Shown piece after piece: positions 1 to 64,000 of a stretch of DNA of 64,000 nucleotides. Where the stretch lies: positions 183,371-247,370 of the forward strand of contig UCNG01000008.1 in the NCBI GenBank assembly GCA_900473915.1, read 5' to 3'. The DNA is from Hyphomicrobiales bacterium. Its GTDB lineage: Bacteria; Pseudomonadota; Alphaproteobacteria; Rhizobiales; Rhizobiaceae. Position 1 is the stretch's first letter. The number at the start of each line of letters is the position of its first letter. The notes beneath the pieces are model-generated. The model was not told where the DNA came from. It searched no databases and saw only the letters and a program-made list of their open reading frames with translations. Made by a program: the position numbers and the translations under genes.

Positions 1-315
1 GACGATCCCGAACGCGGTTATGCACAGCGCCAGATATTGCAACTGGTCGAACAGGCGACGGACAATCTGCCGGAAATTTTCCGCCTCGTATTTGTCGCAC
101 GGGTTATCGAAGGCCTGAGCGTGGAAGAAACCGCCGAATTATTGAACCTGCGCCCGCAGACGGTGAAGACACGCCTTCACCGCGCCCGATATTTGCTGCG
201 CAAACAACTGGACGAACAGATCGGCCCTGTCTTGCTGGATGCCTTTCCCTTCGCAGGCAAGCGCTGCGAACGGATTATAACCGGCGTTCTGGCGAGATTG
301 GGCAAACAGGCATAA
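1..315 (+). CDS. ECF-type RNA polymerase sigma factor, C-terminal part (gene starts before the window)
   Basis: The reading frame is open from base 1, so the start lies upstream of the window. The visible 104 residues hold sigma-70 region 4: a helix-turn-helix running from LPEIFRLVFV through the GLSVEETAELL and TVKTRLHRAR segments, which in ECF sigma factors contacts the -35 element. Region 2, which would bind the -10 element, is not in the window. A cupredoxin and a DUF4142 protein follow on the same strand, so they may belong to its regulon; this is inferred from proximity only. No anti-sigma factor gene is visible downstream. Confidence 0.85.
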   Translation, partial: DDPERGYAQRQILQLVEQATDNLPEIFRLVFVARVIEGLSVEETAELLNLRPQTVKTRLHRARYLLRKQLDEQIGPVLLDAFPFAGKRCERIITGVLARLGKQA

Positions 316-366
316 TGTCAGGAACCTTTTGAATTCTCCCGCATCCAATGATCGTAGCCAGAGCAT

Positions 367-403
367 TTCCAGCAAAAGCGTGAAGCGGTTTTGCGTTGGA
401 AAA
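367..403. repeat. Short imperfect palindrome (REP-like)
   Basis: TTTCCA-GCAAAAGCG faces CGGTTTTGCG-TTGGAAA, giving an imperfect stem in the gap between the sigma factor and the DUF4142 gene. It resembles the short palindromic repeats scattered through rhizobial and Brucella intergenic regions. It has no T-run suited to termination on the plus strand. Confidence 0.5.
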
Positions 404-436
404 TTTGGCGGAACAAATAGTTAGAAGGAGAGTTCC

Positions 437-964
437 ATGTCTGTTCGTTCAGTTGTATCCGTTGCCGCAATTTGCATTTGCGGCAGTCTGTCTCTGGCAA
501 TCGCCCAGGACGGAAAATTAAGCGATCCGGCGATTGCCCATATTGCTTACACGGCAGGCGCCATCGACGTCGCAGCTGCCAAGCAGGCGCTTGAAAAATC
601 CAAGAACAAAACTGTACTTGAATTTGCCCAGACCATGATGCGCGATCATGAAGCCGTCAATCAGCAGGCGCTCGCCCTGGTCAAGAAGCTGAAGGTCACG
701 CCCGAGGATAATGACACAAGCAAAGCCTTGTCCAAAGCGGCTACGGACGAGCTGGCCAAACTCAGCAAGCTCGAGGGCGCAGCTTTCGACAAATCCTATG
801 TCGATAACGAGGTTGCCTATCATAAGGAAGTCAACAAGGCGCTGAAAACCACGCTCATCCCCGCCGCCAGCAATGCCGAGTTGAAGAGCCTGCTCGAGAC
901 CGGCCTCAAACTGTTCCAGAGCCATGAGCAACATGCCGAACACATCGCCGCGTCTTTGAAATAG
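437..964 (+). CDS. DUF4142 family periplasmic protein
   Basis: 175 residues. A signal peptide covers about residues 1-23 with a likely cut after AIA. The mature part is all-helical, with the HEAVNQQALALVKKL and HEQHAEHIA segments typical of DUF4142 proteins, which adopt a ferritin-like helical bundle. The function of the family is not established; members often sit beside ECF sigma factors and stress genes. The start is supported by AGAAGGAGA a few bases upstream. The cupredoxin gene follows after 10 bases, so the two are probably co-transcribed. Confidence 0.8.
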   Translation: MSVRSVVSVAAICICGSLSLAIAQDGKLSDPAIAHIAYTAGAIDVAAAKQALEKSKNKTVLEFAQTMMRDHEAVNQQALALVKKLKVTPEDNDTSKALSKAATDELAKLSKLEGAAFDKSYVDNEVAYHKEVNKALKTTLIPAASNAELKSLLETGLKLFQSHEQHAEHIAASLK

Positions 965-974
965 GAGCAGTCCG

Positions 975-1286
975 ATGAGCTATGTTCAGGCGGTCACGAT
1001 ACTTGCCGGGCTTCTGGTTATCAGTGTCCCGGCACAGGCCAAAACGATCCAGGTGACGGTCGAGAAACTCGCTTTTTCGCCGTCCAATATCGAAGCGAAT
1101 GTGGGCGATGTGATCGAATGGAACAACAAGGACCCCATGCAGCACACCGCGACCGTAAAGGGGGGATGGGAGATTCTGCTACCACCCAAAAAGGTGACGA
1201 AGCAGGTTCTCAATTCGCCGGAAGCCGTCAACTATTACTGCCGTTTCCATCCGGATATGGTCGGAAAACTGACGGTTAAACCATAA
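975..1286 (+). CDS. Periplasmic cupredoxin (plastocyanin/amicyanin-like)
   Basis: 103 residues with a signal peptide to about residue 22 (VPAQA cut). The type 1 copper ligands are all present: His57 in the MQHTAT segment, then Cys89, His92 and Met95 in YYCRFHPDM. This is the blue copper site of small electron carriers such as amicyanin and pseudoazurin. The electron partner cannot be read from the window. A Shine-Dalgarno-like AGGAGCAG lies just before the start. It follows the DUF4142 gene closely and ends at a bidirectional terminator shared with hutC. Confidence 0.85.
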   Translation: MSYVQAVTILAGLLVISVPAQAKTIQVTVEKLAFSPSNIEANVGDVIEWNNKDPMQHTATVKGGWEILLPPKKVTKQVLNSPEAVNYYCRFHPDMVGKLTVKP

Positions 1287-1288
1287 CG

Positions 1289-1317
1289 AAAAGCCTGCCG
1301 ATGGTGCGCAGGCTTTT
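1289..1317. terminator. Bidirectional intrinsic terminator between the cupredoxin gene and hutC
   Basis: AAAAGCCTGC pairs perfectly with GCAGGCTTTT across a 9-base loop. The stem gives a T-run on either strand and lies exactly between two converging genes, touching the hutC stop codon. Confidence 0.8.
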
Positions 1318-2063
1318 CATCCTCCCTGCGACGGCGTGAAGTTCGCCACCAGCGCATGGCTGTCGCCGGGATAGGTGAAGCGCACATGCGTTACCGGCTG
1401 GTCGGCGTTCCATGTCTGGCGTTCGATCACCAGACAGGGCGAGCCCACCGGGATACCGAGCATGCCCGCATTCTCCGGCGTGGCGGCGATTGCGCGTATC
1501 GAATGTTTTGCGCTGCTCCAAGGCACGCAGGCAACCAGCCACGGCCCCGGAGAGTTTTCGGCAAAATCCGTCTGAGCCGCCGCCGGAACAGCATCCAGAC
1601 TGATGATGCGCTCTTCCAGGGCGAAGACGCGCTTGCCCGCAAAGTGACGGCAGACGAGTTCGACCAGCGGCGTGTGGCGCGGCATATCGATATGCCTTGC
1701 ATCGGCAGGCCCGCTCAATCGTTCGCGCCGACTTGTCAGTTCGAACCGATAGGCAACGCCAAGCGCTGCCACCTCATCGCGAATATCGTGGATTTCGAGG
1801 ATTGCCGCCTGCGATTGCGGAAAGGAAACAAAGCTGCCCGACCGGCGCTTGCGCTCGATCAGGCCCGCTTTGGCAAGCTGGGTCAGCGCCTTGTTCACGG
1901 TCATGCGCGAACAGCCGTACTGTTCCGTCAGTTCGTGCTCGAACGGAATGCGATGACCGGGCAGCCATTCTCCCGACAGGATGCGCGATTCTATATCGTC
2001 CAGAATACGCTGATGCAGCGAAAGCACCGGTGCGTCCTTTGCGATCGAATCTTCGCCAGCCAT
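1317..2063 (-). CDS. hutC: Histidine utilisation repressor HutC (GntR family, UTRA domain)
   Basis: 248 residues. The N-terminal winged helix-turn-helix (about residues 15-80, including SGEWLPGHRIPFEHELTEQY and MTVNKALTQLAKAGLIER) is of GntR type and is followed by a UTRA ligand-binding domain. HutC proteins repress hut genes and release DNA on binding urocanate. Its place 11 bases after hutF in the hut cluster supports the name. The palindrome at 3549-3560 in the hutF/hutI control region is the likely operator. In Brucella, HutC is also reported to act on the virB promoter, which is not in this window. Confidence 0.92.
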   Translation of the reverse strand: MAGEDSIAKDAPVLSLHQRILDDIESRILSGEWLPGHRIPFEHELTEQYGCSRMTVNKALTQLAKAGLIERKRRSGSFVSFPQSQAAILEIHDIRDEVAALGVAYRFELTSRRERLSGPADARHIDMPRHTPLVELVCRHFAGKRVFALEERIISLDAVPAAAQTDFAENSPGPWLVACVPWSSAKHSIRAIAATPENAGMLGIPVGSPCLVIERQTWNADQPVTHVRFTYPGDSHALVANFTPSQGG

Positions 2064-2074
2064 GCCGTCTCCTG

Positions 2075-3442
2075 TCAGGCGAGTAATTCGCCGATCGTTT
2101 TCTGGAAAGCACGCTCGGCCTCATCGCGCAAGCGGTGACGCCCGCCTTCCACCTGTTTAACACCGCGCACCCACACATCACTCACGCGGGCGCGACCGCC
2201 GAAAATCCAGCCGTCCAGCACCGCGTCGCCTTTTGCATGCGGCAGGCGCGCCGCATCAAGCGCAACAAAATCGGCTGATGCGCCAACTTTCAAGCCATCG
2301 CCTGCGCGTCCCATGGCGATATTGCCGCCCGTAACCGCGCCGTCGAACAATGCACGTCCGGTCGATCCTTCGTTTTCGGCCAGCACATTGCGGGCGCGGT
2401 GGTGAAGACGCTGCGAATATTCGAGCTGGCGCAACTCATCGCCAATGCCAATCAGCACATTCGAATCGGAGCCCACGCCAAACTTGCCGCCAGCGGCGGC
2501 AAACACCGTCGCATTGAAAGTACCGTCGCCAAGATTGGCTTCCGTCACCGGGCAGAGACCGGCAATTGCGCCCGCCTTGGCCATGCGTTTCGTTTCGTCG
2601 TCAGTCATGTGGGTTGCATGAATGAGGCACCAGCGCGAAGACAGGTCCTGATTATCGAGAAGCCATTCAACCGGGCGCTTGCCTGACCAGGCAATGCAGT
2701 CTTCCACTTCCTTTACCTGCTCGGCCACATGAATATGCACCGGCGCATCGGGCAGCAACCGCGTTACAACGGCAAGCTCATCCGGTGTCACGGCGCGCAA
2801 ACTGTGCGGCGCAACACCCAGAACCGCGCCATCAAAACCGGCCAGCGCTTTTTTGCAGCCTTCGAGCAGCAGTGCGAAGCGATCGGGATCATTGATGAAC
2901 CGGCGCTGACCGTCATTGGGAGCGGCACCGCCAAAGGTCGAATGCGCATAAAAGACCGGCAGCAGTGTCAGGCCCATGCCCGCTGCCCTGGCAGCTGCAA
3001 CAATGCGGTCCGCCATTTCGGAAAGGTTGGCGTAGGGCGCGCCATCGCGGTCATGATGCAGATAATGGAACTCGCCGACACGGGTGAAACCGGCCTCCAG
3101 CATGTCGACATAGAGCCGCAGCGCCACGGCTTCCGCCTGTTCCGGCGACATGGTGAGCGCAAATTTATACATGATCTCGCGCCAGCTCCAGAACGAGTCA
3201 GCAGACGGTCCGCGCCGCTCGGCAAGCCCCGCCATCCCATATTGAAAAGCGTGGCTGTGCAGGTTCGGCATGCCCGCGACAATGACCGCATGGCGCTCGT
3301 CGTCAGGCTTCGCCGAAGCACCGGCTTCAAGCGACACGATCTTTCCAGCAGCAATGCCGATCCGCACGTCGTCGGTCCAGCCGCTCTCAAGGAGTGCCTG
3401 ACCGGCATGGACAAAACGTGTTTTGAGCGGGGCATCTGACAT
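2075..3442 (-). CDS. hutF: Formimidoylglutamate deiminase HutF
   Basis: 455 residues, amidohydrolase superfamily. It converts N-formimidoyl-L-glutamate to N-formyl-L-glutamate and ammonia, the fourth step of the five-step histidine pathway. Metal ligands are visible in NLHSHAF (His62, His64), with the later HIHVAEQ segment adding further ligands. The start at 3442 (MSDAPLK) is chosen over one 33 bases upstream because GAGGAGAG lies just before it. It leads a two-gene minus-strand unit with hutC, divergent from hutI. Confidence 0.93.
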   Translation of the reverse strand: MSDAPLKTRFVHAGQALLESGWTDDVRIGIAAGKIVSLEAGASAKPDDERHAVIVAGMPNLHSHAFQYGMAGLAERRGPSADSFWSWREIMYKFALTMSPEQAEAVALRLYVDMLEAGFTRVGEFHYLHHDRDGAPYANLSEMADRIVAAARAAGMGLTLLPVFYAHSTFGGAAPNDGQRRFINDPDRFALLLEGCKKALAGFDGAVLGVAPHSLRAVTPDELAVVTRLLPDAPVHIHVAEQVKEVEDCIAWSGKRPVEWLLDNQDLSSRWCLIHATHMTDDETKRMAKAGAIAGLCPVTEANLGDGTFNATVFAAAGGKFGVGSDSNVLIGIGDELRQLEYSQRLHHRARNVLAENEGSTGRALFDGAVTGGNIAMGRAGDGLKVGASADFVALDAARLPHAKGDAVLDGWIFGGRARVSDVWVRGVKQVEGGRHRLRDEAERAFQKTIGELLA

Positions 3443-3548
3443 GGATAGGCTCTCCTCGACTTTGTTCTCATGCATTTCGACGCAGAGCAGTTTCCGCTTT
3501 TGGATCGAAAATGCTGCGGCGCATTTTTTTCTTTGCTGTTCCGTTAAT

Positions 3549-3560
3549 ATGTATATACAT
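3549..3560. promoter_or_regulatory. Perfect palindrome, probable HutC operator
   Basis: ATGTATATACAT is a 12-base perfect palindrome lying in the 150-base control region between the divergent hutF and hutI genes, 32 bases before the hutI start. A TGTATATACA core is the known type of HutC site in Pseudomonas; its use here is inferred from match and position. Confidence 0.7.
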
Positions 3561-3592
3561 TATCTCAAAACAGGGGAAGCGAGAAAACGCTC

Positions 3593-4810
3593 ATGCTCAA
3601 GAATTCAAGCACCGTTTTCACCAACGCGCGCATCGCGACGCTGGAGGAAAATGCCGTAAATCTCGGATTGATCGAACAGGCGGCGCTCGCTGTCAAAGAC
3701 GGCAGGATTGTCTATGTCGGGCCTGAAAAGGCGCTGCCGGGTGAATATGCTTCCTTCGACAGAATAGATTGCGGCAACCGGCTCATCACGCCGGGCCTGG
3801 TCGATTGCCACACGCATCTTGTCCATGCGGGCAATCGCGCACACGAGTTTGAACTGCGTCTCAACGGCGCAACCTATGAGGAAGTGGCCCGGGCCGGTGG
3901 CGGCATTGTTTCCTCGGTGAAAAACCTGCGTGCCGCCAGCGAAGACGATCTGGTGCGCCAAACCCTGCCGCGTCTCGACGCGCTGATTGCGGAGGGTGTC
4001 ACCACAGTCGAGGTCAAATCCGGTTACGGTCTTGACCGCGACAGCGAAATCAAGTCGCTCAAAGCTGCCCGTCGTCTTGGCGAAGAGCGCGACGTGGCAA
4101 TCCGCACGACCTTTCTCGGCGCACACGCCCTGCCGCCGGAAATGAACGGCGACAAGGCCGCCTATATCGACCGCATCATCAATGACATGCTGCCCGCCAT
4201 TGCCGCTGAGGGACTGGCCGATGCGGTTGATGGTTTCTGCGAAGGCATTGCCTTCCTGCCCGATGAAATCGCTCGTGTGTTCGATGCGGCCAAGACGCAC
4301 AATATCCCGGTCAAGCTTCACGCCGATCAGTTGTCCAACCTGCACGGCGCAGCACTTGCCGCTTCCTATGGCGCGCTGTCAGCCGACCATCTGGAATATA
4401 CGGATGCCGATGGCGCTGCCGCCATGGCAAAGGCCGGAACTGTGGCTGTGCTGCTGCCCGGTGCCTATTACTTCATTCGCGAAACGCAAAAGCCGCCGGT
4501 CGAAGCCTTCCGCGCGGCAGGCACCAAGATGGCGCTGGCCACCGACAACAATCCCGGCACTTCGCCGCTGACTTCGCTGCTGCTGACCATGAACATGGGC
4601 GCAACGCTTTTCCGCATGACGGTAGACGAGTGCATCGCAGGCGTCACCCGCGAGGCGGCACGCGCTCTCGGTCTTCTCGATCAAACTGGCACGCTAGAAA
4701 TCGGCAAGGATGCCGACCTTGCCATATGGGACGTCGAACGCCCCGCTGAACTTGTCTACCGCATCGGCTTCAATCCGCTGTGGAAGCGGGTTTTCAAGGG
4801 CCGGATCTAA
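3593..4810 (+). CDS. hutI: Imidazolonepropionase HutI
   Basis: 405 residues, the usual family length. It hydrolyses 4-imidazolone-5-propanoate to N-formimidoyl-L-glutamate, the third step of histidine breakdown. The amidohydrolase metal motif [10 protein letters not shown] (His73, His75), the KLHADQL segment and the [10 protein letters not shown] aspartate are all present. It is the first gene of the plus-strand hut unit, and hutH follows after 23 bases. Confidence 0.95.
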
Positions 4811-4833
4811 TTCGTCTGCAACGGAGCATTTTC

Positions 4834-6369
4834 ATGACCATCATTCTCAAGCCCGGTTCTGTCCCGCTCGAAACGCTGGAGACTATCTATCGTAAGGCCG
4901 TTCCGGTGCGCATCGACCCGGCCTTTCACGCCGGTGTCGAAAAAGCGGCAGCGCGCATTGCGGAAATCGCGGCAGGCGACGAGCCGGTCTACGGCATCAA
5001 TACCGGCTTCGGAAAACTCGCCTCGATCCGCATTGCGGCAGGCGATGTCGCCACGCTCCAGCGCAATCTGATCCTGTCGCATTGCTGCGGCGTCGGCGAA
5101 CCGCTGTCGGAAGACATCGTGCGTCTCATCATGGCGCTGAAACTGATCTCACTCGGTCGCGGTGCATCCGGCGTGCGGCTTGAAGTCATCACTCTCATCG
5201 AAGACATGCTGGAAAAAGGCGTGATCCCGATGATCCCGGAAAAGGGCTCTGTCGGCGCTTCGGGCGACCTTGCGCCGCTCGCCCACATGACCGCCGCCAT
5301 GATCGGCGAAGGCGAAGCCTTTTATAAGGGCGAGCGTCTGTCCGGCGCGAAGGCGCTGGAAAAGGCCGGTCTGAAACCGGTCGTGCTTGCCGCCAAGGAA
5401 GGACTGGCGCTGATCAACGGCACCCAGACCTCCACCGCCTTGGCGCTGGCCGGTCTCTTCCGTGCCCATCGTGCGGCGCAGACGGCGCTCATCACTGGCG
5501 CGCTCTCAACCGATGCCGCCATGGGATCGGACGCGCCTTTCCACGAGGAAATCCACACTCTCCGCGGCCATAAGGGCCAGATCGATGCGGGTCGCGCACT
5601 GCGCGCCCTGCTCGAAGGTTCCGTCATCCGCCAGAGCCATCTTGAAGGCGATCAGCGCGTGCAGGACCCCTATTGCATCCGCTGCCAGCCGCAGGTCGAT
5701 GGCGCTTGCCTCGATATTCTGCGGCAAGCGGCGCGCACGTTGGAAATCGAAGCCAATGCCGTCACCGACAACCCGCTCGTGCTTTCGGACGGCCGCGCCG
5801 TTTCGGGCGGCAATTTCCATGCCGAACCTGTCGCCTTCGCTGCCGATCAGATCGCGCTTGCCGTCTGCGAAATCGGCGCAATCTCACAGCGCCGCATCGC
5901 GCTTCTGGTCGACCCGGCTTTGTCGTTTGGCCTTCCGGCATTCCTCGCGCGCAAGCCGGGGCTCAATTCCGGCCTCATGATTGCAGAAGTCACTTCCGCC
6001 GCGCTGATGAGCGAAAACAAGCAGATGGCGCATCCGGCTTCCGTCGATTCCACCCCCACCTCGGCCAATCAGGAAGACCATGTGTCCATGGCCTGCCACG
6101 GCGCACGCCGTCTTCTTCAGATGACCGCCAATCTCAACGCCATCATCGGCATTGAGGCACTGACCGGCGCGCTTGGCGTGGAGCTGCGCGAGCCGCTGAC
6201 CACCAGCCCGGAACTTGGCAAGGTCATCGCCGCGCTGCGCGGCCGCGTGCCGACGCTGGAAGAAGATCGCTACATGGCCGACGATCTCAAGGCCGCTGCC
6301 GAACTGGTAGCCGATGGCACGCTTTCAAGCGTTGTTTCCGCTGGCATCCTGCCCGATCTGGAGGCGTGA
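4834..6369 (+). CDS. hutH: Histidine ammonia-lyase HutH
   Basis: 511 residues. It removes ammonia from L-histidine to give urocanate, the first step of the pathway. The MIO prosthetic group forms from Ala142-Ser143-Gly144 in [15 protein letters not shown], and the catalytic Tyr53 lies in [13 protein letters not shown]. The start MTIILKPG at 4834 matches the family N-terminus; an upstream in-frame start at 4780 would overlap hutI and add 18 unrelated residues. Confidence 0.96.
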
Positions 6370-6370
6370 A

Positions 6371-7171
6371 ATGAGCGCCTTTGAAATCCGTCAGGGCACG
6401 TCGCCTGTCATTCTCGGCCTCCCGCACACCGGAACCGATGTGCCGGACGATATTCTTGCGCGCCTCAACGATAACGGCAAAATCCTTGCCGATACTGACT
6501 GGCACATTCACCGGCTCTACGATGGCCTGCTTGACGATGCAACGACGGTGCGCGCCACCTTCCATCGCTATTGCATTGACGCCAATCGCGATCCGGCAGG
6601 CGTCAGTCTCTATCCCGGCCAGAACACCACGACGCTGATCCCCGAAACCGACTTTGATGGCGTTGCCATCTGGAAGGACGGTGAAGCGCCGACCGAAGCC
6701 GATATTGCCGACCGCATCGCCCGTTTCCACAAGCCCTATCACGACGCGCTTGCCGCCGAAATCGAGCGCGTCAAGGCGATCCATGGCGTCGCCATTCTCT
6801 ATGACTGCCATTCGATCCGGTCCCACATCCCGTTCCTGTTCGAAGGCAAGCTGCCGGATTTCAACATCGGAACGGATATGGGCAAGACTTGCGCGCCCGC
6901 CATCGAAGCCGCCGCTGTCGAGATAACGGGACAGGCTGAAGGCTACACGTCGATCCTCAATGGCCGCTTCAAGGGCGGCTGGACCACGCGCCATTACGGC
7001 AAGCCGGAGAGCGGCGTCCACGCCATCCAGATGGAGCTTGCCCAGTCCACGCATCTGGCCACCGAAGCGGTTCCCTTCGCCTATGACGAGGCCAAGGCGG
7101 ACAAGCTTCGCGTACATCTCAAATCCCTTTTGCAGCAGCTCGAACAGCTGGCACCCAAATTAATTTCCTGA
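6371..7171 (+). CDS. hutG: N-formylglutamate deformylase HutG
   Basis: 266 residues. It hydrolyses N-formyl-L-glutamate to glutamate and formate, the last step after HutF. The family segments [12 protein letters not shown] near the N-terminus and [18 protein letters not shown] in the middle are present. The start at 6371 lies one base after the hutH stop, with GGAGGCG upstream, so the two genes are translationally coupled. Confidence 0.93.
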
Positions 7172-7181
7172 GGAGAACATC

Positions 7182-8855
7182 ATGTCCAATCCACGCCATA
7201 ACGAGCGCGAAGTGCGCGCTCCACGCGGCAGCGAACTCAATGCAAAAAGCTGGCTGACCGAAGCGCCGCTTCGCATGTTGATGAACAACCTCGACCCCGA
7301 TGTGGCCGAGCGCCCGCATGAGCTGGTCGTTTATGGCGGCATCGGTCGCGCTGCCCGCACCTGGGATGATTTCGACCGCATCGTCGCGACCCTTAAGACG
7401 CTCAATGAAGACGAAACCCTGCTGGTGCAGTCGGGCAAGCCCGTTGGCGTTTTCCGCACCCACAAGGATGCGCCCCGCGTCCTGATCGCCAATTCCAACC
7501 TCGTGCCGCATTGGGCGACCTGGGACCACTTCAACGAACTGGATAAGAAGGGTCTTGCCATGTATGGCCAGATGACCGCCGGTTCGTGGATCTATATCGG
7601 CGCGCAGGGCATCGTTCAGGGCACATACGAGACCTTCGTGGAAGCCGGTCGCCAGCACTATGACGGCAACCTCAAGGGCAAGTGGATTTTGACCGGCGGT
7701 CTTGGGGGCATGGGCGGCGCGCAGCCTCTCGCAGCCGTCATGGCCGGTGCCTGCTGCCTTGCGGTAGAATGCGACGAAACCCGCGCCGATTTCCGCCTCC
7801 GCACCCGTTATGTCGATGAAAAGACCCACAGCCTCGACGAAGCGCTGGCAAAGATCGATGAGTGGACCAAGGCAGGCGAGGCAAAGTCCATTGCGCTCAT
7901 CGGCAATGCGGCTGAAATATTCCCGGAACTCGTCAAGCGCGGCGTGCGTCCCGACATCGTCACCGACCAGACTTCCGCTCACGATCCGGTGCATGGCTAT
8001 CTGCCGATCGGCTGGACGGTCGCCGAATGGCGCGCCAAGCAGGAAAGCGATCCGAAGGCCGTCGCCAAGGCCGCCCGCGCCTCGATGAAGGTGCAGGTTC
8101 AGGCCATGCTCGATTTCTGGAATGCAGGCATTCCGACCGTCGATTACGGCAACAATATCCGCCAGATGGCGCTGGAAGAAGGTCTGGAAAACGCCTTCGA
8201 CTTCCCGGGCTTCGTTCCCGCCTATATCCGCCCGCTCTTCTGCCGCGGCATCGGGCCTTTCCGCTGGGCTGCCCTTTCTGGCGATCCGGAAGATATTGCA
8301 AAGACCGACGCCAAGGTGAAGGAACTGCTGCCAGACAACAAGCATCTGCACAACTGGCTCGACATGGCGAAGGAACGCATCGAGTTCCAGGGCCTGCCCG
8401 CACGCATCTGCTGGGTCGGCCTCGGCGACCGTCACCGCCTCGGCCTCGCCTTCAACGAAATGGTCAGGAATGGCGAACTGAAAGCGCCGGTCGTGATCGG
8501 TCGCGACCATCTCGACAGCGGCTCCGTCGCCTCGCCCAACCGCGAAACCGAGGCTATGAAGGACGGCTCGGATGCCGTCTCCGACTGGCCGCTACTGAAC
8601 GCGCTTCTCAACACGGCTTCGGGCGCGACATGGGTTTCGCTGCATCACGGCGGCGGCGTGGGCATGGGCTTCAGCCAGCATTCGGGCATGGTCATCTGCT
8701 GCGACGGCACCGAAGATGCCGACCAGCGCATCGGTCGCGTGTTGTGGAACGACCCTGCAACGGGGGTCATGCGTCATGCCGATGCGGGCTACGACATAGC
8801 GCTCGACTGGGCAAAGCAGCAAGGTCTGCGCCTGCCCGGCATCCTCGGCAACTAA
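7182..8855 (+). CDS. hutU: Urocanate hydratase HutU
   Basis: 557 residues, typical length. It hydrates urocanate to 4-imidazolone-5-propanoate using tightly bound NAD, the second step of the pathway. The NAD-binding glycine-rich segment [14 protein letters not shown] is at about residues 171-184, and the conserved [13 protein letters not shown] stretch holds the active-site cysteine region. TGAGGAGAACATC precedes the start. A hairpin terminator follows the gene. Confidence 0.95.
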
Positions 8856-8866
8856 CGCTGAATACC

Positions 8867-8897
8867 AAAGGCGACCCTCTCGCGGGGGGCGCCTTTT
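8867..8897 (+). terminator. Hairpin with T-run after hutU
   Basis: AAAGGCGACCC pairs with GGGGGCGCCTTT (one bulge) and is followed by TTTTT. It lies between hutU and the transporter gene, so it could reduce read-through from the hut genes to the transporter rather than end the operon. Confidence 0.7.
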
Positions 8898-8929
8898 TCA
8901 TTGAAAAACCATGCATACAGGGGAATAAC

Positions 8930-10258
8930 ATGACAGATACCACACTTGGCCGCAACGAGAGCTCTCGCGGCCCTGCTGCCTTGAAACTGGTGCTATACAG
9001 TTTCATAGGTATCTTCTTCTTTTTCGTGCCCGTTACCATCGGCGGCAAATCCACCATTCTGCTCGACCATGCAGCCACCGCCGTAGCGACCCAGCTTCGC
9101 CCATTCGCGCTGGCCTTTGTGTGCCTGCTGATCGCCTATGGCGCATTTGCGCCCTTCATCACCGGTAAGTGGAAAGCCAACCTCACCGAGACGATCTTCT
9201 CGGTTCTGCGTGTCGTCGGCTTCGTGCTGGCCTGCATGTATCTGGCCGGTGTGGGTCCTGCCGCCCTCTTCACGCCCGACATGCTGCCGTTCCTGTTCGA
9301 CAAACTCGTCCTGTCGGTCGGGCTCATTGTCCCTATCGGTGCGCTGGCGCTTGCCTTTCTCATCGGCTACGGCCTGCTGGAATTTACCGGCGTCATCGTC
9401 CAGCCGATCATGCGCCCGATCTGGCGCACGCCGGGCTGGTCGGCCATCGACGCCGTCGCTTCTTTCGTCGGCAGCTATTCGCTTGCGCTCCTGATTACCG
9501 ACCGCGTTTATAAGGAAGGCAAATATACCGCTCGGGAAGCGGCTATCATCGCCACCGGCTTTTCCACGGTTTCCGCCACGTTCATGATCATCGTCGCCAA
9601 GACGCTCGGCCTGATGGATGCCTGGAACCTTTATTTCTGGTCCACCTTCTTCGTCACGTTCATCGTGTCGGCCATCACCGCTCGCCTGTGGCCGCTGAGC
9701 CGCATGGATCATCCGGGCGACCGCGATACCCCGCTGCCCGCTGGCAAGGGTCGCATTCAAACGGCAATCGAAACCGGCATCCAGCAGGCACAGAGCGCGC
9801 CGAAGCTTCTTCCGCTTCTGTGGGCTACTTTCCTTGATGGCCTGCGCATGGCGGCGATGATCCTGCCAAGCATCATGGCCGTTGGCCTTCTCGGCCTGCT
9901 TGCCTCCAAATACACGCCGATCTTCGACGTTCTGGGCCTAGCCCTCTACCCGTTCACCTGGATCGCGCAACTGGCCGACCCGATGCTCGCCGCGAAATCC
10001 ATGGCCTCCGGCCTCGCCGAAATGTTCCTGCCCGCCATCCTGCTGAAAGACGCCGATGTCGTCCTGAAATTCGTGGCCGCTGTGGTTTCGGTCAGCCAGG
10101 TCCTGTTCCTGTCGGCTTCGATCCCCTGCGTGCTGGCAACATCGATCCCGTTGAAGTTCCGCGACCTGATCGTGATCTGGTATATCCGCACCGCGCTCAG
10201 CATCCTGTTCACGGCGCCGATTGCGTTCTGGGCAGCGTCCAAGGGATGGCTCGGCTGA
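8930..10258 (+). CDS. YjiH-family multi-pass membrane protein, putative histidine/urocanate-linked transporter
   Basis: 442 residues with about ten hydrophobic spans, and the gate-type segments of the nucleoside-recognition (YjiH) family such as TGVIVQPIMRPIWRTPGW. The start at 8930 (MTDTTLGRNE) has GGGGAA upstream. The same open frame runs much further upstream inside hutU, but that part is out of frame with hutU and has no protein character. Its position between hutU and hutD suggests it moves a histidine-pathway substrate; the substrate is not shown by the sequence. The usual hut permease families are absent here. Confidence 0.7.
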   Translation: MTDTTLGRNESSRGPAALKLVLYSFIGIFFFFVPVTIGGKSTILLDHAATAVATQLRPFALAFVCLLIAYGAFAPFITGKWKANLTETIFSVLRVVGFVLACMYLAGVGPAALFTPDMLPFLFDKLVLSVGLIVPIGALALAFLIGYGLLEFTGVIVQPIMRPIWRTPGWSAIDAVASFVGSYSLALLITDRVYKEGKYTAREAAIIATGFSTVSATFMIIVAKTLGLMDAWNLYFWSTFFVTFIVSAITARLWPLSRMDHPGDRDTPLPAGKGRIQTAIETGIQQAQSAPKLLPLLWATFLDGLRMAAMILPSIMAVGLLGLLASKYTPIFDVLGLALYPFTWIAQLADPMLAAKSMASGLAEMFLPAILLKDADVVLKFVAAVVSVSQVLFLSASIPCVLATSIPLKFRDLIVIWYIRTALSILFTAPIAFWAASKGWLG

Positions 10259-10833
10259 TGCTCTCTCTCCTGAAGGCAGACAACCACCGTCGCATGCCGT
10301 GGAAAAACGGCGGCGGCGTCACGGTCGAAATCGCCATTCACCCGCAAGGCGCGTCAGTCGATGATTTCGACTGGCGCATCTCCACGGCAACAGTGGCCAG
10401 CGATGGCCCCTTTTCCATCTTTCCCGGCATCGACCGCACATTGTCGGTGCTGGAGGGGGACGGCATCGTGCTTGATGTCGAGGGGGAGGAAACGAAACTC
10501 ACCCGCGAAAGCGCACCGCTGGCTTTCGCCGCCGACGCCCGTTCCAGCGCGCGCCTGACCGGATCGGCCATTACCGACCTCAATGTCATGACACGGCGCG
10601 GCCGTTTTACCCATAGGGTCAGCCGCCTGCCTGTCGATGACACCACATTGGTTGTGGCCGATGGCAACCCGGCGCTTCTTTTCTGCGCCGAAGGCCAGCT
10701 CGACCTGACTTCGGATGGCGAGGCAATTCATCTGGAGAAACTGGACTGCGCGGTTTTCGCAAACTGCAATGCCATGCCCCTGACGATCAAGGGCAAGGGA
10801 ACGGCATTTCTGATCTCGATCATTGCAGCCTGA
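10258..10833 (+). CDS. hutD: HutD family protein
   Basis: 191 residues, bicupin-like fold. The family hallmark MPWKNGGGVTVEIAI is near the N-terminus, followed by FDWRISTATVASDGPFS. HutD occurs in hut clusters and is thought to limit hut activity, but its biochemical role is unsettled. The start at 10258 overlaps the transporter stop as TGATG, a coupling arrangement; an in-frame ATG 12 bases upstream is less likely. Confidence 0.88.
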   Translation: MLSLLKADNHRRMPWKNGGGVTVEIAIHPQGASVDDFDWRISTATVASDGPFSIFPGIDRTLSVLEGDGIVLDVEGEETKLTRESAPLAFAADARSSARLTGSAITDLNVMTRRGRFTHRVSRLPVDDTTLVVADGNPALLFCAEGQLDLTSDGEAIHLEKLDCAVFANCNAMPLTIKGKGTAFLISIIAA

Positions 10834-10902
10834 TCAGAGCCCGTCGCAGCGGCCGGATGGGTCGCACGAAAAATATTCCCTTAAAACATTGGGTGGCATA
10901 TT

Positions 10903-10932
10903 AAAGGGTCGCGACTTGTGTCGCGGCCCTTT
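10903..10932. terminator. Long hairpin between hutD and the D-amino acid transaminase gene
   Basis: AAAGGG-T-CGCGAC pairs with GTCGCG-G-CCCTTT over a 4-base loop. It can end the hut transcript, though the T-run is only three bases. It lies 20 bases before the next start, so it could instead be a leader structure of that gene. Confidence 0.55.
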
Positions 10933-10952
10933 CACGTCAGGACTCATCCCAC

Positions 10953-11834
10953 ATGGCCGTTTCAGCAGAAGAACTTGAAAACCGCATCGTTTATGTCAAC
11001 GGCGAATATGTCACCGCCCGCGATGCCCGCATTTCCATTTTCGACCGTGGCTTTCTCTTCGGCGACGGCATTTACGAAGTCACCGCCGTTCTGGAAGGCA
11101 AGCTCATCGACAGCGAACCGCATATGACGCGCCTGCGCCGCTCGACCGGCGAGATCGGCATTCCCATGCCGATGAGCGTGGATGAGATCGTCGCTGTTGA
11201 GCGCGAATTGATCCGCCGCAACAATCTGACTGAAGGTCTGGTCTATCTGCAAGTGACGCGCGGCGACGGACGCGACCGGGATTTTGTGCCTGCAAAGGAC
11301 ATGAAGCCATCGGTTGTTCTGTTCACACAGGAAACCGGCCTGCTCGACAAGCCGGTATTGAAGACCGGCGCGCGCGTGCTTTCGCTCGAAGATCTGCGTT
11401 GGAAGCGCCGCGACATCAAGACTGTCTGCCTGCTGCCGCAGGCGCTCGCCAAGGAAATCGCCAAGAATGCCGGTTGCGATGAAGCATGGATGATCGAGGA
11501 CGGCTACGTGACCGAAGGCGCATCGTCCACCGCCTATATCGTGACCAAGGACGATGTCGTCGTCACGCGCCCTAACAGCAATTCCATCCTGCCCGGCTGC
11601 ACGCGGCGCTCGCTTCTGCAACTGATCGCAGAGACCGGCATGAAGCTGGAAGAGCGCCTCTTCACCATTGATGAAGCCTATGCTGCAAAGGAAGCTTTCC
11701 TCACCAGCGCAGGCACATTCGTTACGCCGATCACTGTCATCGATGAAAAGACCATCGGCGATGGAAAGCCCGGCCCGATCGCCCAACGCCTGCGCGAAAT
11801 CTATCTCGACCACGCGCGCCGTACGGCAATCTGA
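10953..11834 (+). CDS. dat: D-amino acid aminotransferase (PLP fold type IV)
   Basis: 293 residues. It moves the amino group between D-amino acids and 2-oxo acids, making or using D-alanine and D-glutamate. The N-terminal YVNGEYVTARDARISIFDRG, the PLP lysine in RRDIKTVCLL (Lys156) and the EGASSTAYIV turn are those of the D-AAT branch rather than IlvE. A D-aminopeptidase gene lies 16 kb away in the window, but the two are not linked in an operon. Confidence 0.85.
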   Translation: MAVSAEELENRIVYVNGEYVTARDARISIFDRGFLFGDGIYEVTAVLEGKLIDSEPHMTRLRRSTGEIGIPMPMSVDEIVAVERELIRRNNLTEGLVYLQVTRGDGRDRDFVPAKDMKPSVVLFTQETGLLDKPVLKTGARVLSLEDLRWKRRDIKTVCLLPQALAKEIAKNAGCDEAWMIEDGYVTEGASSTAYIVTKDDVVVTRPNSNSILPGCTRRSLLQLIAETGMKLEERLFTIDEAYAAKEAFLTSAGTFVTPITVIDEKTIGDGKPGPIAQRLREIYLDHARRTAI

Positions 11835-11860
11835 AGCAAGATGCGCCTTTTCCCTCGCTC

Positions 11861-11944
11861 CTCATCCTGAGCCTGTCGAAGAATCGAAGGAGAGAGGGAA
11901 AACCCACCGGGCCTGCCCTCTTCCTTCGACAAGCTCAGGATGAG
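11861..11944. repeat. Inverted pair of CTCATCCTGAGCYTGTCGAAG repeats
   Basis: A 21-base arm at 11861-11881 and its reverse complement at 11924-11944 differ at one base and are separated by 42 bases. The element lies between the converging ends of the transaminase gene and gguB. Copies of this motif are common in intergenic DNA of many alphaproteobacteria. Confidence 0.7.
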
Positions 11945-11963
11945 GGACAAGCGCCGAAGTGCC

Positions 11964-13166
11964 TCAGCGTTTTTGATTGTAGACGTCGATACACACCGCT
12001 CCGAGAAGAACAATTCCCTTGATGACCTGCTGGTAATCGATACCGATGCCGAGGATCGACATGCCGTTGTTCATCACGCCCATGATGAGCGCGCCGATTA
12101 CCGCACCCGTCACACGGCCCACGCCGCCATAGGCCGAGGCACCGCCGATGAAGCAGGCCGCGATCACGTCCAGCTCAAAGCCGATACCGGCCTTGGGCGT
12201 CGCCGTGTTGAGACGCGCCGCGAAAACCAGACCGGCGAGTGCTGCCAGCACGCCCATATTGACGAATGCGAGGAAGGTCAGCCGCTCGGTCTTCACGCCG
12301 GAAAGCTTGGCGGCATGGCGGTTTCCGCCCACTGCATATATCTGCCGTCCAAGGACGGTGCGATTGGTCAGAAACGCATAAGCCGCAATCAGAACCGCCA
12401 TGATGATGAGCACGTTCGGCAAGCCGCGGTGCATGGAAATCAACAGCGACAGATAGGCAATCGCGGCAAAAAACAGGATGTTCTTTATGACGAACAATCC
12501 AAAGGGTTCCGTTTCCACCTCATGGGCGATATGGCGCTGGCGGGATTTCACATTCTGCCAGATCATGAAACCTGCAAGCAGCACGCCGATGATGAGCGAT
12601 GTCAGATAGACACCGCCGGTCGTACCGATGATTTCGGGAATGAAGCCGGACGAAAGTTTCTGGAACACCACCGGAAACGGCCCGACCGATTGTCCGCCCA
12701 GCACGGCCAGCATCAGGCCCTTGAAGACCAGCATGCCCGCCAGTGTGACGATGAAGGACGGAATATTGAAATAGGCGACCCAGAAGCCCTGTATCGCGCC
12801 GATGAGCCCGCCCACCAGCAGGCAGAGAATTGCCGCGATGGGAAAAGGTACGCCGAGCCTCACCATCATCACCGCCGCAAGTGCACCGATAAAGCCGCAG
12901 ACCGAGCCGACGGAAAGATCGATATGGCCGGTGACGATGATGAGCAGCATCCCCAATGCCATGATGACGATATAGCTGTTCTGCAGCACCAGATTGGTGA
13001 GGTTCAGCGGCTTCATCAGCACGCCGCCCGTCACGATCTGGAAAAAGATCATGATCGCGACCAGCGAGAGCAGCATGCCGGATTCGCGCAGATTGTTCTT
13101 GAGATAGCGCTCCACGCTGCTCGCCGGAGCCTTCGACCCGCTGCTTCCGATGATGTTCTCGCTCAT
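11964..13166 (-). CDS. gguB: Sugar ABC transporter permease (GguB)
   Basis: 400 residues with about ten membrane spans and the [10 protein letters not shown] and [14 protein letters not shown] segments of the BPD-transp-2 sugar permeases. A long hydrophilic insert around residues 180-200 ([17 protein letters not shown]) is typical of the XylH/GguB branch. It overlaps gguA by 4 bases and is the last gene of the minus-strand unit. With GguA and ChvE it imports several monosaccharides, such as galactose, arabinose and xylose. Confidence 0.88.
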
Positions 13167-14755
13167 TGCCGTTTTCCCTTGTTCCGCATGATGGCGCGCA
13201 TGATATTTTCCTGCGTTGCTTCCTCTCCGGCGACTTCGCCGACGAAAGCGCCTTCATGCATGACGACGATGCGGTCGCAGATGCCGATCAGTTCCGGCAT
13301 TTCCGAAGAAATGACGACCACGCCCTTGCCGCTGTCAGCCAGTGAATTGATGATTGTGTAGATGTCGTATTTCGCGCCGACATCGATGCCGCGTGTCGGC
13401 TCGTCGAGGATCAGCACGTCCGGGCCGGTGAAGAGCCATTTCGACAGCACCACCTTCTGCTGGTTGCCGCCTGAAAGCGTGCCGGTTTCCTGATAGACGT
13501 TGTGGCAGCGAATGCTCATCTGCTCGCGATAGGAATTCGCGATCTTCATTTCGCGAATATCGTCGATGACGCCTTTCGGGCTGACGCCGCGCAAGTGCGC
13601 GAGCGAGATGTTGCGCGAAATGTTCTCGCCCAGAACGAGGCCAAGCTTCTTGCGGTCCTCAGTCACATAGGCAAGCCCAGCCTTGATCGCCCGCGCCACG
13701 GTGGAAATATCCGCCTGCTTGCCGTTGATGCGCGCCTCGCCGCTGATATTCGTGCCCCACGAACGCCCGAAAAGACTCATGGCGAATTCCGTGCGGCCCG
13801 CGCCCATCAATCCGGCAATGCCGACGATCTCGCCCGCCCGCACCTTGAACGAGACGTTCTTGACCGAGTGCCGCTCCGGATGCAGTGGATGATAGACCGA
13901 CCAGTTATCGACTTCAAAGATCACGTCACCGATCTTGGGATCGCGCTTGGGGTAGCGGCTCTCAAGATCGCGATCCACCATCTTTCGAATAATGTCGTCT
14001 TCCTCAACCTCTCCCGCATGACAATCAAGCGTTGCCACCGCCTTGCCATCGCGCAGCACCGTGATCTTGTCGGCGACTTCGCGGATTTCGTTGAGCTTGT
14101 GCGAAATGAGGATCGACGTGATGCCCTGTGCGCGAAACTCCCGCAGAAGAGCCAGCAATGCAGCGCTGTCGGTCTCGTTGAGGCTGGCGGTCGGTTCATC
14201 GAGGATCAGAAGCCGCACGCGCTTCGATAATGCCTTGGCGATTTCGACAAGCTGCTGCTTGCCGACACCAATATCGGTGACGAGCGTATCTGGCTGCTCC
14301 GACAGGCCAACCTTCTGCAAAAGCTCACGGGTGCGCTTGTGCACCGTGCTGCGGTCGATGACACCATAGCTCGCGGGCGGATTGACGAGGAAAATGTTCT
14401 CGGCAATCGTCATCAGCGGTATGAGCGCCAGCTCCTGATGGATGATGACGATACCGAGCGCTTCGGAATCGTTGATGTCGCGAAACTGCCGTTCCTCGCC
14501 GTCAAAGAAGATCGATCCTTCGTAGCTGCCATGCGGATAGACACCCGACAGAACCTTCATCAAGGTCGACTTGCCCGCTCCGTTCTCACCCACAAAGGCG
14601 TGAATCTCGCCCGGCATCACGGTGAAGTTGACATCGCTCAGCGCTTTGACAACCCCGAAAGACTTGCTGATGCCGCGCATTTCCAGAAGCGGCTTGCCGG
14701 TGATTTCCGACTGGCCGTCAGGCTGCTCGCGCAGGACAGGATTGGCTAGGTTCAT
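13163..14755 (-). CDS. gguA: Sugar ABC transporter ATP-binding protein, two ABC domains (GguA)
   Basis: 530 residues made of two ABC modules. The first has Walker [10 protein letters not shown] (residues 56-64) and [11 protein letters not shown]. The second has a degenerate Walker A (GLMGAGRTE), normal for this family, and keeps [15 protein letters not shown] and [13 protein letters not shown]. It energises uptake with GguB and ChvE at the inner membrane. Two hairpins separate it from chvE upstream. Confidence 0.9.
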
Positions 14756-14827
14756 CGCTCGCTCCTAATACAAATTCTGCAACCATTGCCCGCGCAAGAA
14801 AGACAACGCTGTCAACCGCCAAGCCTA

Positions 14828-14847
14828 CCCCAGCCGAAAGGCTGGGG
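14828..14847. other. Tetraloop hairpin between chvE and gguA
   Basis: CCCCAGCC-GAAA-GGCTGGGG is a perfect 8-base stem with a 4-base loop. It has no following T-run on the minus strand and so looks like an mRNA-stabilising or attenuating structure between a binding-protein gene and the ATPase gene. Confidence 0.6.
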
Positions 14848-14874
14848 AATTTGGGGCAATGGCTTGCAGAAAGC

Positions 14875-14902
14875 TCCGGGCATATCCTCCGATGTGCCCG
14901 GA
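14875..14902. other. Second hairpin directly after chvE
   Basis: TCCGGGCA pairs perfectly with TGCCCGGA over 12 bases, starting 8 bases past the chvE stop. It is suited to protect the 3' end of the chvE message. Confidence 0.6.
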
Positions 14903-14909
14903 ACAGAAA

Positions 14910-15974
14910 TTACTGGATCTGGTCTTCCTTATAGTAACCGCTATCGACCAGAACCTGTTTCCAGTTCGACTTGTCGACGATCACCGGCTTGAGTAGATAG
15001 GACGGCACGACCTTGACGCCATTGTCATAGGTCTTGGTGTCGTTGACTTCCGGCTCCTTGCCGCTCATCAGCGCATCGACCATGTCGACCGTGACCTTGG
15101 CGAGTTCACGGGTATCCTTGAAGATGGTCGAATTCTGCTCACCGGCAAGGATCGACTTCACCGAAGGCACTTCCGCGTCCTGACCGGAGACAACCGGCAT
15201 CGGCATGTCGCCGCTGCCATAGCCTACACCCTTGAGCGACGACAGGATACCGATGGAAATGCCGTCATAGGGCGAGAGGACCGCATCGAGCTTCTTGTCG
15301 GCATAATAGGCGGAAAGGATCGAATCCATGCGAGCCTGGGCGGTTGCACCGTCCCAGCGCAGGGTCGCCACCTTGTCCATGCCGGTCTGGCCGCTGGCGA
15401 TCACCACCTTGCCGCTATCGATATAGGGCTGCAGCACCGACATCGCGCCGTTGTAGAAGAAATATGCGTTGTTATCGTCCGGCGAGCCGCCGAAAAGCTC
15501 GATATTGAACGGGCCCGGCTTGTTCTTCAGGTCCAGAGCCTTCTCGATGGACTGTGCCTGCAGCACGCCCACCTGGAAATTGTCGAAGGTCGCATAGTAA
15601 TCGACATTCGGCGTATCGCGGATCAGGCGGTCATAGGCGATGACCTTGATGCCTGCGTCATGTGCCTTGGCCAGAACATCGGAAAGCGTCGTGCCGTCGA
15701 TCGATGCAACGACGAGAACCTTGGCGCCCTTGGTCACCATGTTCTCAATCTGCGCAAGCTGGTTCGGCACATCGTCTTCGGCATATTGAAGATCGGTCTG
15801 GTAGCCGCGTTCCTTCAACACCTTGACCATGTTGTCGCCATCGGCAATCCAGCGCGCCGAAGACTTCGTCGGCATGGCGACGGCGACAAGACCCTTGTCT
15901 TCCGCATGCGCCAGACCGCTAAAGGCAAGCGCGGCCATCGCGACTGCCAGTGTTAGAGATTTCATGCCTGCCAT
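14910..15974 (-). CDS. chvE: Periplasmic multiple-sugar-binding protein ChvE
   Basis: 354 residues with a signal peptide to about residue 24 (GLAHA cut). The mature protein begins with the [21 protein letters not shown] segment typical of ChvE/xylose-binding proteins and ends with [18 protein letters not shown]. It binds sugars for GguA-GguB; in Agrobacterium ChvE also signals sugar to VirA, a role not implied here. The start MAGMKSL at 15974 has GGGAGTGAGACA upstream; a longer open frame upstream lacks signal-peptide character. Confidence 0.9.
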
Positions 15975-16094
15975 TGTCTCACTCCCAAATTGGGACAGGT
16001 TTGCGCCTGTCGTTCTCCCAAAATTTCCGCCCCCAACCTTCCGGCCACGCGGAATTCCTCCAAAAAACAAGATGCTTTAAGCTTTCGTTTTTAC

Positions 16095-16139
16095 GCATGT
16101 CTTTGTCCCAAAACCGGTTCCCACTTTTGGGAGACATGC
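16095..16139. repeat. Palindromic REP-like element between dgoA and chvE
   Basis: GCATGTC-TTTG-TCCCAAAA faces TTTTGGGA-GACATGC around an 11-base loop. Both arms match perfectly, with a 4-base bulge on one side. It sits just past the dgoA stop (16141) and may set the boundary between the catabolic and transport parts of this operon. Confidence 0.7.
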
Positions 16140-16140
16140 T

Positions 16141-16773
16141 CTAGCCCGCGATCTTGTCCCATGCCTCAACCGCACGCTGCGCGCGTTCACGCACGTCAGC
16201 GACCGTCAAACCAGCTTTGTACAGACTGGAACCAAGTCCGAAACAGCTCACGCCCGCTGCCCGATAGGTCGCAAAATCCGCTTCGGAAACGCCACCAACG
16301 GCCCCGACCGGAATATCCTTTGGCAAGACGGCGCATACCGCCTTGATGCCATCAGCACCCAGCACACTTGCCGGGAAGAACTTCAGCGCCGATGCGCCCG
16401 CCCGGATCGCTGAAAAGGCTTCCGTCGGCGTGAACACGCCCGGCATAGTCACCATGCCGTGCTGGCTTGCGCGGCGAATGACATCCGGCTCGACATTTGG
16501 GCTGACCAAAAGCCTGCCGCCAACATCATTGAGACGGTCCACATCTTCGACGCTCAGCACCGTTCCCGCACCAATCAGCACATTGGCAGGCGCGAGCTTC
16601 GCGGCTTTCTCGATCGACACGAACGGTTCCGGCGAATTGAGCGGGATTTCAATGGCCTCGAAACCCGTCTCGATCAGGGCGCCGACAATAGCCTCGGTTT
16701 CCTGCCAGCGGATGCCGCGCAGGATCGCGACCAGCGGATAGCGCAATTTCGGCCATGCGATGCGGTCGCTCAT
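16141..16773 (-). CDS. dgoA: 2-dehydro-3-deoxy-6-phosphogalactonate aldolase
   Basis: 210 residues, KDPG/KDPGal class I aldolase family. It splits KDPGal into pyruvate and glyceraldehyde 3-phosphate. The Schiff-base lysine is Lys131 in ALKFFPASVLG, with Glu42 in EAIEIPLNSPEP and the GAGTVLS phosphate loop region. It overlaps dgoK by 4 bases, so kinase and aldolase are coupled, which supports the galactonate assignment over the Entner-Doudoroff one. Confidence 0.88.
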   Translation of the reverse strand: MSDRIAWPKLRYPLVAILRGIRWQETEAIVGALIETGFEAIEIPLNSPEPFVSIEKAAKLAPANVLIGAGTVLSVEDVDRLNDVGGRLLVSPNVEPDVIRRASQHGMVTMPGVFTPTEAFSAIRAGASALKFFPASVLGADGIKAVCAVLPKDIPVGAVGGVSEADFATYRAAGVSCFGLGSSLYKAGLTVADVRERAQRAVEAWDKIAG

Positions 16774-17699
16774 TGCGCAGTTCCTCCGAAAGCGTGCCGT
16801 GCCGCCATGAACAGTCCATCACGCACCAGTTCATCTGCCGCCACGCGCCGGACCGTCAAGCCGCCGATTTCAAGCGCACTCCCGTAGAGCGCGCCCATCG
16901 TGTCATCCGAAAGGAGCAGCACTTCTGCGGGTCCGCCGTAAAGCGTGCGCCCGCCCGCGACTTCCAGCCCGATCAGCAGGCCGGACAAACGGGCAAGCTG
17001 GTCGGTCGGCTTGCGATCATGCACGAGCCAGCCTGCGCGAATGGAGAAAAGCGCGTTGGAAATCAGCGCTGGACTTTCGAGCGACGCCCTGACGCCCGCT
17101 GCGAAAGCCGCGCCATGCGGATCGACCCCGCCCGCACCTTCCAGCGCACCTGCCAGCACAGACTTGTCCTTCAAAAGAGCGAACATTTCGCCGGTCATGA
17201 AGGTCCGGTAATCGGCAAGACCGCCATCGGCAATCCGCACCCATTTGGCATGAGTGCCGGGCATGACGACAACGGCATTATGCGTTCCGCGATGCACGAG
17301 GCCGAGCAGTTTTGTCTCCTCGCCGCGCATCACATCGGGCGATGCCTCGTCCTGCCGGGCGACGCCCGGCAGCATGATGACGTGGCGGCGCGCAGGCACG
17401 CGCACCGCAGCCTTCACAATACCGTCCAGCCCGGCAGGAAGGCTCATATAGGGCGCCTCGATCCAGCCAGTCCGCGAACCGGCCATGCCGCAGATCACCA
17501 CCGGCAGATCATCCGGCGCACTGAGCGAAGCAAGGTGCCGTTCGAGTGTCGGCTCAAAACCGGCTTCCTTTGCCTGCAACAGCCCATCGTCGCCGCGGCT
17601 TTCGCCCAGCACATTGCCATCGGCATCCAGCGTCCAGAGGCGGAACCGGGTGGTGCCCCAGTCCGCTACTGCTGCAAATGGCTTTTTATCGATAGCCAT
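16770..17699 (-). CDS. dgoK: 2-dehydro-3-deoxygalactonokinase
   Basis: 309 residues. It phosphorylates 2-keto-3-deoxygalactonate, feeding DgoA. The N-terminal VADWGTTRFRLW is the ATP-phosphate loop of the DgoK family, and VMPGTHAKWV and FMTGEMFALL are family segments. The start MAIDKKP at 17699 is taken because the 43 residues before it on the open frame are low-complexity and lie inside the dehydratase gene end. It lies 11 bases after the dehydratase stop. Confidence 0.88.
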   Translation of the reverse strand: MAIDKKPFAAVADWGTTRFRLWTLDADGNVLGESRGDDGLLQAKEAGFEPTLERHLASLSAPDDLPVVICGMAGSRTGWIEAPYMSLPAGLDGIVKAAVRVPARRHVIMLPGVARQDEASPDVMRGEETKLLGLVHRGTHNAVVVMPGTHAKWVRIADGGLADYRTFMTGEMFALLKDKSVLAGALEGAGGVDPHGAAFAAGVRASLESPALISNALFSIRAGWLVHDRKPTDQLARLSGLLIGLEVAGGRTLYGGPAEVLLLSDDTMGALYGSALEIGGLTVRRVAADELVRDGLFMAARHAFGGTAQ

Positions 17700-17710
17700 C
17701 CGGGTCGGCC

Positions 17711-19516
17711 TTAGTGGTTGTCTCGCGGCAGGCCGCGCGTATGGGCGATGTCCTGATACTTGACCGCATTTTCCAGAACCGCGCCGGTTTCCATCTGGCC
17801 GACAACCGCACGCTGGATTTCCTGCCACGGCGTCTGGCTTTCCGGATATTTATAGCCGCCAGCCGCTTCCAAAGCCTTGCGGCGCTCGGCCAGTTCCTCA
17901 TCGGAAATCAGGATATCCGCCGTGCCGCGACCGAGATCGATGCGCACGCGGTCGCCGGTCTTGAGAATGGCCAGACCGCCGCCCGCCGCCGCTTCCGGCG
18001 AGGCGTTGAGGATCGACGGCGAACCCGAAGTGCCCGACTGGCGACCATCGCCAATGCAAGGCAGCGACGTAACGCCCTTCTTCAAGAGATAATCCGGCGC
18101 GCGCATGTTGACGACTTCTGCCGCACCCGGATAGCCGATGGGACCCGCCCCGCGCATGAACAGCACCGTATGCTCGTCGATTTCCAGCGACGGATCGTCG
18201 ATGCGGTGATGGTAATCCTCCGGTCCGTCGAACACGACCGCCTTGCCCTCAAAGGCATTCGGGTCCTTGTCGTCGGACAGGTAGCGATTGCGGAACTCGT
18301 CCGAAATGACGCTGAGCTTCATGATCGCCGACGAGAACAGATTGCCGCGCAGCACGCGGAAACCGGCATGCTTCTTCAATGGCTGGTCGTAGGTCTTGAT
18401 GACATTGCCGTCTTCGATGGTCGCGTTCTTGCAGTTCTCGCCGATGGTCTTGCCGTTGACGGTCAGTGCGTCCTCATTGATAAGGCCCTGCCCCATCAGC
18501 TGATTGACCACCGCCGGTACACCGCCGGCATGGTAATAGTCCTCGCCGAGATATTCCCCGGCAGGCTGGAGATTGACCAGAAGCGGGATTTCCTCGCCAT
18601 ATTTCTGCCAGTCATCAACCGTCAGCTCCACGCCGACATGGCGGGCCAAGGCATTCAGATGGATCGGCGCATTGGTTGAGCCGCCAATGGCGGAATTGAC
18701 GCGGATCGCGTTGACGAAGGCATCCTTGGTCAGAATGTCCGACGGCTTCAGGTCTTCATGAACCATTTCCACAATGCGGCGTCCCGTCAGATAAGCCACT
18801 TCCTGACGGTCGCGGTACGGCGCCGGAATAGCGGCGGAACCGGGAAGCTGCATGCCGAGCGCTTCGGCGAGCGAGTTCATCGTCGTGGCCGTACCCATCG
18901 TGTTGCAATAGCCGGTCGATGGAGCCGAGGACGCAACGAGCTTGACGAAGCCCTGATAGTCGATCTCGCCCTTGGCGAGCAGTTCGCGCGCCTTCCAGAC
19001 GATGGTGCCCGAACCCGTGCGTTCGCCACGGAACCAGCCATTGAGCATCGGACCGACCGAAAGGGCGATGGCCGGAATATTGACGGTTGCCGCTGCCATC
19101 AGGCAGGCAGGCGTAGTCTTGTCGCAGCCGATTGTCAGCACGACGCCATCCAGCGGATAGCCGTAGAGCACTTCCACGAGGCCGAGATAGGCAAGGTTGC
19201 GGTCGAGCCCCGCCGTCGGGCGCTTGCCGGTTTCCTGAATTGGATGCACCGGAAATTCGATGACGATGCCGCCTGCCTCGCGAACACCTTCGCGCACGCG
19301 CTTGGCCAGTTCCAGATGGTGACGGTTGCAGGGCGACAGGTCCGAACCCGTCTGCGCGATGCCGATGATCGGGCGGCCCGACTGCAATTCTTCCTGGCTT
19401 AAGCCATAATTCATGTAGCGCTCAAGATAGAGCGCCGTCATATCGACATTGTCCGGATTGTCGAACCATGCACGCGAGCGGAACTTTGGCGTTTTCGGAG
19501 TGACGGGCTTGTTCAT
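17711..19516 (-). CDS. IlvD/Edd-family sugar-acid dehydratase, probably L-arabinonate/D-galactonate type
   Basis: 601 residues. The three cysteines expected to bind the Fe-S cluster are Cys63 (SPCNRHH), Cys131 ([11 protein letters not shown]) and Cys204 (STGYCNTMG), with the same spacing I recall for the Rhizobium L-arabinonate dehydratase. Such enzymes convert aldonates to 2-keto-3-deoxy acids. Its neighbours (sugar dehydrogenase upstream, KDGal kinase downstream, GguC in the same unit) fit galactonate and arabinonate as substrates. The closest alternative is dihydroxy-acid dehydratase (ilvD), which the context makes unlikely. Confidence 0.85.
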
Positions 19517-19559
19517 GTCTTTGTCCTGCTGGGTAAGAGGCCGCGAACGACCCCGTTTC

Positions 19560-20501
19560 CTAATCTACAAATGCTTCGACCGCGTGGCGCTTTCCGAGCA
19601 GAAACGCATCGGCCACATGGGTCAGCGGAGCGAGATCGACATCCGAACGCCCCACGTCGATCAATTGCACGAAACGCTTGTAAAGTCGTTGATACTCACG
19701 GTCAGGCTCGGCCATCTTCTCGGCCCCGGCGACGGTCAGGCGGCTGCCGCCATGGCTGAGCAGAACCGTGCCCTTGTCGGTCTCAATACGAATATCCCAG
19801 GTCTGCGGGCCGGTTTGCCGCCAGTCCAGCTCAAACGAAACCGGTATGCCGCTTTCCGTCTGGAACTTGAGGTCAGCGGCAATGGGCGCCGCGCGATTTT
19901 CTGGAAAGTACAGATCGGATTGGGTCAGAAAAAAGCGTTCCGGCAGAATATGCGTCACGATGGAAAGCGCATTGATGCCCGGATCGAACACACCAAGCCC
20001 GCCCGGCTCCCATATCCATTGCTGGCCGGGGTGCCAGTGGCGCACATCTTCCTTCCATATGACCGATACCGAGCGGATTTCCGCATCTTTCAGGAATTCC
20101 CGCGCCGGTTCGACCGCCGCCGCTTCCCGCGAATGCCACGTGGCATAGAGCGTAACGCCTTCCGCTTCAGCGAGCCGCTCCAGCGCCTGCACTTCGGAAA
20201 TGGTCGCGCCGGGAGGCTTCTCCAGCATCACATGCTTGCGCGCCTTCAAGGCTGCATAGGCTTGGGCGAAGCGGCCTTGCGGCGGCGTGCAGAGCGACAC
20301 CGCGTCAATGGCGATGTCGCTGTCCAAAAGCGCATCGATATCGTGAAAAGACGGCATTCCGTCCAGCCCGGCATTGCGGCTGGCGATGGCTTTCAGCTCG
20401 ATGCCATCGACGGCTTCGATGGACGGCAAATGCTGGTCGCGCGCGATCTTGCCGAGACCGACGATTGCAAGCGCGATGTTGGATTGTGTGGCCATGTTCA
20501 C
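19560..20501 (-). CDS. Gfo/Idh/MocA-family NAD(P)-dependent sugar dehydrogenase (D-galactose/L-arabinose 1-dehydrogenase-like)
   Basis: 313 residues. The Rossmann start [19 protein letters not shown] and the [12 protein letters not shown] segment mark the Gfo/Idh/MocA family, and [18 protein letters not shown] fits the galactose dehydrogenase branch. It should oxidise the sugar to its 1,4- or 1,5-lactone. The GTG start at 20501 overlaps the gguC stop as GTGA; an ATG at 20495 is the alternative. The role is inferred from family and operon; the exact sugar is unknown. Confidence 0.8.
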
Positions 20502-21490
20502 AGCGCCTTCACGACAACGTCTTCGGCGGCTGCCTGCGCCAGCCTGTTGACCAGCGGATAACGGAACGGCTTGGCGGAAATCTCGAACTGGTCGCCAGTT
20601 TGCGTCTTCACGCCTTCCGAGAACGACAGGGTTGCCGTGCCGAAGAAGTGGACGTGAATATCGCCCGGACGGCGGAACAGTTCATATTTGAAATGATGAT
20701 GTTCCAGATTGGCAATCGTATGCGACATGTTCGCTTCGCCCGACAGGAACGGCTTTTCAAAAATGATCTCATTGCCGCGACGAATGCGCGACACGCCTTC
20801 CACATGATCCGGCAGCGCGCCCACATAAAGTTCCGGCCCGAGCGCCGCCTGCCGCAGCTTGGAATGGGCAAGCCAGAGATAGTTCTGCTTTTCGGTCACA
20901 TGGTCGGAAAATTCGTTGGCAAGGCAGAAGCCGAGCCGGAACGGCGTACCATCCGGGCCGATCAGGTAGATGCCCGCCAGTTCTGGTTCCTCGCCGCCGT
21001 CTTCGGCAAAGGAAGGCGAAACCAGTTCGCCGCCGGTTGCCACCAGCGCCGACCCGTCGCCCTTGTAGAACCATTCGGGCTGCACGCCGGTCTCGCCCGG
21101 CTTCGGCTTGCCGCCCTCGACGCCCATCAGAAACATGCGCATGGAATCGGTCGGCTTTTCAGCCGCCCGCGCGGCCTTGTGCATCTTGTCGCGGCCATCG
21201 GCGGAACCCAGATGCGTCAGGCCCGTACCGGCCACGATCAGATGCGCCGGATCGGCATGCGTGATCGGCAGGCCAACGCGACCCGCAGCAAGCGCGGCTT
21301 CTATGTCGACGGCTTCGCCCTTGCCACTCTGCGCCACCTGTTCTTCAAGGCTGATGCCCGCGGCAATTGCCGCCGAGGCCAGTTCATAGGTCGTTGCCAC
21401 GCCCTTGACGACATGCGCCGCTCCCTCGTCATTGCAGGCAGCCACACGCATTTCTCCGCTTTCATCGCGGAACTGGACCAGACGTAACAT
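20498..21490 (-). CDS. gguC: GguC/AraD1-family 2-keto-3-deoxy-L-arabinonate dehydratase (FAH superfamily)
   Basis: 330 residues, first gene of the minus-strand sugar unit. Family segments include ITHADPAHLIVAGTGLTHLG, MHKAARAAEKPTDSMRMF and FFGTATLSFSEGVKTQTGDQ. Proteins of this group, named GguC in Agrobacterium and AraD1 elsewhere, are proposed to dehydrate 2-keto-3-deoxy-L-arabinonate to 2-oxoglutarate semialdehyde. The start MLRLVQF at 21490 is chosen because GGGAGG precedes it. Its presence with gguA and gguB is a useful cross-check on those names. Confidence 0.85.
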   Translation of the reverse strand: MLRLVQFRDESGEMRVAACNDEGAAHVVKGVATTYELASAAIAAGISLEEQVAQSGKGEAVDIEAALAAGRVGLPITHADPAHLIVAGTGLTHLGSADGRDKMHKAARAAEKPTDSMRMFLMGVEGGKPKPGETGVQPEWFYKGDGSALVATGGELVSPSFAEDGGEEPELAGIYLIGPDGTPFRLGFCLANEFSDHVTEKQNYLWLAHSKLRQAALGPELYVGALPDHVEGVSRIRRGNEIIFEKPFLSGEANMSHTIANLEHHHFKYELFRRPGDIHVHFFGTATLSFSEGVKTQTGDQFEISAKPFRYPLVNRLAQAAAEDVVVKAL

Positions 21491-21822
21491 TAAACCTCCC
21501 ATTTTCCGCATTACCCTTTGCGGAACTCACCCCGACCGCTTGAAAACACCCGAAGGCGCCTATTCACGGCTCGCGTTATTAATATGACTATTTTGCTGCG
21601 ACCTGCTTTGTCAAGCAAGCAGACGCCCCCACATGCAACGTTCAGAAAAACTGCTCGACCAGCCTTGCGGCAAGCCTTTGTTTCATATTCATAAATTTAG
21701 ATATTGCCCGTTTGTCGCACCGGCATTTTATTGCGAAATATCGAAAGGCGCTTGCCATAAAGTAATATTATATGCTTCATAAATACGAAGGCCGGGAGGG
21801 CCTTTTATTGGGAGGAACGATC
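21491..21822. promoter_or_regulatory. Divergent control region between the gguC and ytfQ units (332 bases)
   Basis: AT-rich DNA that must hold promoters for both operons. On the minus strand a TTGACA at 21610-21615 could be the -35 of gguC, with a weak -10 (AATAGT) 16 bases on. A TATTAATA palindrome is at 21577-21584. Just before the ytfQ ribosome site, AAGGCC-GGGAG-GGCCTT (21788-21804) followed by TTATT forms a terminator-like hairpin that could attenuate. No gene is seen here. Confidence 0.5.
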
Positions 21823-22782
21823 ATGAAACGCAGTCTGGCGGCCCTGACGGCCGCACTATCGCTTGCCCTGATTTCGAGCGCATCCGCCGCATCGCTGACG
21901 GTCGGCTTTTCGCAGATCGGCTCGGAATCGGGCTGGCGCGCCGCAGAAACGGCCCTGACCAAGCAGGAAGCTGAAAAGCGCGGCTATACGCTGAAATTCG
22001 CCGACGCCCAGCAGAAGCAGGAAAACCAGATCAAGGCCGTTCGCGGCTTCATCGCCCAAGGGGTTGATGCGATCCTGATCGCGCCGGTCGTTTCCACCGG
22101 CTGGGACGCCGTCTTGAAGGAAGCCAAGGAAGCGGAAATTCCGGTCGTCCTGCTCGACCGCCAGATCGATTCCCCGGAAGACCTGTACCTCACCGCCGTC
22201 ACCTCCGATCAGGTGCATGAAGGCAAGGTCGCCGGCGACTGGCTGGTGAAGGATGTGGGCGACAAGCCGTGCAACGTGGTCGAGCTTCAGGGCACCACCG
22301 GCTCCTCGCCCGCCATCAACCGCAAGAAGGGCTTTGAGGACGCAATCAAGGGCCACGACAACATCAAGATCACCCGTTCGCAGACCGGTGACTTCACCCG
22401 CACCAAGGGCAAGGAAGTCATGGAAAGCTTCATCAAGGCCGAAGGCGGCGGCAAGAATATCTGCGCCGTCTATGCACATAATGACGACATGGCCGTCGGC
22501 GCCATTCAGGCCATCAAGGAAGCCGGGCTGAAGCCTGGCACCGAGATCAAGATCGTGTCGATCGACTCCGTGCCGGATATCTTCCAGGCCATGGCCAATG
22601 GCGAAGCCAATGCGTCGGTCGAACTGACGCCGAACATGGCAGGCCCGGCCTTCGACGCCATTGAAGCCTTCAAGGAAAAGGGCACCGTTCCCCCGAAATG
22701 GATCCAGACGGAATCGAAGCTCTACACGCAGGCTGACGATCCGAAAGCCGTCTACGAAGCCAAGAAGGGTCTCGGCTACTGA
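21823..22782 (+). CDS. ytfQ: Sugar ABC transporter periplasmic binding protein, YtfQ-like
   Basis: 319 residues with a signal peptide (MKRSLAALTAALSLALISSA, cut near SASAA). The mature start SLTVGFSQIGSESGWRAAET and the VVSTGWDAVLKEAKEAEIPV and LLDRQID segments are those of the galactofuranose-binding YtfQ group. The start at 21823 has GGGAGGAACG before it; an in-frame ATG 51 bases upstream would hide the signal peptide. It is the first gene of a four-gene transporter unit. Confidence 0.88.
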   Translation: MKRSLAALTAALSLALISSASAASLTVGFSQIGSESGWRAAETALTKQEAEKRGYTLKFADAQQKQENQIKAVRGFIAQGVDAILIAPVVSTGWDAVLKEAKEAEIPVVLLDRQIDSPEDLYLTAVTSDQVHEGKVAGDWLVKDVGDKPCNVVELQGTTGSSPAINRKKGFEDAIKGHDNIKITRSQTGDFTRTKGKEVMESFIKAEGGGKNICAVYAHNDDMAVGAIQAIKEAGLKPGTEIKIVSIDSVPDIFQAMANGEANASVELTPNMAGPAFDAIEAFKEKGTVPPKWIQTESKLYTQADDPKAVYEAKKGLGY

Positions 22783-22790
22783 TCCGCGTC

Positions 22791-22814
22791 ATCCGGGCCG
22801 TTCTCGGCCCGGAT
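22791..22814 (+). other. Stem-loop after ytfQ
   Basis: ATCCGGGCC pairs perfectly with GGCCCGGAT over a 6-base loop, starting 8 bases after the ytfQ stop. No T-run follows, so it is more likely an mRNA-stabilising element that keeps the binding-protein message abundant. Confidence 0.65.
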
Positions 22815-22858
22815 ATCCCATTTGCCGAATATCCCATTTGCCCAAATATCCCATTTGC
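22813..22858 (+). repeat. Three tandem ATATCCCATTTGC copies
   Basis: Exact 13-base copies lie at 22813-22825, 22829-22841 and 22846-22858, with 3- and 4-base spacers. They fill the gap between the stem-loop and the ytfR start at 22881. Confidence 0.95.
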
Positions 22859-22880
22859 AACGTGCAAACGGAAGAATGCC

Positions 22881-24404
22881 ATGGCTGCAACACCGCTTCT
22901 TGAAGCCCGCTCGATCACGAAATCCTTTCTGGGCGTGACCGCGCTCGATCATGTCGATTTCACGCTCAACCGTGGGGAAATTCATGCGCTGCTCGGCGAA
23001 AACGGCGCGGGCAAATCCACGCTCATCAAGATATTGACCGGCGCCTATCACGGTTTCGACGGTTCGATCACGCTTGAGGGCCAGCCGATTGCGCCCGCAT
23101 CCGTTGCGGAAGCGCAGGCGCTCGGCATCGGCACGGTCTATCAGGAAGTCAATCTTCTCGAAAACCTGACGGTTGCGGAAAACCTGTTTCTCGGCCGCCA
23201 GCCGAAGCGCTTCGGGCTGGTCGATCGCGGCCGGATGGAAAGGGATGCGGCGAAACTCCTTTCGCGCTACGGCCTCGCCATTGATGTCGGCGCGCCCCTG
23301 TCCGCCTATTCGGTGGCCATCCGCCAGATCATCGCCATTGCCCGCGCCGTCGATCTTTCCGGCAAGGTGCTGGTGCTTGATGAGCCTACCGCCAGTCTCG
23401 ACGCGCGTGAGGTCGACATGTTGTTCGGCGTGCTGCGGCAATTGAAGGCTGACGGCCTCGGCATTGTCGTCATCACCCATTTTCTCGATCAGGTCTACGC
23501 CATCGCCGATTGCGCCACCGTGCTGCGCAACGGGCGGCTGGTCGGCAGCCGCAACCTGTCGGACCTGCCGCGAACCGACCTGATTTCCATGATGCTCGGC
23601 CATCAGTTGCAGGAAACCGTGCGCCGCCAGTTGACTGAAGAAGTCAGCGACGACACGGTCGCGCCAATCCGTTTTTCGGGCTTCGGCAAAAAGGGCAGCG
23701 TTGCGCCTTTCGATCTCTCGATCAAACCCGGAGAAGCCGTGGGCATTGCCGGTCTTCTCGGTTCGGGCCGCACGGAAACCGCGCTCCTGCTGTTCGGGGT
23801 CGATCAGGCTGACAGCGGAACTCTTGCCGTCGACGGAAAGGAAACCCGCCTGCCCTCGCCCGTTGCGGCGATTGCCAAGCGCTTCGCCTTTTGCCCCGAA
23901 GAGCGCAAGACCGATGGCATCATCGGCGATTTTTCGGTTGCCGAAAACATCGCGCTTGCCGTCCAGGCAAAGCGCGGCTGGTCGAGACCGATCTCATCAC
24001 GCGAGAGGACGGCGCTTGCCCAGCGCTATATCAAGGCGCTCGATATCCGCCCGCCCGATCCCGACAAGCCGATCAAGTTTCTGTCCGGCGGCAACCAGCA
24101 GAAGGCTATCTTGGCCCGCTGGCTTGCCACCGATCCGCGCCTCCTGATCCTCGATGAGCCGACGCGCGGTATCGATATCGGCGCCCATGCCGAAATCCTC
24201 AAGCTCATCGGCGAGCTTTGCGCCGAAGGCATGTCACTCGTCATCATCTCGTCGGAATTCGAGGAGCTTGCCGCCGTCGCCAACCGTGTCGTCGTTCTCT
24301 CGGACCGCCGCCATGTCGCGGAACTGAAAGGCGAGGAAATCACTGCCGACAATATCGTGCGCGCAATCGCAGAGACCGGAAGCGAAAAGGAAGCGGCAGC
24401 ATGA
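22881..24404 (+). CDS. ytfR: Sugar ABC transporter ATP-binding protein, two ABC domains, YtfR-like
   Basis: 507 residues, tandem ABC modules. Module one has Walker [10 protein letters not shown] (residues 39-47) and [19 protein letters not shown]. Module two has the degenerate GLLGSGRTE loop but an intact [15 protein letters not shown] signature and [13 protein letters not shown]. It powers the YtfQ-dependent importer. Its stop overlaps the start of ytfT as ATGA. Confidence 0.9.
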   Translation: MAATPLLEARSITKSFLGVTALDHVDFTLNRGEIHALLGENGAGKSTLIKILTGAYHGFDGSITLEGQPIAPASVAEAQALGIGTVYQEVNLLENLTVAENLFLGRQPKRFGLVDRGRMERDAAKLLSRYGLAIDVGAPLSAYSVAIRQIIAIARAVDLSGKVLVLDEPTASLDAREVDMLFGVLRQLKADGLGIVVITHFLDQVYAIADCATVLRNGRLVGSRNLSDLPRTDLISMMLGHQLQETVRRQLTEEVSDDTVAPIRFSGFGKKGSVAPFDLSIKPGEAVGIAGLLGSGRTETALLLFGVDQADSGTLAVDGKETRLPSPVAAIAKRFAFCPEERKTDGIIGDFSVAENIALAVQAKRGWSRPISSRERTALAQRYIKALDIRPPDPDKPIKFLSGGNQQKAILARWLATDPRLLILDEPTRGIDIGAHAEILKLIGELCAEGMSLVIISSEFEELAAVANRVVVLSDRRHVAELKGEEITADNIVRAIAETGSEKEAAA

Positions 24405-25444
24405 TTGCCCGCATCACCAGAAAACTAAAAAGACTTGGCCCCCAGTTCGCTGCCCTCGTGCTCATTCTGGCGGCGAACACCATCATCGCGCCCGGCTTTC
24501 TCGACATTTCCTTCCAGAACGGGCGGCTCTATGGCAGCCTCATCGATATTCTGGTGCGCGCCGCACCCGTTGCCATTCTGGCCGTCGGCATGACGCTTGT
24601 GATCGCAACGCGCGGCATCGATCTTTCGGTCGGCGCGGTAATGGCGATCAGCGGCGCTTTTGCCGCCTCGCTCATCGTGGCGGGCTATCCGCTTGCAATC
24701 GTCATTCCGGCAGCGCTCGGCGTCGGACTGCTGTGCGGCTTGTGGAACGGCTTTCTGGTCGCCGTCTTCGATATCCAGCCAATCATCGCGACGCTGATCC
24801 TCATGGTGGCAGGGCGCGGCATCGCACAGCTTATCACCGAAGGCGCAATCCTCACCTTCAACAACGATTCCTTTGCAGCCCTTGGTTCCGGCTCCTTTCT
24901 TGGCGTGCCCGTTCCGGTTCTGATCTGGATTCTGGCGGGTCTTGCCGTCGGCCTTGCAGTGCGCACAAGCGCGCTCGGTTTCCTGATTGAAGCAACCGGC
25001 ATCAACCGTCGCGCAGCGATGCTGGCAGGCGTCAAGGCCCGCTTCCTGCTGTTCAGCGTCTATGCCGTTTCCGGTGTCGGCGCGGCACTGGCCGGGCTGA
25101 TCGCGGCGGCGGATATTCGCGGCGCAGACGCCAACAATGCCGGGCTATGGCTCGAACTCGACGCCATTCTGGCGGTCGTCGTCGGCGGCACCTCGCTCAA
25201 TGGCGGCCGGTTCTCGATCATGGCCTCGCTGCTCGGCGCGCTTATCATCCAGGCGATCAATACCGGCATTCTGATGGCGGGCTTTCCCCCGGAGTTCAAC
25301 CTCATCATCAAGGCGATCATCATCGTGATCGTACTCACCTTCCAGTCGCCAGCCATTGTCCAGCTGATCGCCTTCCTGCGCTCCGAGCGCAAGGGCGACG
25401 GAGCCAAGCCGGTTCGCCAAAGCCAGCAGGGAGCCCAGCAATGA
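24401..25444 (+). CDS. ytfT: Sugar ABC transporter permease, YtfT-like
   Basis: 347 residues with about nine or ten membrane spans. VIATRGIDLSVGAVMAISGA and GGTSLNGGRFSIMASLLGAL are the conserved permease loops. The start at 24401 overlaps ytfR by 4 bases; the open frame upstream of it lies inside ytfR. It also overlaps yjfF by 4 bases, so the two permeases are coupled and likely form a heterodimer. Confidence 0.88.
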   Translation: MIARITRKLKRLGPQFAALVLILAANTIIAPGFLDISFQNGRLYGSLIDILVRAAPVAILAVGMTLVIATRGIDLSVGAVMAISGAFAASLIVAGYPLAIVIPAALGVGLLCGLWNGFLVAVFDIQPIIATLILMVAGRGIAQLITEGAILTFNNDSFAALGSGSFLGVPVPVLIWILAGLAVGLAVRTSALGFLIEATGINRRAAMLAGVKARFLLFSVYAVSGVGAALAGLIAAADIRGADANNAGLWLELDAILAVVVGGTSLNGGRFSIMASLLGALIIQAINTGILMAGFPPEFNLIIKAIIIVIVLTFQSPAIVQLIAFLRSERKGDGAKPVRQSQQGAQQ

Positions 25445-26427
25445 GAGCGCTTCGCAATCTGCCTTTTCTGACAACCGTGGCGATCTTCCTGTTCGCCTAT
25501 GCGATCTGCATCATCCAGTTTCCCAACATGCTGTCGACGCGGGTGATCGGCAATCTTCTGACCGACAATGCCTTTCTGGGCATCGCCGCCGTCGGCATGA
25601 CATTCGTGATCCTTTCCGGCGGCATTGACCTGTCGGTCGGCTCGGTCATCGCCTTCACCAGCGTCTTCGTCGCCGTGCTGGTCGGACAGCTCGGCGTGCA
25701 TCCGCTTGTGGCTTTCGCGCTCATTTTGGTTATAGCGGCATTGTTCGGGGCTTGGATGGGCGTGATGATCCATTTCTTGCAGATTCCGCCCTTCGTGGCC
25801 ACGCTTGCCGGCATGTTTCTGGCACGCGGCGCGGCCTTTCTCATCTCGACCCAATCCGTGCCTATAGCCCATCCGTTTCTCGATACGTTGCAGGGGCTTT
25901 ATTTCCGGCTTCCGGGCGGCGGCAGGCTGACATTCATCGCCATGCTGATGCTCGCGGTCTTCATCATCGGCGGCATCATCGCCCATCGCACGCGGTTCGG
26001 CGCCAATATCTATGCGCTTGGCGGCAACCAGCAATCGGCGGAACTGATGGGCGTTCCGATTGCTCGCACCACAATCGGCATCTATACGATGTCAGGCGTG
26101 CTTTCCGGTCTCGCCGGGATCGTCTATACGCTTTACACCTCGTCCGGCTATTCGCTGGCGACGGTGGGGGTGGAGCTGGACGCCATCGCTTCGGTGGTGA
26201 TCGGCGGAACGCTTTTGACGGGCGGCGCGGGCCTTGTGGCAGGCACATTCGTCGGCATTCTCATACAGGGGCTGATCCAGACCTACATTGTTTTCGACGG
26301 AACGCTGTCTTCATGGTGGACGAAAATCGCAATCGGTATATTGCTGTTCCTGTTCATTGCCCTGCAACGAGGACTCTTGTGGTTTTCCAATATAAAACAC
26401 GCGCGGCAACGCTTGAAGGAGGCCTGA
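25441..26427 (+). CDS. yjfF: Sugar ABC transporter permease, YjfF-like
   Basis: 328 residues, the second permease of the YtfQ-type system. It has [20 protein letters not shown] and GALGGNQQSAEL-like loops (ALGGNQQSAELMGV), and GGTLLTGGAGLVAGTF near the end. The start MRALRNLPF at 25441 overlaps the ytfT stop as ATGA. Confidence 0.88.
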   Translation: MRALRNLPFLTTVAIFLFAYAICIIQFPNMLSTRVIGNLLTDNAFLGIAAVGMTFVILSGGIDLSVGSVIAFTSVFVAVLVGQLGVHPLVAFALILVIAALFGAWMGVMIHFLQIPPFVATLAGMFLARGAAFLISTQSVPIAHPFLDTLQGLYFRLPGGGRLTFIAMLMLAVFIIGGIIAHRTRFGANIYALGGNQQSAELMGVPIARTTIGIYTMSGVLSGLAGIVYTLYTSSGYSLATVGVELDAIASVVIGGTLLTGGAGLVAGTFVGILIQGLIQTYIVFDGTLSSWWTKIAIGILLFLFIALQRGLLWFSNIKHARQRLKEA

Positions 26428-26428
26428 A

Positions 26429-27154
26429 TTGGGATTGCTGGAAACGGCCATAACCGGACGCAAGCGCCATAACAGCCACGCCGTTGTCGTGGGGGAACTG
26501 GGCCGCGGTATCGTCGCGGGCACCATTCCCGAAGGTTCTATCCTGCCGGGCGATCATGAATTGTCGCTGCGATTTGGCGTATCACGCACCGTTCTGCGCG
26601 AGGCGATGAAGACGCTTGCCGCCAAGCGCCTGATCGAACCCAAGGCCAAGGTCGGCACCCGTGTTCTGGGCCATGCCAGCTGGAATTTCTTCGATCCCGA
26701 TGTGCTGACCTGGCGCTTCGAGGCGGGCTTCGACGAAGTCTTCGTCGACCATCTGGCGGAAATGCGCATGGCGCTGGAACCGGCAGCAGCGGCGGCGGCG
26801 GCAGAGCGTGCCTCCAGCGACGAGATCGTGGAGCTTTATGCGCTCGCGGCCAAATTCGACAATCCCGACCACACGCCGGAATCCATCGCCAAGGTCGATC
26901 TGGAATTTCATCTTGCCATTGCCCGCATGTCCGGCAACCCGTTCATGCGCTCGGTCAGCGGCTTGATCGAGGCGGCGCTGGCAATCTCGTTCCAGCTTTC
27001 CTCCCCGGCAGCATCGCGGGAAGGCATTGCCGAATGCGCCGCCAATCACCTGCGCATCGCCCACGCCATTGCATCGCGCGATCCACAGAAAGCGCGGCTG
27101 ACCATGGAAAGTGTCATCCAGCTTGGCGTCGAGCGTATTCGGGACGTGATCTGA
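26429..27154 (+). CDS. GntR-family regulator with FCD domain (FadR type)
   Basis: 241 residues. An N-terminal winged helix (about residues 15-80, with EGSILPGDHELSLRFGVSRT) is followed by a helical FCD domain with the metal-type histidines in LEFHLAIARMSGNPF and AANHLRIAHAI. It starts at TTG one base after the yjfF stop, with AAGGAGG at good spacing, and no ATG is nearby. Its place at the end of the operon suggests it controls this transporter, or the divergent sugar-acid unit, in response to a sugar acid; this is inference. Confidence 0.85.
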   Translation: MGLLETAITGRKRHNSHAVVVGELGRGIVAGTIPEGSILPGDHELSLRFGVSRTVLREAMKTLAAKRLIEPKAKVGTRVLGHASWNFFDPDVLTWRFEAGFDEVFVDHLAEMRMALEPAAAAAAAERASSDEIVELYALAAKFDNPDHTPESIAKVDLEFHLAIARMSGNPFMRSVSGLIEAALAISFQLSSPAASREGIAECAANHLRIAHAIASRDPQKARLTMESVIQLGVERIRDVI

Positions 27155-27157
27155 CTG

Positions 27158-27580
27158 TTACGACACAGCCAGCGTAAATTGAGGATCGCCGCGAAGCGTG
27201 TTGCTGACGGTGCAGATTTCCTCAGCCATTTCGGCGAGACGATGCTTTTCATCGTCGGTCAGATCACCATCGAAATGAAAGGTGACGTTGAACCGCTCGA
27301 TACGCGACGGTCCTTCATGCGCCTTGTCGCCCCTCACCTCCACCCGAACATCCGTCAGCTTTTCCTTCAGATCGAGCTTGCCGGCGGCGATACGAGCGCT
27401 CAACGCCATGCAGGCCGCAACCGACGAATAGATAAGGTCGAGCGGATTGAACCCAGCCTGGCTGACGCTGGTGACGATTTCGACCACGCCGCCTGTCGGC
27501 GTGGTGATGACGGGCAGCTTCCCATGCGGCATTTCTGCGACGGCGCCCGTCTCGCGGGTTCTGACTTTCAGTTCGCTCAT
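27158..27580 (-). CDS. OsmC/Ohr family protein
   Basis: 140 residues. OsmC-type folds reduce organic peroxides through two cysteines, here Cys57 in [12 protein letters not shown] and Cys123 in [25 protein letters not shown] is the family signature. The start at 27580 overlaps the D-aminopeptidase stop as ATGA, so the genes form a pair. It converges on the GntR gene with a gap of three bases. Confidence 0.85.
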
Positions 27581-29151
27581 TCCTGAATTCTCCTGTAGTC
27601 CACATGCCGCGCCAGCCAGCAGCCGACGGTCATGCCTGTTATCCCGCCTTTTGCGTCGCGATGGAAGACAAGTTTCCATTCGCCGGGTGACGGTGCATCC
27701 ATCGAGCGCTGCACCGGCAAAAGCCACACATCCGGCCCAGCCTCATAGAGCGGATACATATCGCTCTTGCCGAGAAATCCTTCAAAAGCGCCATAGAACG
27801 CACCGCCCTGATTGACGATCAGAAGATCGGCCTCCAGTTCGTCGCTGCGGTAGCGCCCTGCAATGTCCTGCTGTGCTGCACCGTTCAGGCGCTGCATCGT
27901 CAGGCTCAGATTTTCATCCTCGCGCGCAAGCTGGATCGTGTCGCCGTCGCGACGGATCGTGGTCATCGAAGACCGCGCTTCGTTCTCGCTCACCACATCC
28001 ATGATTTCCGGCCCGGTGCCGAAACGCGCCTTCATGCGTCCGCGCCCGGCATCTTCGAGGCTCAGCACGAGGCCGGTTTCATGGTCGAGCCATGAACCAA
28101 ACCATGAGCCGAACCATGCGGCATCGGCTTCAACCCGAGCCGGTTCGGTCGTGGAAACGCCAAGCGCAATATTCATCAGCTTGAAGGCAACATCCGATGC
28201 ACCGCCCTCAAAATTGAACATGGCGATGGTCGAAAGGCGTTCGTCGGCGCAATGCCAGCGCTGGCAGCGCCAGCCGCGCAGCGCACCGCCATGGCCGGTG
28301 AGCCGTCTGCCGCCCGCTTCCTCGAATTTGAGGCCAAGGCCATAAGGTGCCGCGTTACCGTCGCTGAATGTCTGCGGACCGCTCAGGCGGCGATAAATCC
28401 CGTTTTCGTCATCGCGGGTCGCGTCGATGAACTGCTCCCAGGCGATCATGTCGTCGAGAGATGCGCAAATACCAGCATCGCCCATCCAGTGGATGCGATT
28501 GACGGCAGGCAGGAACCCGCGCACCGTGTCGCCTTCATAGCCGGTGCATTCGTCAAACAGCGCGGTATCGGGGATAAGCTCTGCGGTCTTCATGCCCGCA
28601 GGCTTGAAAATGCGCTCCGACAGCAGCTCGATCAGCGATTGGCCTGTATGGCTTTCGATCAAATCAGCCAGAATGCGGAAATTGCCGTTGCAATAGGAAT
28701 AATGCGTGCCCGGCGCGAAATGCGTGGTCTTCAGGCGGCGCAGCAGGCTTTGCGCCTGCTCCGGCAGAAAGACGCCTTCCGGATCGGCCCCGCACAGAAC
28801 GCTCAGCGCCCAGTAATCGCGCAGGCCCGACTGATTGTTGCACAGGTCGCGCACGCTTGGCCGCTTTTCCGCAAACTTGTCGAGATAGGCGGCAAGCGCA
28901 TCGTCAAGAACTTCCGGCTCGCCAACACTGTCGAGAAGCACGGCGCAGGTGAACTGCTTGCTGACCGAACAGATCGGCATGCGCGTCTCTGGCGTCATCG
29001 CCTTGCGCGCGCCAAGATCGGCAAAGCCCCAGGCATGGCGCAGCACGACCTTGCCATCCTTCACCACCGCGACCGCACCGCCCGGTCCCTTATAATGCTG
29101 CGGAATGGTGCGAACGAAGGCTTCAAGCGCGGAAAGATCGAATTTTGACAT
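27577..29151 (-). CDS. dap: D-stereospecific aminopeptidase (DAP), serine hydrolase of the penicillin-recognising family
   Basis: 524 residues. It removes N-terminal D-amino acids from short peptides and amides. Catalytic residues are at the positions known for the Ochrobactrum anthropi enzyme: Ser62 and Lys65 in CSVSKQF, Tyr153 in YSYCN and His287 in GHGGALRG. The C-terminal beta-barrel domains follow. It has an extra copy of a four-residue unit (WFGSWFGSW, residues 346-354) from a 12-base tandem duplication in the linker after the catalytic domain. It leads a two-gene unit with the OsmC gene. Confidence 0.93.
28090..28116 (-). repeat. In-frame 12-base tandem duplication inside dap
   Basis: On the plus strand CCATGAACCAAA (28090-28101) and CCATGAGCCGAA (28102-28113) are adjacent copies differing at two bases, followed by CCA. 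They encode the duplicated WFGS unit. Confidence 0.85.
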
Positions 29152-29196
29152 GATGGCTCAGGCGACTCAGATGAAATCAGGAGCCGCCACGAGGCA

Positions 29197-30003
29197 TCAT
29201 TTTGTCCGTTCGATCAAGGCCATGGCCGCATGCGGATTATGCGCCTTATAGCCGCTGATGACATAGAGATAGACATCGCGGGCAATGTAATCGGCAACGG
29301 GCGGCGTAACGGTCTTCAACCCTTCGGCAAGCTCTCCGGCGGCAATCGCCTCAGCCCGCGCCGCCCATTGATCCAGTTCGTCCTTGCTGTAGCCGCCCGG
29401 TTGGCTTTCCTTCGTTCCCATGATGCGGAAATAGGCGAAGGGCGCGGTCATATCGGCAAATTGCGGAAAGTCGCTGTCGCCCGCGATCACCACCGCCACC
29501 CCATATTCGCGCAAGAGCGCGATGAACTCCGGCGAGTTGAAACTGTCGTGGCGCACTTCCACCGCGTGGCGCACATCGCGCCCGTCGACGCGCTTGGGCA
29601 GAAGCTTCAAGAACGCCTCGAAATCCACGGGGTCGAACTTCTTTGTCCCCATGAACTGCCAGTTGACCACGCCGAGCTTGTCTTTCAGCTCCATCATGCC
29701 GCCGGTCATGAACCGCTCGATGCTCTCGCCTGCTTCAGCCAGCACGCGACGATTGGTGGAAAAACGCGGCGCCTTCAGCGAAAACACGAAGCCGTCCGGC
29801 GTCTCGTCATGCCATTTGGCGAAGGTCGTCGGCTTCTGCGGACCGTAATAGGTGCTGTTGATCTCGATGGATGTGAGCTTGCTCGACGCATATTCAAGCT
29901 GGCGCTTCTTCGGCAGTTTTTCGGGGTAGAAGCTCTCGTCCCACGGTTCATAGGCCCAGCCGCCAATGCCGATGCGGATCTTGCCCGTCTTTTCCTTGGC
30001 CAT
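29197..30003 (-). CDS. DUF72 domain-containing protein
   Basis: 268 residues, TIM-barrel family of unknown function. It begins IRIGIGGWAYEPWDESFYPE and holds LTSIEINSTYYGPQKP, VVNWQFMGTKKFDP and AVEVRHDSF, all typical of DUF72. The start MAKEKTG at 30003 is chosen for the GGAGGAAAGG directly upstream; a start 48 bases earlier is in frame but lacks such a site. It stands alone, divergent from the ThDP enzyme gene. Confidence 0.85.
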   Translation of the reverse strand: MAKEKTGKIRIGIGGWAYEPWDESFYPEKLPKKRQLEYASSKLTSIEINSTYYGPQKPTTFAKWHDETPDGFVFSLKAPRFSTNRRVLAEAGESIERFMTGGMMELKDKLGVVNWQFMGTKKFDPVDFEAFLKLLPKRVDGRDVRHAVEVRHDSFNSPEFIALLREYGVAVVIAGDSDFPQFADMTAPFAYFRIMGTKESQPGGYSKDELDQWAARAEAIAAGELAEGLKTVTPPVADYIARDVYLYVISGYKAHNPHAAMALIERTK

Positions 30004-30158
30004 CGCCTTTCCTCCATACCGGTGCATCATGAGTTCATACTGTTTGGTCATGATGTTTAATCTGTATTCGCACCGCTGGCTATGTTCATATCAGCCACGG
30101 TTGGCTGGGAGGAAAAAGGGGCGGCGAAAGAACCGTCCCAACCAAGCCAGTTTGGTGA

Positions 30159-30210
30159 GAGCTTGAATCAAAAGGCAGCACGCCGGCATGGCGACTTTTG
30201 GAACAGGCTC
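30159..30210. mobile_element. Short terminal-inverted-repeat element (52 bp), same family as 47853-48049
   Basis: The left end GAGCTTGAATCAAAA matches 14 of 15 bases of the left end at 47853. The right end GCGACTTTTGGAACAGGCTC (30191-30210) matches 19 of 20 bases of the right end at 48030-48049. The ends are inverted copies of each other at 11 of 15 positions. No coding capacity. It lies just before the ribosome site of the ThDP enzyme gene. Confidence 0.7.
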
Positions 30211-30232
30211 CAAGATTGAGGAAATGCATAGA

Positions 30233-31918
30233 ATGACGAGCAAACCCAATGCCCGTACCGGAGGCCAGATTTTGGTGGATGCGCTGCGCATCCATGGCAC
30301 TGACCGGGTCTTTTGCGTGCCCGGCGAGAGCTATCTCGCGGCACTTGACGCCTTTCATGATGCCAGCGACGCGATAGATCTGGTCGTGTGCCGGCAGGAG
30401 GGCGGCGCGGCCTATATGGCGGAAGCCTATGGCAAGCTGACCGGCAAGCCCGGCATCTGCTTCGTCACACGTGGCCCCGGCGCGACCAATGCCTCGGTTG
30501 GCGTGCACACGGCCTTTCAGGATTCCACGCCGATGCTGCTCTTCATCGGTCAGGTTGCCAGCGATCAGGTCGAGCGCGAGGCGTTTCAGGAAATCGATTA
30601 TCGCCGCATGTTCGGCCAAATGGCCAAATGGGTCGTGCAGATCGACGATGCCGCCCGCATACCGGAACTCGTCAGCCAGGCTTTCCATCGCGCCGTCAAC
30701 GGGCGTCCCGGCCCGGTGGTGATCGCGCTCCCGGAAGACATGCTGACCTCCCATGCCGCCGTCAGCGACGCACCGGCTTACAAGCAGGTGCAGATGCATC
30801 CGGGCGCGGACCAGTTGCAGGACATGCAGGCGCTGCTTGCAAAGGCCGAGCGCCCACTGGTCATCGTCGGCGGTGGCGGCTGGAATGCACAAGCTGTCAG
30901 CGATCTGCGGAAATTTGCCGAGAACATGCATCTGCCGGTCGCGGCTTCCTTCCGCTGCCAGGACATGTTCGACAACACCCACCCGCTTTATGCGGGCGAA
31001 ATGGGAACCTCGATCAGCCCCAAACTGGCGCAGCGCGTGCGCGACGCCGATCTTCTGATCGTGATTGGCGCGCGCCTCGGTGAAATGACGACGCAGGGCT
31101 ATGAACTCGTCTCCATTCCAGTGCCGCAGCAAAAGCTCGTCCATATCCATCCGGGCGCGGAGGAACTGGGCCGCGTCTACCATGCCGATGTTCCGGTCAA
31201 TGCCTCCATGCCTGCCTTCTGTGCGGCGGCGGCCAAGCTTGCGCCGGTTGCCAGCCCGCGCTGGAAGGCATGGACCGACAGCGCCAATGCCGATTACCGC
31301 GACAATATCAAATCGCCGGTCATCCCCGGCGATGTGCAGATGGGCGAAGTGATGGAATGGCTGCGCGCGCATCTGCCAGCCGATGCCATCATCACCAATG
31401 GCGCGGGCAATTATTCCGCCTGGCCGCATCGCTTCTACCAGTACCGCACCTATCGCAGCCAGCTTGCGCCCACCAACGGCTCGATGGGCTATGGCGTGCC
31501 GGCAGCGGTCGCGGCCAAGCTCACCGCACCGGAACGCACCGTCGTTGCCTTTGCGGGCGACGGCTGTTTCCTCATGAACGGGCAGGAACTGGCAACGGCG
31601 GCGCAATATGGCGCCAATGCCATTTTCATCGTCGTCAACAATGGCATGTACGGCACGATCCGCATGCATCAGGAACGTACCTATCCGGGCCGCGTTTCGG
31701 GCACCGGCCTTGCCAATCCTGACTTCGCGGCATTGGCGCGCGCCTATGGCCTGCATGGCGAAGTGGTCGAAAAGACCGCTGACTTCGCGCCAGCCTTCGA
31801 GGCTTGCGAAAAATCCGGCAAGCCGGGCCTCATCGAAATCCGCATCGATCCCGAGGCGCTTTCACCGAAGATGAGCCTCAGCCAGATGCGCGAACAGGGT
31901 CTCGCCAAACAGAAGTAA
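30233..31918 (+). CDS. Thiamine diphosphate-dependent enzyme, acetolactate synthase-like
   Basis: 561 residues with the three-domain layout of acetolactate synthase and related decarboxylases. The cofactor-activating glutamate is Glu56 in VVCRQEGGAAYMAEAYGKL. VAFAGDGCFLMNGQELATA carries the GDG...N metal/ThDP motif. No small regulatory subunit gene (ilvN) is nearby, which argues against the biosynthetic enzyme; it could be a catabolic synthase or a decarboxylase. The start at 30233 (MTSKPNART) has GAGGAAA about 9 bases upstream. It is a single-gene unit ended by a strong terminator. Confidence 0.75.
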   Translation: MTSKPNARTGGQILVDALRIHGTDRVFCVPGESYLAALDAFHDASDAIDLVVCRQEGGAAYMAEAYGKLTGKPGICFVTRGPGATNASVGVHTAFQDSTPMLLFIGQVASDQVEREAFQEIDYRRMFGQMAKWVVQIDDAARIPELVSQAFHRAVNGRPGPVVIALPEDMLTSHAAVSDAPAYKQVQMHPGADQLQDMQALLAKAERPLVIVGGGGWNAQAVSDLRKFAENMHLPVAASFRCQDMFDNTHPLYAGEMGTSISPKLAQRVRDADLLIVIGARLGEMTTQGYELVSIPVPQQKLVHIHPGAEELGRVYHADVPVNASMPAFCAAAAKLAPVASPRWKAWTDSANADYRDNIKSPVIPGDVQMGEVMEWLRAHLPADAIITNGAGNYSAWPHRFYQYRTYRSQLAPTNGSMGYGVPAAVAAKLTAPERTVVAFAGDGCFLMNGQELATAAQYGANAIFIVVNNGMYGTIRMHQERTYPGRVSGTGLANPDFAALARAYGLHGEVVEKTADFAPAFEACEKSGKPGLIEIRIDPEALSPKMSLSQMREQGLAKQK

Positions 31919-31923
31919 AAACA

Positions 31924-31951
31924 AAAGAGCCCCGGTTTTCCGGGGCTCTTT
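31924..31951. terminator. Perfect bidirectional terminator
   Basis: AAAGAGCCCCGG pairs with CCGGGGCTCTTT over a TTTT loop: a 12-base perfect stem between the converging ThDP enzyme gene and the binding-protein gene. Confidence 0.9.
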
Positions 31952-31967
31952 CATCATTGGTCCGGCT

Positions 31968-32987
31968 TTATTTTACAGGCGGCGCGTACATCAGCCCGCC
32001 CTTGTTCCACAGCGCATTGAGGCCTCGGTCGATCTTTAGCAGGCTGTCCTTGCCGACGGTACGCTCGAACATTTCACCGTAATTGCCGATCTTGGAAACG
32101 ACATTATAGGCCCATTTCGGCTCAAGGCCGAGCTGCTGGCCGCTATCGCCTTCCGAGCCAAGGAAACGGCGCACGTCGGGCTTCTTGGAATTGAGATCCG
32201 CCTCAGCCGAGGCTTGCGTAACGCCCAGTTCCTCTGCCTCAAGCATTGCAAACAGGGTCCAGCGGACGATATTGAACCATTTGTCGTCGCCCTGACGGAC
32301 GGCAGGTCCAAGCGGCTCCTTGGAAATCACTTCCGGCAAGACGGTAAAGGCGTCCGGCTCGGCAAGCTTGAGGCGCTGTGCGTAGAGCGCGGATGCATCG
32401 GTCGTGTAAACATCGCAGCGACCCGTTTCGAACGCCTTGAGAATACCGTCGGCGGAATCGATCACCACCGGCTCATATTTGATGTTGTTGGCGCTGAAAT
32501 AATCGGCGGCGTTCTGTTCGGTGGTGGTGCCCTGTTCGGTACAGACCGATGCGCCGTCAAGCTTCAAGGCGCTGTCGACGCCCAGATCCTTGCGGATCAT
32601 GAAACCCTGACCGTCATAATAGGCCGTGCCGACAAAAAGAATGCCCATGCCCGCATCGCGTGAGAGCGTCCAGGTGGTCTGGCGCGAAAGCAGGTCGACC
32701 GTGCCGGATTGCAGTGCGGTAAAACGCTCCTTGGTCGAAAGCGGAATGAAGCTCACCTTGTCGGGATCGCCGAAGACCGCAGCCGAAACCGCCCGACAGA
32801 AGTCGATGTCGAAGCCGGTCCATTTGCCCTGATCGTCCGGCGACGAAAAGCCCGCGACGCCCTGGCTGACGCCGCAATTGATCTTGCCGCGTTCCTTCAC
32901 GGTCGAAAGCGTATCCGCCTGCGCTCCGGTTTGAGCGGACAAGGCAAAACCAGCCGCCAGCAACGAACCCAAAACTATCTTTTTCAT
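31968..32987 (-). CDS. General L-amino acid ABC transporter binding protein (AapJ/BztA-like)
   Basis: 339 residues with a signal peptide to about residue 24 (TGAQA cut). The mature start DTLSTVKERGKINCGVSQGV, then GFDIDFCRAVSAAVFGDP and LLSRQTTWTLSRDAG, are hallmarks of the AapJ/BztA group. No permease or ATPase genes accompany it, so it must share a transporter encoded elsewhere. It lies 103 bases downstream of the large fusion gene on the same strand, with a hairpin between, so the two are likely one unit. Confidence 0.88.
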   Translation of the reverse strand: MKKIVLGSLLAAGFALSAQTGAQADTLSTVKERGKINCGVSQGVAGFSSPDDQGKWTGFDIDFCRAVSAAVFGDPDKVSFIPLSTKERFTALQSGTVDLLSRQTTWTLSRDAGMGILFVGTAYYDGQGFMIRKDLGVDSALKLDGASVCTEQGTTTEQNAADYFSANNIKYEPVVIDSADGILKAFETGRCDVYTTDASALYAQRLKLAEPDAFTVLPEVISKEPLGPAVRQGDDKWFNIVRWTLFAMLEAEELGVTQASAEADLNSKKPDVRRFLGSEGDSGQQLGLEPKWAYNVVSKIGNYGEMFERTVGKDSLLKIDRGLNALWNKGGLMYAPPVK

Positions 32988-33038
32988 TGTTCCTCCTCCC
33001 AGAGTTTCGGCCCAGAATTTCGACAAAGCCGATCCGTT

Positions 33039-33060
33039 GCCCGGCGCCATGCCGCCGGGC
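33039..33060. other. Hairpin between the fusion gene and the binding-protein gene
   Basis: GCCCGGCG pairs with CGCCGGGC over a 6-base loop. There is no T-run on the transcribed (minus) strand, so it may stabilise or modulate expression rather than terminate. Confidence 0.6.
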
Positions 33061-33090
33061 TTGTTGTTTGTTCCATTATCCGACGACGAA

Positions 33091-36000
33091 CTACTTCAGC
33101 GCAGCCGCGAAGCTATCCTCCAGAACGCTTAAGAGATGATCCGCATTGGCGCGGCTGAAGATCATCGGCGGGCGCATTTTCAGCACATTGTCGAACGGAC
33201 CTTCGGTCCCCATCAGGATGCCGCGTTCGCGCGCGCCATCATTGATCTTCTTGGCCAGCGCCGTCGCCGGTTCCTTGGTCTTGCGATCCGTCACCAGTTC
33301 GATACCGAGGAACAGCCCCTGCCCGCGCACATCGCCGATAATATCGAAGCGCTTCTGCATCGAACGGAACCCGTCGAGGAGATAATTGCCAATCTCCAGC
33401 GCGTTGCGGCGCAGATCGTTGCGCTCGATCACATCCAGCACCGCCAGACCCGCCGCGCAGGAAACCGGATTGCCGCCGAATGTGTTGAAATATTCCATGC
33501 CATTGTTGAAGCTGTCGGCCACTTCGCGGGTGGTGACAACTGCCGACATCGGATGGCCGTTGCCGATCGGCTTGCCCATGGTGACGATATCCGGCACCAC
33601 ATCCTGCATTTCAAACGCCCACCAATGGCTGCCGACCCGGCCGAAACCGACCTGCACCTCATCCGCGATGCAAACGCCGCCAGCCGCCCGCACCATCCTG
33701 TAGACTTCCTGCAGATAGCCTTCCGGCAGGAAGACCTGACCGGCAACGCTCGGGATCGACTCGGCGATGAAATAGGCAGGGCCGCGTCCAAGGCTTTTGA
33801 TGGCCTCGATCTGTTCGGCAATGCTTTCGGCAAAGCGCTTGCCATGCTCTGCAAGCGGCCAGTCTTCCGGCGCACGATAGCTGTCGGGGATGGTCGCCTC
33901 GAACACATGGTCCGGGCGTCCCTTGCCGCCTTTGCGCTTGTACTTGTAGGGGCTGAGATCGATCAGCTCCTGCGTCGTGCCGTGATAGGCCCAATCGAGC
34001 ACCAGCGCATCGCGCTGGCCCGAATGCGCGCGCGCCATGCGCAGCGCCAGGCTGTTCGCCTCGCTGCCCGAGCAGGCAAACGAGGCCACCGTCAAGCCTT
34101 CCGGCAAGGTCGCCGTCAGGCGCTCGGCATAGGAAACGATATTGTCATGCAGATAGCGCGTATTGGTGTTGAGGATCGCCGCCTGCTTGGCAATTGCCTC
34201 CACCACTTGCGGATGGGCGTGACCGAGATGGCAGACATTGTTGAAGCAGTCGAGATAGGCGCGTCCCCGATTGTCGATCAGCCATGCGCCCTCGCCGCGC
34301 ACAAACTTGATCGGCTCGGAATAGGAAATGGAGAGGTTCGGCAGCAATATATCCTTGCGGGCGCTGACGATTTCCGCCCGCGTGCGCCCGCTCTGATGAA
34401 AGGCTTCCGCCGGAATATCGGCAAGGGCTGCCGCATCCGGGAAAATATCGGCCCATACGTCGAGATAGGCATTTTCGCCGACGCCCAGAATTTCCGCCGC
34501 CGTCAGTCCCGTATCGGTCGAAATCTGGAAATGGAGATGCGGCGTCCAGCCGCCATTCTCATGCATGTCGCCCATATAGCCGACCAGTTCGCCAGCGGCG
34601 AGCGTCTGGCCGGGTTTCAGCCGTGACATCGCTTCATGCGCCATATGGCCCCAGAGCGTGATGAAGGGCGGGCAACCTTCCGGCTGATGTTCCAGCGCGA
34701 TCAACCCGCCATAGCCGAGCGGCGCGGTCTCGATCTCGACGCTTTTCACAATGGCTGCAAGCGGCGTGTAGACAGGCGTGCCTGCGGGCATGAACAGATC
34801 AAGCCCCAGATGATGGACACGCCGCTCGCCTTCGACAAAGCGCGAACGGAACGCTTCGTCGGTATAAACGGTGCGCCTTTCGCCCCATGGGCCGATGCCG
34901 AGTTCGATATGGTTGCGGGCGCAGAAATCGTCCCACCAGGCGGTTGCCTCCTTCGGGCGCTGCCCGGCGGAATCGACCGTCATCACATGAGCCGGATCGC
35001 CATAAGGCACCAGCGCCTTGGTCATCGTGGCGGGATGCGGGCGCACCACAGGCGCGAAAGCCTTGCTGTTCGCTGCGATCCAGCGGCGCACCGCACCGGC
35101 TCCCTCAACCGCATCGAAACCGCAGGCTTTCCGCAGGATCGCGGTGGCAAAGCGCGGGTTCATGGCGTCCAGCTTGTGCAGAAGCCGCCAGGCCGGTGCT
35201 TCGCTGATCGCCAGATAAGGGTTGTCATCGGTCTTTTCGCGGCGCGAAGCCGACAGCGTGACGCTTGTCACAAGACGCATCGCGATCAGGTCGAACAGAA
35301 GGTCGATTTCCTGTGGCAAGAGCGGATATTTCGCATGGAACCCGGCGGCAAGGGCTGCGGCTGCGCCAATCGGGTCGTCGATATCCAGGATGGAATAGGC
35401 GCAGCCAATCGCAACTTCAGCAATCAGCACCGTATGGACGGAATCGCCAAAGTCGATCAGCCCGGCAATGCGTTCATTATCCTGAGGGTCGACCAACACG
35501 TTCCAGTCATTGGCGTCATTGTGGATTACCTGCGCGCGCAGAAGCGGCAGTTTCGGCGCCACATCGCGTTCGAAACGGGCAAGGAAACGCTCTACGACGG
35601 CGCGGTCTTCCGCCTTATCGATAAAATGCAGCCGGTTGCGGGCGCGACCGGCATGACGCAGGTCCCAGTCGAAATCGCGCAGCGCACCGGGATGGATGAA
35701 GCCTTGCAGGGCACGGTCAAGCTCGCCCAGCGCAGCGCCAAGGTTTCTCAAAAGCGCTTTGGTGCGCTTTACCTCGGCCAGCGGCGTGCCGGGAAGCCAG
35801 CTTGCCACTCGCAGCGCATGCGGCTTGCCCCCATCCTTATCGACAGAAGCCAGCACCTCGCCCGACAGGCTTGATTTCAGGCGCGGCACGGCCAGCGCCG
35901 GATCGGCCTTGGCCAGATGTTGCAGCAGCGCGGTCTGGAACTCGCTTTCGACCCGCGGCTCGCTGGCATTGACAATCTTCAAGATCCAGTCCGCCGACCC

Positions 36001-36141
36001 GTTGCCCGTCTTCAGGCGGAAATTGCGGTCACGCTCACTGTCCAGCGGCGAGGCACTGGCCGTCACCCCGAAATGAAGCCGGGCCAGAACTTCAGCCTCG
36101 TGCGCAGAAAAATCGGGGGCGGGATGCGAAAGATCGGTCAT
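33091..36141 (-). CDS. Three-domain fusion: APH-type kinase, M23 peptidase, class III aminotransferase-fold PLP enzyme
   Basis: 1016 residues. Residues about 1-350 are an aminoglycoside-phosphotransferase-like kinase with [13 protein letters not shown] (His207, Asp209) and LIDFGD (Asp230). Residues about 410-545 are an M23 metallopeptidase domain with all zinc ligands: His444 and Asp448 in HHLGLDLF, His535 and His537 in HLHF, plus His499. Residues about 590-1016 are a PLP fold type I enzyme with [10 protein letters not shown] and the PLP lysine Lys857 in [11 protein letters not shown]. In animals, related separate kinase and lyase proteins act on hydroxylysine and phosphoethanolamine, so a phosphorylate-then-eliminate reaction on an amino alcohol or hydroxy-amino acid is plausible. 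The start MTDLSHP at 36141 is a choice; an ATG 57 bases upstream is possible. Confidence 0.85.
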
Positions 36142-36292
36142 GGGAAGCGCTTCACGGGTTGAATGCAGATGGGACGTCTCAAGATGAAAGCTTGGCACGT
36201 CGACAAATTTCAGGCATCAGACAAGTGGTCGGTCAGACCGGCACTTTGCCGGAATGGACCGGCACATTTACGGCAGCACGAAAGAACCGACC

Positions 36293-36733
36293 ATGCGGGA
36301 ACTGGATGCGAAGGATCGCGAGATACTGGCCATTCTCTCTAAGGAAGCGCGCATACCGCTGAAGACGCTGGCGGGCCGCATCGGGCTTTCGCGCAGCGCT
36401 ACCGGCGAGCGCGTCGCCAATCTTGAGAAAAGCGGCGTCATTCGCGGCTATCGCGCAGATATTGGCCAGATCGACAGCAACATCATCCGCGCCATGATCC
36501 TGGTCAGCCTCAAGCGCACCCCGGCCCTCGGCCTGCTTGATGAACTGGCACGGCACGCCGAAGTGCGCCGGGTTTCCTCGGTAAGCGGCCAGCTCGATTT
36601 GATCGTGGAGGTTGAAGTTCCTTCCATCGACCGCCTCAATCGCCTGCGCGATCTGATGGCCACCCACGAGACGGTAGAGGATCTCACTACGGCAATCGTT
36701 CTTCGCCGGGATATCGAGCGTGAAAACGGCTGA
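36293..36733 (+). CDS. Lrp/AsnC family transcriptional regulator
   Basis: 146 residues: a helix-turn-helix (LDAKDREILAILSKEARIPL, then LAGRIGLSRSATGERVANLE) followed by an Lrp-type effector domain. It is divergent from the fusion gene with 151 bases between, so it probably controls that unit in response to the amino acid handled. The intergenic DNA holds ACCGGCACTTT and ACCGGCACATTT copies 21 bases apart and a CCGGCA-CTT-TGCCGG palindrome (36238-36252) that could be its sites. The start MRELDAK at 36293 fits the family; the 13 residues upstream on the open frame do not. Confidence 0.88.
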   Translation: MRELDAKDREILAILSKEARIPLKTLAGRIGLSRSATGERVANLEKSGVIRGYRADIGQIDSNIIRAMILVSLKRTPALGLLDELARHAEVRRVSSVSGQLDLIVEVEVPSIDRLNRLRDLMATHETVEDLTTAIVLRRDIERENG

Positions 36734-36830
36734 AGAGCAGCTCTACCACTTTAGTCTGGATAGTTGCAATTTGCGGTAGACATTCCACCGCAAGTCGAAC
36801 ATAACGCCCCTGGGTTGAAAGGGAGGGGTC

Positions 36831-36920
36831 ATGAAAACACTTAACCTGTTCATTATCGGGTTCGGTTTTACCGCACTCGTCGTCACCTGCATTGTCGCCA
36901 TTGGCGGCGGCACGATCTGA
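36831..36920 (+). CDS. Small hydrophobic protein of 29 residues, function unknown
   Basis: A short frame starting MKTLNLFIIGFGF and ending VAIGGGTI, almost entirely one membrane span. AAAGGGAGGGG lies directly before the ATG, which is a very strong ribosome site. It converges on the LysR gene with an 18-base gap. I do not recognise it. The good ribosome site and single transmembrane helix make it a credible small membrane protein. Confidence 0.6.
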   Translation: MKTLNLFIIGFGFTALVVTCIVAIGGGTI

Positions 36921-36938
36921 ACGGCAATCGGTCATATA

Positions 36939-37853
36939 TCATGCCCGCAGCAAGGGCTCCCCAAGGAAGATTGCTGACGACTCGCGCACGGCGCGGATCA
37001 TGAAATCGCTCAACACCCGGATTCGCGGTGCGGCGACCACGTCGACGTGACAGCTCATCCAGTATTCACGCACCAGATGCATCTCGCGCGGCAGAACCGG
37101 AACCAGTTCCGGGTGCCGGCTGGCGATGAAATAAGGCAGCACGCACAGGCCATAACCGATCTGTGTGGCGATCAGCTGCGCATGGATGCTCGAGCTCTGA
37201 TAGGTACAGCGTTGCCCCGGCAGGATCTCGCGCATGTAGTCGAGGCCGGGCGTGAAAACCATGTCGTCAATATAGCCGATGAACGGATGCCGGGCCATAT
37301 CCTCGCGTGTCCTGATCGGCGGATGCCGTTCCAGATAATCGCGATGACCATAGATGAAGAGACGATAGGGCGTCAGCTTCTCGCTGTGATAGGGGCCGGT
37401 GCGCGGCATATGCAGCGTGATCGACAGTTCCGCCTCGCGGCGTGACAGCGACATGATCTGCTGGATCGTCACCACTTCCACAAACAGGCTCGGATAGGAT
37501 TGCGCCAGCACCGGCAGACGGTCGGCGAGAAAGAAATTGCCGAAACCTTCCAGCGTCGAAAGGCGCACCACGCCCGACAGTGCGGCCAGATTACCCGTGG
37601 CCTCGGTCTGGAACTTCATCGCCTCGCGTTCCATCACCTCGGCAGACGTCACCAGCCGCTCGCCGATAGGCGTCAACAGATAGCCGCGCGGATTGCGCTC
37701 GAAAAGCTTGGTCGCAAGAGCCTGTTCCAGCCGATCAATCCGCCGCAGCACGGTGACATGGCTGGTGCGCAGCTGACGCGCCGCCGTGGAGAGCTGGCCG
37801 GTGCGCGCAACCGCCAGAAAATATTGCAGATCGTCCCATGTGAACTGCCGCAT
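36939..37853 (-). CDS. LysR family transcriptional regulator
   Basis: 304 residues. The N-terminal helix-turn-helix covers about residues 5-65 (DDLQYFLAVARTGQLSTAAR, then RRIDRLEQALATKLFERN), followed by a substrate-binding domain. The start MRQFTWD at 37853 has GGGAGGGG upstream. It is divergent from the branched-chain-type transporter operon, with a 10-base perfect inverted repeat at 37901-37927 in between, and probably regulates it. Confidence 0.9.
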   Translation of the reverse strand: MRQFTWDDLQYFLAVARTGQLSTAARQLRTSHVTVLRRIDRLEQALATKLFERNPRGYLLTPIGERLVTSAEVMEREAMKFQTEATGNLAALSGVVRLSTLEGFGNFFLADRLPVLAQSYPSLFVEVVTIQQIMSLSRREAELSITLHMPRTGPYHSEKLTPYRLFIYGHRDYLERHPPIRTREDMARHPFIGYIDDMVFTPGLDYMREILPGQRCTYQSSSIHAQLIATQIGYGLCVLPYFIASRHPELVPVLPREMHLVREYWMSCHVDVVAAPRIRVLSDFMIRAVRESSAIFLGEPLLRA

Positions 37854-37900
37854 GTACCCCTCCCAAACAATTGCAGTGGCTTCCGCCGCTGCATCTGTAC

Positions 37901-37927
37901 ATTTTTGAACAGACAATGTTCAAAAAT
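37901..37927. promoter_or_regulatory. Perfect inverted repeat, probable LysR regulator site
   Basis: ATTTTTGAAC-7-GTTCAAAAAT is a 10-base perfect dyad between the divergent LysR and transporter genes, 48 bases before the regulator start. It includes a T-N11-A core of the type LysR proteins bind. Function is inferred from symmetry and position. Confidence 0.65.
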
Positions 37928-38120
37928 TGTTGTTCGTGTACGCATTTGTCAATGCTACCGTTTCAACTCAGGGCCGGATGGAGGAACAAGCCGGGCGCAA
38001 GCAAAGGGACGAACGGTAAAGAGGACAGGCCGTTTTCCCGTCTGAAAGGACTGCTTGGAGGAAGAGGATGCCGTGCGGTTTTTCCGCAATGGCTCAAAGT
38101 GTTATTGGGAGGAGCACTTC

Positions 38121-39326
38121 ATGAAATGTCTCGCACTTGCAACGGCAGCGCTTTTCGCCGCCACGGCTATCTCGTCGGCGGCGGAAGTTTCCGACGGCAA
38201 GGTCAAGATCGGCATTCTGAACGACCAGTCCGGCGTCTACGCCGATTTCGGCGGCAAATGGTCGTTCGAGGCTGCCAAGATGGCTGCCGAAGATTTCGGC
38301 GGCAAGGTGCTCGATGCGCCGATCGAGATCATCACGGCGGACCATCAGAACAAGCCCGACGTGGCGTCGAACATCGCGCGCCAGTGGTATGACACCGAAC
38401 AGGTCGATGCCATCATGGAACTGACGAGCTCGTCGGTTGGCCTCGCCGTGCAGGCCCTGTCGAAAGACAAGAAGAAGATCACGATCAACACCGGCGCCGC
38501 CACATCCGAACTCACCGGCAAGCAGTGCACGCCCTATGGCTTCCACTGGGCCTACGACACCCATGCGCTGGCGGTCGGCACTGGCGGCTCGCTGGTGGAA
38601 CAGGGCGGCGACACCTGGTATTTCCTGACCGCCGACTACGCCTTCGGCTATTCGCTGGAAGAACAGACGACCAAATTCGTCGAATCCAAGGGCGGCAAGG
38701 TTCTGGGTTCCGTGCGCCATCCGCTCAGCACGACCGACTATTCATCCTTCCTGTTGCAGGCGCAATCGTCAGGCGCGAAGGTCGTGGGCCTCGCCAATGC
38801 CGGTCTGGACACATCGAATGCCATCAAGCAGGCGGCTGAATTCGGCATTGTCGCCGGGGGCCAGCGCCTCGCCGCCCTGCTCTTCACGCTCGCCGAAGTG
38901 CATGGGCTCGGCCTCGAAGCCGCCCAGGGGCTGACGCTGACGGAAGGCTTCTACTGGGACCGCGACGACGAATCGCGTGCATTCGGCAAGCGGTTCTTCG
39001 AGCGCACGGGCCGCATGCCGAACATGGTTCAGGCAGGCACCTACTCTGCCGTCCTTCAATATCTGAAGGCGATCAAGGAGGCAGGCACCGACGAAACCGA
39101 AGCCGTCGCCAAGAAGCTGCATGAAATGCCGGTCGAAGACGTCTTCGCCCGCCACGGCAAGGTCGGCCCCAACGGACGCATGATCTACGACATGTATCTG
39201 ATGGAAGTGAAAAAGCCTGATGAAAGCAAGGCGCCTTGGGATTATTATAAGGTGCTCGCCACCATTCCCGGCGATCAGGCCTACATGAAGCCGGAAGAAA
39301 GCGGCTGCCCGCTGGTAACGCAGTAA
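38121..39326 (+). CDS. Branched-chain amino acid-type ABC transporter binding protein (LivK-like)
   Basis: 401 residues with a signal peptide to about residue 21 (ISSAAEVS region). The mature start VKIGILNDQSGVYADFGGKW and DHQNKPDVASNIARQWYD are typical of the periplasmic-binding type 6 family that often takes aromatic or other carboxylated substrates rather than leucine. The start at 38121 has GGGAGGAGC upstream. It is the first gene of a transporter unit that ends with a GMC oxidoreductase, which suggests a substrate that is then oxidised. Confidence 0.85.
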   Translation: MKCLALATAALFAATAISSAAEVSDGKVKIGILNDQSGVYADFGGKWSFEAAKMAAEDFGGKVLDAPIEIITADHQNKPDVASNIARQWYDTEQVDAIMELTSSSVGLAVQALSKDKKKITINTGAATSELTGKQCTPYGFHWAYDTHALAVGTGGSLVEQGGDTWYFLTADYAFGYSLEEQTTKFVESKGGKVLGSVRHPLSTTDYSSFLLQAQSSGAKVVGLANAGLDTSNAIKQAAEFGIVAGGQRLAALLFTLAEVHGLGLEAAQGLTLTEGFYWDRDDESRAFGKRFFERTGRMPNMVQAGTYSAVLQYLKAIKEAGTDETEAVAKKLHEMPVEDVFARHGKVGPNGRMIYDMYLMEVKKPDESKAPWDYYKVLATIPGDQAYMKPEESGCPLVTQ

Positions 39327-39338
39327 GAGGCTGGTTGA

Positions 39339-40157
39339 ATGAACGCAGCAACTGGCAATATGACGGCCCTGCATGAAGCAGGGCCGCACGATGGCGGCTC
39401 ATCCGGTGGCCGGACGGTTCTTTCGGCTCGCGGACTGGGCAAGTCTTTTGGCGGCTTTCACGCGGTCAAGAATGTCGATCTCGATGTGGAACATGCCCGC
39501 GTGCATGCGCTGATCGGGCCGAATGGCGCGGGCAAGACGACCGTGTTCAACCTCCTGACCAAGTTCTTGCAGCCATCGAGCGGTGAAATCACGCTTCTGG
39601 GCGAAACCATCACGAAGACCGATCCGGCCAAAGTGGCACGGATGGGGCTGGTGCGCTCGTTCCAGATTTCAGCCACCTTTCCGCATCTGACGGTGCTGGA
39701 AAACGTCAAGGTCGCCTTGCAGCGCCCCAACGGGCTTGCCACGCAGTTCTGGCGGTCGCTGTCGGCACTCCACCGGCTTGATGCGCAGGCCATCGCGCTT
39801 CTGGAGCGTGTCGGTCTTGCCGATGCCCGCCATGCGCTGGCCGCCGATCTGTCCTATGGCCGCAAGCGCGCGCTTGAGATCGCCACCACGCTGGCGCTCG
39901 ATCCCAAGGTGCTGCTGCTTGATGAGCCGATGGCCGGCATGGGCCATGAAGACGTCCACACCATTGCCGCCCTCATCGCCGATGTGGCGAAGGACCGCGC
40001 GGTCCTGATGGTCGAACACAATCTCAAGGTGGTGGCCGACATTGCCCACCACGTCACGGTGCTGCAACGCGGCGAGATTCTTGCCTCCGGCAATTATGCC
40101 ACTGTCTCGAAGGACGAGCGCGTGCGCACCGCCTATATGGGAACCGAACATGAATAG
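39339..40157 (+). CDS. Branched-chain-type ABC transporter ATP-binding protein (LivG-like)
   Basis: 272 residues. Walker A GPNGAGKTT (residues 60-68), signature DLSYGRKRALEIA and Walker B VLLLDEPMAGM are present. An N-terminal extension of about 25 residues precedes the ABC domain. It overlaps the next ATPase gene by 8 bases. Confidence 0.88.
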   Translation: MNAATGNMTALHEAGPHDGGSSGGRTVLSARGLGKSFGGFHAVKNVDLDVEHARVHALIGPNGAGKTTVFNLLTKFLQPSSGEITLLGETITKTDPAKVARMGLVRSFQISATFPHLTVLENVKVALQRPNGLATQFWRSLSALHRLDAQAIALLERVGLADARHALAADLSYGRKRALEIATTLALDPKVLLLDEPMAGMGHEDVHTIAALIADVAKDRAVLMVEHNLKVVADIAHHVTVLQRGEILASGNYATVSKDERVRTAYMGTEHE

Positions 40158-40869
40158 AGGCCAACCGCTCCTGTCCGTGCGCGGGCTCAATGCCTGGTAT
40201 GGCGAAAGCCATGCACTGCACGGCGTCGACCTCGACATCTGGCCGGGCGAGACGATCACGCTTCTGGGCCGCAACGGCGTCGGCAAGACGACGACGCTGC
40301 GCGCCATCATGGGCATCATCCGCAAGCGCACCGGCACCATCATGCTCGACGGCAAGGACATCATGCGTGTGCCGCTCCACCGCATCGCCTATGCAGGCCT
40401 CGGCTTCGTGCCGGAGGAACGCGGCATCTTCGCCACGCTCAGCGTGCATGAAAACCTGCTTTTGCCGCCGGTCGTCGCCAAGGGCAGTCAGGGCGCGATG
40501 TCGCTCGATGAGATCTACGAACTCTTTCCCAACCTGCATGAGCGCCGCAACAGCCCCGGCACCAAGCTTTCGGGCGGCGAGCAGCAGATGCTGGCCATTG
40601 CCCGCATCCTGCGTACCGGGGTCAAGGTGCTGCTCCTTGATGAGCCGACGGAAGGGCTTGCGCCCGTCATCGTGCAGCGCATCGGAGATGTGCTGGTGGA
40701 GCTGAAAAAGCGCGGCATGACCGTGCTTCTGGTCGAGCAGAATTTCCGCTTTGCCGCCAAGGTCGCCGACCGCTTCTACCTCATGGATCATGGCGTGGTG
40801 ACGGAAAATTTCCCGACCGCCGAACTGCCCGCCCGCATGGCAGAACTTACGCATGCATTGGGGGTCTGA
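40150..40869 (+). CDS. Branched-chain-type ABC transporter ATP-binding protein (LivF-like)
   Basis: 239 residues. Walker A GRNGVGKTT, the LSGGEQQMLAIARIL signature and VLLLDEPTEGLAP are intact, which is the LivF pattern. The start MNRGQPLLSVRGL at 40150 overlaps the LivG-like gene; the open frame upstream of it is inside that gene. Confidence 0.88.
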   Translation: MNRGQPLLSVRGLNAWYGESHALHGVDLDIWPGETITLLGRNGVGKTTTLRAIMGIIRKRTGTIMLDGKDIMRVPLHRIAYAGLGFVPEERGIFATLSVHENLLLPPVVAKGSQGAMSLDEIYELFPNLHERRNSPGTKLSGGEQQMLAIARILRTGVKVLLLDEPTEGLAPVIVQRIGDVLVELKKRGMTVLLVEQNFRFAAKVADRFYLMDHGVVTENFPTAELPARMAELTHALGV

Positions 40870-41757
40870 ATGACAATGATTTTTGGAATACCTTTGCAGG
40901 CGCTTCTCGGGCAATTGCTGGTCGGCCTCATCAACGGCTCGTTCTATGCCATGCTGAGCCTTGGCCTTGCCATCATCTTCGGCCTGCTGCGCATCATCAA
41001 CTTTGCCCATGGCGCGCAATATATGCTCGGCGCCTTTGTCGGCTATCTGCTGTTGAGCTGGCTCGGCATCGGCTATTGGCCAGCGCTGATCCTCGCTCCG
41101 CTCATCGTCGGGCTGGGCGGTGCAATCGTGGAGCGCGTGGCGCTGTCGCGGCTTTATAATCTCGATCCGCTCTATGGCCTGCTCTTCACCTTCGGCCTTG
41201 CGCTCGTGATCGAAGGCACGTTCCGCTATTATTACGGCGCGGCTGGCCAGCCCTATGCGGTGCCGCCGTCGCTTGCGGGCGGGCATAATCTGGGCTTCAT
41301 GTTCCTGCCGAACTATCGCGCCTGGGTGGTCGTCGCCTCGCTCATCGTCTGCCTTGGCACCTGGCTCTTGATCGAAAAGACCAAGCTTGGCGCCTATCTG
41401 CGCGCCGCGACGGAAAACCCGACGCTGGTGAAAGCCTTCGGCATCAATGTGCCGCTGCTTCTCACCTTCACCTATGCGCTCGGTGCCGCCCTTGCCGGTC
41501 TTGCGGGCATCATGGCCGCGCCGATCTATCAGGTCAGCCCGCTGATGGGCTCCAACATCATCATCGTGGTCTTTGCCGTGGTGGTGGTCGGCGGCATGGG
41601 ATCGATCCTCGGCGCCATCATCACCGGCTATGTGCTGGGGCTGGCGGAAGGTCTCACCAAGGTCTTCTATCCGGAAGCCTCCAGCATCGTCATTTTCGTC
41701 ATCATGGCTATCGTTCTTCTGGTGCGCCCCGCCGGACTGTTCGGGAAGGAGGCTTGA
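40870..41757 (+). CDS. Branched-chain-type ABC transporter permease (LivH-like)
   Basis: 295 residues, about eight membrane spans. It begins with the usual GLINGSFYAMLSLGLAIIFG stretch and holds LRAATENPTLVKAFGIN, the cytoplasmic coupling loop. It starts at the base after the LivF-like stop. Confidence 0.88.
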   Translation: MTMIFGIPLQALLGQLLVGLINGSFYAMLSLGLAIIFGLLRIINFAHGAQYMLGAFVGYLLLSWLGIGYWPALILAPLIVGLGGAIVERVALSRLYNLDPLYGLLFTFGLALVIEGTFRYYYGAAGQPYAVPPSLAGGHNLGFMFLPNYRAWVVVASLIVCLGTWLLIEKTKLGAYLRAATENPTLVKAFGINVPLLLTFTYALGAALAGLAGIMAAPIYQVSPLMGSNIIIVVFAVVVVGGMGSILGAIITGYVLGLAEGLTKVFYPEASSIVIFVIMAIVLLVRPAGLFGKEA

Positions 41758-41758
41758 C

Positions 41759-42742
41759 ATGGCTGATACCGCTCTCAAGGCCACCGCCGCCCACGGCAAG
41801 GCCCCTGCCGTCAACAGCCTCTCCGCCGTCATCCTCGGCATTGCCCTTGTCGGGCTGCTGGCCGCGCCCTTCATGGTCTATCCCATCTTCCTGATGAAGA
41901 TGCTGTGCTTCGCGCTGTTCGCCTCCGCCTTCAATCTTCTTCTGGGCTACACCGGCATTCTGTCCTTCGGCCATGCCGCCTTCTTCGGTGGCGCGGCCTA
42001 TATCACCGCCCATACGGTCAAGGTCTGGGGCGTCACGCCGGAGCTTGGGCTCGTGCTTGGCGTCCTTGCCGCCGCAGCCCTTGGCCTCGTCATCGGCTAT
42101 CTCGCCATCCGCCGTCAGGGCATCTATTCGACCATGATCACGCTGGCGCTGGCGCAGATGTTCTTCTTCTTCTGCCTGCAAGCCTCCTTCACCCATGGCG
42201 AGGACGGATTGCAGGGCGTGCCGCGCGGATATCTGTTCGGCTTCATCGACCTCAACCAGCCGATGAACATGTATTATTTCGTGCTGGCGGTGTTCGTGCT
42301 CGGCGTCTTCATCATCTGGCGCATCATCAACTCGCCCTTCGGCATGATCCTGAAATCCGTGCGCGAGAATGAAAACCGCGCCATCTCGCTCGGCTATTCC
42401 GTCAATCGCTACAAGCTCGCAGCCTTCGTCATGTCGGCAGCGCTGGCCGGTCTTGCCGGCGGCTTGAAAGCGCTCGTCTTCCAGTTCGCGACGCTTACCG
42501 ATGTTGGCTGGCAGATGTCGGGCGAAGTGATCCTGATGACGCTGCTCGGCGGCATTGGCACGCTGATCGGCCCCATCGTCGGCGCCGCCTTCGTCGTCGC
42601 CTTGCAGAACTATCTCGCAACATCCGACTTCCCCGTCACGATCGTAACCGGCGTCATCTTCATGGCCTGCGTTCTCCTGTTCCGCAAAGGGATCGTCGGG
42701 GAGTTCTATGCATCGCGGATTGGAAAGAAACTCTTCGGTTAA
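41759..42742 (+). CDS. Branched-chain-type ABC transporter permease (LivM-like)
   Basis: 327 residues, about nine membrane spans. LLGYTGILSFGHAAFFGGAA and LKSVRENENRAISLGYSVNR are typical LivM segments. The start MADTALKA at 41759 lies one base after the LivH-like stop, with GGAAGGAGG upstream. Confidence 0.88.
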   Translation: MADTALKATAAHGKAPAVNSLSAVILGIALVGLLAAPFMVYPIFLMKMLCFALFASAFNLLLGYTGILSFGHAAFFGGAAYITAHTVKVWGVTPELGLVLGVLAAAALGLVIGYLAIRRQGIYSTMITLALAQMFFFFCLQASFTHGEDGLQGVPRGYLFGFIDLNQPMNMYYFVLAVFVLGVFIIWRIINSPFGMILKSVRENENRAISLGYSVNRYKLAAFVMSAALAGLAGGLKALVFQFATLTDVGWQMSGEVILMTLLGGIGTLIGPIVGAAFVVALQNYLATSDFPVTIVTGVIFMACVLLFRKGIVGEFYASRIGKKLFG

Positions 42743-42795
42743 AACATGGCCTGCGGGGTGGCTGAAAACCCCGCCAATTGACTGGATATGAGATC

Positions 42796-44394
42796 ATGAC
42801 CGACACCTACGATTACATCGTGGTTGGCGCGGGCACGGCAGGTTGCGCGCTTGCGAACCGGCTTTCCGCAGACCACAACCGCTCCGTGCTGCTGCTGGAG
42901 GCAGGCGGAAAGGACAATTATGCCTGGATTCACATCCCCGTCGGCTATCTCTATTGCATCGGCAATCCGCGCACCGACTGGTGCTTCACCACGGAAGCCG
43001 AACCGGGACTGAATGGCCGCTCGCTCGGCTATCCGCGCGGCAAGGTGCTGGGCGGCTGCTCCTCCATCAACGGCATGATTTATATGCGCGGCCAGGCCCG
43101 CGATTACGACCTTTGGCGTCAGTCCGGTTGCGACGGCTGGGGCTGGGACGACGTGCTGCCGCTGTTCAAGAAATCGGAAGACTATTTTGCCGGTGCAAGC
43201 GAGCTGCATGGCGCGGGCGGCGAATGGCGTGTCGAAAGCGCCCGCCTGCATTGGGATATCCTCGATGCCTTCCGCGATGCCGCCGTCGCCGCGGGCATTC
43301 CCGCGACCGACGATTTCAATCGCGGCGACAATGAAGGTGTCTCCTATTTCAAGGTCAACCAGAAGCGCGGCATACGCTGGAACAGCGCCAAGGCCTTTCT
43401 GCGCCCGACGCTGGATCGCAAGAACCTGACCGTCGAAACCGGCGCGCATGTCCGCTGCATCGAGATCGAGGACCTGCGCGCCACCGGCGTCACCTTCGAC
43501 CAGAACGGCGCGACCCGCACCATCAAGGCAAGGCGCGAAGTGATCCTTGCTGCCGGGGCGGTCGGCTCGCCGCAAATCCTCGAACTGTCCGGCATCGGGC
43601 GCGGCGACGTGCTGCAACAGGCGGGCATTCCGGTCAAGCTGGAGCGCAGGCAGCTGGGCGAAAATCTTCAGGATCATCTGCAATTGCGCTGTGCCTATAA
43701 GGTCAGCGGCATCCCGACACTCAACGAGAAGGCAAGCAAGCTTGTCGGCAAGGCGATGATCGGGCTGGAATATCTGCTGCGCCGTTCTGGCCCCATGTCG
43801 ATGGCGCCAAGCCAGCTCGGCGTCTTCACCCGGTCCGACCCGTCCTATGAAACCGCCAATCTGCAATATCACGTGCAGCCGCTCAGCCTCGAAAAGTTTG
43901 GCGAGGCCGTGCATCCCTTCCCCGCCTTTACGGCCAGCGTGTGCAATCTGCGTCCTGACAGCCGCGGCTCGATCCACATCAAATCGCCGGATCACCGGAC
44001 CCAACCGGCGATCAGGCCGAATTATCTGGCCACCGAGAGCGACCGCCGCGTCGCTGCCGACGCGATCCGCCTCACCCGCCATATCGTGGCGCAGGCGCCC
44101 TTGCAGAAATATCACCCGGAGGAGTTCAAGCCCGGTCCAAGTTACGAAACGCAGGAACAGCTTGAAAAGGCGGCGGGCGATATCGGCACGACGATCTTCC
44201 ACCCGGTCGGCACCTGCCGCATGGGGCAGGATGCCGAGGCAATCGTCGATCCGCGCCTGCGCTTCAACGGTATTGCGGGTCTGCGCGTTGCCGACGCCTC
44301 GGTCATGCCGACCATCACGTCCGGCAACACCAACTCGCCCACTCTGATGATCGCCGAGAAGGCCGCACAGATGATTATTGCTGACAACCGATAA
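42796..44394 (+). CDS. GMC-family FAD-dependent oxidoreductase (choline/alcohol dehydrogenase-like)
   Basis: 532 residues. The FAD-binding GAGTAGCALANRL is at about residues 11-23, GYPRGKVLGGCSSINGMIYMRG is the GMC signature, and the active-site histidine lies in FHPVGTCRMG, followed by TSGNTNSPTLMI. It oxidises an alcohol group and passes electrons to a quinone or similar acceptor. Its place after the transporter suggests that it acts on the imported compound. An in-frame TTG at 42778 is an alternative start. Confidence 0.87.
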   Translation: MTDTYDYIVVGAGTAGCALANRLSADHNRSVLLLEAGGKDNYAWIHIPVGYLYCIGNPRTDWCFTTEAEPGLNGRSLGYPRGKVLGGCSSINGMIYMRGQARDYDLWRQSGCDGWGWDDVLPLFKKSEDYFAGASELHGAGGEWRVESARLHWDILDAFRDAAVAAGIPATDDFNRGDNEGVSYFKVNQKRGIRWNSAKAFLRPTLDRKNLTVETGAHVRCIEIEDLRATGVTFDQNGATRTIKARREVILAAGAVGSPQILELSGIGRGDVLQQAGIPVKLERRQLGENLQDHLQLRCAYKVSGIPTLNEKASKLVGKAMIGLEYLLRRSGPMSMAPSQLGVFTRSDPSYETANLQYHVQPLSLEKFGEAVHPFPAFTASVCNLRPDSRGSIHIKSPDHRTQPAIRPNYLATESDRRVAADAIRLTRHIVAQAPLQKYHPEEFKPGPSYETQEQLEKAAGDIGTTIFHPVGTCRMGQDAEAIVDPRLRFNGIAGLRVADASVMPTITSGNTNSPTLMIAEKAAQMIIADNR

Positions 44395-44606
44395 GCAGGC
44401 CGGATGGGCGGAAATGGCAATCCGCTCACTTGTCTGTGAACGCAATTTCAACATTGCACCCCTGGCAAATTCTGAAATAATTTTCCTTGTTTCTTGCCCG
44501 GTAAAAGGGAATTATCGGCAACAAGGTGGGCAGGGGGAGAAAGATCATCTCAAAAGATCGCTTTCCGGGACCGGCTCTCCAAAAGTTTTTGAACAAGGAA
44601 AACAAA

Positions 44607-45443
44607 ATGTCGTCAGTCCTTTCCCGCTATACGCTGACCCGCCGCGCTGGTCTGAAAGCCCTTCTGTTCACCGCTGCCGCCCTGACCGTCGGCTTCGCGT
44701 CGGCGCCGAGCCACGCGGAAGACAAGACCATCAAGGTCGGCATCATGGGCGGTGAAGACGAAGACGTCTGGAAAGTCGTTGCCGAAGAAGGCAAGAAGCA
44801 CGGCCTCAACATCGAGCGCGTGACCTTCAACGATTACAACCAGCCGAACGAAGCCCTGGAACGCAAGGAAATCGACGCCAACGCCTTCCAGCACAAGCCT
44901 TATCTCGATGAACAGATCAAGCAGCACGGCTACAAGATTTCCGTTGCCGGTTATACCGCCGTCTGGCCGATCGGCATTTATTCCCGCAAGCACAAGAGCC
45001 TTGATGAGCTGAAGGAAGGCGCGGTCGTCGGCGTGCCGAACGATCCGTCGAACGAAGGCCGCGCGCTGCGCGTTCTGGAAGAAAAAGGCCTCATCAAGCT
45101 TAAGCCGGATGCGGGCATTCTGGCAACCCCGATCGATATCGTCGAAAACCCGAAGAAGCTTGAGATCAAGGAACTGGACGCCGGTGTCGTCGGCCGTTCC
45201 ATCGATGATCTCGACGCAGCCATCGTGAACAACGACTGGGCGGCGAAGGCTGGTCTCAAGAAGGAAGAGGCCATCGGCTGGGAATCGAAGGAAAACAACC
45301 CATACAACAACTTCATCGCGGTCCGCACCGAAGATGAAAACGCCGAATGGGTGAAGAACCTCGTGGCTTCGTTCCAGAACGACGCCGTGAAGGCCGAACT
45401 CGACCGCGCCTACAAAGGCACCGGCATCCCGGCCTGGAACTAA
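44607..45443 (+). CDS. metQ: Methionine ABC transporter binding protein MetQ, non-lipoprotein form
   Basis: 278 residues, NlpA family. KTIKVGIMGGEDEDVWKVVA, NAFQHKPYLDEQIKQHG and ending AYKGTGIPAWN are family marks. The leader has RR in TRRAGLKALLF and cuts near PSHAED; it has no lipobox cysteine, so the protein is probably free in the periplasm and may use the Tat route. The start at 44607 has AAGGAAAAC upstream. It lies before metN-metI and is separated from them by a terminator. Confidence 0.9.
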   Translation: MSSVLSRYTLTRRAGLKALLFTAAALTVGFASAPSHAEDKTIKVGIMGGEDEDVWKVVAEEGKKHGLNIERVTFNDYNQPNEALERKEIDANAFQHKPYLDEQIKQHGYKISVAGYTAVWPIGIYSRKHKSLDELKEGAVVGVPNDPSNEGRALRVLEEKGLIKLKPDAGILATPIDIVENPKKLEIKELDAGVVGRSIDDLDAAIVNNDWAAKAGLKKEEAIGWESKENNPYNNFIAVRTEDENAEWVKNLVASFQNDAVKAELDRAYKGTGIPAWN

Positions 45444-45463
45444 TCAACACAGCGGCACAAAGA

Positions 45464-45494
45464 CCGCGCCGGAACCGTTTCCGGCGCGGCTTTT
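45464..45494 (+). terminator. Intrinsic terminator between metQ and metN
   Basis: CCGCGCCGGAA pairs perfectly with TTCCGGCGCGG over a 4-base loop, followed by CTTTT. Eleven base pairs of mostly G-C make it strong, so metQ and metNI are probably expressed at different levels. Confidence 0.85.
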
Positions 45495-45638
45495 GTTGAC
45501 GCGCGGACAACAATTGCCCTAAAGCATCGCCACAGCAAAAGCTGATGGCTTGAGCCAGGCATCGTCCTTCCTTGAAGCCTTATCGAATATCTCTTGTCGC
45601 TGCTCGCAGCGGCCTGTCCAGACATAGAAGAAACGACC

Positions 45639-46697
45639 GTGACCCTTAATTCGCCACCCGCCACGTCAGCGCCCATCGTTGAGATGAAAGACGTGCGCCG
45701 AATGTTCGGCGAAACGGCAGCCATCAACGGCGTTTCGCTTTCCGTCGCACGCGGAGAAATCCTCGGCATCATCGGCCGCAGCGGCGCTGGCAAGTCCACG
45801 CTGATCCGCTGCGTCAACGGCCTTGAAAAGCCGGATGCCGGTTCGATCCTGATCGAGGGCCGCGAAATCACCGGCCTTGGCGAAGACGCGCTGCGCCCGG
45901 TGCGCCGCCGCATCGGCATGGTGTTCCAGCATTTCAACCTGCTTTCCGCCAAAACCGTCGCCGAAAACATCGCCCTGCCGCTGAAGATCGCGGGCAAGCC
46001 GAAGGCCGAACGCGCCAGGCGCGTGGCGGAACTTCTGGAACTTGTCGGCCTTTCCGACAAGGCGACGCATTATCCGGCCCAGCTTTCGGGCGGCCAGAAA
46101 CAGCGCGTCGGCATTGCCCGTGCGCTCGCCGCCGAACCGGCTGTGCTGCTTTCCGACGAGGCGACATCCGCCCTCGACCCGGAAACCACGCAGTCCATTC
46201 TGGCGCTGCTGAAAGACATCAACACCAAGCTTGGCCTTACCATCCTGCTCATCACGCACGAGATGGAGGTTATCCGCCGCATCGCCGACCGCGTGATCGT
46301 GCTCGATCACGGCACGATTGCCGAGGAAGGCCCGGTCTGGAAAGTCTTCGCCAATCCGCAGTCGCCTGTGACGCAAAGCATGTTGCAGGTGCTGACGCCG
46401 GAACTGCCCGTCGTCTGGCGCGACCGGTTGCAAAATTCAGGCAATCTCGCCGTGCTGAAAGTCAAGCTGTCGGGCGCGGCGGCAAAAGGCGCGTTCTTCA
46501 ATAACGTCGCGGCCGCCACCCAAATAGCACCGCAGCTGATCCATGGCGGCATGGACACGATCCAGGGCGAGCCGGTCGGCACGCTCTTCATCGGCCTGCC
46601 CGCGGGCGACCAGGCGAAGCTTGACGCCGCCATCACCTATCTCGACACCCATGCAGACGCCACGGAGGTACTCGGCTATGTCTCAGGCGATGCTTGA
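45639..46697 (+). CDS. metN: Methionine ABC transporter ATP-binding protein MetN
   Basis: 352 residues. Walker A GRSGAGKST is at residues 46-54, the signature is LSGGQKQRVGIARAL, and Walker B is AVLLSDEATSALDPE. A C-terminal NIL domain (about residues 270-350), which senses methionine in this family, is present. A GTG start at 45639 (VTLNSPPATS) is preferred; a TTG 45 bases upstream is possible but adds an unusual leader. It overlaps metI by 20 bases. Confidence 0.92.
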   Translation: MTLNSPPATSAPIVEMKDVRRMFGETAAINGVSLSVARGEILGIIGRSGAGKSTLIRCVNGLEKPDAGSILIEGREITGLGEDALRPVRRRIGMVFQHFNLLSAKTVAENIALPLKIAGKPKAERARRVAELLELVGLSDKATHYPAQLSGGQKQRVGIARALAAEPAVLLSDEATSALDPETTQSILALLKDINTKLGLTILLITHEMEVIRRIADRVIVLDHGTIAEEGPVWKVFANPQSPVTQSMLQVLTPELPVVWRDRLQNSGNLAVLKVKLSGAAAKGAFFNNVAAATQIAPQLIHGGMDTIQGEPVGTLFIGLPAGDQAKLDAAITYLDTHADATEVLGYVSGDA

Positions 46698-47343
46698 TCT
46701 TCTCTGGCGCTCCTTCTGGGAGACCATCATCATGACCGGCTTTTCGAGCCTGATTTCGCTCGTCGTCGGCCTGCCGCTCGCGCTCATCATGATCCTGACC
46801 GAGCGCGGCGGCCTTGCCCAGAACCTGACGGTCAACACAATCCTCGGCGCGATCATCAACGGCTTCCGCTCGGTTCCGTTCATCATCCTGCTGGTGGCGC
46901 TCATTCCCGTCACGCGCTTCATCGTCGGCACGTCCATCGGCACATGGGCCTCCATTGTGCCGCTGTCGATTGCTGCGATCCCCTATTATGCGCGCATTGC
47001 GGAAGTGTCCCTGCGTGAAGTGGATCACGGCCTCATCGAAGCCGCGCGCTCCATGGGCGCGAACCGCTGGACCATCGTGCGCGAAGTGCTGGTCCCGGAA
47101 GCCCTGCCCGGCATCATCGCCGGTTTCACCGTGACCATCATCACGCTTGTCGGCGCATCGGCCATGGCGGGCGCCATCGGCGCAGGCGGTCTTGGCGACC
47201 TTGCCATTCGCTACGGCTATCAGCGCTTTGAGACGCAGATCATGATCGCGGTCGTGATCATCCTCATCATCATGGTTTGCGGCATCCAGTGGATCGGCGA
47301 CCGGCTGGTGAGCCGTCTCGACAAGCGCAACCTGCGCGCTTGA
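46678..47343 (+). CDS. metI: Methionine ABC transporter permease MetI
   Basis: 221 residues with five membrane spans. The EAARSMGANRWTIVREVLVP loop is the EAA motif that contacts MetN. The start MSQAMLDLL at 46678 lies inside the end of metN. Confidence 0.92.
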   Translation: MSQAMLDLLWRSFWETIIMTGFSSLISLVVGLPLALIMILTERGGLAQNLTVNTILGAIINGFRSVPFIILLVALIPVTRFIVGTSIGTWASIVPLSIAAIPYYARIAEVSLREVDHGLIEAARSMGANRWTIVREVLVPEALPGIIAGFTVTIITLVGASAMAGAIGAGGLGDLAIRYGYQRFETQIMIAVVIILIIMVCGIQWIGDRLVSRLDKRNLRA

Positions 47344-47353
47344 CCAATCCCGC

Positions 47354-47761
47354 TTATCGCTTCCTCTCACGGAAACCCGCTTCCAGCGTGTTTCCGTCGG
47401 GGTCGAAGACAAGCGCCGCGTAATAGCCCATTTCTTCCGGCCCCTGATAGCCGGGGCCGCCGCTATCCCTGCCGCCTGCCTTGAGTGCTGCCTGATGAAA
47501 AGCCTCGACCGCCTCGCGGCTTCCGGCGGTAAACATCAGATGCAGGCGGTCGCCGGGTTTTTCCTCCCCATCGCCTGCCCCATCGGTGCCGCCATGGATC
47601 CAGAGAAACGGAACCGGGGCCCGCTCTCCCCCGCTGATGAAAAAACCAGTGCCTGAACGGGCGATGACCTCAAGGCCAAGTTCGGGCATGCAGCTTTCGT
47701 AGAAAGAAAGGCTGCGATTGACGTTACGGGCTTTGAAACCGATGTGATCGAAGAGCGACAT
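47354..47761 (-). CDS. VOC-superfamily (glyoxalase/bleomycin-resistance fold) protein
   Basis: 135 residues. It begins FDHIGFKARNVNRSLSFYES and ends GYYAALVFDPDGNTLEAGFR, the paired beta-alpha-beta modules of the vicinal oxygen chelate fold. The metal ligand His4/5 region (DHIG) and Glu near the end are present. Substrate unknown. It faces metI tail to tail. The start at 47761 rather than 47770 is a guess; neither has a clear ribosome site. Confidence 0.8.
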   Translation of the reverse strand: MSLFDHIGFKARNVNRSLSFYESCMPELGLEVIARSGTGFFISGGERAPVPFLWIHGGTDGAGDGEEKPGDRLHLMFTAGSREAVEAFHQAALKAGGRDSGGPGYQGPEEMGYYAALVFDPDGNTLEAGFRERKR

Positions 47762-47852
47762 AAGATGCAATATATCGCGGCCAATTGTAAAGAAAAGCGG
47801 CGCTTCCCAATTTGGAAAGCGCCGTTATCAATATTCAATAGTGGTAATGCGA

Positions 47853-48049
47853 GAGCGTGAATCAAAAAGGCGGGATGTGTGTGCGAAAATGGTGATTTTC
47901 GAGTACCGGAGCGGAGCATACGTCTAACCATAGTCCCGAAAAGTTGCAGACTTTTCGGATAAGACTATGCGTCTTTGAAACCTATTTGAGCACCGGAACG
48001 CAGATAAATTGCCATTTGCAGCCACACAGGCGACTTTTGGAACAAGCTC
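47853..48049. mobile_element. Terminal-inverted-repeat element (197 bp) with nested palindrome
   Basis: The left end GAGCGTGAATCAAAA and the right end TTTTGGAACAAGCTC are inverted copies at 11 of 15 positions. Inside lies a strong palindrome, CATAGTC-CCGAAAAGT-5-ACTTTTCGG-4-GACTATG (47929-47969). A direct repeat flanks it (GAGTACCGGAGCGGAG at 47901 and GAGCACCGGAACGCAG at 47988, 13 of 16 matching). No gene inside. It looks like a miniature element of the Brucella palindromic-repeat type. Confidence 0.7.
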
Positions 48050-48056
48050 TAGAAGG

Positions 48057-48947
48057 CTATCCGCGCGTCCGAGCCAACCCATCCTTCGCAGGCTGATATT
48101 TCGGATCTAGCTGCACGGCACGCGAATAGGAACTCGCGGCCTTGGCCTTGTCGCCATTGTGTTCGTAGACGAGTGCCTGATTGGCCCAGCTTTCCGCCAC
48201 GTTCTGATCTAGCGTGATGGCCGTATTGAAATCATCGAAGGCGTTGTCGTAGTCGTCCAGCGCCACATAGGAAATGCCGCGGCCATTATAAGGCTCGGGA
48301 GCCGTGGAGTTGAGAGAGATCGCCTTGGAGAAATCCTCGATGGCCTGCTTGTGCTGGCCTTTCGCCTGATAGATCAGGCCGCGATTGTGATAGGCGCGGC
48401 CATCCGTCGTCTGCAAGGCAATAGCCTGATTGAAGTCGCTGAGCGCCTGATCGAGCCGTCCGGCCTGGCGATAGACATTGCCGCGCCCGATATAGGCGGC
48501 GTCATATTGCGGGTTGAGCTGGATCGCCTTGCTGTAGTCCTGCGCGGCTTTGGCGCTGTCGCCCATATAGCGATAGACCAGCGCGCGGTTAGAATAGGCC
48601 TGATAGAAATTCGGATTGAGTGCGATCGCCTGATCGAAATCGCGTACCGCTTCCTTGTAGCGCCCGGCCTTGCCATAGGCGGAACCGCGGACATTATAGC
48701 CTTCCGGGTCACGCGGATTGCTCTGGATCACGCTCGTCAGCGAACTGATATTCTCGCTCGACCCTTGCGCCTTGTCCACCGTGCTCAGCGCCGTCGTCGT
48801 GGAGCTTTGGCAGCCCGCAACGGTCAAAGCCAGAAGTGCGGCGGCAATGAGAAGGCCGTTTCGGCCTGTTCCACCCAATGCCTCAATTCCCGAAACCGTC
48901 GTTCCGGATGATTGCATCATCTTCAAGCGTGTGGGCAACGATTGCAT
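48057..48947 (-). CDS. TPR-repeat lipoprotein
   Basis: 296 residues. A lipobox LTVAGC places the lipidated cysteine at about residue 46, preceded by a hydrophobic stretch. Six or so tetratricopeptide repeats follow, each ending in a version of DFNQAIALNP or DYSKAIQLNP. NlpI-like proteins of this layout act as scaffolds at the envelope. The start at 48947 has AAAGGA upstream, but this leaves a long 27-residue N-region; inner starts at 48920 or 48917 are possible. Confidence 0.82.
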   Translation of the reverse strand: MQSLPTRLKMMQSSGTTVSGIEALGGTGRNGLLIAAALLALTVAGCQSSTTTALSTVDKAQGSSENISSLTSVIQSNPRDPEGYNVRGSAYGKAGRYKEAVRDFDQAIALNPNFYQAYSNRALVYRYMGDSAKAAQDYSKAIQLNPQYDAAYIGRGNVYRQAGRLDQALSDFNQAIALQTTDGRAYHNRGLIYQAKGQHKQAIEDFSKAISLNSTAPEPYNGRGISYVALDDYDNAFDDFNTAITLDQNVAESWANQALVYEHNGDKAKAASSYSRAVQLDPKYQPAKDGLARTRG

Positions 48948-49347
48948 TCCTTTCAGCTCGCATAGGGCGCAAACCCCTTGTGCTTCTTCTCCATCCCGTG
49001 CCGGCCCCATTCGGGGCTTGCTCCTGCCGGGCTATTCTGCCTGTTACGGTACTATACTGGCCTCAACCAGCAGATAAAAACAGCAAAAAGGCGGCATTGT
49101 CTTGAGCGTGGCCCAGCTTCGGACAGCGCGCCGGACGGGCGAATATCCTAATTATTTGTTTTTACACATAATGACGCATGATAAGTCCAGAAACTTTTCG
49201 TAACGCCGTATTAAAATTGGAAACAGAATAAATAAAATACATCTGGAATGGTGATGCCAACCCTCGTTTCGCGCCGGAAACGAACCCACAAACCTGATGT
49301 CAAAACATGCAAAATCCGGCGCAGGCAAAAGCCGACACCGGAAAGCA
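48948..49347. other. Intergenic stretch of about 400 bases upstream of the TPR gene
   Basis: It contains AT-rich DNA around 49150-49240 likely to hold the TPR gene promoter. A 70-residue open frame on the minus strand (49152-49364) has no ribosome site or protein character. Nothing else is seen. Confidence 0.4.
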
Positions 49348-49372
49348 GAAAAGGCGCTGCTCAACAGCGCCT
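49348..49372 (-). terminator. Intrinsic terminator of rpsU
   Basis: Read on the minus strand, AGGCGCTG pairs perfectly with CAGCGCCT over TTGAG and is followed by TTTTC. It begins 15 bases after the rpsU stop. Confidence 0.85.
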
Positions 49373-49386
49373 GATTTCAAAGTCGA

Positions 49387-49614
49387 TCAGCGAGCGCCTG
49401 GACGGCCGCCGACGAGGCCTTCACGCTGAGCGCGCTTGCGGGCCAGCTTGCGGGCGCGACGAACGGCTTCTGCCTTTTCGCGAGCGCGCTTTTCGGACGG
49501 CTTTTCATAGTGGCCGCGCATCTTCATTTCGCGGAAGATACCTTCGCGCTGCATCTTTTTCTTGAGAGCGCGGAGAGCCTGATCAACATTATTATCGCGG
49601 ACGAGTACCTGCAC
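49387..49614 (-). CDS. rpsU: 30S ribosomal protein S21
   Basis: 75 residues, the usual length in Rhizobiales. [19 protein letters not shown] and [19 protein letters not shown] are the conserved S21 core, followed by a basic tail ending [10 protein letters not shown]. It is part of the small subunit and helps in translation initiation. A GTG start at 49614 gives the standard N-terminus MQVLVRD; the open frame runs further upstream but that sequence is not conserved in the family. Confidence 0.95.
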
Positions 49615-49969
49615 GTGTATTCCCGTATCGGTTAGAATTTCGGTTAAGCCTGAGGCCGTTAGGGGGTCTTTTAACGATTTCAGCCGGTCTGACCGGCCGA
49701 TCAACGCCCAAAGGCTCCCAAGCTTCGCAACGGATACGCTGCAAATTGGTCGTGGCTATTACCAGAAAGAGCCCGGCCTGTCCACCTCAAGATGCAACTT
49801 TGCCCACCGGCTTGCGCGAAATACCGGCTTGCGCACGATTTACTATGGCCGCGACTGCGAGAATAGGCTAAGCGGCACAGGTTTCTCGCATAAATCGGCC
49901 TCAATGGCGACCTATAGCACTTTGCCAGAAAACCGATAATGCCCCCTCTCATTTTATCCGATTCTCCAT
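49615..49969. promoter_or_regulatory. Leader/promoter region upstream of rpsU (355 bases)
   Basis: It holds a tight perfect palindrome GCCGGTC-T-GACCGGC at 49683-49697, about 70 bases upstream of the rpsU start, and a 12-base direct repeat ACCGGCTTGCGC at 49806 and 49823. An 83-residue minus-strand frame here (49701-49952) shows no protein features. Promoters for rpsU and the divergent hydrolase gene should lie here. Confidence 0.45.
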
Positions 49970-51166
49970 ATGCCTCTCCGCAAACGACTCGTTATCCAGT
50001 TCACAGGCTATGAAGGCCTGCACCCCAAGGCCGTCCGCGTGCGCCATGCGCAGGCATTGAAGGATTTCGACCGCTTGTGGAACGCCAGGACCAAACTGCC
50101 CCCCATGGTGGAGGAGCCTGACGATTGCGGCACGTTGGCCGCCATCACCACCGGCAATGGCTGGCAGACGGAAACCGAGTTCTGCCAGTTCGGCACGGCG
50201 GATATTTTCGACGATTATGCCGCGCGCTCGACACCGAAGCGCATGCTGACTGGTTTTCACGCATTCTTGAACATCCTCTTCACAGGCACGCTGTGGCGCT
50301 ATCTGAGGACGAGTTGGCGCTTTGTCCTGTTTTTCCTGTGGCCCTTCCTGCTGTCGCTGGCGATTCTGGCTGTCGCAGCGCTTATCGTCTTCGCACCAAT
50401 GGCGGCAGGCTTTTCGGCCTTGCATCTTTTCTGGTCGGTTCCGCTTGCCGCCTTTATTGCCACCTTGCTGGTGCGCACGCCCGGCGACCGGTTTTTCATG
50501 TCCTATCTGCTCGACGACTGGTCCGCGGCCTATGACCGTATCCATGGCCGCAACGAAAAGCTCAGCCAGCGGCGCAAGGCCTTTACCGAAGCCCTGAAAC
50601 GGAAAATCGAAGAAAGCCAGGCCGATGAGGTCATCATTGTCGCGCATAGTCTCGGCACGGTGCCGGCCGTGGAGGCGCTTGCCGATCTCCAGCGCGAGCG
50701 CCCCGACCTTCTGACGAGACAGCCCGTTTCGCTGCTTGCCATCGGGTCATGCCTCATGATGATCGCGTTGCACCCCAGGGCAAAGTCCCTGCGCGAAGAT
50801 GTGCGCGTGGTGATCGAGGAAAGCCCGGTCCTCTGGTCGGAGTTCCAAGTGCTGACCGACATCATCCACTTCTACGGCTCCGACCCGGCAAAGGTGCTGA
50901 AGCTGAAGACCAACAATCCGCCGCTCATCCACCGCATTCGCTTCAAGCATGTGCACAGCGAAAACCGCTACAAGCGCTCCAAGGGCAATTTCTTCCTGAT
51001 GCATCTGCTTTACATGCGCGGGGCGGAAAAGAAGAATTTCTATGATTTCGGCATGTTCCTGCACGGCCCGTTCTTGTTCCGCGAGCTGATGACCGAACAC
51101 AAAGGAAAAGCCGCCCCTCTCGATGAAGAAGGACGGCTTCCGGCTTCGTATCGCGAAGCGGCTTAA
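49970..51166 (+). CDS. Membrane-anchored alpha/beta-hydrolase-like protein
   Basis: 398 residues. Two hydrophobic spans lie at about residues 118-142 and 148-168. After them comes a nucleophile elbow VIIVAHSLGTVPA with Ser227, an AHSLG variant of GxSxG. The C-terminal part has FYGSDPAKVLKLKTNN and HRIRFKHVHSE. The family is widespread in Rhizobiales without known function; a lipase or esterase acting at the inner face is possible. No clear ribosome site is seen before the ATG. Confidence 0.7.
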   Translation: MPLRKRLVIQFTGYEGLHPKAVRVRHAQALKDFDRLWNARTKLPPMVEEPDDCGTLAAITTGNGWQTETEFCQFGTADIFDDYAARSTPKRMLTGFHAFLNILFTGTLWRYLRTSWRFVLFFLWPFLLSLAILAVAALIVFAPMAAGFSALHLFWSVPLAAFIATLLVRTPGDRFFMSYLLDDWSAAYDRIHGRNEKLSQRRKAFTEALKRKIEESQADEVIIVAHSLGTVPAVEALADLQRERPDLLTRQPVSLLAIGSCLMMIALHPRAKSLREDVRVVIEESPVLWSEFQVLTDIIHFYGSDPAKVLKLKTNNPPLIHRIRFKHVHSENRYKRSKGNFFLMHLLYMRGAEKKNFYDFGMFLHGPFLFRELMTEHKGKAAPLDEEGRLPASYREAA

Positions 51167-51639
51167 CCTTCCGGCGGCGCTACCACAGCAATCGTCAGCC
51201 AGGTTGCGGTCAGAGCGGGCTTCAGCGAGTTTTCGATTTCCAGCGTCACATCATAGTGATTGACCACGCGACCGGACGGACGGATATCCGCATCCGCCAG
51301 CTTGAAGCGGGCGCGCACGCGCGAACCCGTCTTGACCGGCGACATGAAGCGCAGCTTGTCGAAACCGTAATTGATGCCCATCGTGGCGCCTTCCAGCATC
51401 GGCAGCGCTTCATAGGCCAGCGTCGAGAGCAGCGACAGCGTCAGGAAACCATGCGCGATGGTGCCGCCAAACGGCGTTTCCTTGGCGGCGCGTTCCGGAT
51501 CGACATGGATGAACTGATGATCGTCGGTCGCATCCGCGAACTGGTTGATCATTTCCTGCGTGACTTCGCGCCACTCGGAACATCCGATTTCCGTGCCGAT
51601 TGCCTCGCGCAACTGGTCGAGCGTGATTGCGTCTTTCAT
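51163..51639 (-). CDS. MaoC/NodN-like (R)-specific enoyl-CoA hydratase
   Basis: 158 residues, hotdog fold. The hydratase motif FADATDDHQFIHVDPERA carries the catalytic Asp36 and His41, followed by GGTIAHGFLTLSLL. Such enzymes hydrate trans-2-enoyl-CoA, often for polyhydroxyalkanoate or fatty acid metabolism. Its stop overlaps that of the converging hydrolase gene through a shared TTAA. The start MKDAITL at 51639 fits the family N-terminus. Confidence 0.87.
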   Translation of the reverse strand: MKDAITLDQLREAIGTEIGCSEWREVTQEMINQFADATDDHQFIHVDPERAAKETPFGGTIAHGFLTLSLLSTLAYEALPMLEGATMGINYGFDKLRFMSPVKTGSRVRARFKLADADIRPSGRVVNHYDVTLEIENSLKPALTATWLTIAVVAPPEG

Positions 51640-51690
51640 TCGCTGGCTATTCCTGCTGATGTGATTTGCCTTGTGTTTAACCAATAAAGC

Positions 51691-52362
51691 TCAGGCGGCA
51701 ACCAGAATTTCCCGGGCAATGTCGTTCCAATGCGAGAAAACCTGATGCGCGCCCTTGCCCGCCAGTTTTTCCGCATGGCCCTCATAGGTGTGTCCGCCGC
51801 CTGTATAACCGAATGCCGTCATGCCCGCAGCGATGGCTCCTTCAACACCAAAAGGCGAATCCTCGATCACCACGCAACGCGCCGGATCGACGCCCATTTT
51901 GTCGGCTGCAAACAGGAACAGGTCTGGCGCAGGCTTGCCGCGCTTGACCATGCTGGACGAATAGACCGCATCGCCGAAATAGTGACTGATACCGGTCTTT
52001 TCCAGGCTGAACGCTATGCGCTCGGGTTGTGACGAGGACGCCACGCAGCGCTTCTGCGGCAACTCGCGCAGGAAGTCGGCAATGCCGACGGTCGGCTGCA
52101 AGCCTTCGGCAAAAAGGATTTTCGTCGCGGGCCAGAACTGGCTCGTCGCCTCCTCCGGCAGGCGATGCCCGGTCATATCCTCGATCATCTTCATGATATC
52201 GGCCTGCTTCATGCCGATGCCCTTGGCAACCGTGCCCTGCGGCAGCTTCATGCCGTGGTCGGCATAGACCTGCTCGAACGCAAGACAGGAAAGCGGCTCG
52301 CTATCGACAAGCACACCGTCGCAATCGAAGATCACGAGATCGAAGGGGGATACGCTGCTCAT
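51691..52362 (-). CDS. HAD-superfamily phosphatase (beta-phosphoglucomutase-like)
   Basis: 223 residues. The nucleophile motif VIFDCDGVLVDSE (Asp13, Asp15), the VASSSQ motif II region, the lysine in VKRGKPAPDLF and VIEDSPFGVEGAIAAGM (motif IV) are all in order, with an alpha-helical cap between. Substrate unknown, likely a sugar phosphate. It is divergent from the SAF-domain dehydrogenase gene, with a long inverted repeat between. Confidence 0.85.
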   Translation of the reverse strand: MSSVSPFDLVIFDCDGVLVDSEPLSCLAFEQVYADHGMKLPQGTVAKGIGMKQADIMKMIEDMTGHRLPEEATSQFWPATKILFAEGLQPTVGIADFLRELPQKRCVASSSQPERIAFSLEKTGISHYFGDAVYSSSMVKRGKPAPDLFLFAADKMGVDPARCVVIEDSPFGVEGAIAAGMTAFGYTGGGHTYEGHAEKLAGKGAHQVFSHWNDIAREILVAA

Positions 52363-52418
52363 TTTGGCTCCAGTGACATGCCTATTTTGTCGCGCAGTTT
52401 GGAGGTGCGCGTCCCTCG

Positions 52419-52464
52419 GTGTTGATATAGAGACTGTTCATCTATTACGCACCTATATCAACAC
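52419..52464. promoter_or_regulatory. 12-base perfect inverted repeat in a divergent promoter region
   Basis: GTGTTGATATAG (52419-52430) and CTATATCAACAC (52453-52464) are perfect inverted copies with 22 bases between. They lie between the HAD and SAF-dehydrogenase genes. The centres of the two arms are 34 bases apart, about three helical turns, which suits binding of a regulator on one face of the DNA. No regulator gene is adjacent. Confidence 0.7.
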
Positions 52465-52518
52465 AAGCGTGACAAAATTACCTCGCTTGCTGGGTTCTGA
52501 GATTTTGCGGAGATTTTC

Positions 52519-53835
52519 ATGACAACAAATGTGGCACTGGTTGGACTGGCGCGTGATCTCGCGGCGCGGGCCGAAACCGGCAAGCCGATCCGCATCGGTC
52601 TTATCGGCGCTGGCGAAATGGGCACCGACATTGTAACCCAGGTTGCGCGGATGCAGGGCATCGAAGTCGGCGCGCTCTCCGCCCGCAGGCTGCCGAACAC
52701 CTTCAAGGCTGTCCGCACCGCTTATGGCGACGAGGACAACGCGCAAGAAGCCGCCACCGAATCCGCAATGACCCGCGCCATCGAAGCGGGCAAGATCGCC
52801 GTCACCGACGACAACGACCTCATTCTTTCCAATCCGCTGCTCGACGTCATCATCGATGCGACAGGCATTCCGGAAGTGGGTGCCGAGACCGGCATCAAAG
52901 CCATCCGGAACGGCAAGCACCTCGTCATGATGAATGTGGAAGCCGATGTCACCATCGGTCCCTATCTCAAGGCCGAAGCCGACAAGCAGGGCGTGATCTA
53001 TTCGCTGGGCGCAGGCGACGAGCCTTCATCCTGCATGGAACTGATCGAGTTCGTTTCCGCCATGGGGCACAAGGTTGTGGCCGCCGGCAAGGGCAAGAAT
53101 AATCCGCTCAATTTCGATGCGATCCCCGACGATTATCAGGAAGAAGCCGACCGCCGGAACATGAATGTCCGCCTGCTGGTGGAATTTGTCGACGGTTCCA
53201 AGACGATGGTTGAAATGGCGGCCATCGCCAACGCCACCGGGCTTGTGCCGGATGTTGCAGGCATGCACGGCCCCAAGGCAGCAATCGACGAATTGAACCG
53301 CACGCTGATCCCGAAGGAAGACGGCGGCGTCCTCAACAAGACAGGCGTGGTGGATTATTCCATCGGGCGCGGCGTATCGCCGGGCGTCTTCGTCATTGCC
53401 AAGATGGAACATCCGCGTCTGGTCGAGCGTCTGGAAGACCTGAAAATGGGCAAAGGTCCCTATTTCACCTTCCACCGGCCGTTCCACCTCACCTCGCTGG
53501 AAGTGCCGCTGACGGTGGCGCGCGTGGTGCTGCACGGCAAGACCGATATGGTGCCGCTGCCGAAGCCGGTGGCGGAAGTCTGCGCCGTCGCCAAGAAGGA
53601 CTTGCGGCCCGGCGACCAGCTCGATGCCATCGGCCAATATTGCTACCGCTCATGGATCATGACGACGCCGGAAGCCCGCGCGGCCAAAGCCATCCCCTGT
53701 GGCCTGCTGCAGAACGGCACGGTGATCGCGCCGATCAAAAAGGGCGAACTCATCACCTATGCCAATGCGGCCCCGAAGCCCGGCTCGAAGATAGCCGAAC
53801 TGCGTGCATTGCAGGACAAGATGATCTACGGATAA
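52519..53835 (+). CDS. NAD(P)-dependent dehydrogenase with C-terminal SAF domain (homoserine-dehydrogenase-like)
   Basis: 438 residues. A Rossmann domain begins RIGLIGAGEMGTDIV (GxGxxG around residues 30-35), a catalytic domain follows with GDEPSSCMELIEFVSAMGHK, and a SAF domain ends the protein. This layout occurs in sugar-acid and polyol oxidoreductases of rhizobia; the substrate is not shown here. GGAGATTTTC precedes the start. The divergent HAD phosphatase gene may share its control. Confidence 0.8.
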   Translation: MTTNVALVGLARDLAARAETGKPIRIGLIGAGEMGTDIVTQVARMQGIEVGALSARRLPNTFKAVRTAYGDEDNAQEAATESAMTRAIEAGKIAVTDDNDLILSNPLLDVIIDATGIPEVGAETGIKAIRNGKHLVMMNVEADVTIGPYLKAEADKQGVIYSLGAGDEPSSCMELIEFVSAMGHKVVAAGKGKNNPLNFDAIPDDYQEEADRRNMNVRLLVEFVDGSKTMVEMAAIANATGLVPDVAGMHGPKAAIDELNRTLIPKEDGGVLNKTGVVDYSIGRGVSPGVFVIAKMEHPRLVERLEDLKMGKGPYFTFHRPFHLTSLEVPLTVARVVLHGKTDMVPLPKPVAEVCAVAKKDLRPGDQLDAIGQYCYRSWIMTTPEARAAKAIPCGLLQNGTVIAPIKKGELITYANAAPKPGSKIAELRALQDKMIYG

Positions 53836-53854
53836 AATAGTCAGTTGGAGCACG

Positions 53855-53880
53855 CCCGGAAACCTCAAACGGTTTCCAGG
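53855..53880. terminator. Hairpin after the SAF-dehydrogenase gene
   Basis: CCCGGAAACC pairs with GGTTTCCAGG (one mismatch) over a 6-base loop. There is no T-run on the plus strand, so termination would need another factor. It also lies just past the converging ClpP-like gene end. Confidence 0.5.
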
Positions 53881-53919
53881 CAAGATAAGCGCGCAAAAGA
53901 ATCGAGCACAGCGAATAAT

Positions 53920-54591
53920 TTATTTGCCGTCCACTATATACGCCGAAGTGGCGCCCGGATATTTCTTATCGAGAATCTTTCCGGCCAAACCGATTTTCAC
54001 CGCCTGATCCACGGTCAGAAGCTTGGCAAAATATTCAGCTTTCAATGATTGCGAGATTTCGTCAGCGGACAGAGTGGTGCAGGATTTATACGTCGTCGAG
54101 AACATCTGGTTTGTCAAGGCAAGATCCGCCTGCATCCGCTCAAAGACATCGGGCTTATAGTCATTCGATTGAAGTGATTTGTAAGCAGAGTGGAGCAAAA
54201 AAGTCGTACCGGGCATGGCGCTTCGCTCTGCCCCCGCGCAGTAGAGCAACGTCGCCGCTGACGCGACATACGCCAGATTGATCGTTCTGACGGGTATAGG
54301 CGAGTTTTTCACAGCCCAGTAGCCGGCCCAGCCAGCGTCCATGCTTCCACCGGGGCTATTAATATAAAGGTTGATGTAACGTATCTTCGGATAGTTCCCA
54401 CTTATATCGTCAATAGATGACTGGAGCTCAAGAACCTTCTTGTCATTGATATCGCCAAAAAAATAGATATTTGCGTCGGCGTCATCTAATTTACCGATAT
54501 CCTTTGGAACGAAGCTGTTCATATCAGCCAAGACAGGCGAAATTAATAACGCATATGTAAAAATTCCGATCGAAATCGACGGTATACTCAT
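53920..54591 (-). CDS. Secreted ClpP-like protein
   Basis: 223 residues. A signal-peptide-like N-terminus runs to about residue 22 (LISPVLAD). The ClpP/crotonase core follows: YINLYINSPGGSMDAG, the catalytic serine Ser111 in YVASAATLLYCAGAERSAMP, and His134 in FLLHSAY. The usual aspartate, aligned by eye from the QAVKIGLAGKI end, is replaced by Ala189. An export signal is unusual, since ClpP normally works in the cytoplasm with an ATPase. The gene is visibly more AT-rich than its neighbours, with many AAA and ATT codons, which suggests transfer. Confidence 0.75.
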   Translation of the reverse strand: MSIPSISIGIFTYALLISPVLADMNSFVPKDIGKLDDADANIYFFGDINDKKVLELQSSIDDISGNYPKIRYINLYINSPGGSMDAGWAGYWAVKNSPIPVRTINLAYVASAATLLYCAGAERSAMPGTTFLLHSAYKSLQSNDYKPDVFERMQADLALTNQMFSTTYKSCTTLSADEISQSLKAEYFAKLLTVDQAVKIGLAGKILDKKYPGATSAYIVDGK

Positions 54592-54669
54592 GCGCAGTCC
54601 CTCTTTAAAAGTAATAAGGGAAGAACGTCTTATTGTTTATCGCAACCGCCCGCCCCAGCAAGCGCAATA

Positions 54670-54699
54670 AAAAAGGGGCACTTTTTAATGCCCCTTTTT
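54670..54699. terminator. Bidirectional terminator downstream of pntB
   Basis: AAAAAGGGGCA pairs perfectly with TGCCCCTTTTT over an 8-base loop. On the minus strand it is followed by a T-run, ending the pnt message before the ClpP-like gene. Confidence 0.85.
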
Positions 54700-54802
54700 A
54701 AAAAATCACATCAGCAGCAGTTTAAGTATAATCCGATCGAAGCAAACGAGAATGATCAGGATTATGCTTCAAACAAGAGGATTTAGAGCGCCGAAACGCG
54801 TC

Positions 54803-56203
54803 CTAATGATCCAACGCCTTCACAATGCTCTCCACCATCTTCTTCGCATCGGCGAAGAGCATCATGGTGTTGTCGCGGAAGAACAGCTCGTTCTCCACGC
54901 CTGCATAGCCGGAGCCCATGCCGCGCTTGATGAACAGGACCGTGCCCGCCTTGTCGACATCAAGGATCGGCATGCCGAAGATCGGTGACTTCGGATCGGT
55001 CTTCGCCGCCGGATTGGTGACGTCGTTCGCGCCGATCACGAAAGCCACGTCGGCCTGCGCGAATTCCGAATTGATGTCTTCCAGTTCGAACACTTCATCG
55101 TAAGGCACGTTGGCCTCGGCCAGAAGCACATTCATATGCCCCGGCATACGGCCCGCGACCGGGTGGATGGCGTATTTCACTTCCACGCCTTCCGCCTTCA
55201 GCTTGTCGGCCATTTCACGCAGCGCGTGCTGGGCCTGCGCCACCGCCATGCCATAGCCCGGCACGATGATGACCTTGGAAGCGTTCTTCATGATGAAAGC
55301 CGCATCGTCGGCAGAGCCCTGCTTGACCGGACGCTGTTCGACCTCGCCAGCCGGACCGCCGGACGTATCGCCGCCAAAGCCGCCGAGAATGACCGAGATG
55401 AACGAGCGGTTCATGCCCTTGCACATGATGTAAGACAGGATTGCACCCGACGAACCAACCAGCGCGCCGGTGATGATCAGCGCCAGATTGCCAAGCGTAA
55501 AACCGATGCCCGCCGCTGCCCAGCCCGAATAGGAGTTGAGCATCGAAACGACCACCGGCATATCCGCACCGCCAATCGGGATGATGATGAGAACGCCGAA
55601 GGCAAGCGCCAGAAGCACGATCAGCCAGAACACGAAATGGCTTTCGGTGTTGGTGAGCACGACGATCAGCAGCACGATAGCGGCGGCCAGAGCCGCATTG
55701 ATGACATGGCGGCCCGGCAGCATGATCGGCTTGCCCGACATGCGCCCGTCGAGTTTCAGGAAAGCAATGATCGAGCCGGTGAAGGTGATCGCGCCAATGG
55801 CCACGCCCAGCGACATTTCGATCAGCGCCTGACCGTGAATCTGGCCCACTTCGCCAATCCCGAAGGAATGCGGCGAATAGAGCGCGGCTGCGGCCACCAG
55901 AACGGCGGCAAAGCCGATCAGCGAGTGGAAGGCGGCGACAAGCTGCGGCATGGCCGTCATGGCGATGCGGCGCGCGATGACGGCACCGATGCCGCCGCCG
56001 ATGGCGATGCCAATGACGATCAGCACAAGACCGCCAAAGCTCGGGCGCGCCAGCAACAATGTGGTGAGGATGGAAATCCCCATGCCGATCATGCCGTACA
56101 TATTGCCCTGACGGCTGGTCGTCGGATGCGACAGGCCGCGCAGCGCCAGAATGAACAGCACGCCGGAGACGAGATAAAGGAAGGCTGCGAGATTAACGCT
56201 CAT
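54803..56203 (-). CDS. pntB: NAD(P) transhydrogenase subunit beta
   Basis: 466 residues. An N-terminal membrane domain of about nine spans is followed by the NADP(H)-binding domain III with VIIVPGYGMAVAQAQHALRE and VAFVIGANDVTNPAAKTDP. Together with PntAA and PntAB it couples hydride transfer from NADH to NADP with proton movement across the inner membrane, supplying NADPH. Confidence 0.95.
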   Translation of the reverse strand: MSVNLAAFLYLVSGVLFILALRGLSHPTTSRQGNMYGMIGMGISILTTLLLARPSFGGLVLIVIGIAIGGGIGAVIARRIAMTAMPQLVAAFHSLIGFAAVLVAAAALYSPHSFGIGEVGQIHGQALIEMSLGVAIGAITFTGSIIAFLKLDGRMSGKPIMLPGRHVINAALAAAIVLLIVVLTNTESHFVFWLIVLLALAFGVLIIIPIGGADMPVVVSMLNSYSGWAAAGIGFTLGNLALIITGALVGSSGAILSYIMCKGMNRSFISVILGGFGGDTSGGPAGEVEQRPVKQGSADDAAFIMKNASKVIIVPGYGMAVAQAQHALREMADKLKAEGVEVKYAIHPVAGRMPGHMNVLLAEANVPYDEVFELEDINSEFAQADVAFVIGANDVTNPAAKTDPKSPIFGMPILDVDKAGTVLFIKRGMGSGYAGVENELFFRDNTMMLFADAKKMVESIVKALDH

Positions 56204-56215
56204 GTTCGTTCAGCC

Positions 56216-56635
56216 TCACTTTTCTTTTTTCTTGTACATGGCGAGCATGCGCTGGGTGACCAGAAAGCCGCCGAAGATGTTGACGCTCGCCAGAATGAGC
56301 GCGATGAAACCGAAACCGGTTGCCCAGCCCGAAAGCGAAAGGCCAACCGCCAGAAGCGCGCCCACCACGATCACCGATGAAATGGCGTTGGTGACGGCCA
56401 TCAGCGGCGTATGGAGCGCAGGCGTGACCGACCAGACGACGTAATAGCCGACGAAGATCGACAGGATGAAAATCGCAAAGCGGAACACGAACGGATCGAT
56501 TGCGCCGCCCGATGCGGCATGCGCGGCAGCCGCCGCCGCATCGCCCAGACCGCCAGCATTTTCCGCCGCCTGACGCACGGCATCCGCTGCCTGGTTCAGG
56601 CTCTCAAGAGCTTTATCGAGATTTGTATCGGCCAT
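56216..56635 (-). CDS. pntAB: NAD(P) transhydrogenase subunit alpha 2 (membrane part)
   Basis: 139 residues: an N-terminal helical, soluble stretch ([20 protein letters not shown]) then four membrane spans in the order known for Pnt[22 protein letters not shown] is the conserved core. It overlaps pntAA by one base and precedes pntB by 12 bases. The split of alpha into two subunits follows the Rhodospirillum pattern. Confidence 0.92.
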
Positions 56636-57939
56636 TATGCCTCTCCTCCATCAGCTGGAGTTTTGGGGGAAGACGGGGTCTTCGGGGCTTTAGCTGGTGT
56701 TTTCTTGGCAGGCTTCGCTGCCGCCTTTGCGGCCGGTTTCTCCGCTTTCGGTTTCGGCGCGGCTTTCGGTTTTACAGCTTTTTCAGCGGCCGCAGCCGAT
56801 GCCGTTTCAGCCTTGGCGAAAGCCGGATGCAGGATTTTGCCCTGATGGGTGAGAAGCGTTGCCTTCACCAGCTCGTCTTCCGGATCGATTTTCAGAAGCT
56901 TCGTTTCCTTGTCGACCAGCGTTTCGACAAAGGCGATCAGGTTGCGCGCATAAAGCTGCGAAGCGCTTGCAGCGATACGGCCCGGAACGTTGAGATGACC
57001 GACAATCTTGACGCCATTGACCTCGGCGATCTGACCGGCAATCGCGCCTTCGACATTGCCGCCGCGCTCGACCGCCAGATCGACCAGCACCGAGCCGGGA
57101 CGCATGGAAGCGACCATTTCCTTGGAAACCAGACGCGGGGCCGGACGGCCCGGAATGAGCGCCGTAGTGATGACGATATCCTGCTTGGCGATGTGGTCGG
57201 CAACAAGTGCCGCCTGCTTTGCCTGATATTCCTTCGACATTTCCTTGGCGTAGCCGCCAGCGGTTTCCGCCGCCTTGAACTCGTCGTCCTCGACGGCGAT
57301 GAATTTCGCGCCAAGCGAGGCGACCTGTTCCTTTGCAGCCGGGCGAACATCGGTGGCCGTCACGACGGCACCGAGGCGGCGCGCGGTCGCAATGGCCTGA
57401 AGACCGGCAACGCCCGCCCCCATGACGAACACCTTTGCGGCAGGCACGGTGCCCGCCGCCGTCATCATCATCGGCATGGCGCGGTCATAGACTTCCGCCG
57501 CATCGATAACCGCCTGATAACCGGCAAGGTTCGCCTGTGATGACAGCACGTCCATCACCTGCGCGCGGGTGATCCGCGGCATGAACTCCATCGTGAAGGC
57601 CGAAATTCCGGCCTTGGCAAGCGCTGCAACGGCGTCCTCATGACCATAGGGGTCCAGCATGGCGAAGAGTGCCGCGCCCGATTTATACCCTTTCAGTTCC
57701 GCATCCGAGGGGCGGCGCACTTTCAGCACGACATCCGCCGTTTTCGCATCCGCCGCCGTGCCGATGCGGGCACCGGCTGCGGTGAATTCAGCATCGGGAA
57801 TGCGCGATTTCTCACCGGCGCCTTTTTCCACCACGACATCGAAGCCGAGCGCGATGAATTTCTTCACCGTCTCCGCCGACGCCGCGACACGGCTTTCATT
57901 GGGGTCGCTTTCTTTCGGGATAAATAACGTCTGGGCCAA
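56635..57939 (-). CDS. pntAA: NAD(P) transhydrogenase subunit alpha 1 (soluble, NAD-binding), with Lys/Ala/Pro-rich tail
   Basis: 434 residues. The first ~385 form the NAD(H)-binding domain I, with [20 protein letters not shown] and AGYAKEMS-like loops. It ends in a low-complexity tail of about 48 residues built from [14 protein letters not shown]-type units. Three-subunit versions elsewhere are around 380 residues, so the tail is additional. Its role, perhaps a flexible tether to PntAB or the membrane, is unknown. Confidence 0.93.
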
Positions 57940-58163
57940 GCTGGTTTCCCTTTCGTGGCGTTCTTCCGGGGTTGATTCCGGTCAGGCACAGTTACGAGCT
58001 CCCGGGATGAAGCCCGTTCAAATAAACTGAACTATAAACATGCATAAAACCCCGGCACGGTGTCCCATGCCAAGGCAATCGATCAAATAGTGCGGGTTGA
58101 TCCCGGCTTGCGCTTCAGTTCAGCGGCACCGCGCCGGATACTTCCATCCGGCATCGGCCATGA

Positions 58164-58385
58164 CTAAAGAATGAACCAGGCAGCGACACAGACTAGAATG
58201 AAAAGAACGGTCGCGGAGAAGAAACCACCAGCAAAAAAGCCGAAAGCCATGGCAATCATAAGGGCGACGAGCGTCACCGTGCTCCATTTAACCAGGCCCG
58301 TGAAACCGGCATAAGTTTTCTCATGCTCGGAATAGTCCATCGGTGCGCCAAGTTCAGCCGGAGCCGTCGTATGATGTTCTGCCAT
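58164..58385 (-). CDS. aa3-type cytochrome c oxidase subunit IV
   Basis: 73 residues. The short soluble N-part has the family motif MDYSEHEKTYAGF, followed by two hydrophobic stretches forming the membrane helix region. It is the small alphaproteobacterial subunit that packs against the aa3 oxidase core. The start MAEHHTT at 58385 has GGGTGG upstream; an ATG 15 bases earlier overlaps that site. It is often found upstream of pnt genes, as here. Confidence 0.88.
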   Translation of the reverse strand: MAEHHTTAPAELGAPMDYSEHEKTYAGFTGLVKWSTVTLVALMIAMAFGFFAGGFFSATVLFILVCVAAWFIL

Positions 58386-58458
58386 TTTAGTTCCACCCAT
58401 TCAGAATTTCCGCTTATATACCGTCAGTCTAAGCGAAAATAACTGCAATCTTCAATGC

Positions 58459-58502
58459 GCGACGAAAGAAACCCATGCATTGACGGCATGGCTTTTCGTC
58501 GC
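58459..58502. terminator. Two-part palindrome downstream of the LuxI-like gene
   Basis: GCGACGAAA faces TTTCGTCGC, and nested inside are CCATGC and GCATGG around a 7-base loop. On the minus strand T-rich sequence (TTTCTTTCG) forms part of the 3' side. It may end transcription of the acyltransferase gene, or may be a repeat element. Confidence 0.5.
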
Positions 58503-58583
58503 AGCTTCCCTCTCTCCGCAGAAGCGGTTCCGCAATCTTCGTAATGCGAAACCACCCTTCTGGCTATATTTAATTGTTTAAAC

Positions 58584-59330
58584 TCATACGCCGAGACCGG
58601 TATATTTCGCGGTCGGCAGAATTGTCAGCGGCACGGAACTGTCCCGCATGTCGGCAAACATGGCGCGGCGCTCATGCGGCTGCGACTTGAAGAACGGAAA
58701 GCGCACCGCCACCGCATCGCGGATATTGCGGATGGGTGCGGCGCCGAGACCGACCCTGATCCCATAGCCTTCATGCTCGCGCGCATCGGCCATGACCGAG
58801 GTGCCGAAAATGCGCTTGTAAAACGCCATATGCTCTGGCTTTACCGAAGCAAGGCATTGATCCGCCGCGAAAAATTCCGAAGCCATCGCTGCGATGCGCA
58901 AGGTGATATAGGGAATGGCCGGATATTCGCTCAACAGCTCCGGATCGGCGGCAAAGCGGGTCGGATCGACAAAATGCATGCCGCTGTTGAGCAGCGGATC
59001 AAGAATATCCGGAAAAAGCGCATAGCTGGTGCCGCGCCGATGATCGGGCGTGATGTGATGGATGCGCAGCGTGCTGACCAATTGCCCGTCCACATGAACG
59101 CCATAGACGAAGGCATGGCTGTCGCGGTCGATATCATCGACAATGGACGGCACTTCCGCCTCGTGCATCACATTGCGCGTGCGGTAGGAACGGTAGCGCA
59201 AGCGGCCGATTTCCTCGAGGTCCTCCGCATGGACGATGCGGCGATATTCCACCCGGTCGAGAAACTGCAACAGCTGTCGCGCGAAGTTGGACAATGGCGG
59301 TTTATCGCCTGTAACAGCTGTATTCGTCAT
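58584..59330 (-). CDS. LuxI/FeeM-like N-acyltransferase
   Basis: 248 residues. The residues that mark acyl-homoserine-lactone synthases line up by eye: Arg45...Tyr49 in LRYRSYRTRN (LuxI R24, F28), Asp66 and Asp68 in VDDIDRDSH (D46, D48), Arg89 in STLRIHHI (R70), and Asp122-x-x-Arg125 in VDPTRFA (E101, R104). The spacing between them also matches within one residue. Related FeeM-type enzymes make N-acyl amino acids instead. The product cannot be told from the sequence. No LuxR-type receptor is in the window. An upstream GTG at 59348 is an alternative start. It lies 258 bases downstream of the GGDEF-EAL gene on the same strand. Confidence 0.7.
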   Translation of the reverse strand: MTNTAVTGDKPPLSNFARQLLQFLDRVEYRRIVHAEDLEEIGRLRYRSYRTRNVMHEAEVPSIVDDIDRDSHAFVYGVHVDGQLVSTLRIHHITPDHRRGTSYALFPDILDPLLNSGMHFVDPTRFAADPELLSEYPAIPYITLRIAAMASEFFAADQCLASVKPEHMAFYKRIFGTSVMADAREHEGYGIRVGLGAAPIRNIRDAVAVRFPFFKSQPHERRAMFADMRDSSVPLTILPTAKYTGLGV

Positions 59331-59588
59331 GCAATCGATTTTCCGCACCCCCGCAAATCAGTGTGCAGAATATGCGCCTTTATCAGCATGTAAAGATATA
59401 ACTTTGTGAGGCGCCTTCTTATAGCCCCGAGATAAACACTTCTTCGCCATAATTCGACGGGACTTTATTGCGCGGAATGCAGGCGATAAGCGCAAAATGC
59501 GCCAATTACCGACCAATTCACGGTTTTGCCTTAATTTGAAAACGCGCCATTTCAAAGCAGATTGGCGCTCGCCCGGATACGGGCCTGA

Positions 59589-61895
59589 TCAGGCGAAGCT
59601 TCGTCCGCTATCGCGCCGCGCCGCTGCCTTCGCGGTCATGGCGGTGATCGCCTCAACCGGCACCGGCATGCCGAGAAGATAGCCCTGAACCAGATCGGCG
59701 CCCGCCGCCACGCGGATCAGCGCGAGTTGCTCCTCGGTTTCAACACCTTCGACCGTCACGCCCAGCCCAAGCTCGTGCGAAAGCTGCGTGACGCCGCGCA
59801 GCAGCATCAGCGAGCGCCGGTCGGTGGTGATGTCGCGCACGAAGGAACGGTCGACCTTCACCTTGGTCAATGGCAATGTATTGAGATAGCTGAGGCTGGA
59901 ATAGCCGGTCCCGAAATCGTCGAGCGCGATATTGATCCCGGCATTCTTGAGCCGCTGCAACACCATCGACGTCTTGTTGCGGTCGGAGATGATGGCGCTT
60001 TCGGTCACTTCCACTTCAAGACGATGCGCCGGAAGTCCCGATTTCTGCAAGGCATTGGCGATATCGCGGGCAATATCGTTGCTCTTCAGGTCGATGGCCG
60101 ACAGATTGACGGAAACCCCGATCCGGTCGCCCCATGACTGGCAGTCCACACAGGCCTGCTCGAGCATGAAGCGGGTAATGTCGGTGATGATGCCCATTTC
60201 TTCGGCAAGCGGAATGAATTCGGTCGGCGGCACGAAGCCAAGCTCCGGATGCTCCCACCGCGCCAGCGCCTCACATGCGACAACGCGCAGGGACTGCGCG
60301 CTGACGATGGGCTGGTAGACGACCTTGATCTCGCCGTGACTGATGGCAAGCCGCAAATCAGCCTTGAGTTTCTGGCGCCCGCGATATTTGGTGTCCATGG
60401 CGTCAATGAAGATCGACCAGGACTTGTCTTCCCTGCTCTTGGCCTCGTAGAGCGCCAGATCGGCATTGATATGCATGCTGCCGACATCGGCCTTTTCGAC
60501 ATTCTCGATCGCCACGCCCGCGCTGATGTCGATGTGAACCTGATCGCCGTCCAGATCGTAAGCGCCGGACACGACATCGGTGATGTGATCCATGACGCCC
60601 GCGACATCGGCCTCGCCGCGCAGGTTGAAGACGAACACCACGAACTCATCGCCGCCGAAACGCGACGTGACGAAACGCTGCGGATCGAGCGAATTCAAGC
60701 GCTCGGCGAACAGGCGCAGCAGCACGTCGCCGGTATGATGCCCCAGCGTATCGTTGACATGCTTGAAATGATTGATGTCGATGACGACGAGCGCCGCCTG
60801 CGTGTCCTTTTTCTGGTTGGTACGCAACGCCCGCACCATGGTCTCGAAATAATTGCGGTTCGGCAGGCCGGTCAGGCCGTCATAGCGCGCCATGTGCTGG
60901 ATGCGCGCTTCCGCTTCCACGCGCTGCGTCACATCCTCGAACATCAGCACCGCCCCTTCATTGAGGGTCTGGTTGCCGATACATTCGATGTAACGCTGGT
61001 TTGAAAGCTGGAAAATATCGCGGGCGCGCCTGCCGAGCAGAAGGTCCTGCATGCGCACATGCACGCTTTTCAGGTCGTTCTGCGGAAACAGCCCCTTCTT
61101 GGCACAGTAGCGCAGAAGAACATCGAGCTTGCGGCCATGCAGCTTGGTATGCTCGGCGATCTGCAGCATCGCCTTGGCCTTGTTGTTGATGACCGCGATG
61201 CGCTGCTGGCTGTCGAACATCAAAAGCCCTTGCGGCATGTTGTTGAGCGCGGCATCGAAACGACCGGCCACGATGGAGAGCCGCCGCTTGCCCATGACGG
61301 CAGCGAAGAGAAACTCGCGCAACCCGTTGGCCATCTGGATGTTGGACAGGAAATACGGGATCAGCAGCAGGCCGATGATGACGTGAAACGGCGTCCCCGC
61401 CAGAATGAGCCCGGCCAGAACCGGGATGAGCGTGCAGGCCGACATCAGGATGACGGCCTTCGCCGACGCATAATTGCGGCCCACGATGGAGACGACAGAG
61501 GCAAGCAGCACGGTCAGGCTGGCAAGTTCGGCAAAGGAATCCCGCAGCACGAAGCTTGAGAAGAAGCACAACATGCCGAGCGTCAGGCACACCGCGGATG
61601 CGCCGACCAGATAGCGCGTTTCCCAACGGTCGAGATCGGCATGGGACAGCGGCTGCTGTTTTGCCTGATCGAACTTGTGCATGTCGAAGATGCGCCCGAC
61701 GGCAATGATCGCGAACACGCCGGCAAAGACCAGATAACGCCAGTCCTCGGTTTTCACATAGATGACGACACAGGCTACAACGTGCGCGAGCAAGCCGAAC
61801 CAGAGCGTCGTACGATTACCATACAGCGCTCTGAGAAAAGATAGCCGCACATCTGCAGGTATCTCAGGTTTACGGCTTTGCCACATTCGATGCAT
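59589..61895 (-). CDS. Membrane GGDEF-EAL protein (diguanylate cyclase / c-di-GMP phosphodiesterase)
   Basis: 768 residues. Six or so membrane spans at about residues 30-200 are followed by a PAS-like region (about 215-325), a GGDEF domain with intact GGDEF at 414-418, and an EAL domain with EAL at 542-544. The EAL domain keeps NLSAIDLKS, TESAII, DDFGTGYSS, KVDRSF and EGVETEEQ, so it should be active. The inhibitory RxxD site five residues before GGDEF is absent, so product inhibition may be lost. Both making and breaking of c-di-GMP are possible. Confidence 0.92.
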   Translation of the reverse strand: MHRMWQSRKPEIPADVRLSFLRALYGNRTTLWFGLLAHVVACVVIYVKTEDWRYLVFAGVFAIIAVGRIFDMHKFDQAKQQPLSHADLDRWETRYLVGASAVCLTLGMLCFFSSFVLRDSFAELASLTVLLASVVSIVGRNYASAKAVILMSACTLIPVLAGLILAGTPFHVIIGLLLIPYFLSNIQMANGLREFLFAAVMGKRRLSIVAGRFDAALNNMPQGLLMFDSQQRIAVINNKAKAMLQIAEHTKLHGRKLDVLLRYCAKKGLFPQNDLKSVHVRMQDLLLGRRARDIFQLSNQRYIECIGNQTLNEGAVLMFEDVTQRVEAEARIQHMARYDGLTGLPNRNYFETMVRALRTNQKKDTQAALVVIDINHFKHVNDTLGHHTGDVLLRLFAERLNSLDPQRFVTSRFGGDEFVVFVFNLRGEADVAGVMDHITDVVSGAYDLDGDQVHIDISAGVAIENVEKADVGSMHINADLALYEAKSREDKSWSIFIDAMDTKYRGRQKLKADLRLAISHGEIKVVYQPIVSAQSLRVVACEALARWEHPELGFVPPTEFIPLAEEMGIITDITRFMLEQACVDCQSWGDRIGVSVNLSAIDLKSNDIARDIANALQKSGLPAHRLEVEVTESAIISDRNKTSMVLQRLKNAGINIALDDFGTGYSSLSYLNTLPLTKVKVDRSFVRDITTDRRSLMLLRGVTQLSHELGLGVTVEGVETEEQLALIRVAAGADLVQGYLLGMPVPVEAITAMTAKAAARRDSGRSFA

Positions 61896-62255
61896 TTAAT
61901 CCCTTATATGGGGCAGCAATATCGCACCAATGACTTAAAAATATCTTTCGGGATATTAAACCACAAGCTGTCATGCCAACCACCATAAGATGTATTCAGA
62001 TGTTTTTTAAGGAAAACCATAGACGCACAACCCCCGGCCCGTAATTACAACCAGAGGCATGTATTGTTTTAGTTGTTCTAATATTACTGAAACAGCCATG
62101 ATTGGAGAACAGGACAGGTTAACTGTCGCCTTGCTGAGAATTAATCCATATTAGTCGGGATGGATATTCTGCCGCCAGAGTCCCGACTTTTAGAGAAAAA
62201 TCCTGCCATCCAAGGTCCAGAAAAGGGAAATAACCGCAAAAAGCTTCCAACTTTG
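61896..62255. promoter_or_regulatory. Intergenic region upstream of the GGDEF-EAL gene (360 bases)
   Basis: AT-rich DNA that should hold the promoter of the GGDEF-EAL gene. AGTCGGGA (62153-62160) and TCCCGACT (62181-62188) are inverted copies, with a smaller CTG/CAG pair in the loop, followed by TTT on the plus strand. No gene is evident. Confidence 0.4.
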
Positions 62256-63005
62256 TCAGAGTTGATGCCCCCCGTCGACGGTGATGATCGAGCCGGTCAT
62301 ATAGCGGCTGGCATCGGAAGCCAGCATCAGCACAACCCCGTCGAGATCCTGCGGCTCGCCAAGACGCCGCATCGGGTTTCGCCCTTTGAAGTAGCCCCCT
62401 GCCGGGCCTTGCAGCTGTTCTTCATTGATTCGCGTTGGAAACCAGCCCGGCGAAATCGCGTTGACGCGAATATCATGCGCGGCCCATTCCAGCGCCAGCG
62501 CCCGCGTCATCTGCGTCACGCAGGCCTTGGACATGGAATAGGCGGCAGCGCCCTTCTGCGGGCGCTCGCCCAGAATGCTGGTCGTGTTGACGATGGACCC
62601 GCCCTCGCCGCGCTCGATCATGCGGCGCGCGGCCTCCTGCGCCACGAAAAAGGCTCCGGCGACATTGACCTCGAATATATGTTCCAGCATGTCGCGCGTC
62701 GTGTCGAGCGCACGCGCCATATGCGCAACGCCAGCATTGTTGAAGAGCGCCGTTATCGGTCCGAAACGCGCTTCCGCCTCATCGAAAGCGCGCACGATTT
62801 CATCGGGATGGGTTACATCCGCCATGATTTCCAGAACTTCGCCGCCCGATGGGCAAATGCTTTCGCCTGCATGGGTGCGCGAGATCGAAATCACGCGTGC
62901 ACCATGCCCGGCCAGCACATGAACCATGCGCAGGCCCAACCCTGAAGAACCACCCGTCACGGCAATGACCTTGCCCCTGACGGAGAAAAGCTGATCGTCA
63001 GTCAT
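62256..63005 (-). CDS. Short-chain dehydrogenase/reductase
   Basis: 249 residues, classical SDR. The cofactor motif TGGSSGLGL is at 17-25, NNAG at 89-92, and the catalytic Ser143, Tyr156 and Lys160 in AAAYSMSKACV are present. The C-terminal ITVDGGHQL is typical. The residue after the second beta strand (SISRTHAG) suggests NADP rather than NAD preference; substrate unknown. Confidence 0.9.
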   Translation of the reverse strand: MTDDQLFSVRGKVIAVTGGSSGLGLRMVHVLAGHGARVISISRTHAGESICPSGGEVLEIMADVTHPDEIVRAFDEAEARFGPITALFNNAGVAHMARALDTTRDMLEHIFEVNVAGAFFVAQEAARRMIERGEGGSIVNTTSILGERPQKGAAAYSMSKACVTQMTRALALEWAAHDIRVNAISPGWFPTRINEEQLQGPAGGYFKGRNPMRRLGEPQDLDGVVLMLASDASRYMTGSIITVDGGHQL

Positions 63006-63060
63006 TCATCCCCTCAACTGCCAATCCGTCTTTATTCATTCCTAGATTATCGGGAGCAGT

Positions 63061-63097
63061 ATTTGAACCATCTTCGACCGTAAAAATCGGTTCAAAT
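63061..63097. promoter_or_regulatory. 9-base perfect inverted repeat between the SDR gene and the next gene
   Basis: ATTTGAACC (63061-63069) and GGTTCAAAT (63089-63097) are perfect inverted copies with 19 bases between, in the divergent control region. It may bind a regulator of one or both genes. Confidence 0.6.
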
Positions 63098-63237
63098 CAA
63101 CGCAATACACAGAAGGCGCGACAAATGAGCAACCGCAGGGCCGAAAGACGACACCTGTTCGTGATTGCGCGGCCCATTGCGGAGAAGTAAGTGTCAACGC
63201 AGATAAGCGCATTATCCGACTGGTGGAAACGAACATT

Positions 63238-63999
63238 ATGCCCAAGACTTCCCGCCCTCTCGTCGCCGTGCCGACCGATGTGAAGCCGTTTGAAAACTAC
63301 ACATGGCATGCCGCGCCCCAGCAATATCTGTCAGCGGCAATCGATGTTGCGGGCGTAACGCCGCTTCTGGTGCCGAGCTTCGGTGACAAATTAGACCTCG
63401 ACGCCATTCTGGATGCCGTGGACGGTATTCTCGTCACGGGTTCCAAATCGAACGTTCACCCCGCCCTCTACGGTGCAGAGGCCGGTCCTGCCTTCGAGCC
63501 CTATGACAATGCGCGCGATGCAACGTCGCTGCCGCTGATCCGCGCGGCCATTGAAAGGGGCGTTCCGGTGCTGGCGATCTGCCGCGGCATACAGGAACTG
63601 AACGTCGCGCTTGGCGGGACGCTGGCCACCGAAATCCAGGAACTGGAAGGCCGGATGGACCACCGTGCGCCGGAATCGGAAAGCCAGGCGGAACGCTTCG
63701 CCATCCAGCATCCGATCAAGCTCAACCCGAACTCATGCCTTGCGGAAATCCTGAAGGAAGAAAGCATTCGCGTGAATTCCGTGCACCGCCAGGCCATCGA
63801 CAAGCTGGCTCCGCAGCTTGAAGTCGAAGCCGTTGCCGAAGACGGCACCATCGAGGCCGTCTCGGTGAAGAATGCGAAGGGATTTGTCGTCGGCGTCCAG
63901 TGGCACCCGGAATATTGGGTGCATTCCGACGCCCCTTCCCGCAGGATTTTCGAGGCGTTTGGCGATGCAGTGCGCCAACATAGGGCAGTAGGGCAGTAG
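63238..63999 (+). CDS. Class I glutamine-amidotransferase-like hydrolase (PuuD / gamma-glutamyl-GABA hydrolase family)
   Basis: 253 residues. The nucleophile is Cys115 in VLAICRGIQELNVALGG, and the His223-Pro-Glu225 pair lies in VQWHPEYW. PuuD-type enzymes split gamma-glutamyl-GABA to glutamate and GABA in putrescine breakdown; other family members act on related gamma-glutamyl amides. An in-frame GTG start at 63223 is possible. The stop is complete, one base before the window end. Confidence 0.88.
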   Translation: MPKTSRPLVAVPTDVKPFENYTWHAAPQQYLSAAIDVAGVTPLLVPSFGDKLDLDAILDAVDGILVTGSKSNVHPALYGAEAGPAFEPYDNARDATSLPLIRAAIERGVPVLAICRGIQELNVALGGTLATEIQELEGRMDHRAPESESQAERFAIQHPIKLNPNSCLAEILKEESIRVNSVHRQAIDKLAPQLEVEAVAEDGTIEAVSVKNAKGFVVGVQWHPEYWVHSDAPSRRIFEAFGDAVRQHRAVGQ

Positions 64000-64000
64000 G

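What the first reader, a model, noticed from the sequence alone, without database searches (positions are those of the whole stretch)
58584..59330. LuxI-like acyltransferase without a LuxR partner, beside a c-di-GMP enzyme
All the charged and aromatic residues that define LuxI-type synthases (R24, F28, D46, D48, R70, E101, R104) have counterparts at nearly the same spacing: Arg45, Tyr49, Asp66, Asp68, Arg89, Asp122, Arg125. The Glu-to-Asp change at the E101 site and the larger size lean to the FeeM N-acyl amino acid branch. Acyl-homoserine lactone has been reported from Brucella without a clear LuxI, so this family is a candidate. Its upstream neighbour on the same strand is a GGDEF-EAL protein.
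Basis: partly seen in the sequence, partly recalled or inferred. Interest (0 to 1): 0.75.

Follow-up and report, generated by a model that had tools for sequence, protein, structure and literature searches.

The report
Acyl-synthase gene paired with c-di-GMP sensor
A LuxI-like fatty-acyl enzyme gene sits beside a gene for a membrane sensor that can make and break the messenger c-di-GMP, and the two stay together in many related bacteria, which suggests a chemical-signal maker and its receptor that still needs a laboratory test.

Summary
The gene is real: 248 codons, minus strand, 59330-58584. It belongs to Pfam FeeM (138.9 bits, cut-off 27) with no LuxI-family match at E<=1, yet keeps LuxI charged residues that FeeM itself lacks.

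The neighbour matters more. Upstream lies a gene for a predicted six-helix membrane domain plus PAS, GGDEF and EAL. Of 297 Hyphomicrobiales genomes, 57 carry this FeeM subfamily; in 56 that sensor gene is its neighbour (55 within 500 bp, one with a gene between). Of 19 further genomes with the sensor but no FeeM gene, 14 have an RpfF-like (DSF-synthase-type) gene beside it. RpfF-like (42 genomes) and FeeM-subfamily (57) genes never co-occur.

Best explanation: an acyl-signal synthase and its c-di-GMP receptor, working like RpfF/RpfR with a LuxI/FeeM-fold synthase. The biochemistry is inferred; the product is unknown. Whether it is Brucella's missing AHL synthase cannot be told: no classical Brucella is named among the loci found. 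Structural overlay could not be run.

The parts
58584..59330 (-). FeeM-family acyltransferase (putative acyl-amide signal synthase), 248 codons, with LuxI-type residues R45, Y49, D65, D68, R89, D122, R125
   Evidence: AlphaFold model mean pLDDT 86.4, pTM 0.85
59367..59394 (-). Promoter-like element TTTACA-16 nt-TATTCT, 36 bases before the synthase ATG
   Evidence: Read, placed; a like element in 31 of 40 loci L060-L099. Consensus match only
59589..61895 (-). Putative receptor: membrane domain-PAS-GGDEF-EAL protein, 768 aa from ATG 61895 (orthologues mostly align from the ATG at codon 4, 61886)
61242..61856 (-). N-terminal domain, about aa 14-218: six long predicted helices, no Pfam match
   Evidence: AlphaFold model mean pLDDT 85.8, pTM 0.63; Pfam
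60909..61247 (-). PAS_7 domain, aa 217-329
   Evidence: E 1.2e-18 for the family
60429..60890 (-). GGDEF domain, aa 336-489, motif GGDEF intact
   Evidence: sequence
59664..60359 (-). EAL domain, aa 513-744, motifs EALAR and DDFGTG intact
   Evidence: sequence; these motifs 68 of 68 in FeeM-linked receptors

Best explanation
The two genes are a signal-making and signal-sensing module. The FeeM/LuxI-fold enzyme moves a fatty acyl chain, probably from acyl-ACP, onto an amino-acid-like amine. The acyl-amide is sensed by the neighbouring protein through its membrane domain and/or PAS domain, which shifts its GGDEF/EAL activity and so the cell's c-di-GMP. It works like RpfF/RpfR, with a LuxI/FeeM-fold synthase instead of a crotonase-type DSF synthase. 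Shown: family, key residues, the conserved pairing, and the RpfF-like alternative partner of the same sensor family. Inferred: acyl donor, acceptor, product, sensing, effect on c-di-GMP.
For: Family: PF21926 138.9 bits; hhalign to LuxI E 9e-10; wide profile hits FeeM 2g0b E 1.2e-6 and AHL synthase 3p2f E 2.2e-5. Pairing: 76 of 80 named loci have the receptor gene upstream on the same strand, also where the pnt genes are gone; 56 of 57 subfamily genomes in the order sample; convergent but adjacent in Rhizobium tumorigenes; in 22 genus genomes the 20 with the enzyme are the 20 with the sensor. Partner exchange: 14 of 19 FeeM-less sensor genes lie beside RpfF-like genes, also in Methylobacterium radiotolerans and Sphingomonas parapaucimobilis; no genome of 297 has both synthase types. 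The sensor residues conserved in 68 FeeM-linked receptors are mostly the same in 14 RpfF-linked ones. EAL motifs intact in 68 of 68, GGDEF in 63 of 68.
Against: No activity, ligand or phenotype is shown. Four sets break the pairing: G269 (enzyme, no sensor in about 7.5 kb upstream), L114 and L119 (no receptor in 6 kb upstream), and G304 and Sinorhizobium meliloti (receptor in the pnt setting but enzyme gone). Five of 75 sensor genomes have neither synthase type. The flanks of a FeeM locus and four RpfF loci of one family share only the receptor, so in-place exchange is not shown. The RpfF-like proteins fall below the RpfF equivalog cut-off (164-236 of 550 bits), so their product is also inferred. 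The naive exclusivity P of 6e-5 ignores kinship.
Confidence: 0.6

Rival explanations
1. Output module: the enzyme makes an N-acyl amino acid used as membrane lipid, surfactant or excreted product, and the GGDEF-EAL protein only controls its making or export through c-di-GMP; it is not a receptor for it.
For: FeeM and its relatives are described as N-acyl amino acid synthases (passages of PMC11631085 and PMC8762209). The enzyme has its own promoter-like element, so it need not be co-transcribed.
Against: The same sensor family pairs with RpfF-like genes, whose known relatives make signals (abstract of PMC6361424). No lipid or export gene is constantly present in the loci I looked at.
Confidence: 0.25
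2. AHL synthase: the enzyme makes an acyl-homoserine lactone from SAM, as LuxI does, acting on the c-di-GMP sensor or on unlinked LuxR proteins, and is the missing AHL synthase of the Brucella genus.
For: LuxI-type R24, D-x-x-D, R70 and R104 are all kept while FeeM lacks them. 33 of 35 genus genomes have the gene against 3 of 35 with PF00765. All 22 genus genomes have Autoind_bind genes. A Loktanella relative is annotated as AHL synthase. The synthase of classical Brucella is unknown (passages of PMC12713405).
Against: No PF00765 match; no Trp34 counterpart and Asp for Glu101; partner is not LuxR; G014 and G015 lack the gene but keep Autoind_bind genes (G014 is only 72% complete); a screen of 15 B. 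melitensis candidates was negative (composition not seen); presence in classical Brucella not testable here.
Confidence: 0.1
3. Passive neighbours: the genes are adjacent only through shared descent of a stable chromosomal stretch.
For: In Brucellaceae, Phyllobacterium and Hoeflea loci the pnt genes also stay in place.
Against: The pair persists without the pnt setting, convergently, with a hydrolase gene inserted, and both genes are absent together in G014 and G015. Divergent FeeM relatives sit beside genes such as aconitase.
Confidence: 0.05

Closest known systems
RpfF/RpfR, BDSF system (abstract and passages of PMC6361424)
   Same: Acyl-signal synthase gene beside a PAS-GGDEF-EAL receptor gene; a related sensor family here pairs with RpfF-like genes.
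   Different: Synthase is of LuxI/FeeM fold by profile, not crotonase; receptor starts with a six-helix membrane domain, not the FI domain reported for RpfR; ligand unknown.
FeeM N-acyl amino acid synthase, PDB 2g0b (PF21926)
   Same: Pfam family; profile match E 1.2e-6.
   Different: FeeM has Glu94/Gln97 at the D122/R125 sites and in the alignment lacks R45, D65, D68 and R89.
LuxI-type AHL synthases (PF00765), e.g. TofI 3p2f
   Same: R24, F28 or Tyr, D-x-x-D, R70 and R104 positions kept; 3p2f E 2.2e-5 with the wide profile.
   Different: No PF00765 match at E<=1, no Trp34, Asp for Glu101, no LuxR nearby.
LuxM/LuxN and RpfF/RpfC (recalled, not tested)
   Same: Acyl signals read by membrane receptors rather than LuxR.
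   Different: Those receptors are histidine kinases; the synthase families differ.

Membership tests
FeeM family (PF21926) | Profile score above curated cut-off | tested here: met
   138.9 bits against 27
FeeM family (PF21926) | Active-site residues of FeeM itself (Glu94, Gln97) | tested here: not met
   Asp122 and Arg125, 61 of 61; FeeM letters
FeeM family (PF21926) | N-acyl amino acid product from acyl-ACP | not testable with these tools
   Needs enzyme assay
LuxI AHL synthase (PF00765) | Profile match | tested here: not met
   No match at E<=1
LuxI AHL synthase (PF00765) | R24, F28, D-x-x-D, R70, R104 (recalled set) | tested here: met
   Aligned; conserved, with Tyr or Phe at F28
LuxI AHL synthase (PF00765) | E101 and W34 (recalled set) | tested here: not met
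   Asp122 61 of 61; no Trp at the W34 column
LuxI AHL synthase (PF00765) | Use of SAM, lactone product | not testable with these tools
   Needs enzyme assay
RpfF/RpfR-type module | Synthase gene beside a PAS-GGDEF-EAL gene | tested here: met
RpfF/RpfR-type module | Crotonase-fold synthase | tested here: not met
   FeeM family here; RpfF-like only in the 14 alternative genomes
RpfF/RpfR-type module | Soluble N-terminal FI domain on the receptor | tested here: inconclusive
   Model shows six long hydrophobic-looking helices; FI was not searched for as such
RpfF/RpfR-type module | Receptor binds the synthase's product | not testable with these tools
   Needs binding and c-di-GMP assays

The most novel reading that the evidence does not exclude
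A LuxI/FeeM-fold enzyme makes a diffusible acyl-amide read by a membrane PAS-GGDEF-EAL receptor: a LuxR-free class of cell-cell signalling spread over Hyphomicrobiales, whose receptor family takes either this synthase or an RpfF-type DSF synthase, and which is also the source of the acyl signals reported from Brucella.
Probability: 0.1. Interest if true: 0.95.

Novelty: new variant of a known kind. Interest (0 to 1): 0.74.

Why it matters
If true, LuxI/FeeM-fold enzymes signal through c-di-GMP and not only through LuxR regulators, in many soil, plant-associated and marine bacteria, mostly without an assigned LuxI in the genus studied. One sensor family paired with two unrelated acyl-enzyme families gives a direct way to find the ligand. 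It also names a testable gene family for the open question of acyl signalling in the Brucella genus.

Tried and rejected
Rejected: Asp66 as the LuxI counterpart; Glu-to-Asp as a FeeM trait; Asp122 as a strict mark of GGDEF linkage, since G613's FeeM gene has Glu yet overlaps into a PAS-GGDEF operon while Sulfitobacter has Asp beside a kinase; chance adjacency.

Led nowhere: NCBIfam for the enzyme. PDB searches with the protein or narrow profiles gave only 3p2f at E 0.11, 6wns at E 1.3 after a de novo protein and 3p2f at E 0.081; two single divergent members found nothing useful. The sensor profile found only PAS parts of other proteins at low E. Flanks of the FeeM and RpfF loci of one family share only the receptor gene. 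Receptor tree of 99 rows: FeeM label needs 2 changes. After dropping 5 long-branch rows, 10 of 14 non-adjacent RpfF-genome rows and 23 near-duplicate or broken rows, 61 rows need 1 change, support 91.5, not starred; I counted G304's receptor on the FeeM side there. The trees are unrooted for this question. Paper searches listed no description of the pairing; only open-licence PMC papers are held, and (40 of 555 listed) was swamped by unrelated uses of the word. Craig 2011 and Van Wagoner 2006 were seen only in reference lists.

Left out of counts: PF21926 matches under 119 bits; GGDEF-only sensor proteins and G189's 985-aa protein (43 bits). L064's gap is meaningless (broken receptor frame).

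Full report
WHAT IS THERE. The coordinates hold one open frame on the minus strand, 248 codons from ATG 59330. The closest named relatives are Ochrobactrum-type Brucella (B. oryzae and B. pseudintermedia, 99% identity). The window's own assembly is not held, so the species is not established.

FAMILY AND RESIDUES. Pfam files the protein under FeeM, 138.9 bits against a cut-off of 27, with no other family at E<=1. hhalign against 24 LuxI-family proteins gives probability 96.5 and E 9e-10 and pairs R45, Y49, D65, D68, R89, D122 and R125 with the LuxI set (LuxI names recalled). In 61 sequences, the window's included, R45, D65, D68, R89, D122 and R125 never vary. A wide profile of 17 sequences finds FeeM 2g0b (E 1.2e-6) and AHL synthase 3p2f (E 2.2e-5). 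FeeM has Glu94 and Gln97 at the D122 and R125 sites (Table 1 passage of PMC9654057) and in the alignment no counterpart of R45, D65, D68 or R89, though Y49 is kept. All 8 divergent PF21926 members have Glu at the D122 site. The subfamily is FeeM by profile but nearer LuxI in charged residues. The model is confident (mean pLDDT 86.4, pTM 0.85), but it could not be overlaid on known structures.

THE NEIGHBOUR. The gene directly upstream (59589-61895, minus) has PAS_7, GGDEF and EAL domains. Its N-terminal part is modelled as six long helices (mean pLDDT 85.8, pTM 0.63) with no Pfam match. Among 68 FeeM-linked receptors the EAL motifs are intact in 68 and GGDEF in 63, so phosphodiesterase is the steadier output.

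PAIRING. Of 80 named loci, 76 have this gene upstream on the same strand: 60 with a gap of 111-408 bp, 16 with more. L090 and L094 are contig ends; L114 and L119 are true misses. Devosia, Afipia, Bradyrhizobium and Bosea loci have no pnt genes there but keep the pair. In an even sample of 297 genomes of the order, 57 carry the subfamily. In 55 the receptor lies 96-494 bp upstream on the same strand; G001 has a gap of about 1.8 kb (L080); G269 has none. In the genus, the 20 of 22 genomes with the sensor are the 20 with the enzyme; G014 (72% complete) and G015 (99%) lack both. In Rhizobium tumorigenes the two genes are convergent. In 386 genomes of the class only G001, G070 and G613 match at 1e-20, the first two from this order; the plasmid search adds Rhodobacterales relatives.

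THE OTHER PARTNER. Of 75 genomes with a full-length sensor protein (at least 650 aa and 73 bits), 19 lack the FeeM gene. In 14 of these an RpfF-like crotonase gene is directly beside it: downstream on the same strand in 5, convergent in 6, upstream in 3. The other five are G103, G114, G135, G246 and G304. Of 14, 13 pass the NF006452 cut-off and G310's is just below (166 of 177 bits). Ten ORFs beside the sensor genes were scanned: nine full-length ones score 299.5-388 bits on NF006452 and 164-236 on the RpfF equivalog (cut-off 550); the tenth, a short second crotonase-like ORF at L221, scores 48. L209 matches solved RpfF 3m6m at E 1.5e-62; L216 aligns to it with both glutamates that I recall as catalytic. 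Named cases are Methylobacterium radiotolerans and Sphingomonas parapaucimobilis. RpfF-like genes (42 of 297) and the FeeM subfamily (57 of 297) never share a genome; naive P 6e-5, kinship ignored. Of 15 sensor positions conserved in over 85% of FeeM-linked receptors, 13 have the same residue in at least 13 of 14 RpfF-linked ones; E92 and L224 are mixed there. Of the 28 RpfF genomes without this sensor I examined 20; 15 have another GGDEF-EAL-type gene within about 5 kb.

RELATED SETTINGS. FeeM-family genes on Sulfitobacter and Loktanella plasmids lie near histidine-kinase and methyltransferase genes. In G613 the FeeM gene overlaps a weakly ICMT/PEMT-like gene, which overlaps a PAS-GGDEF gene. 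Divergent FeeM relatives L194-L203 have no GGDEF-EAL hit in about 7 kb; neighbours scanned at four of them are aconitase (three), a zincin, a decarboxylase-like gene, a methyltransferase, a tRNA synthetase and one without match.

MECHANISM. The simplest account is a signal synthase and its c-di-GMP receptor, as for RpfF and RpfR, where the acid binds the PAS domain and controls c-di-GMP (abstract and passages of PMC6361424). Here a LuxI/FeeM-fold enzyme would supply an acyl-amide. A promoter-like element before the synthase, seen in 31 of 40 loci, suggests it can be expressed apart from the receptor. No biochemical step is shown. Against an obligate pair: G304 and Sinorhizobium meliloti keep the receptor without the enzyme in the pnt setting, so the receptor may have other inputs.

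THE BRUCELLA AHL QUESTION. A 2025 review says the AHL synthase of classical Brucella is unknown and that genomes lack LuxI and LuxM homologues (passages of PMC12713405). This family is in 33 of 35 genus genomes, PF00765 in 3 of 35. Against: no PF00765 match, no Trp34, no LuxR neighbour, and G014 and G015 keep Autoind_bind genes without the enzyme. A screen of 15 B. melitensis candidates was negative (passages of PMC2898763); I could not see whether this gene was among them. I give this reading 0.1.

VERDICT. The deep pairing with a sensor family that otherwise takes an RpfF-like partner is the finding worth following. I found no description of it in ten paper searches of open-licence papers. 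I rate it a new variant of a known kind.

Noticed in passing
window 59331-59588; L061:4545-5783, L080:4553-5782, L070:4543-5760, L077:4577-5794: In 16 of 76 named loci the gap between receptor and synthase exceeds 1.5 kb; in the four read it holds a 405-412 aa serine-hydrolase (beta-lactamase-fold, PF00144 for L061) gene. The window's short gap seems to keep the last bases of that gene, as after a deletion.
   Followed up: partly
L060 (B. oryzae, G007) and L064 (B. cytisi, G002): The receptor frame is broken in these assemblies, perhaps by sequencing error; left as found.
   Followed up: no
L286:5001-7322 (Sinorhizobium meliloti Ak57) and L208: Receptor gene kept beside pnt genes while the acyltransferase is missing; an orphan receptor worth testing.
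   Followed up: no
L284:3464-6257, L285:1718-5151, L290:3188-6247: Rhodobacterales plasmids carry FeeM-family genes near sensor histidine kinases and methyltransferases, possibly another synthase-receptor layout.
   Followed up: partly
window 58164-58382: Small unlisted gene between the acyltransferase and pntA: aa3-type cytochrome oxidase subunit IV (PF07835).
   Followed up: yes
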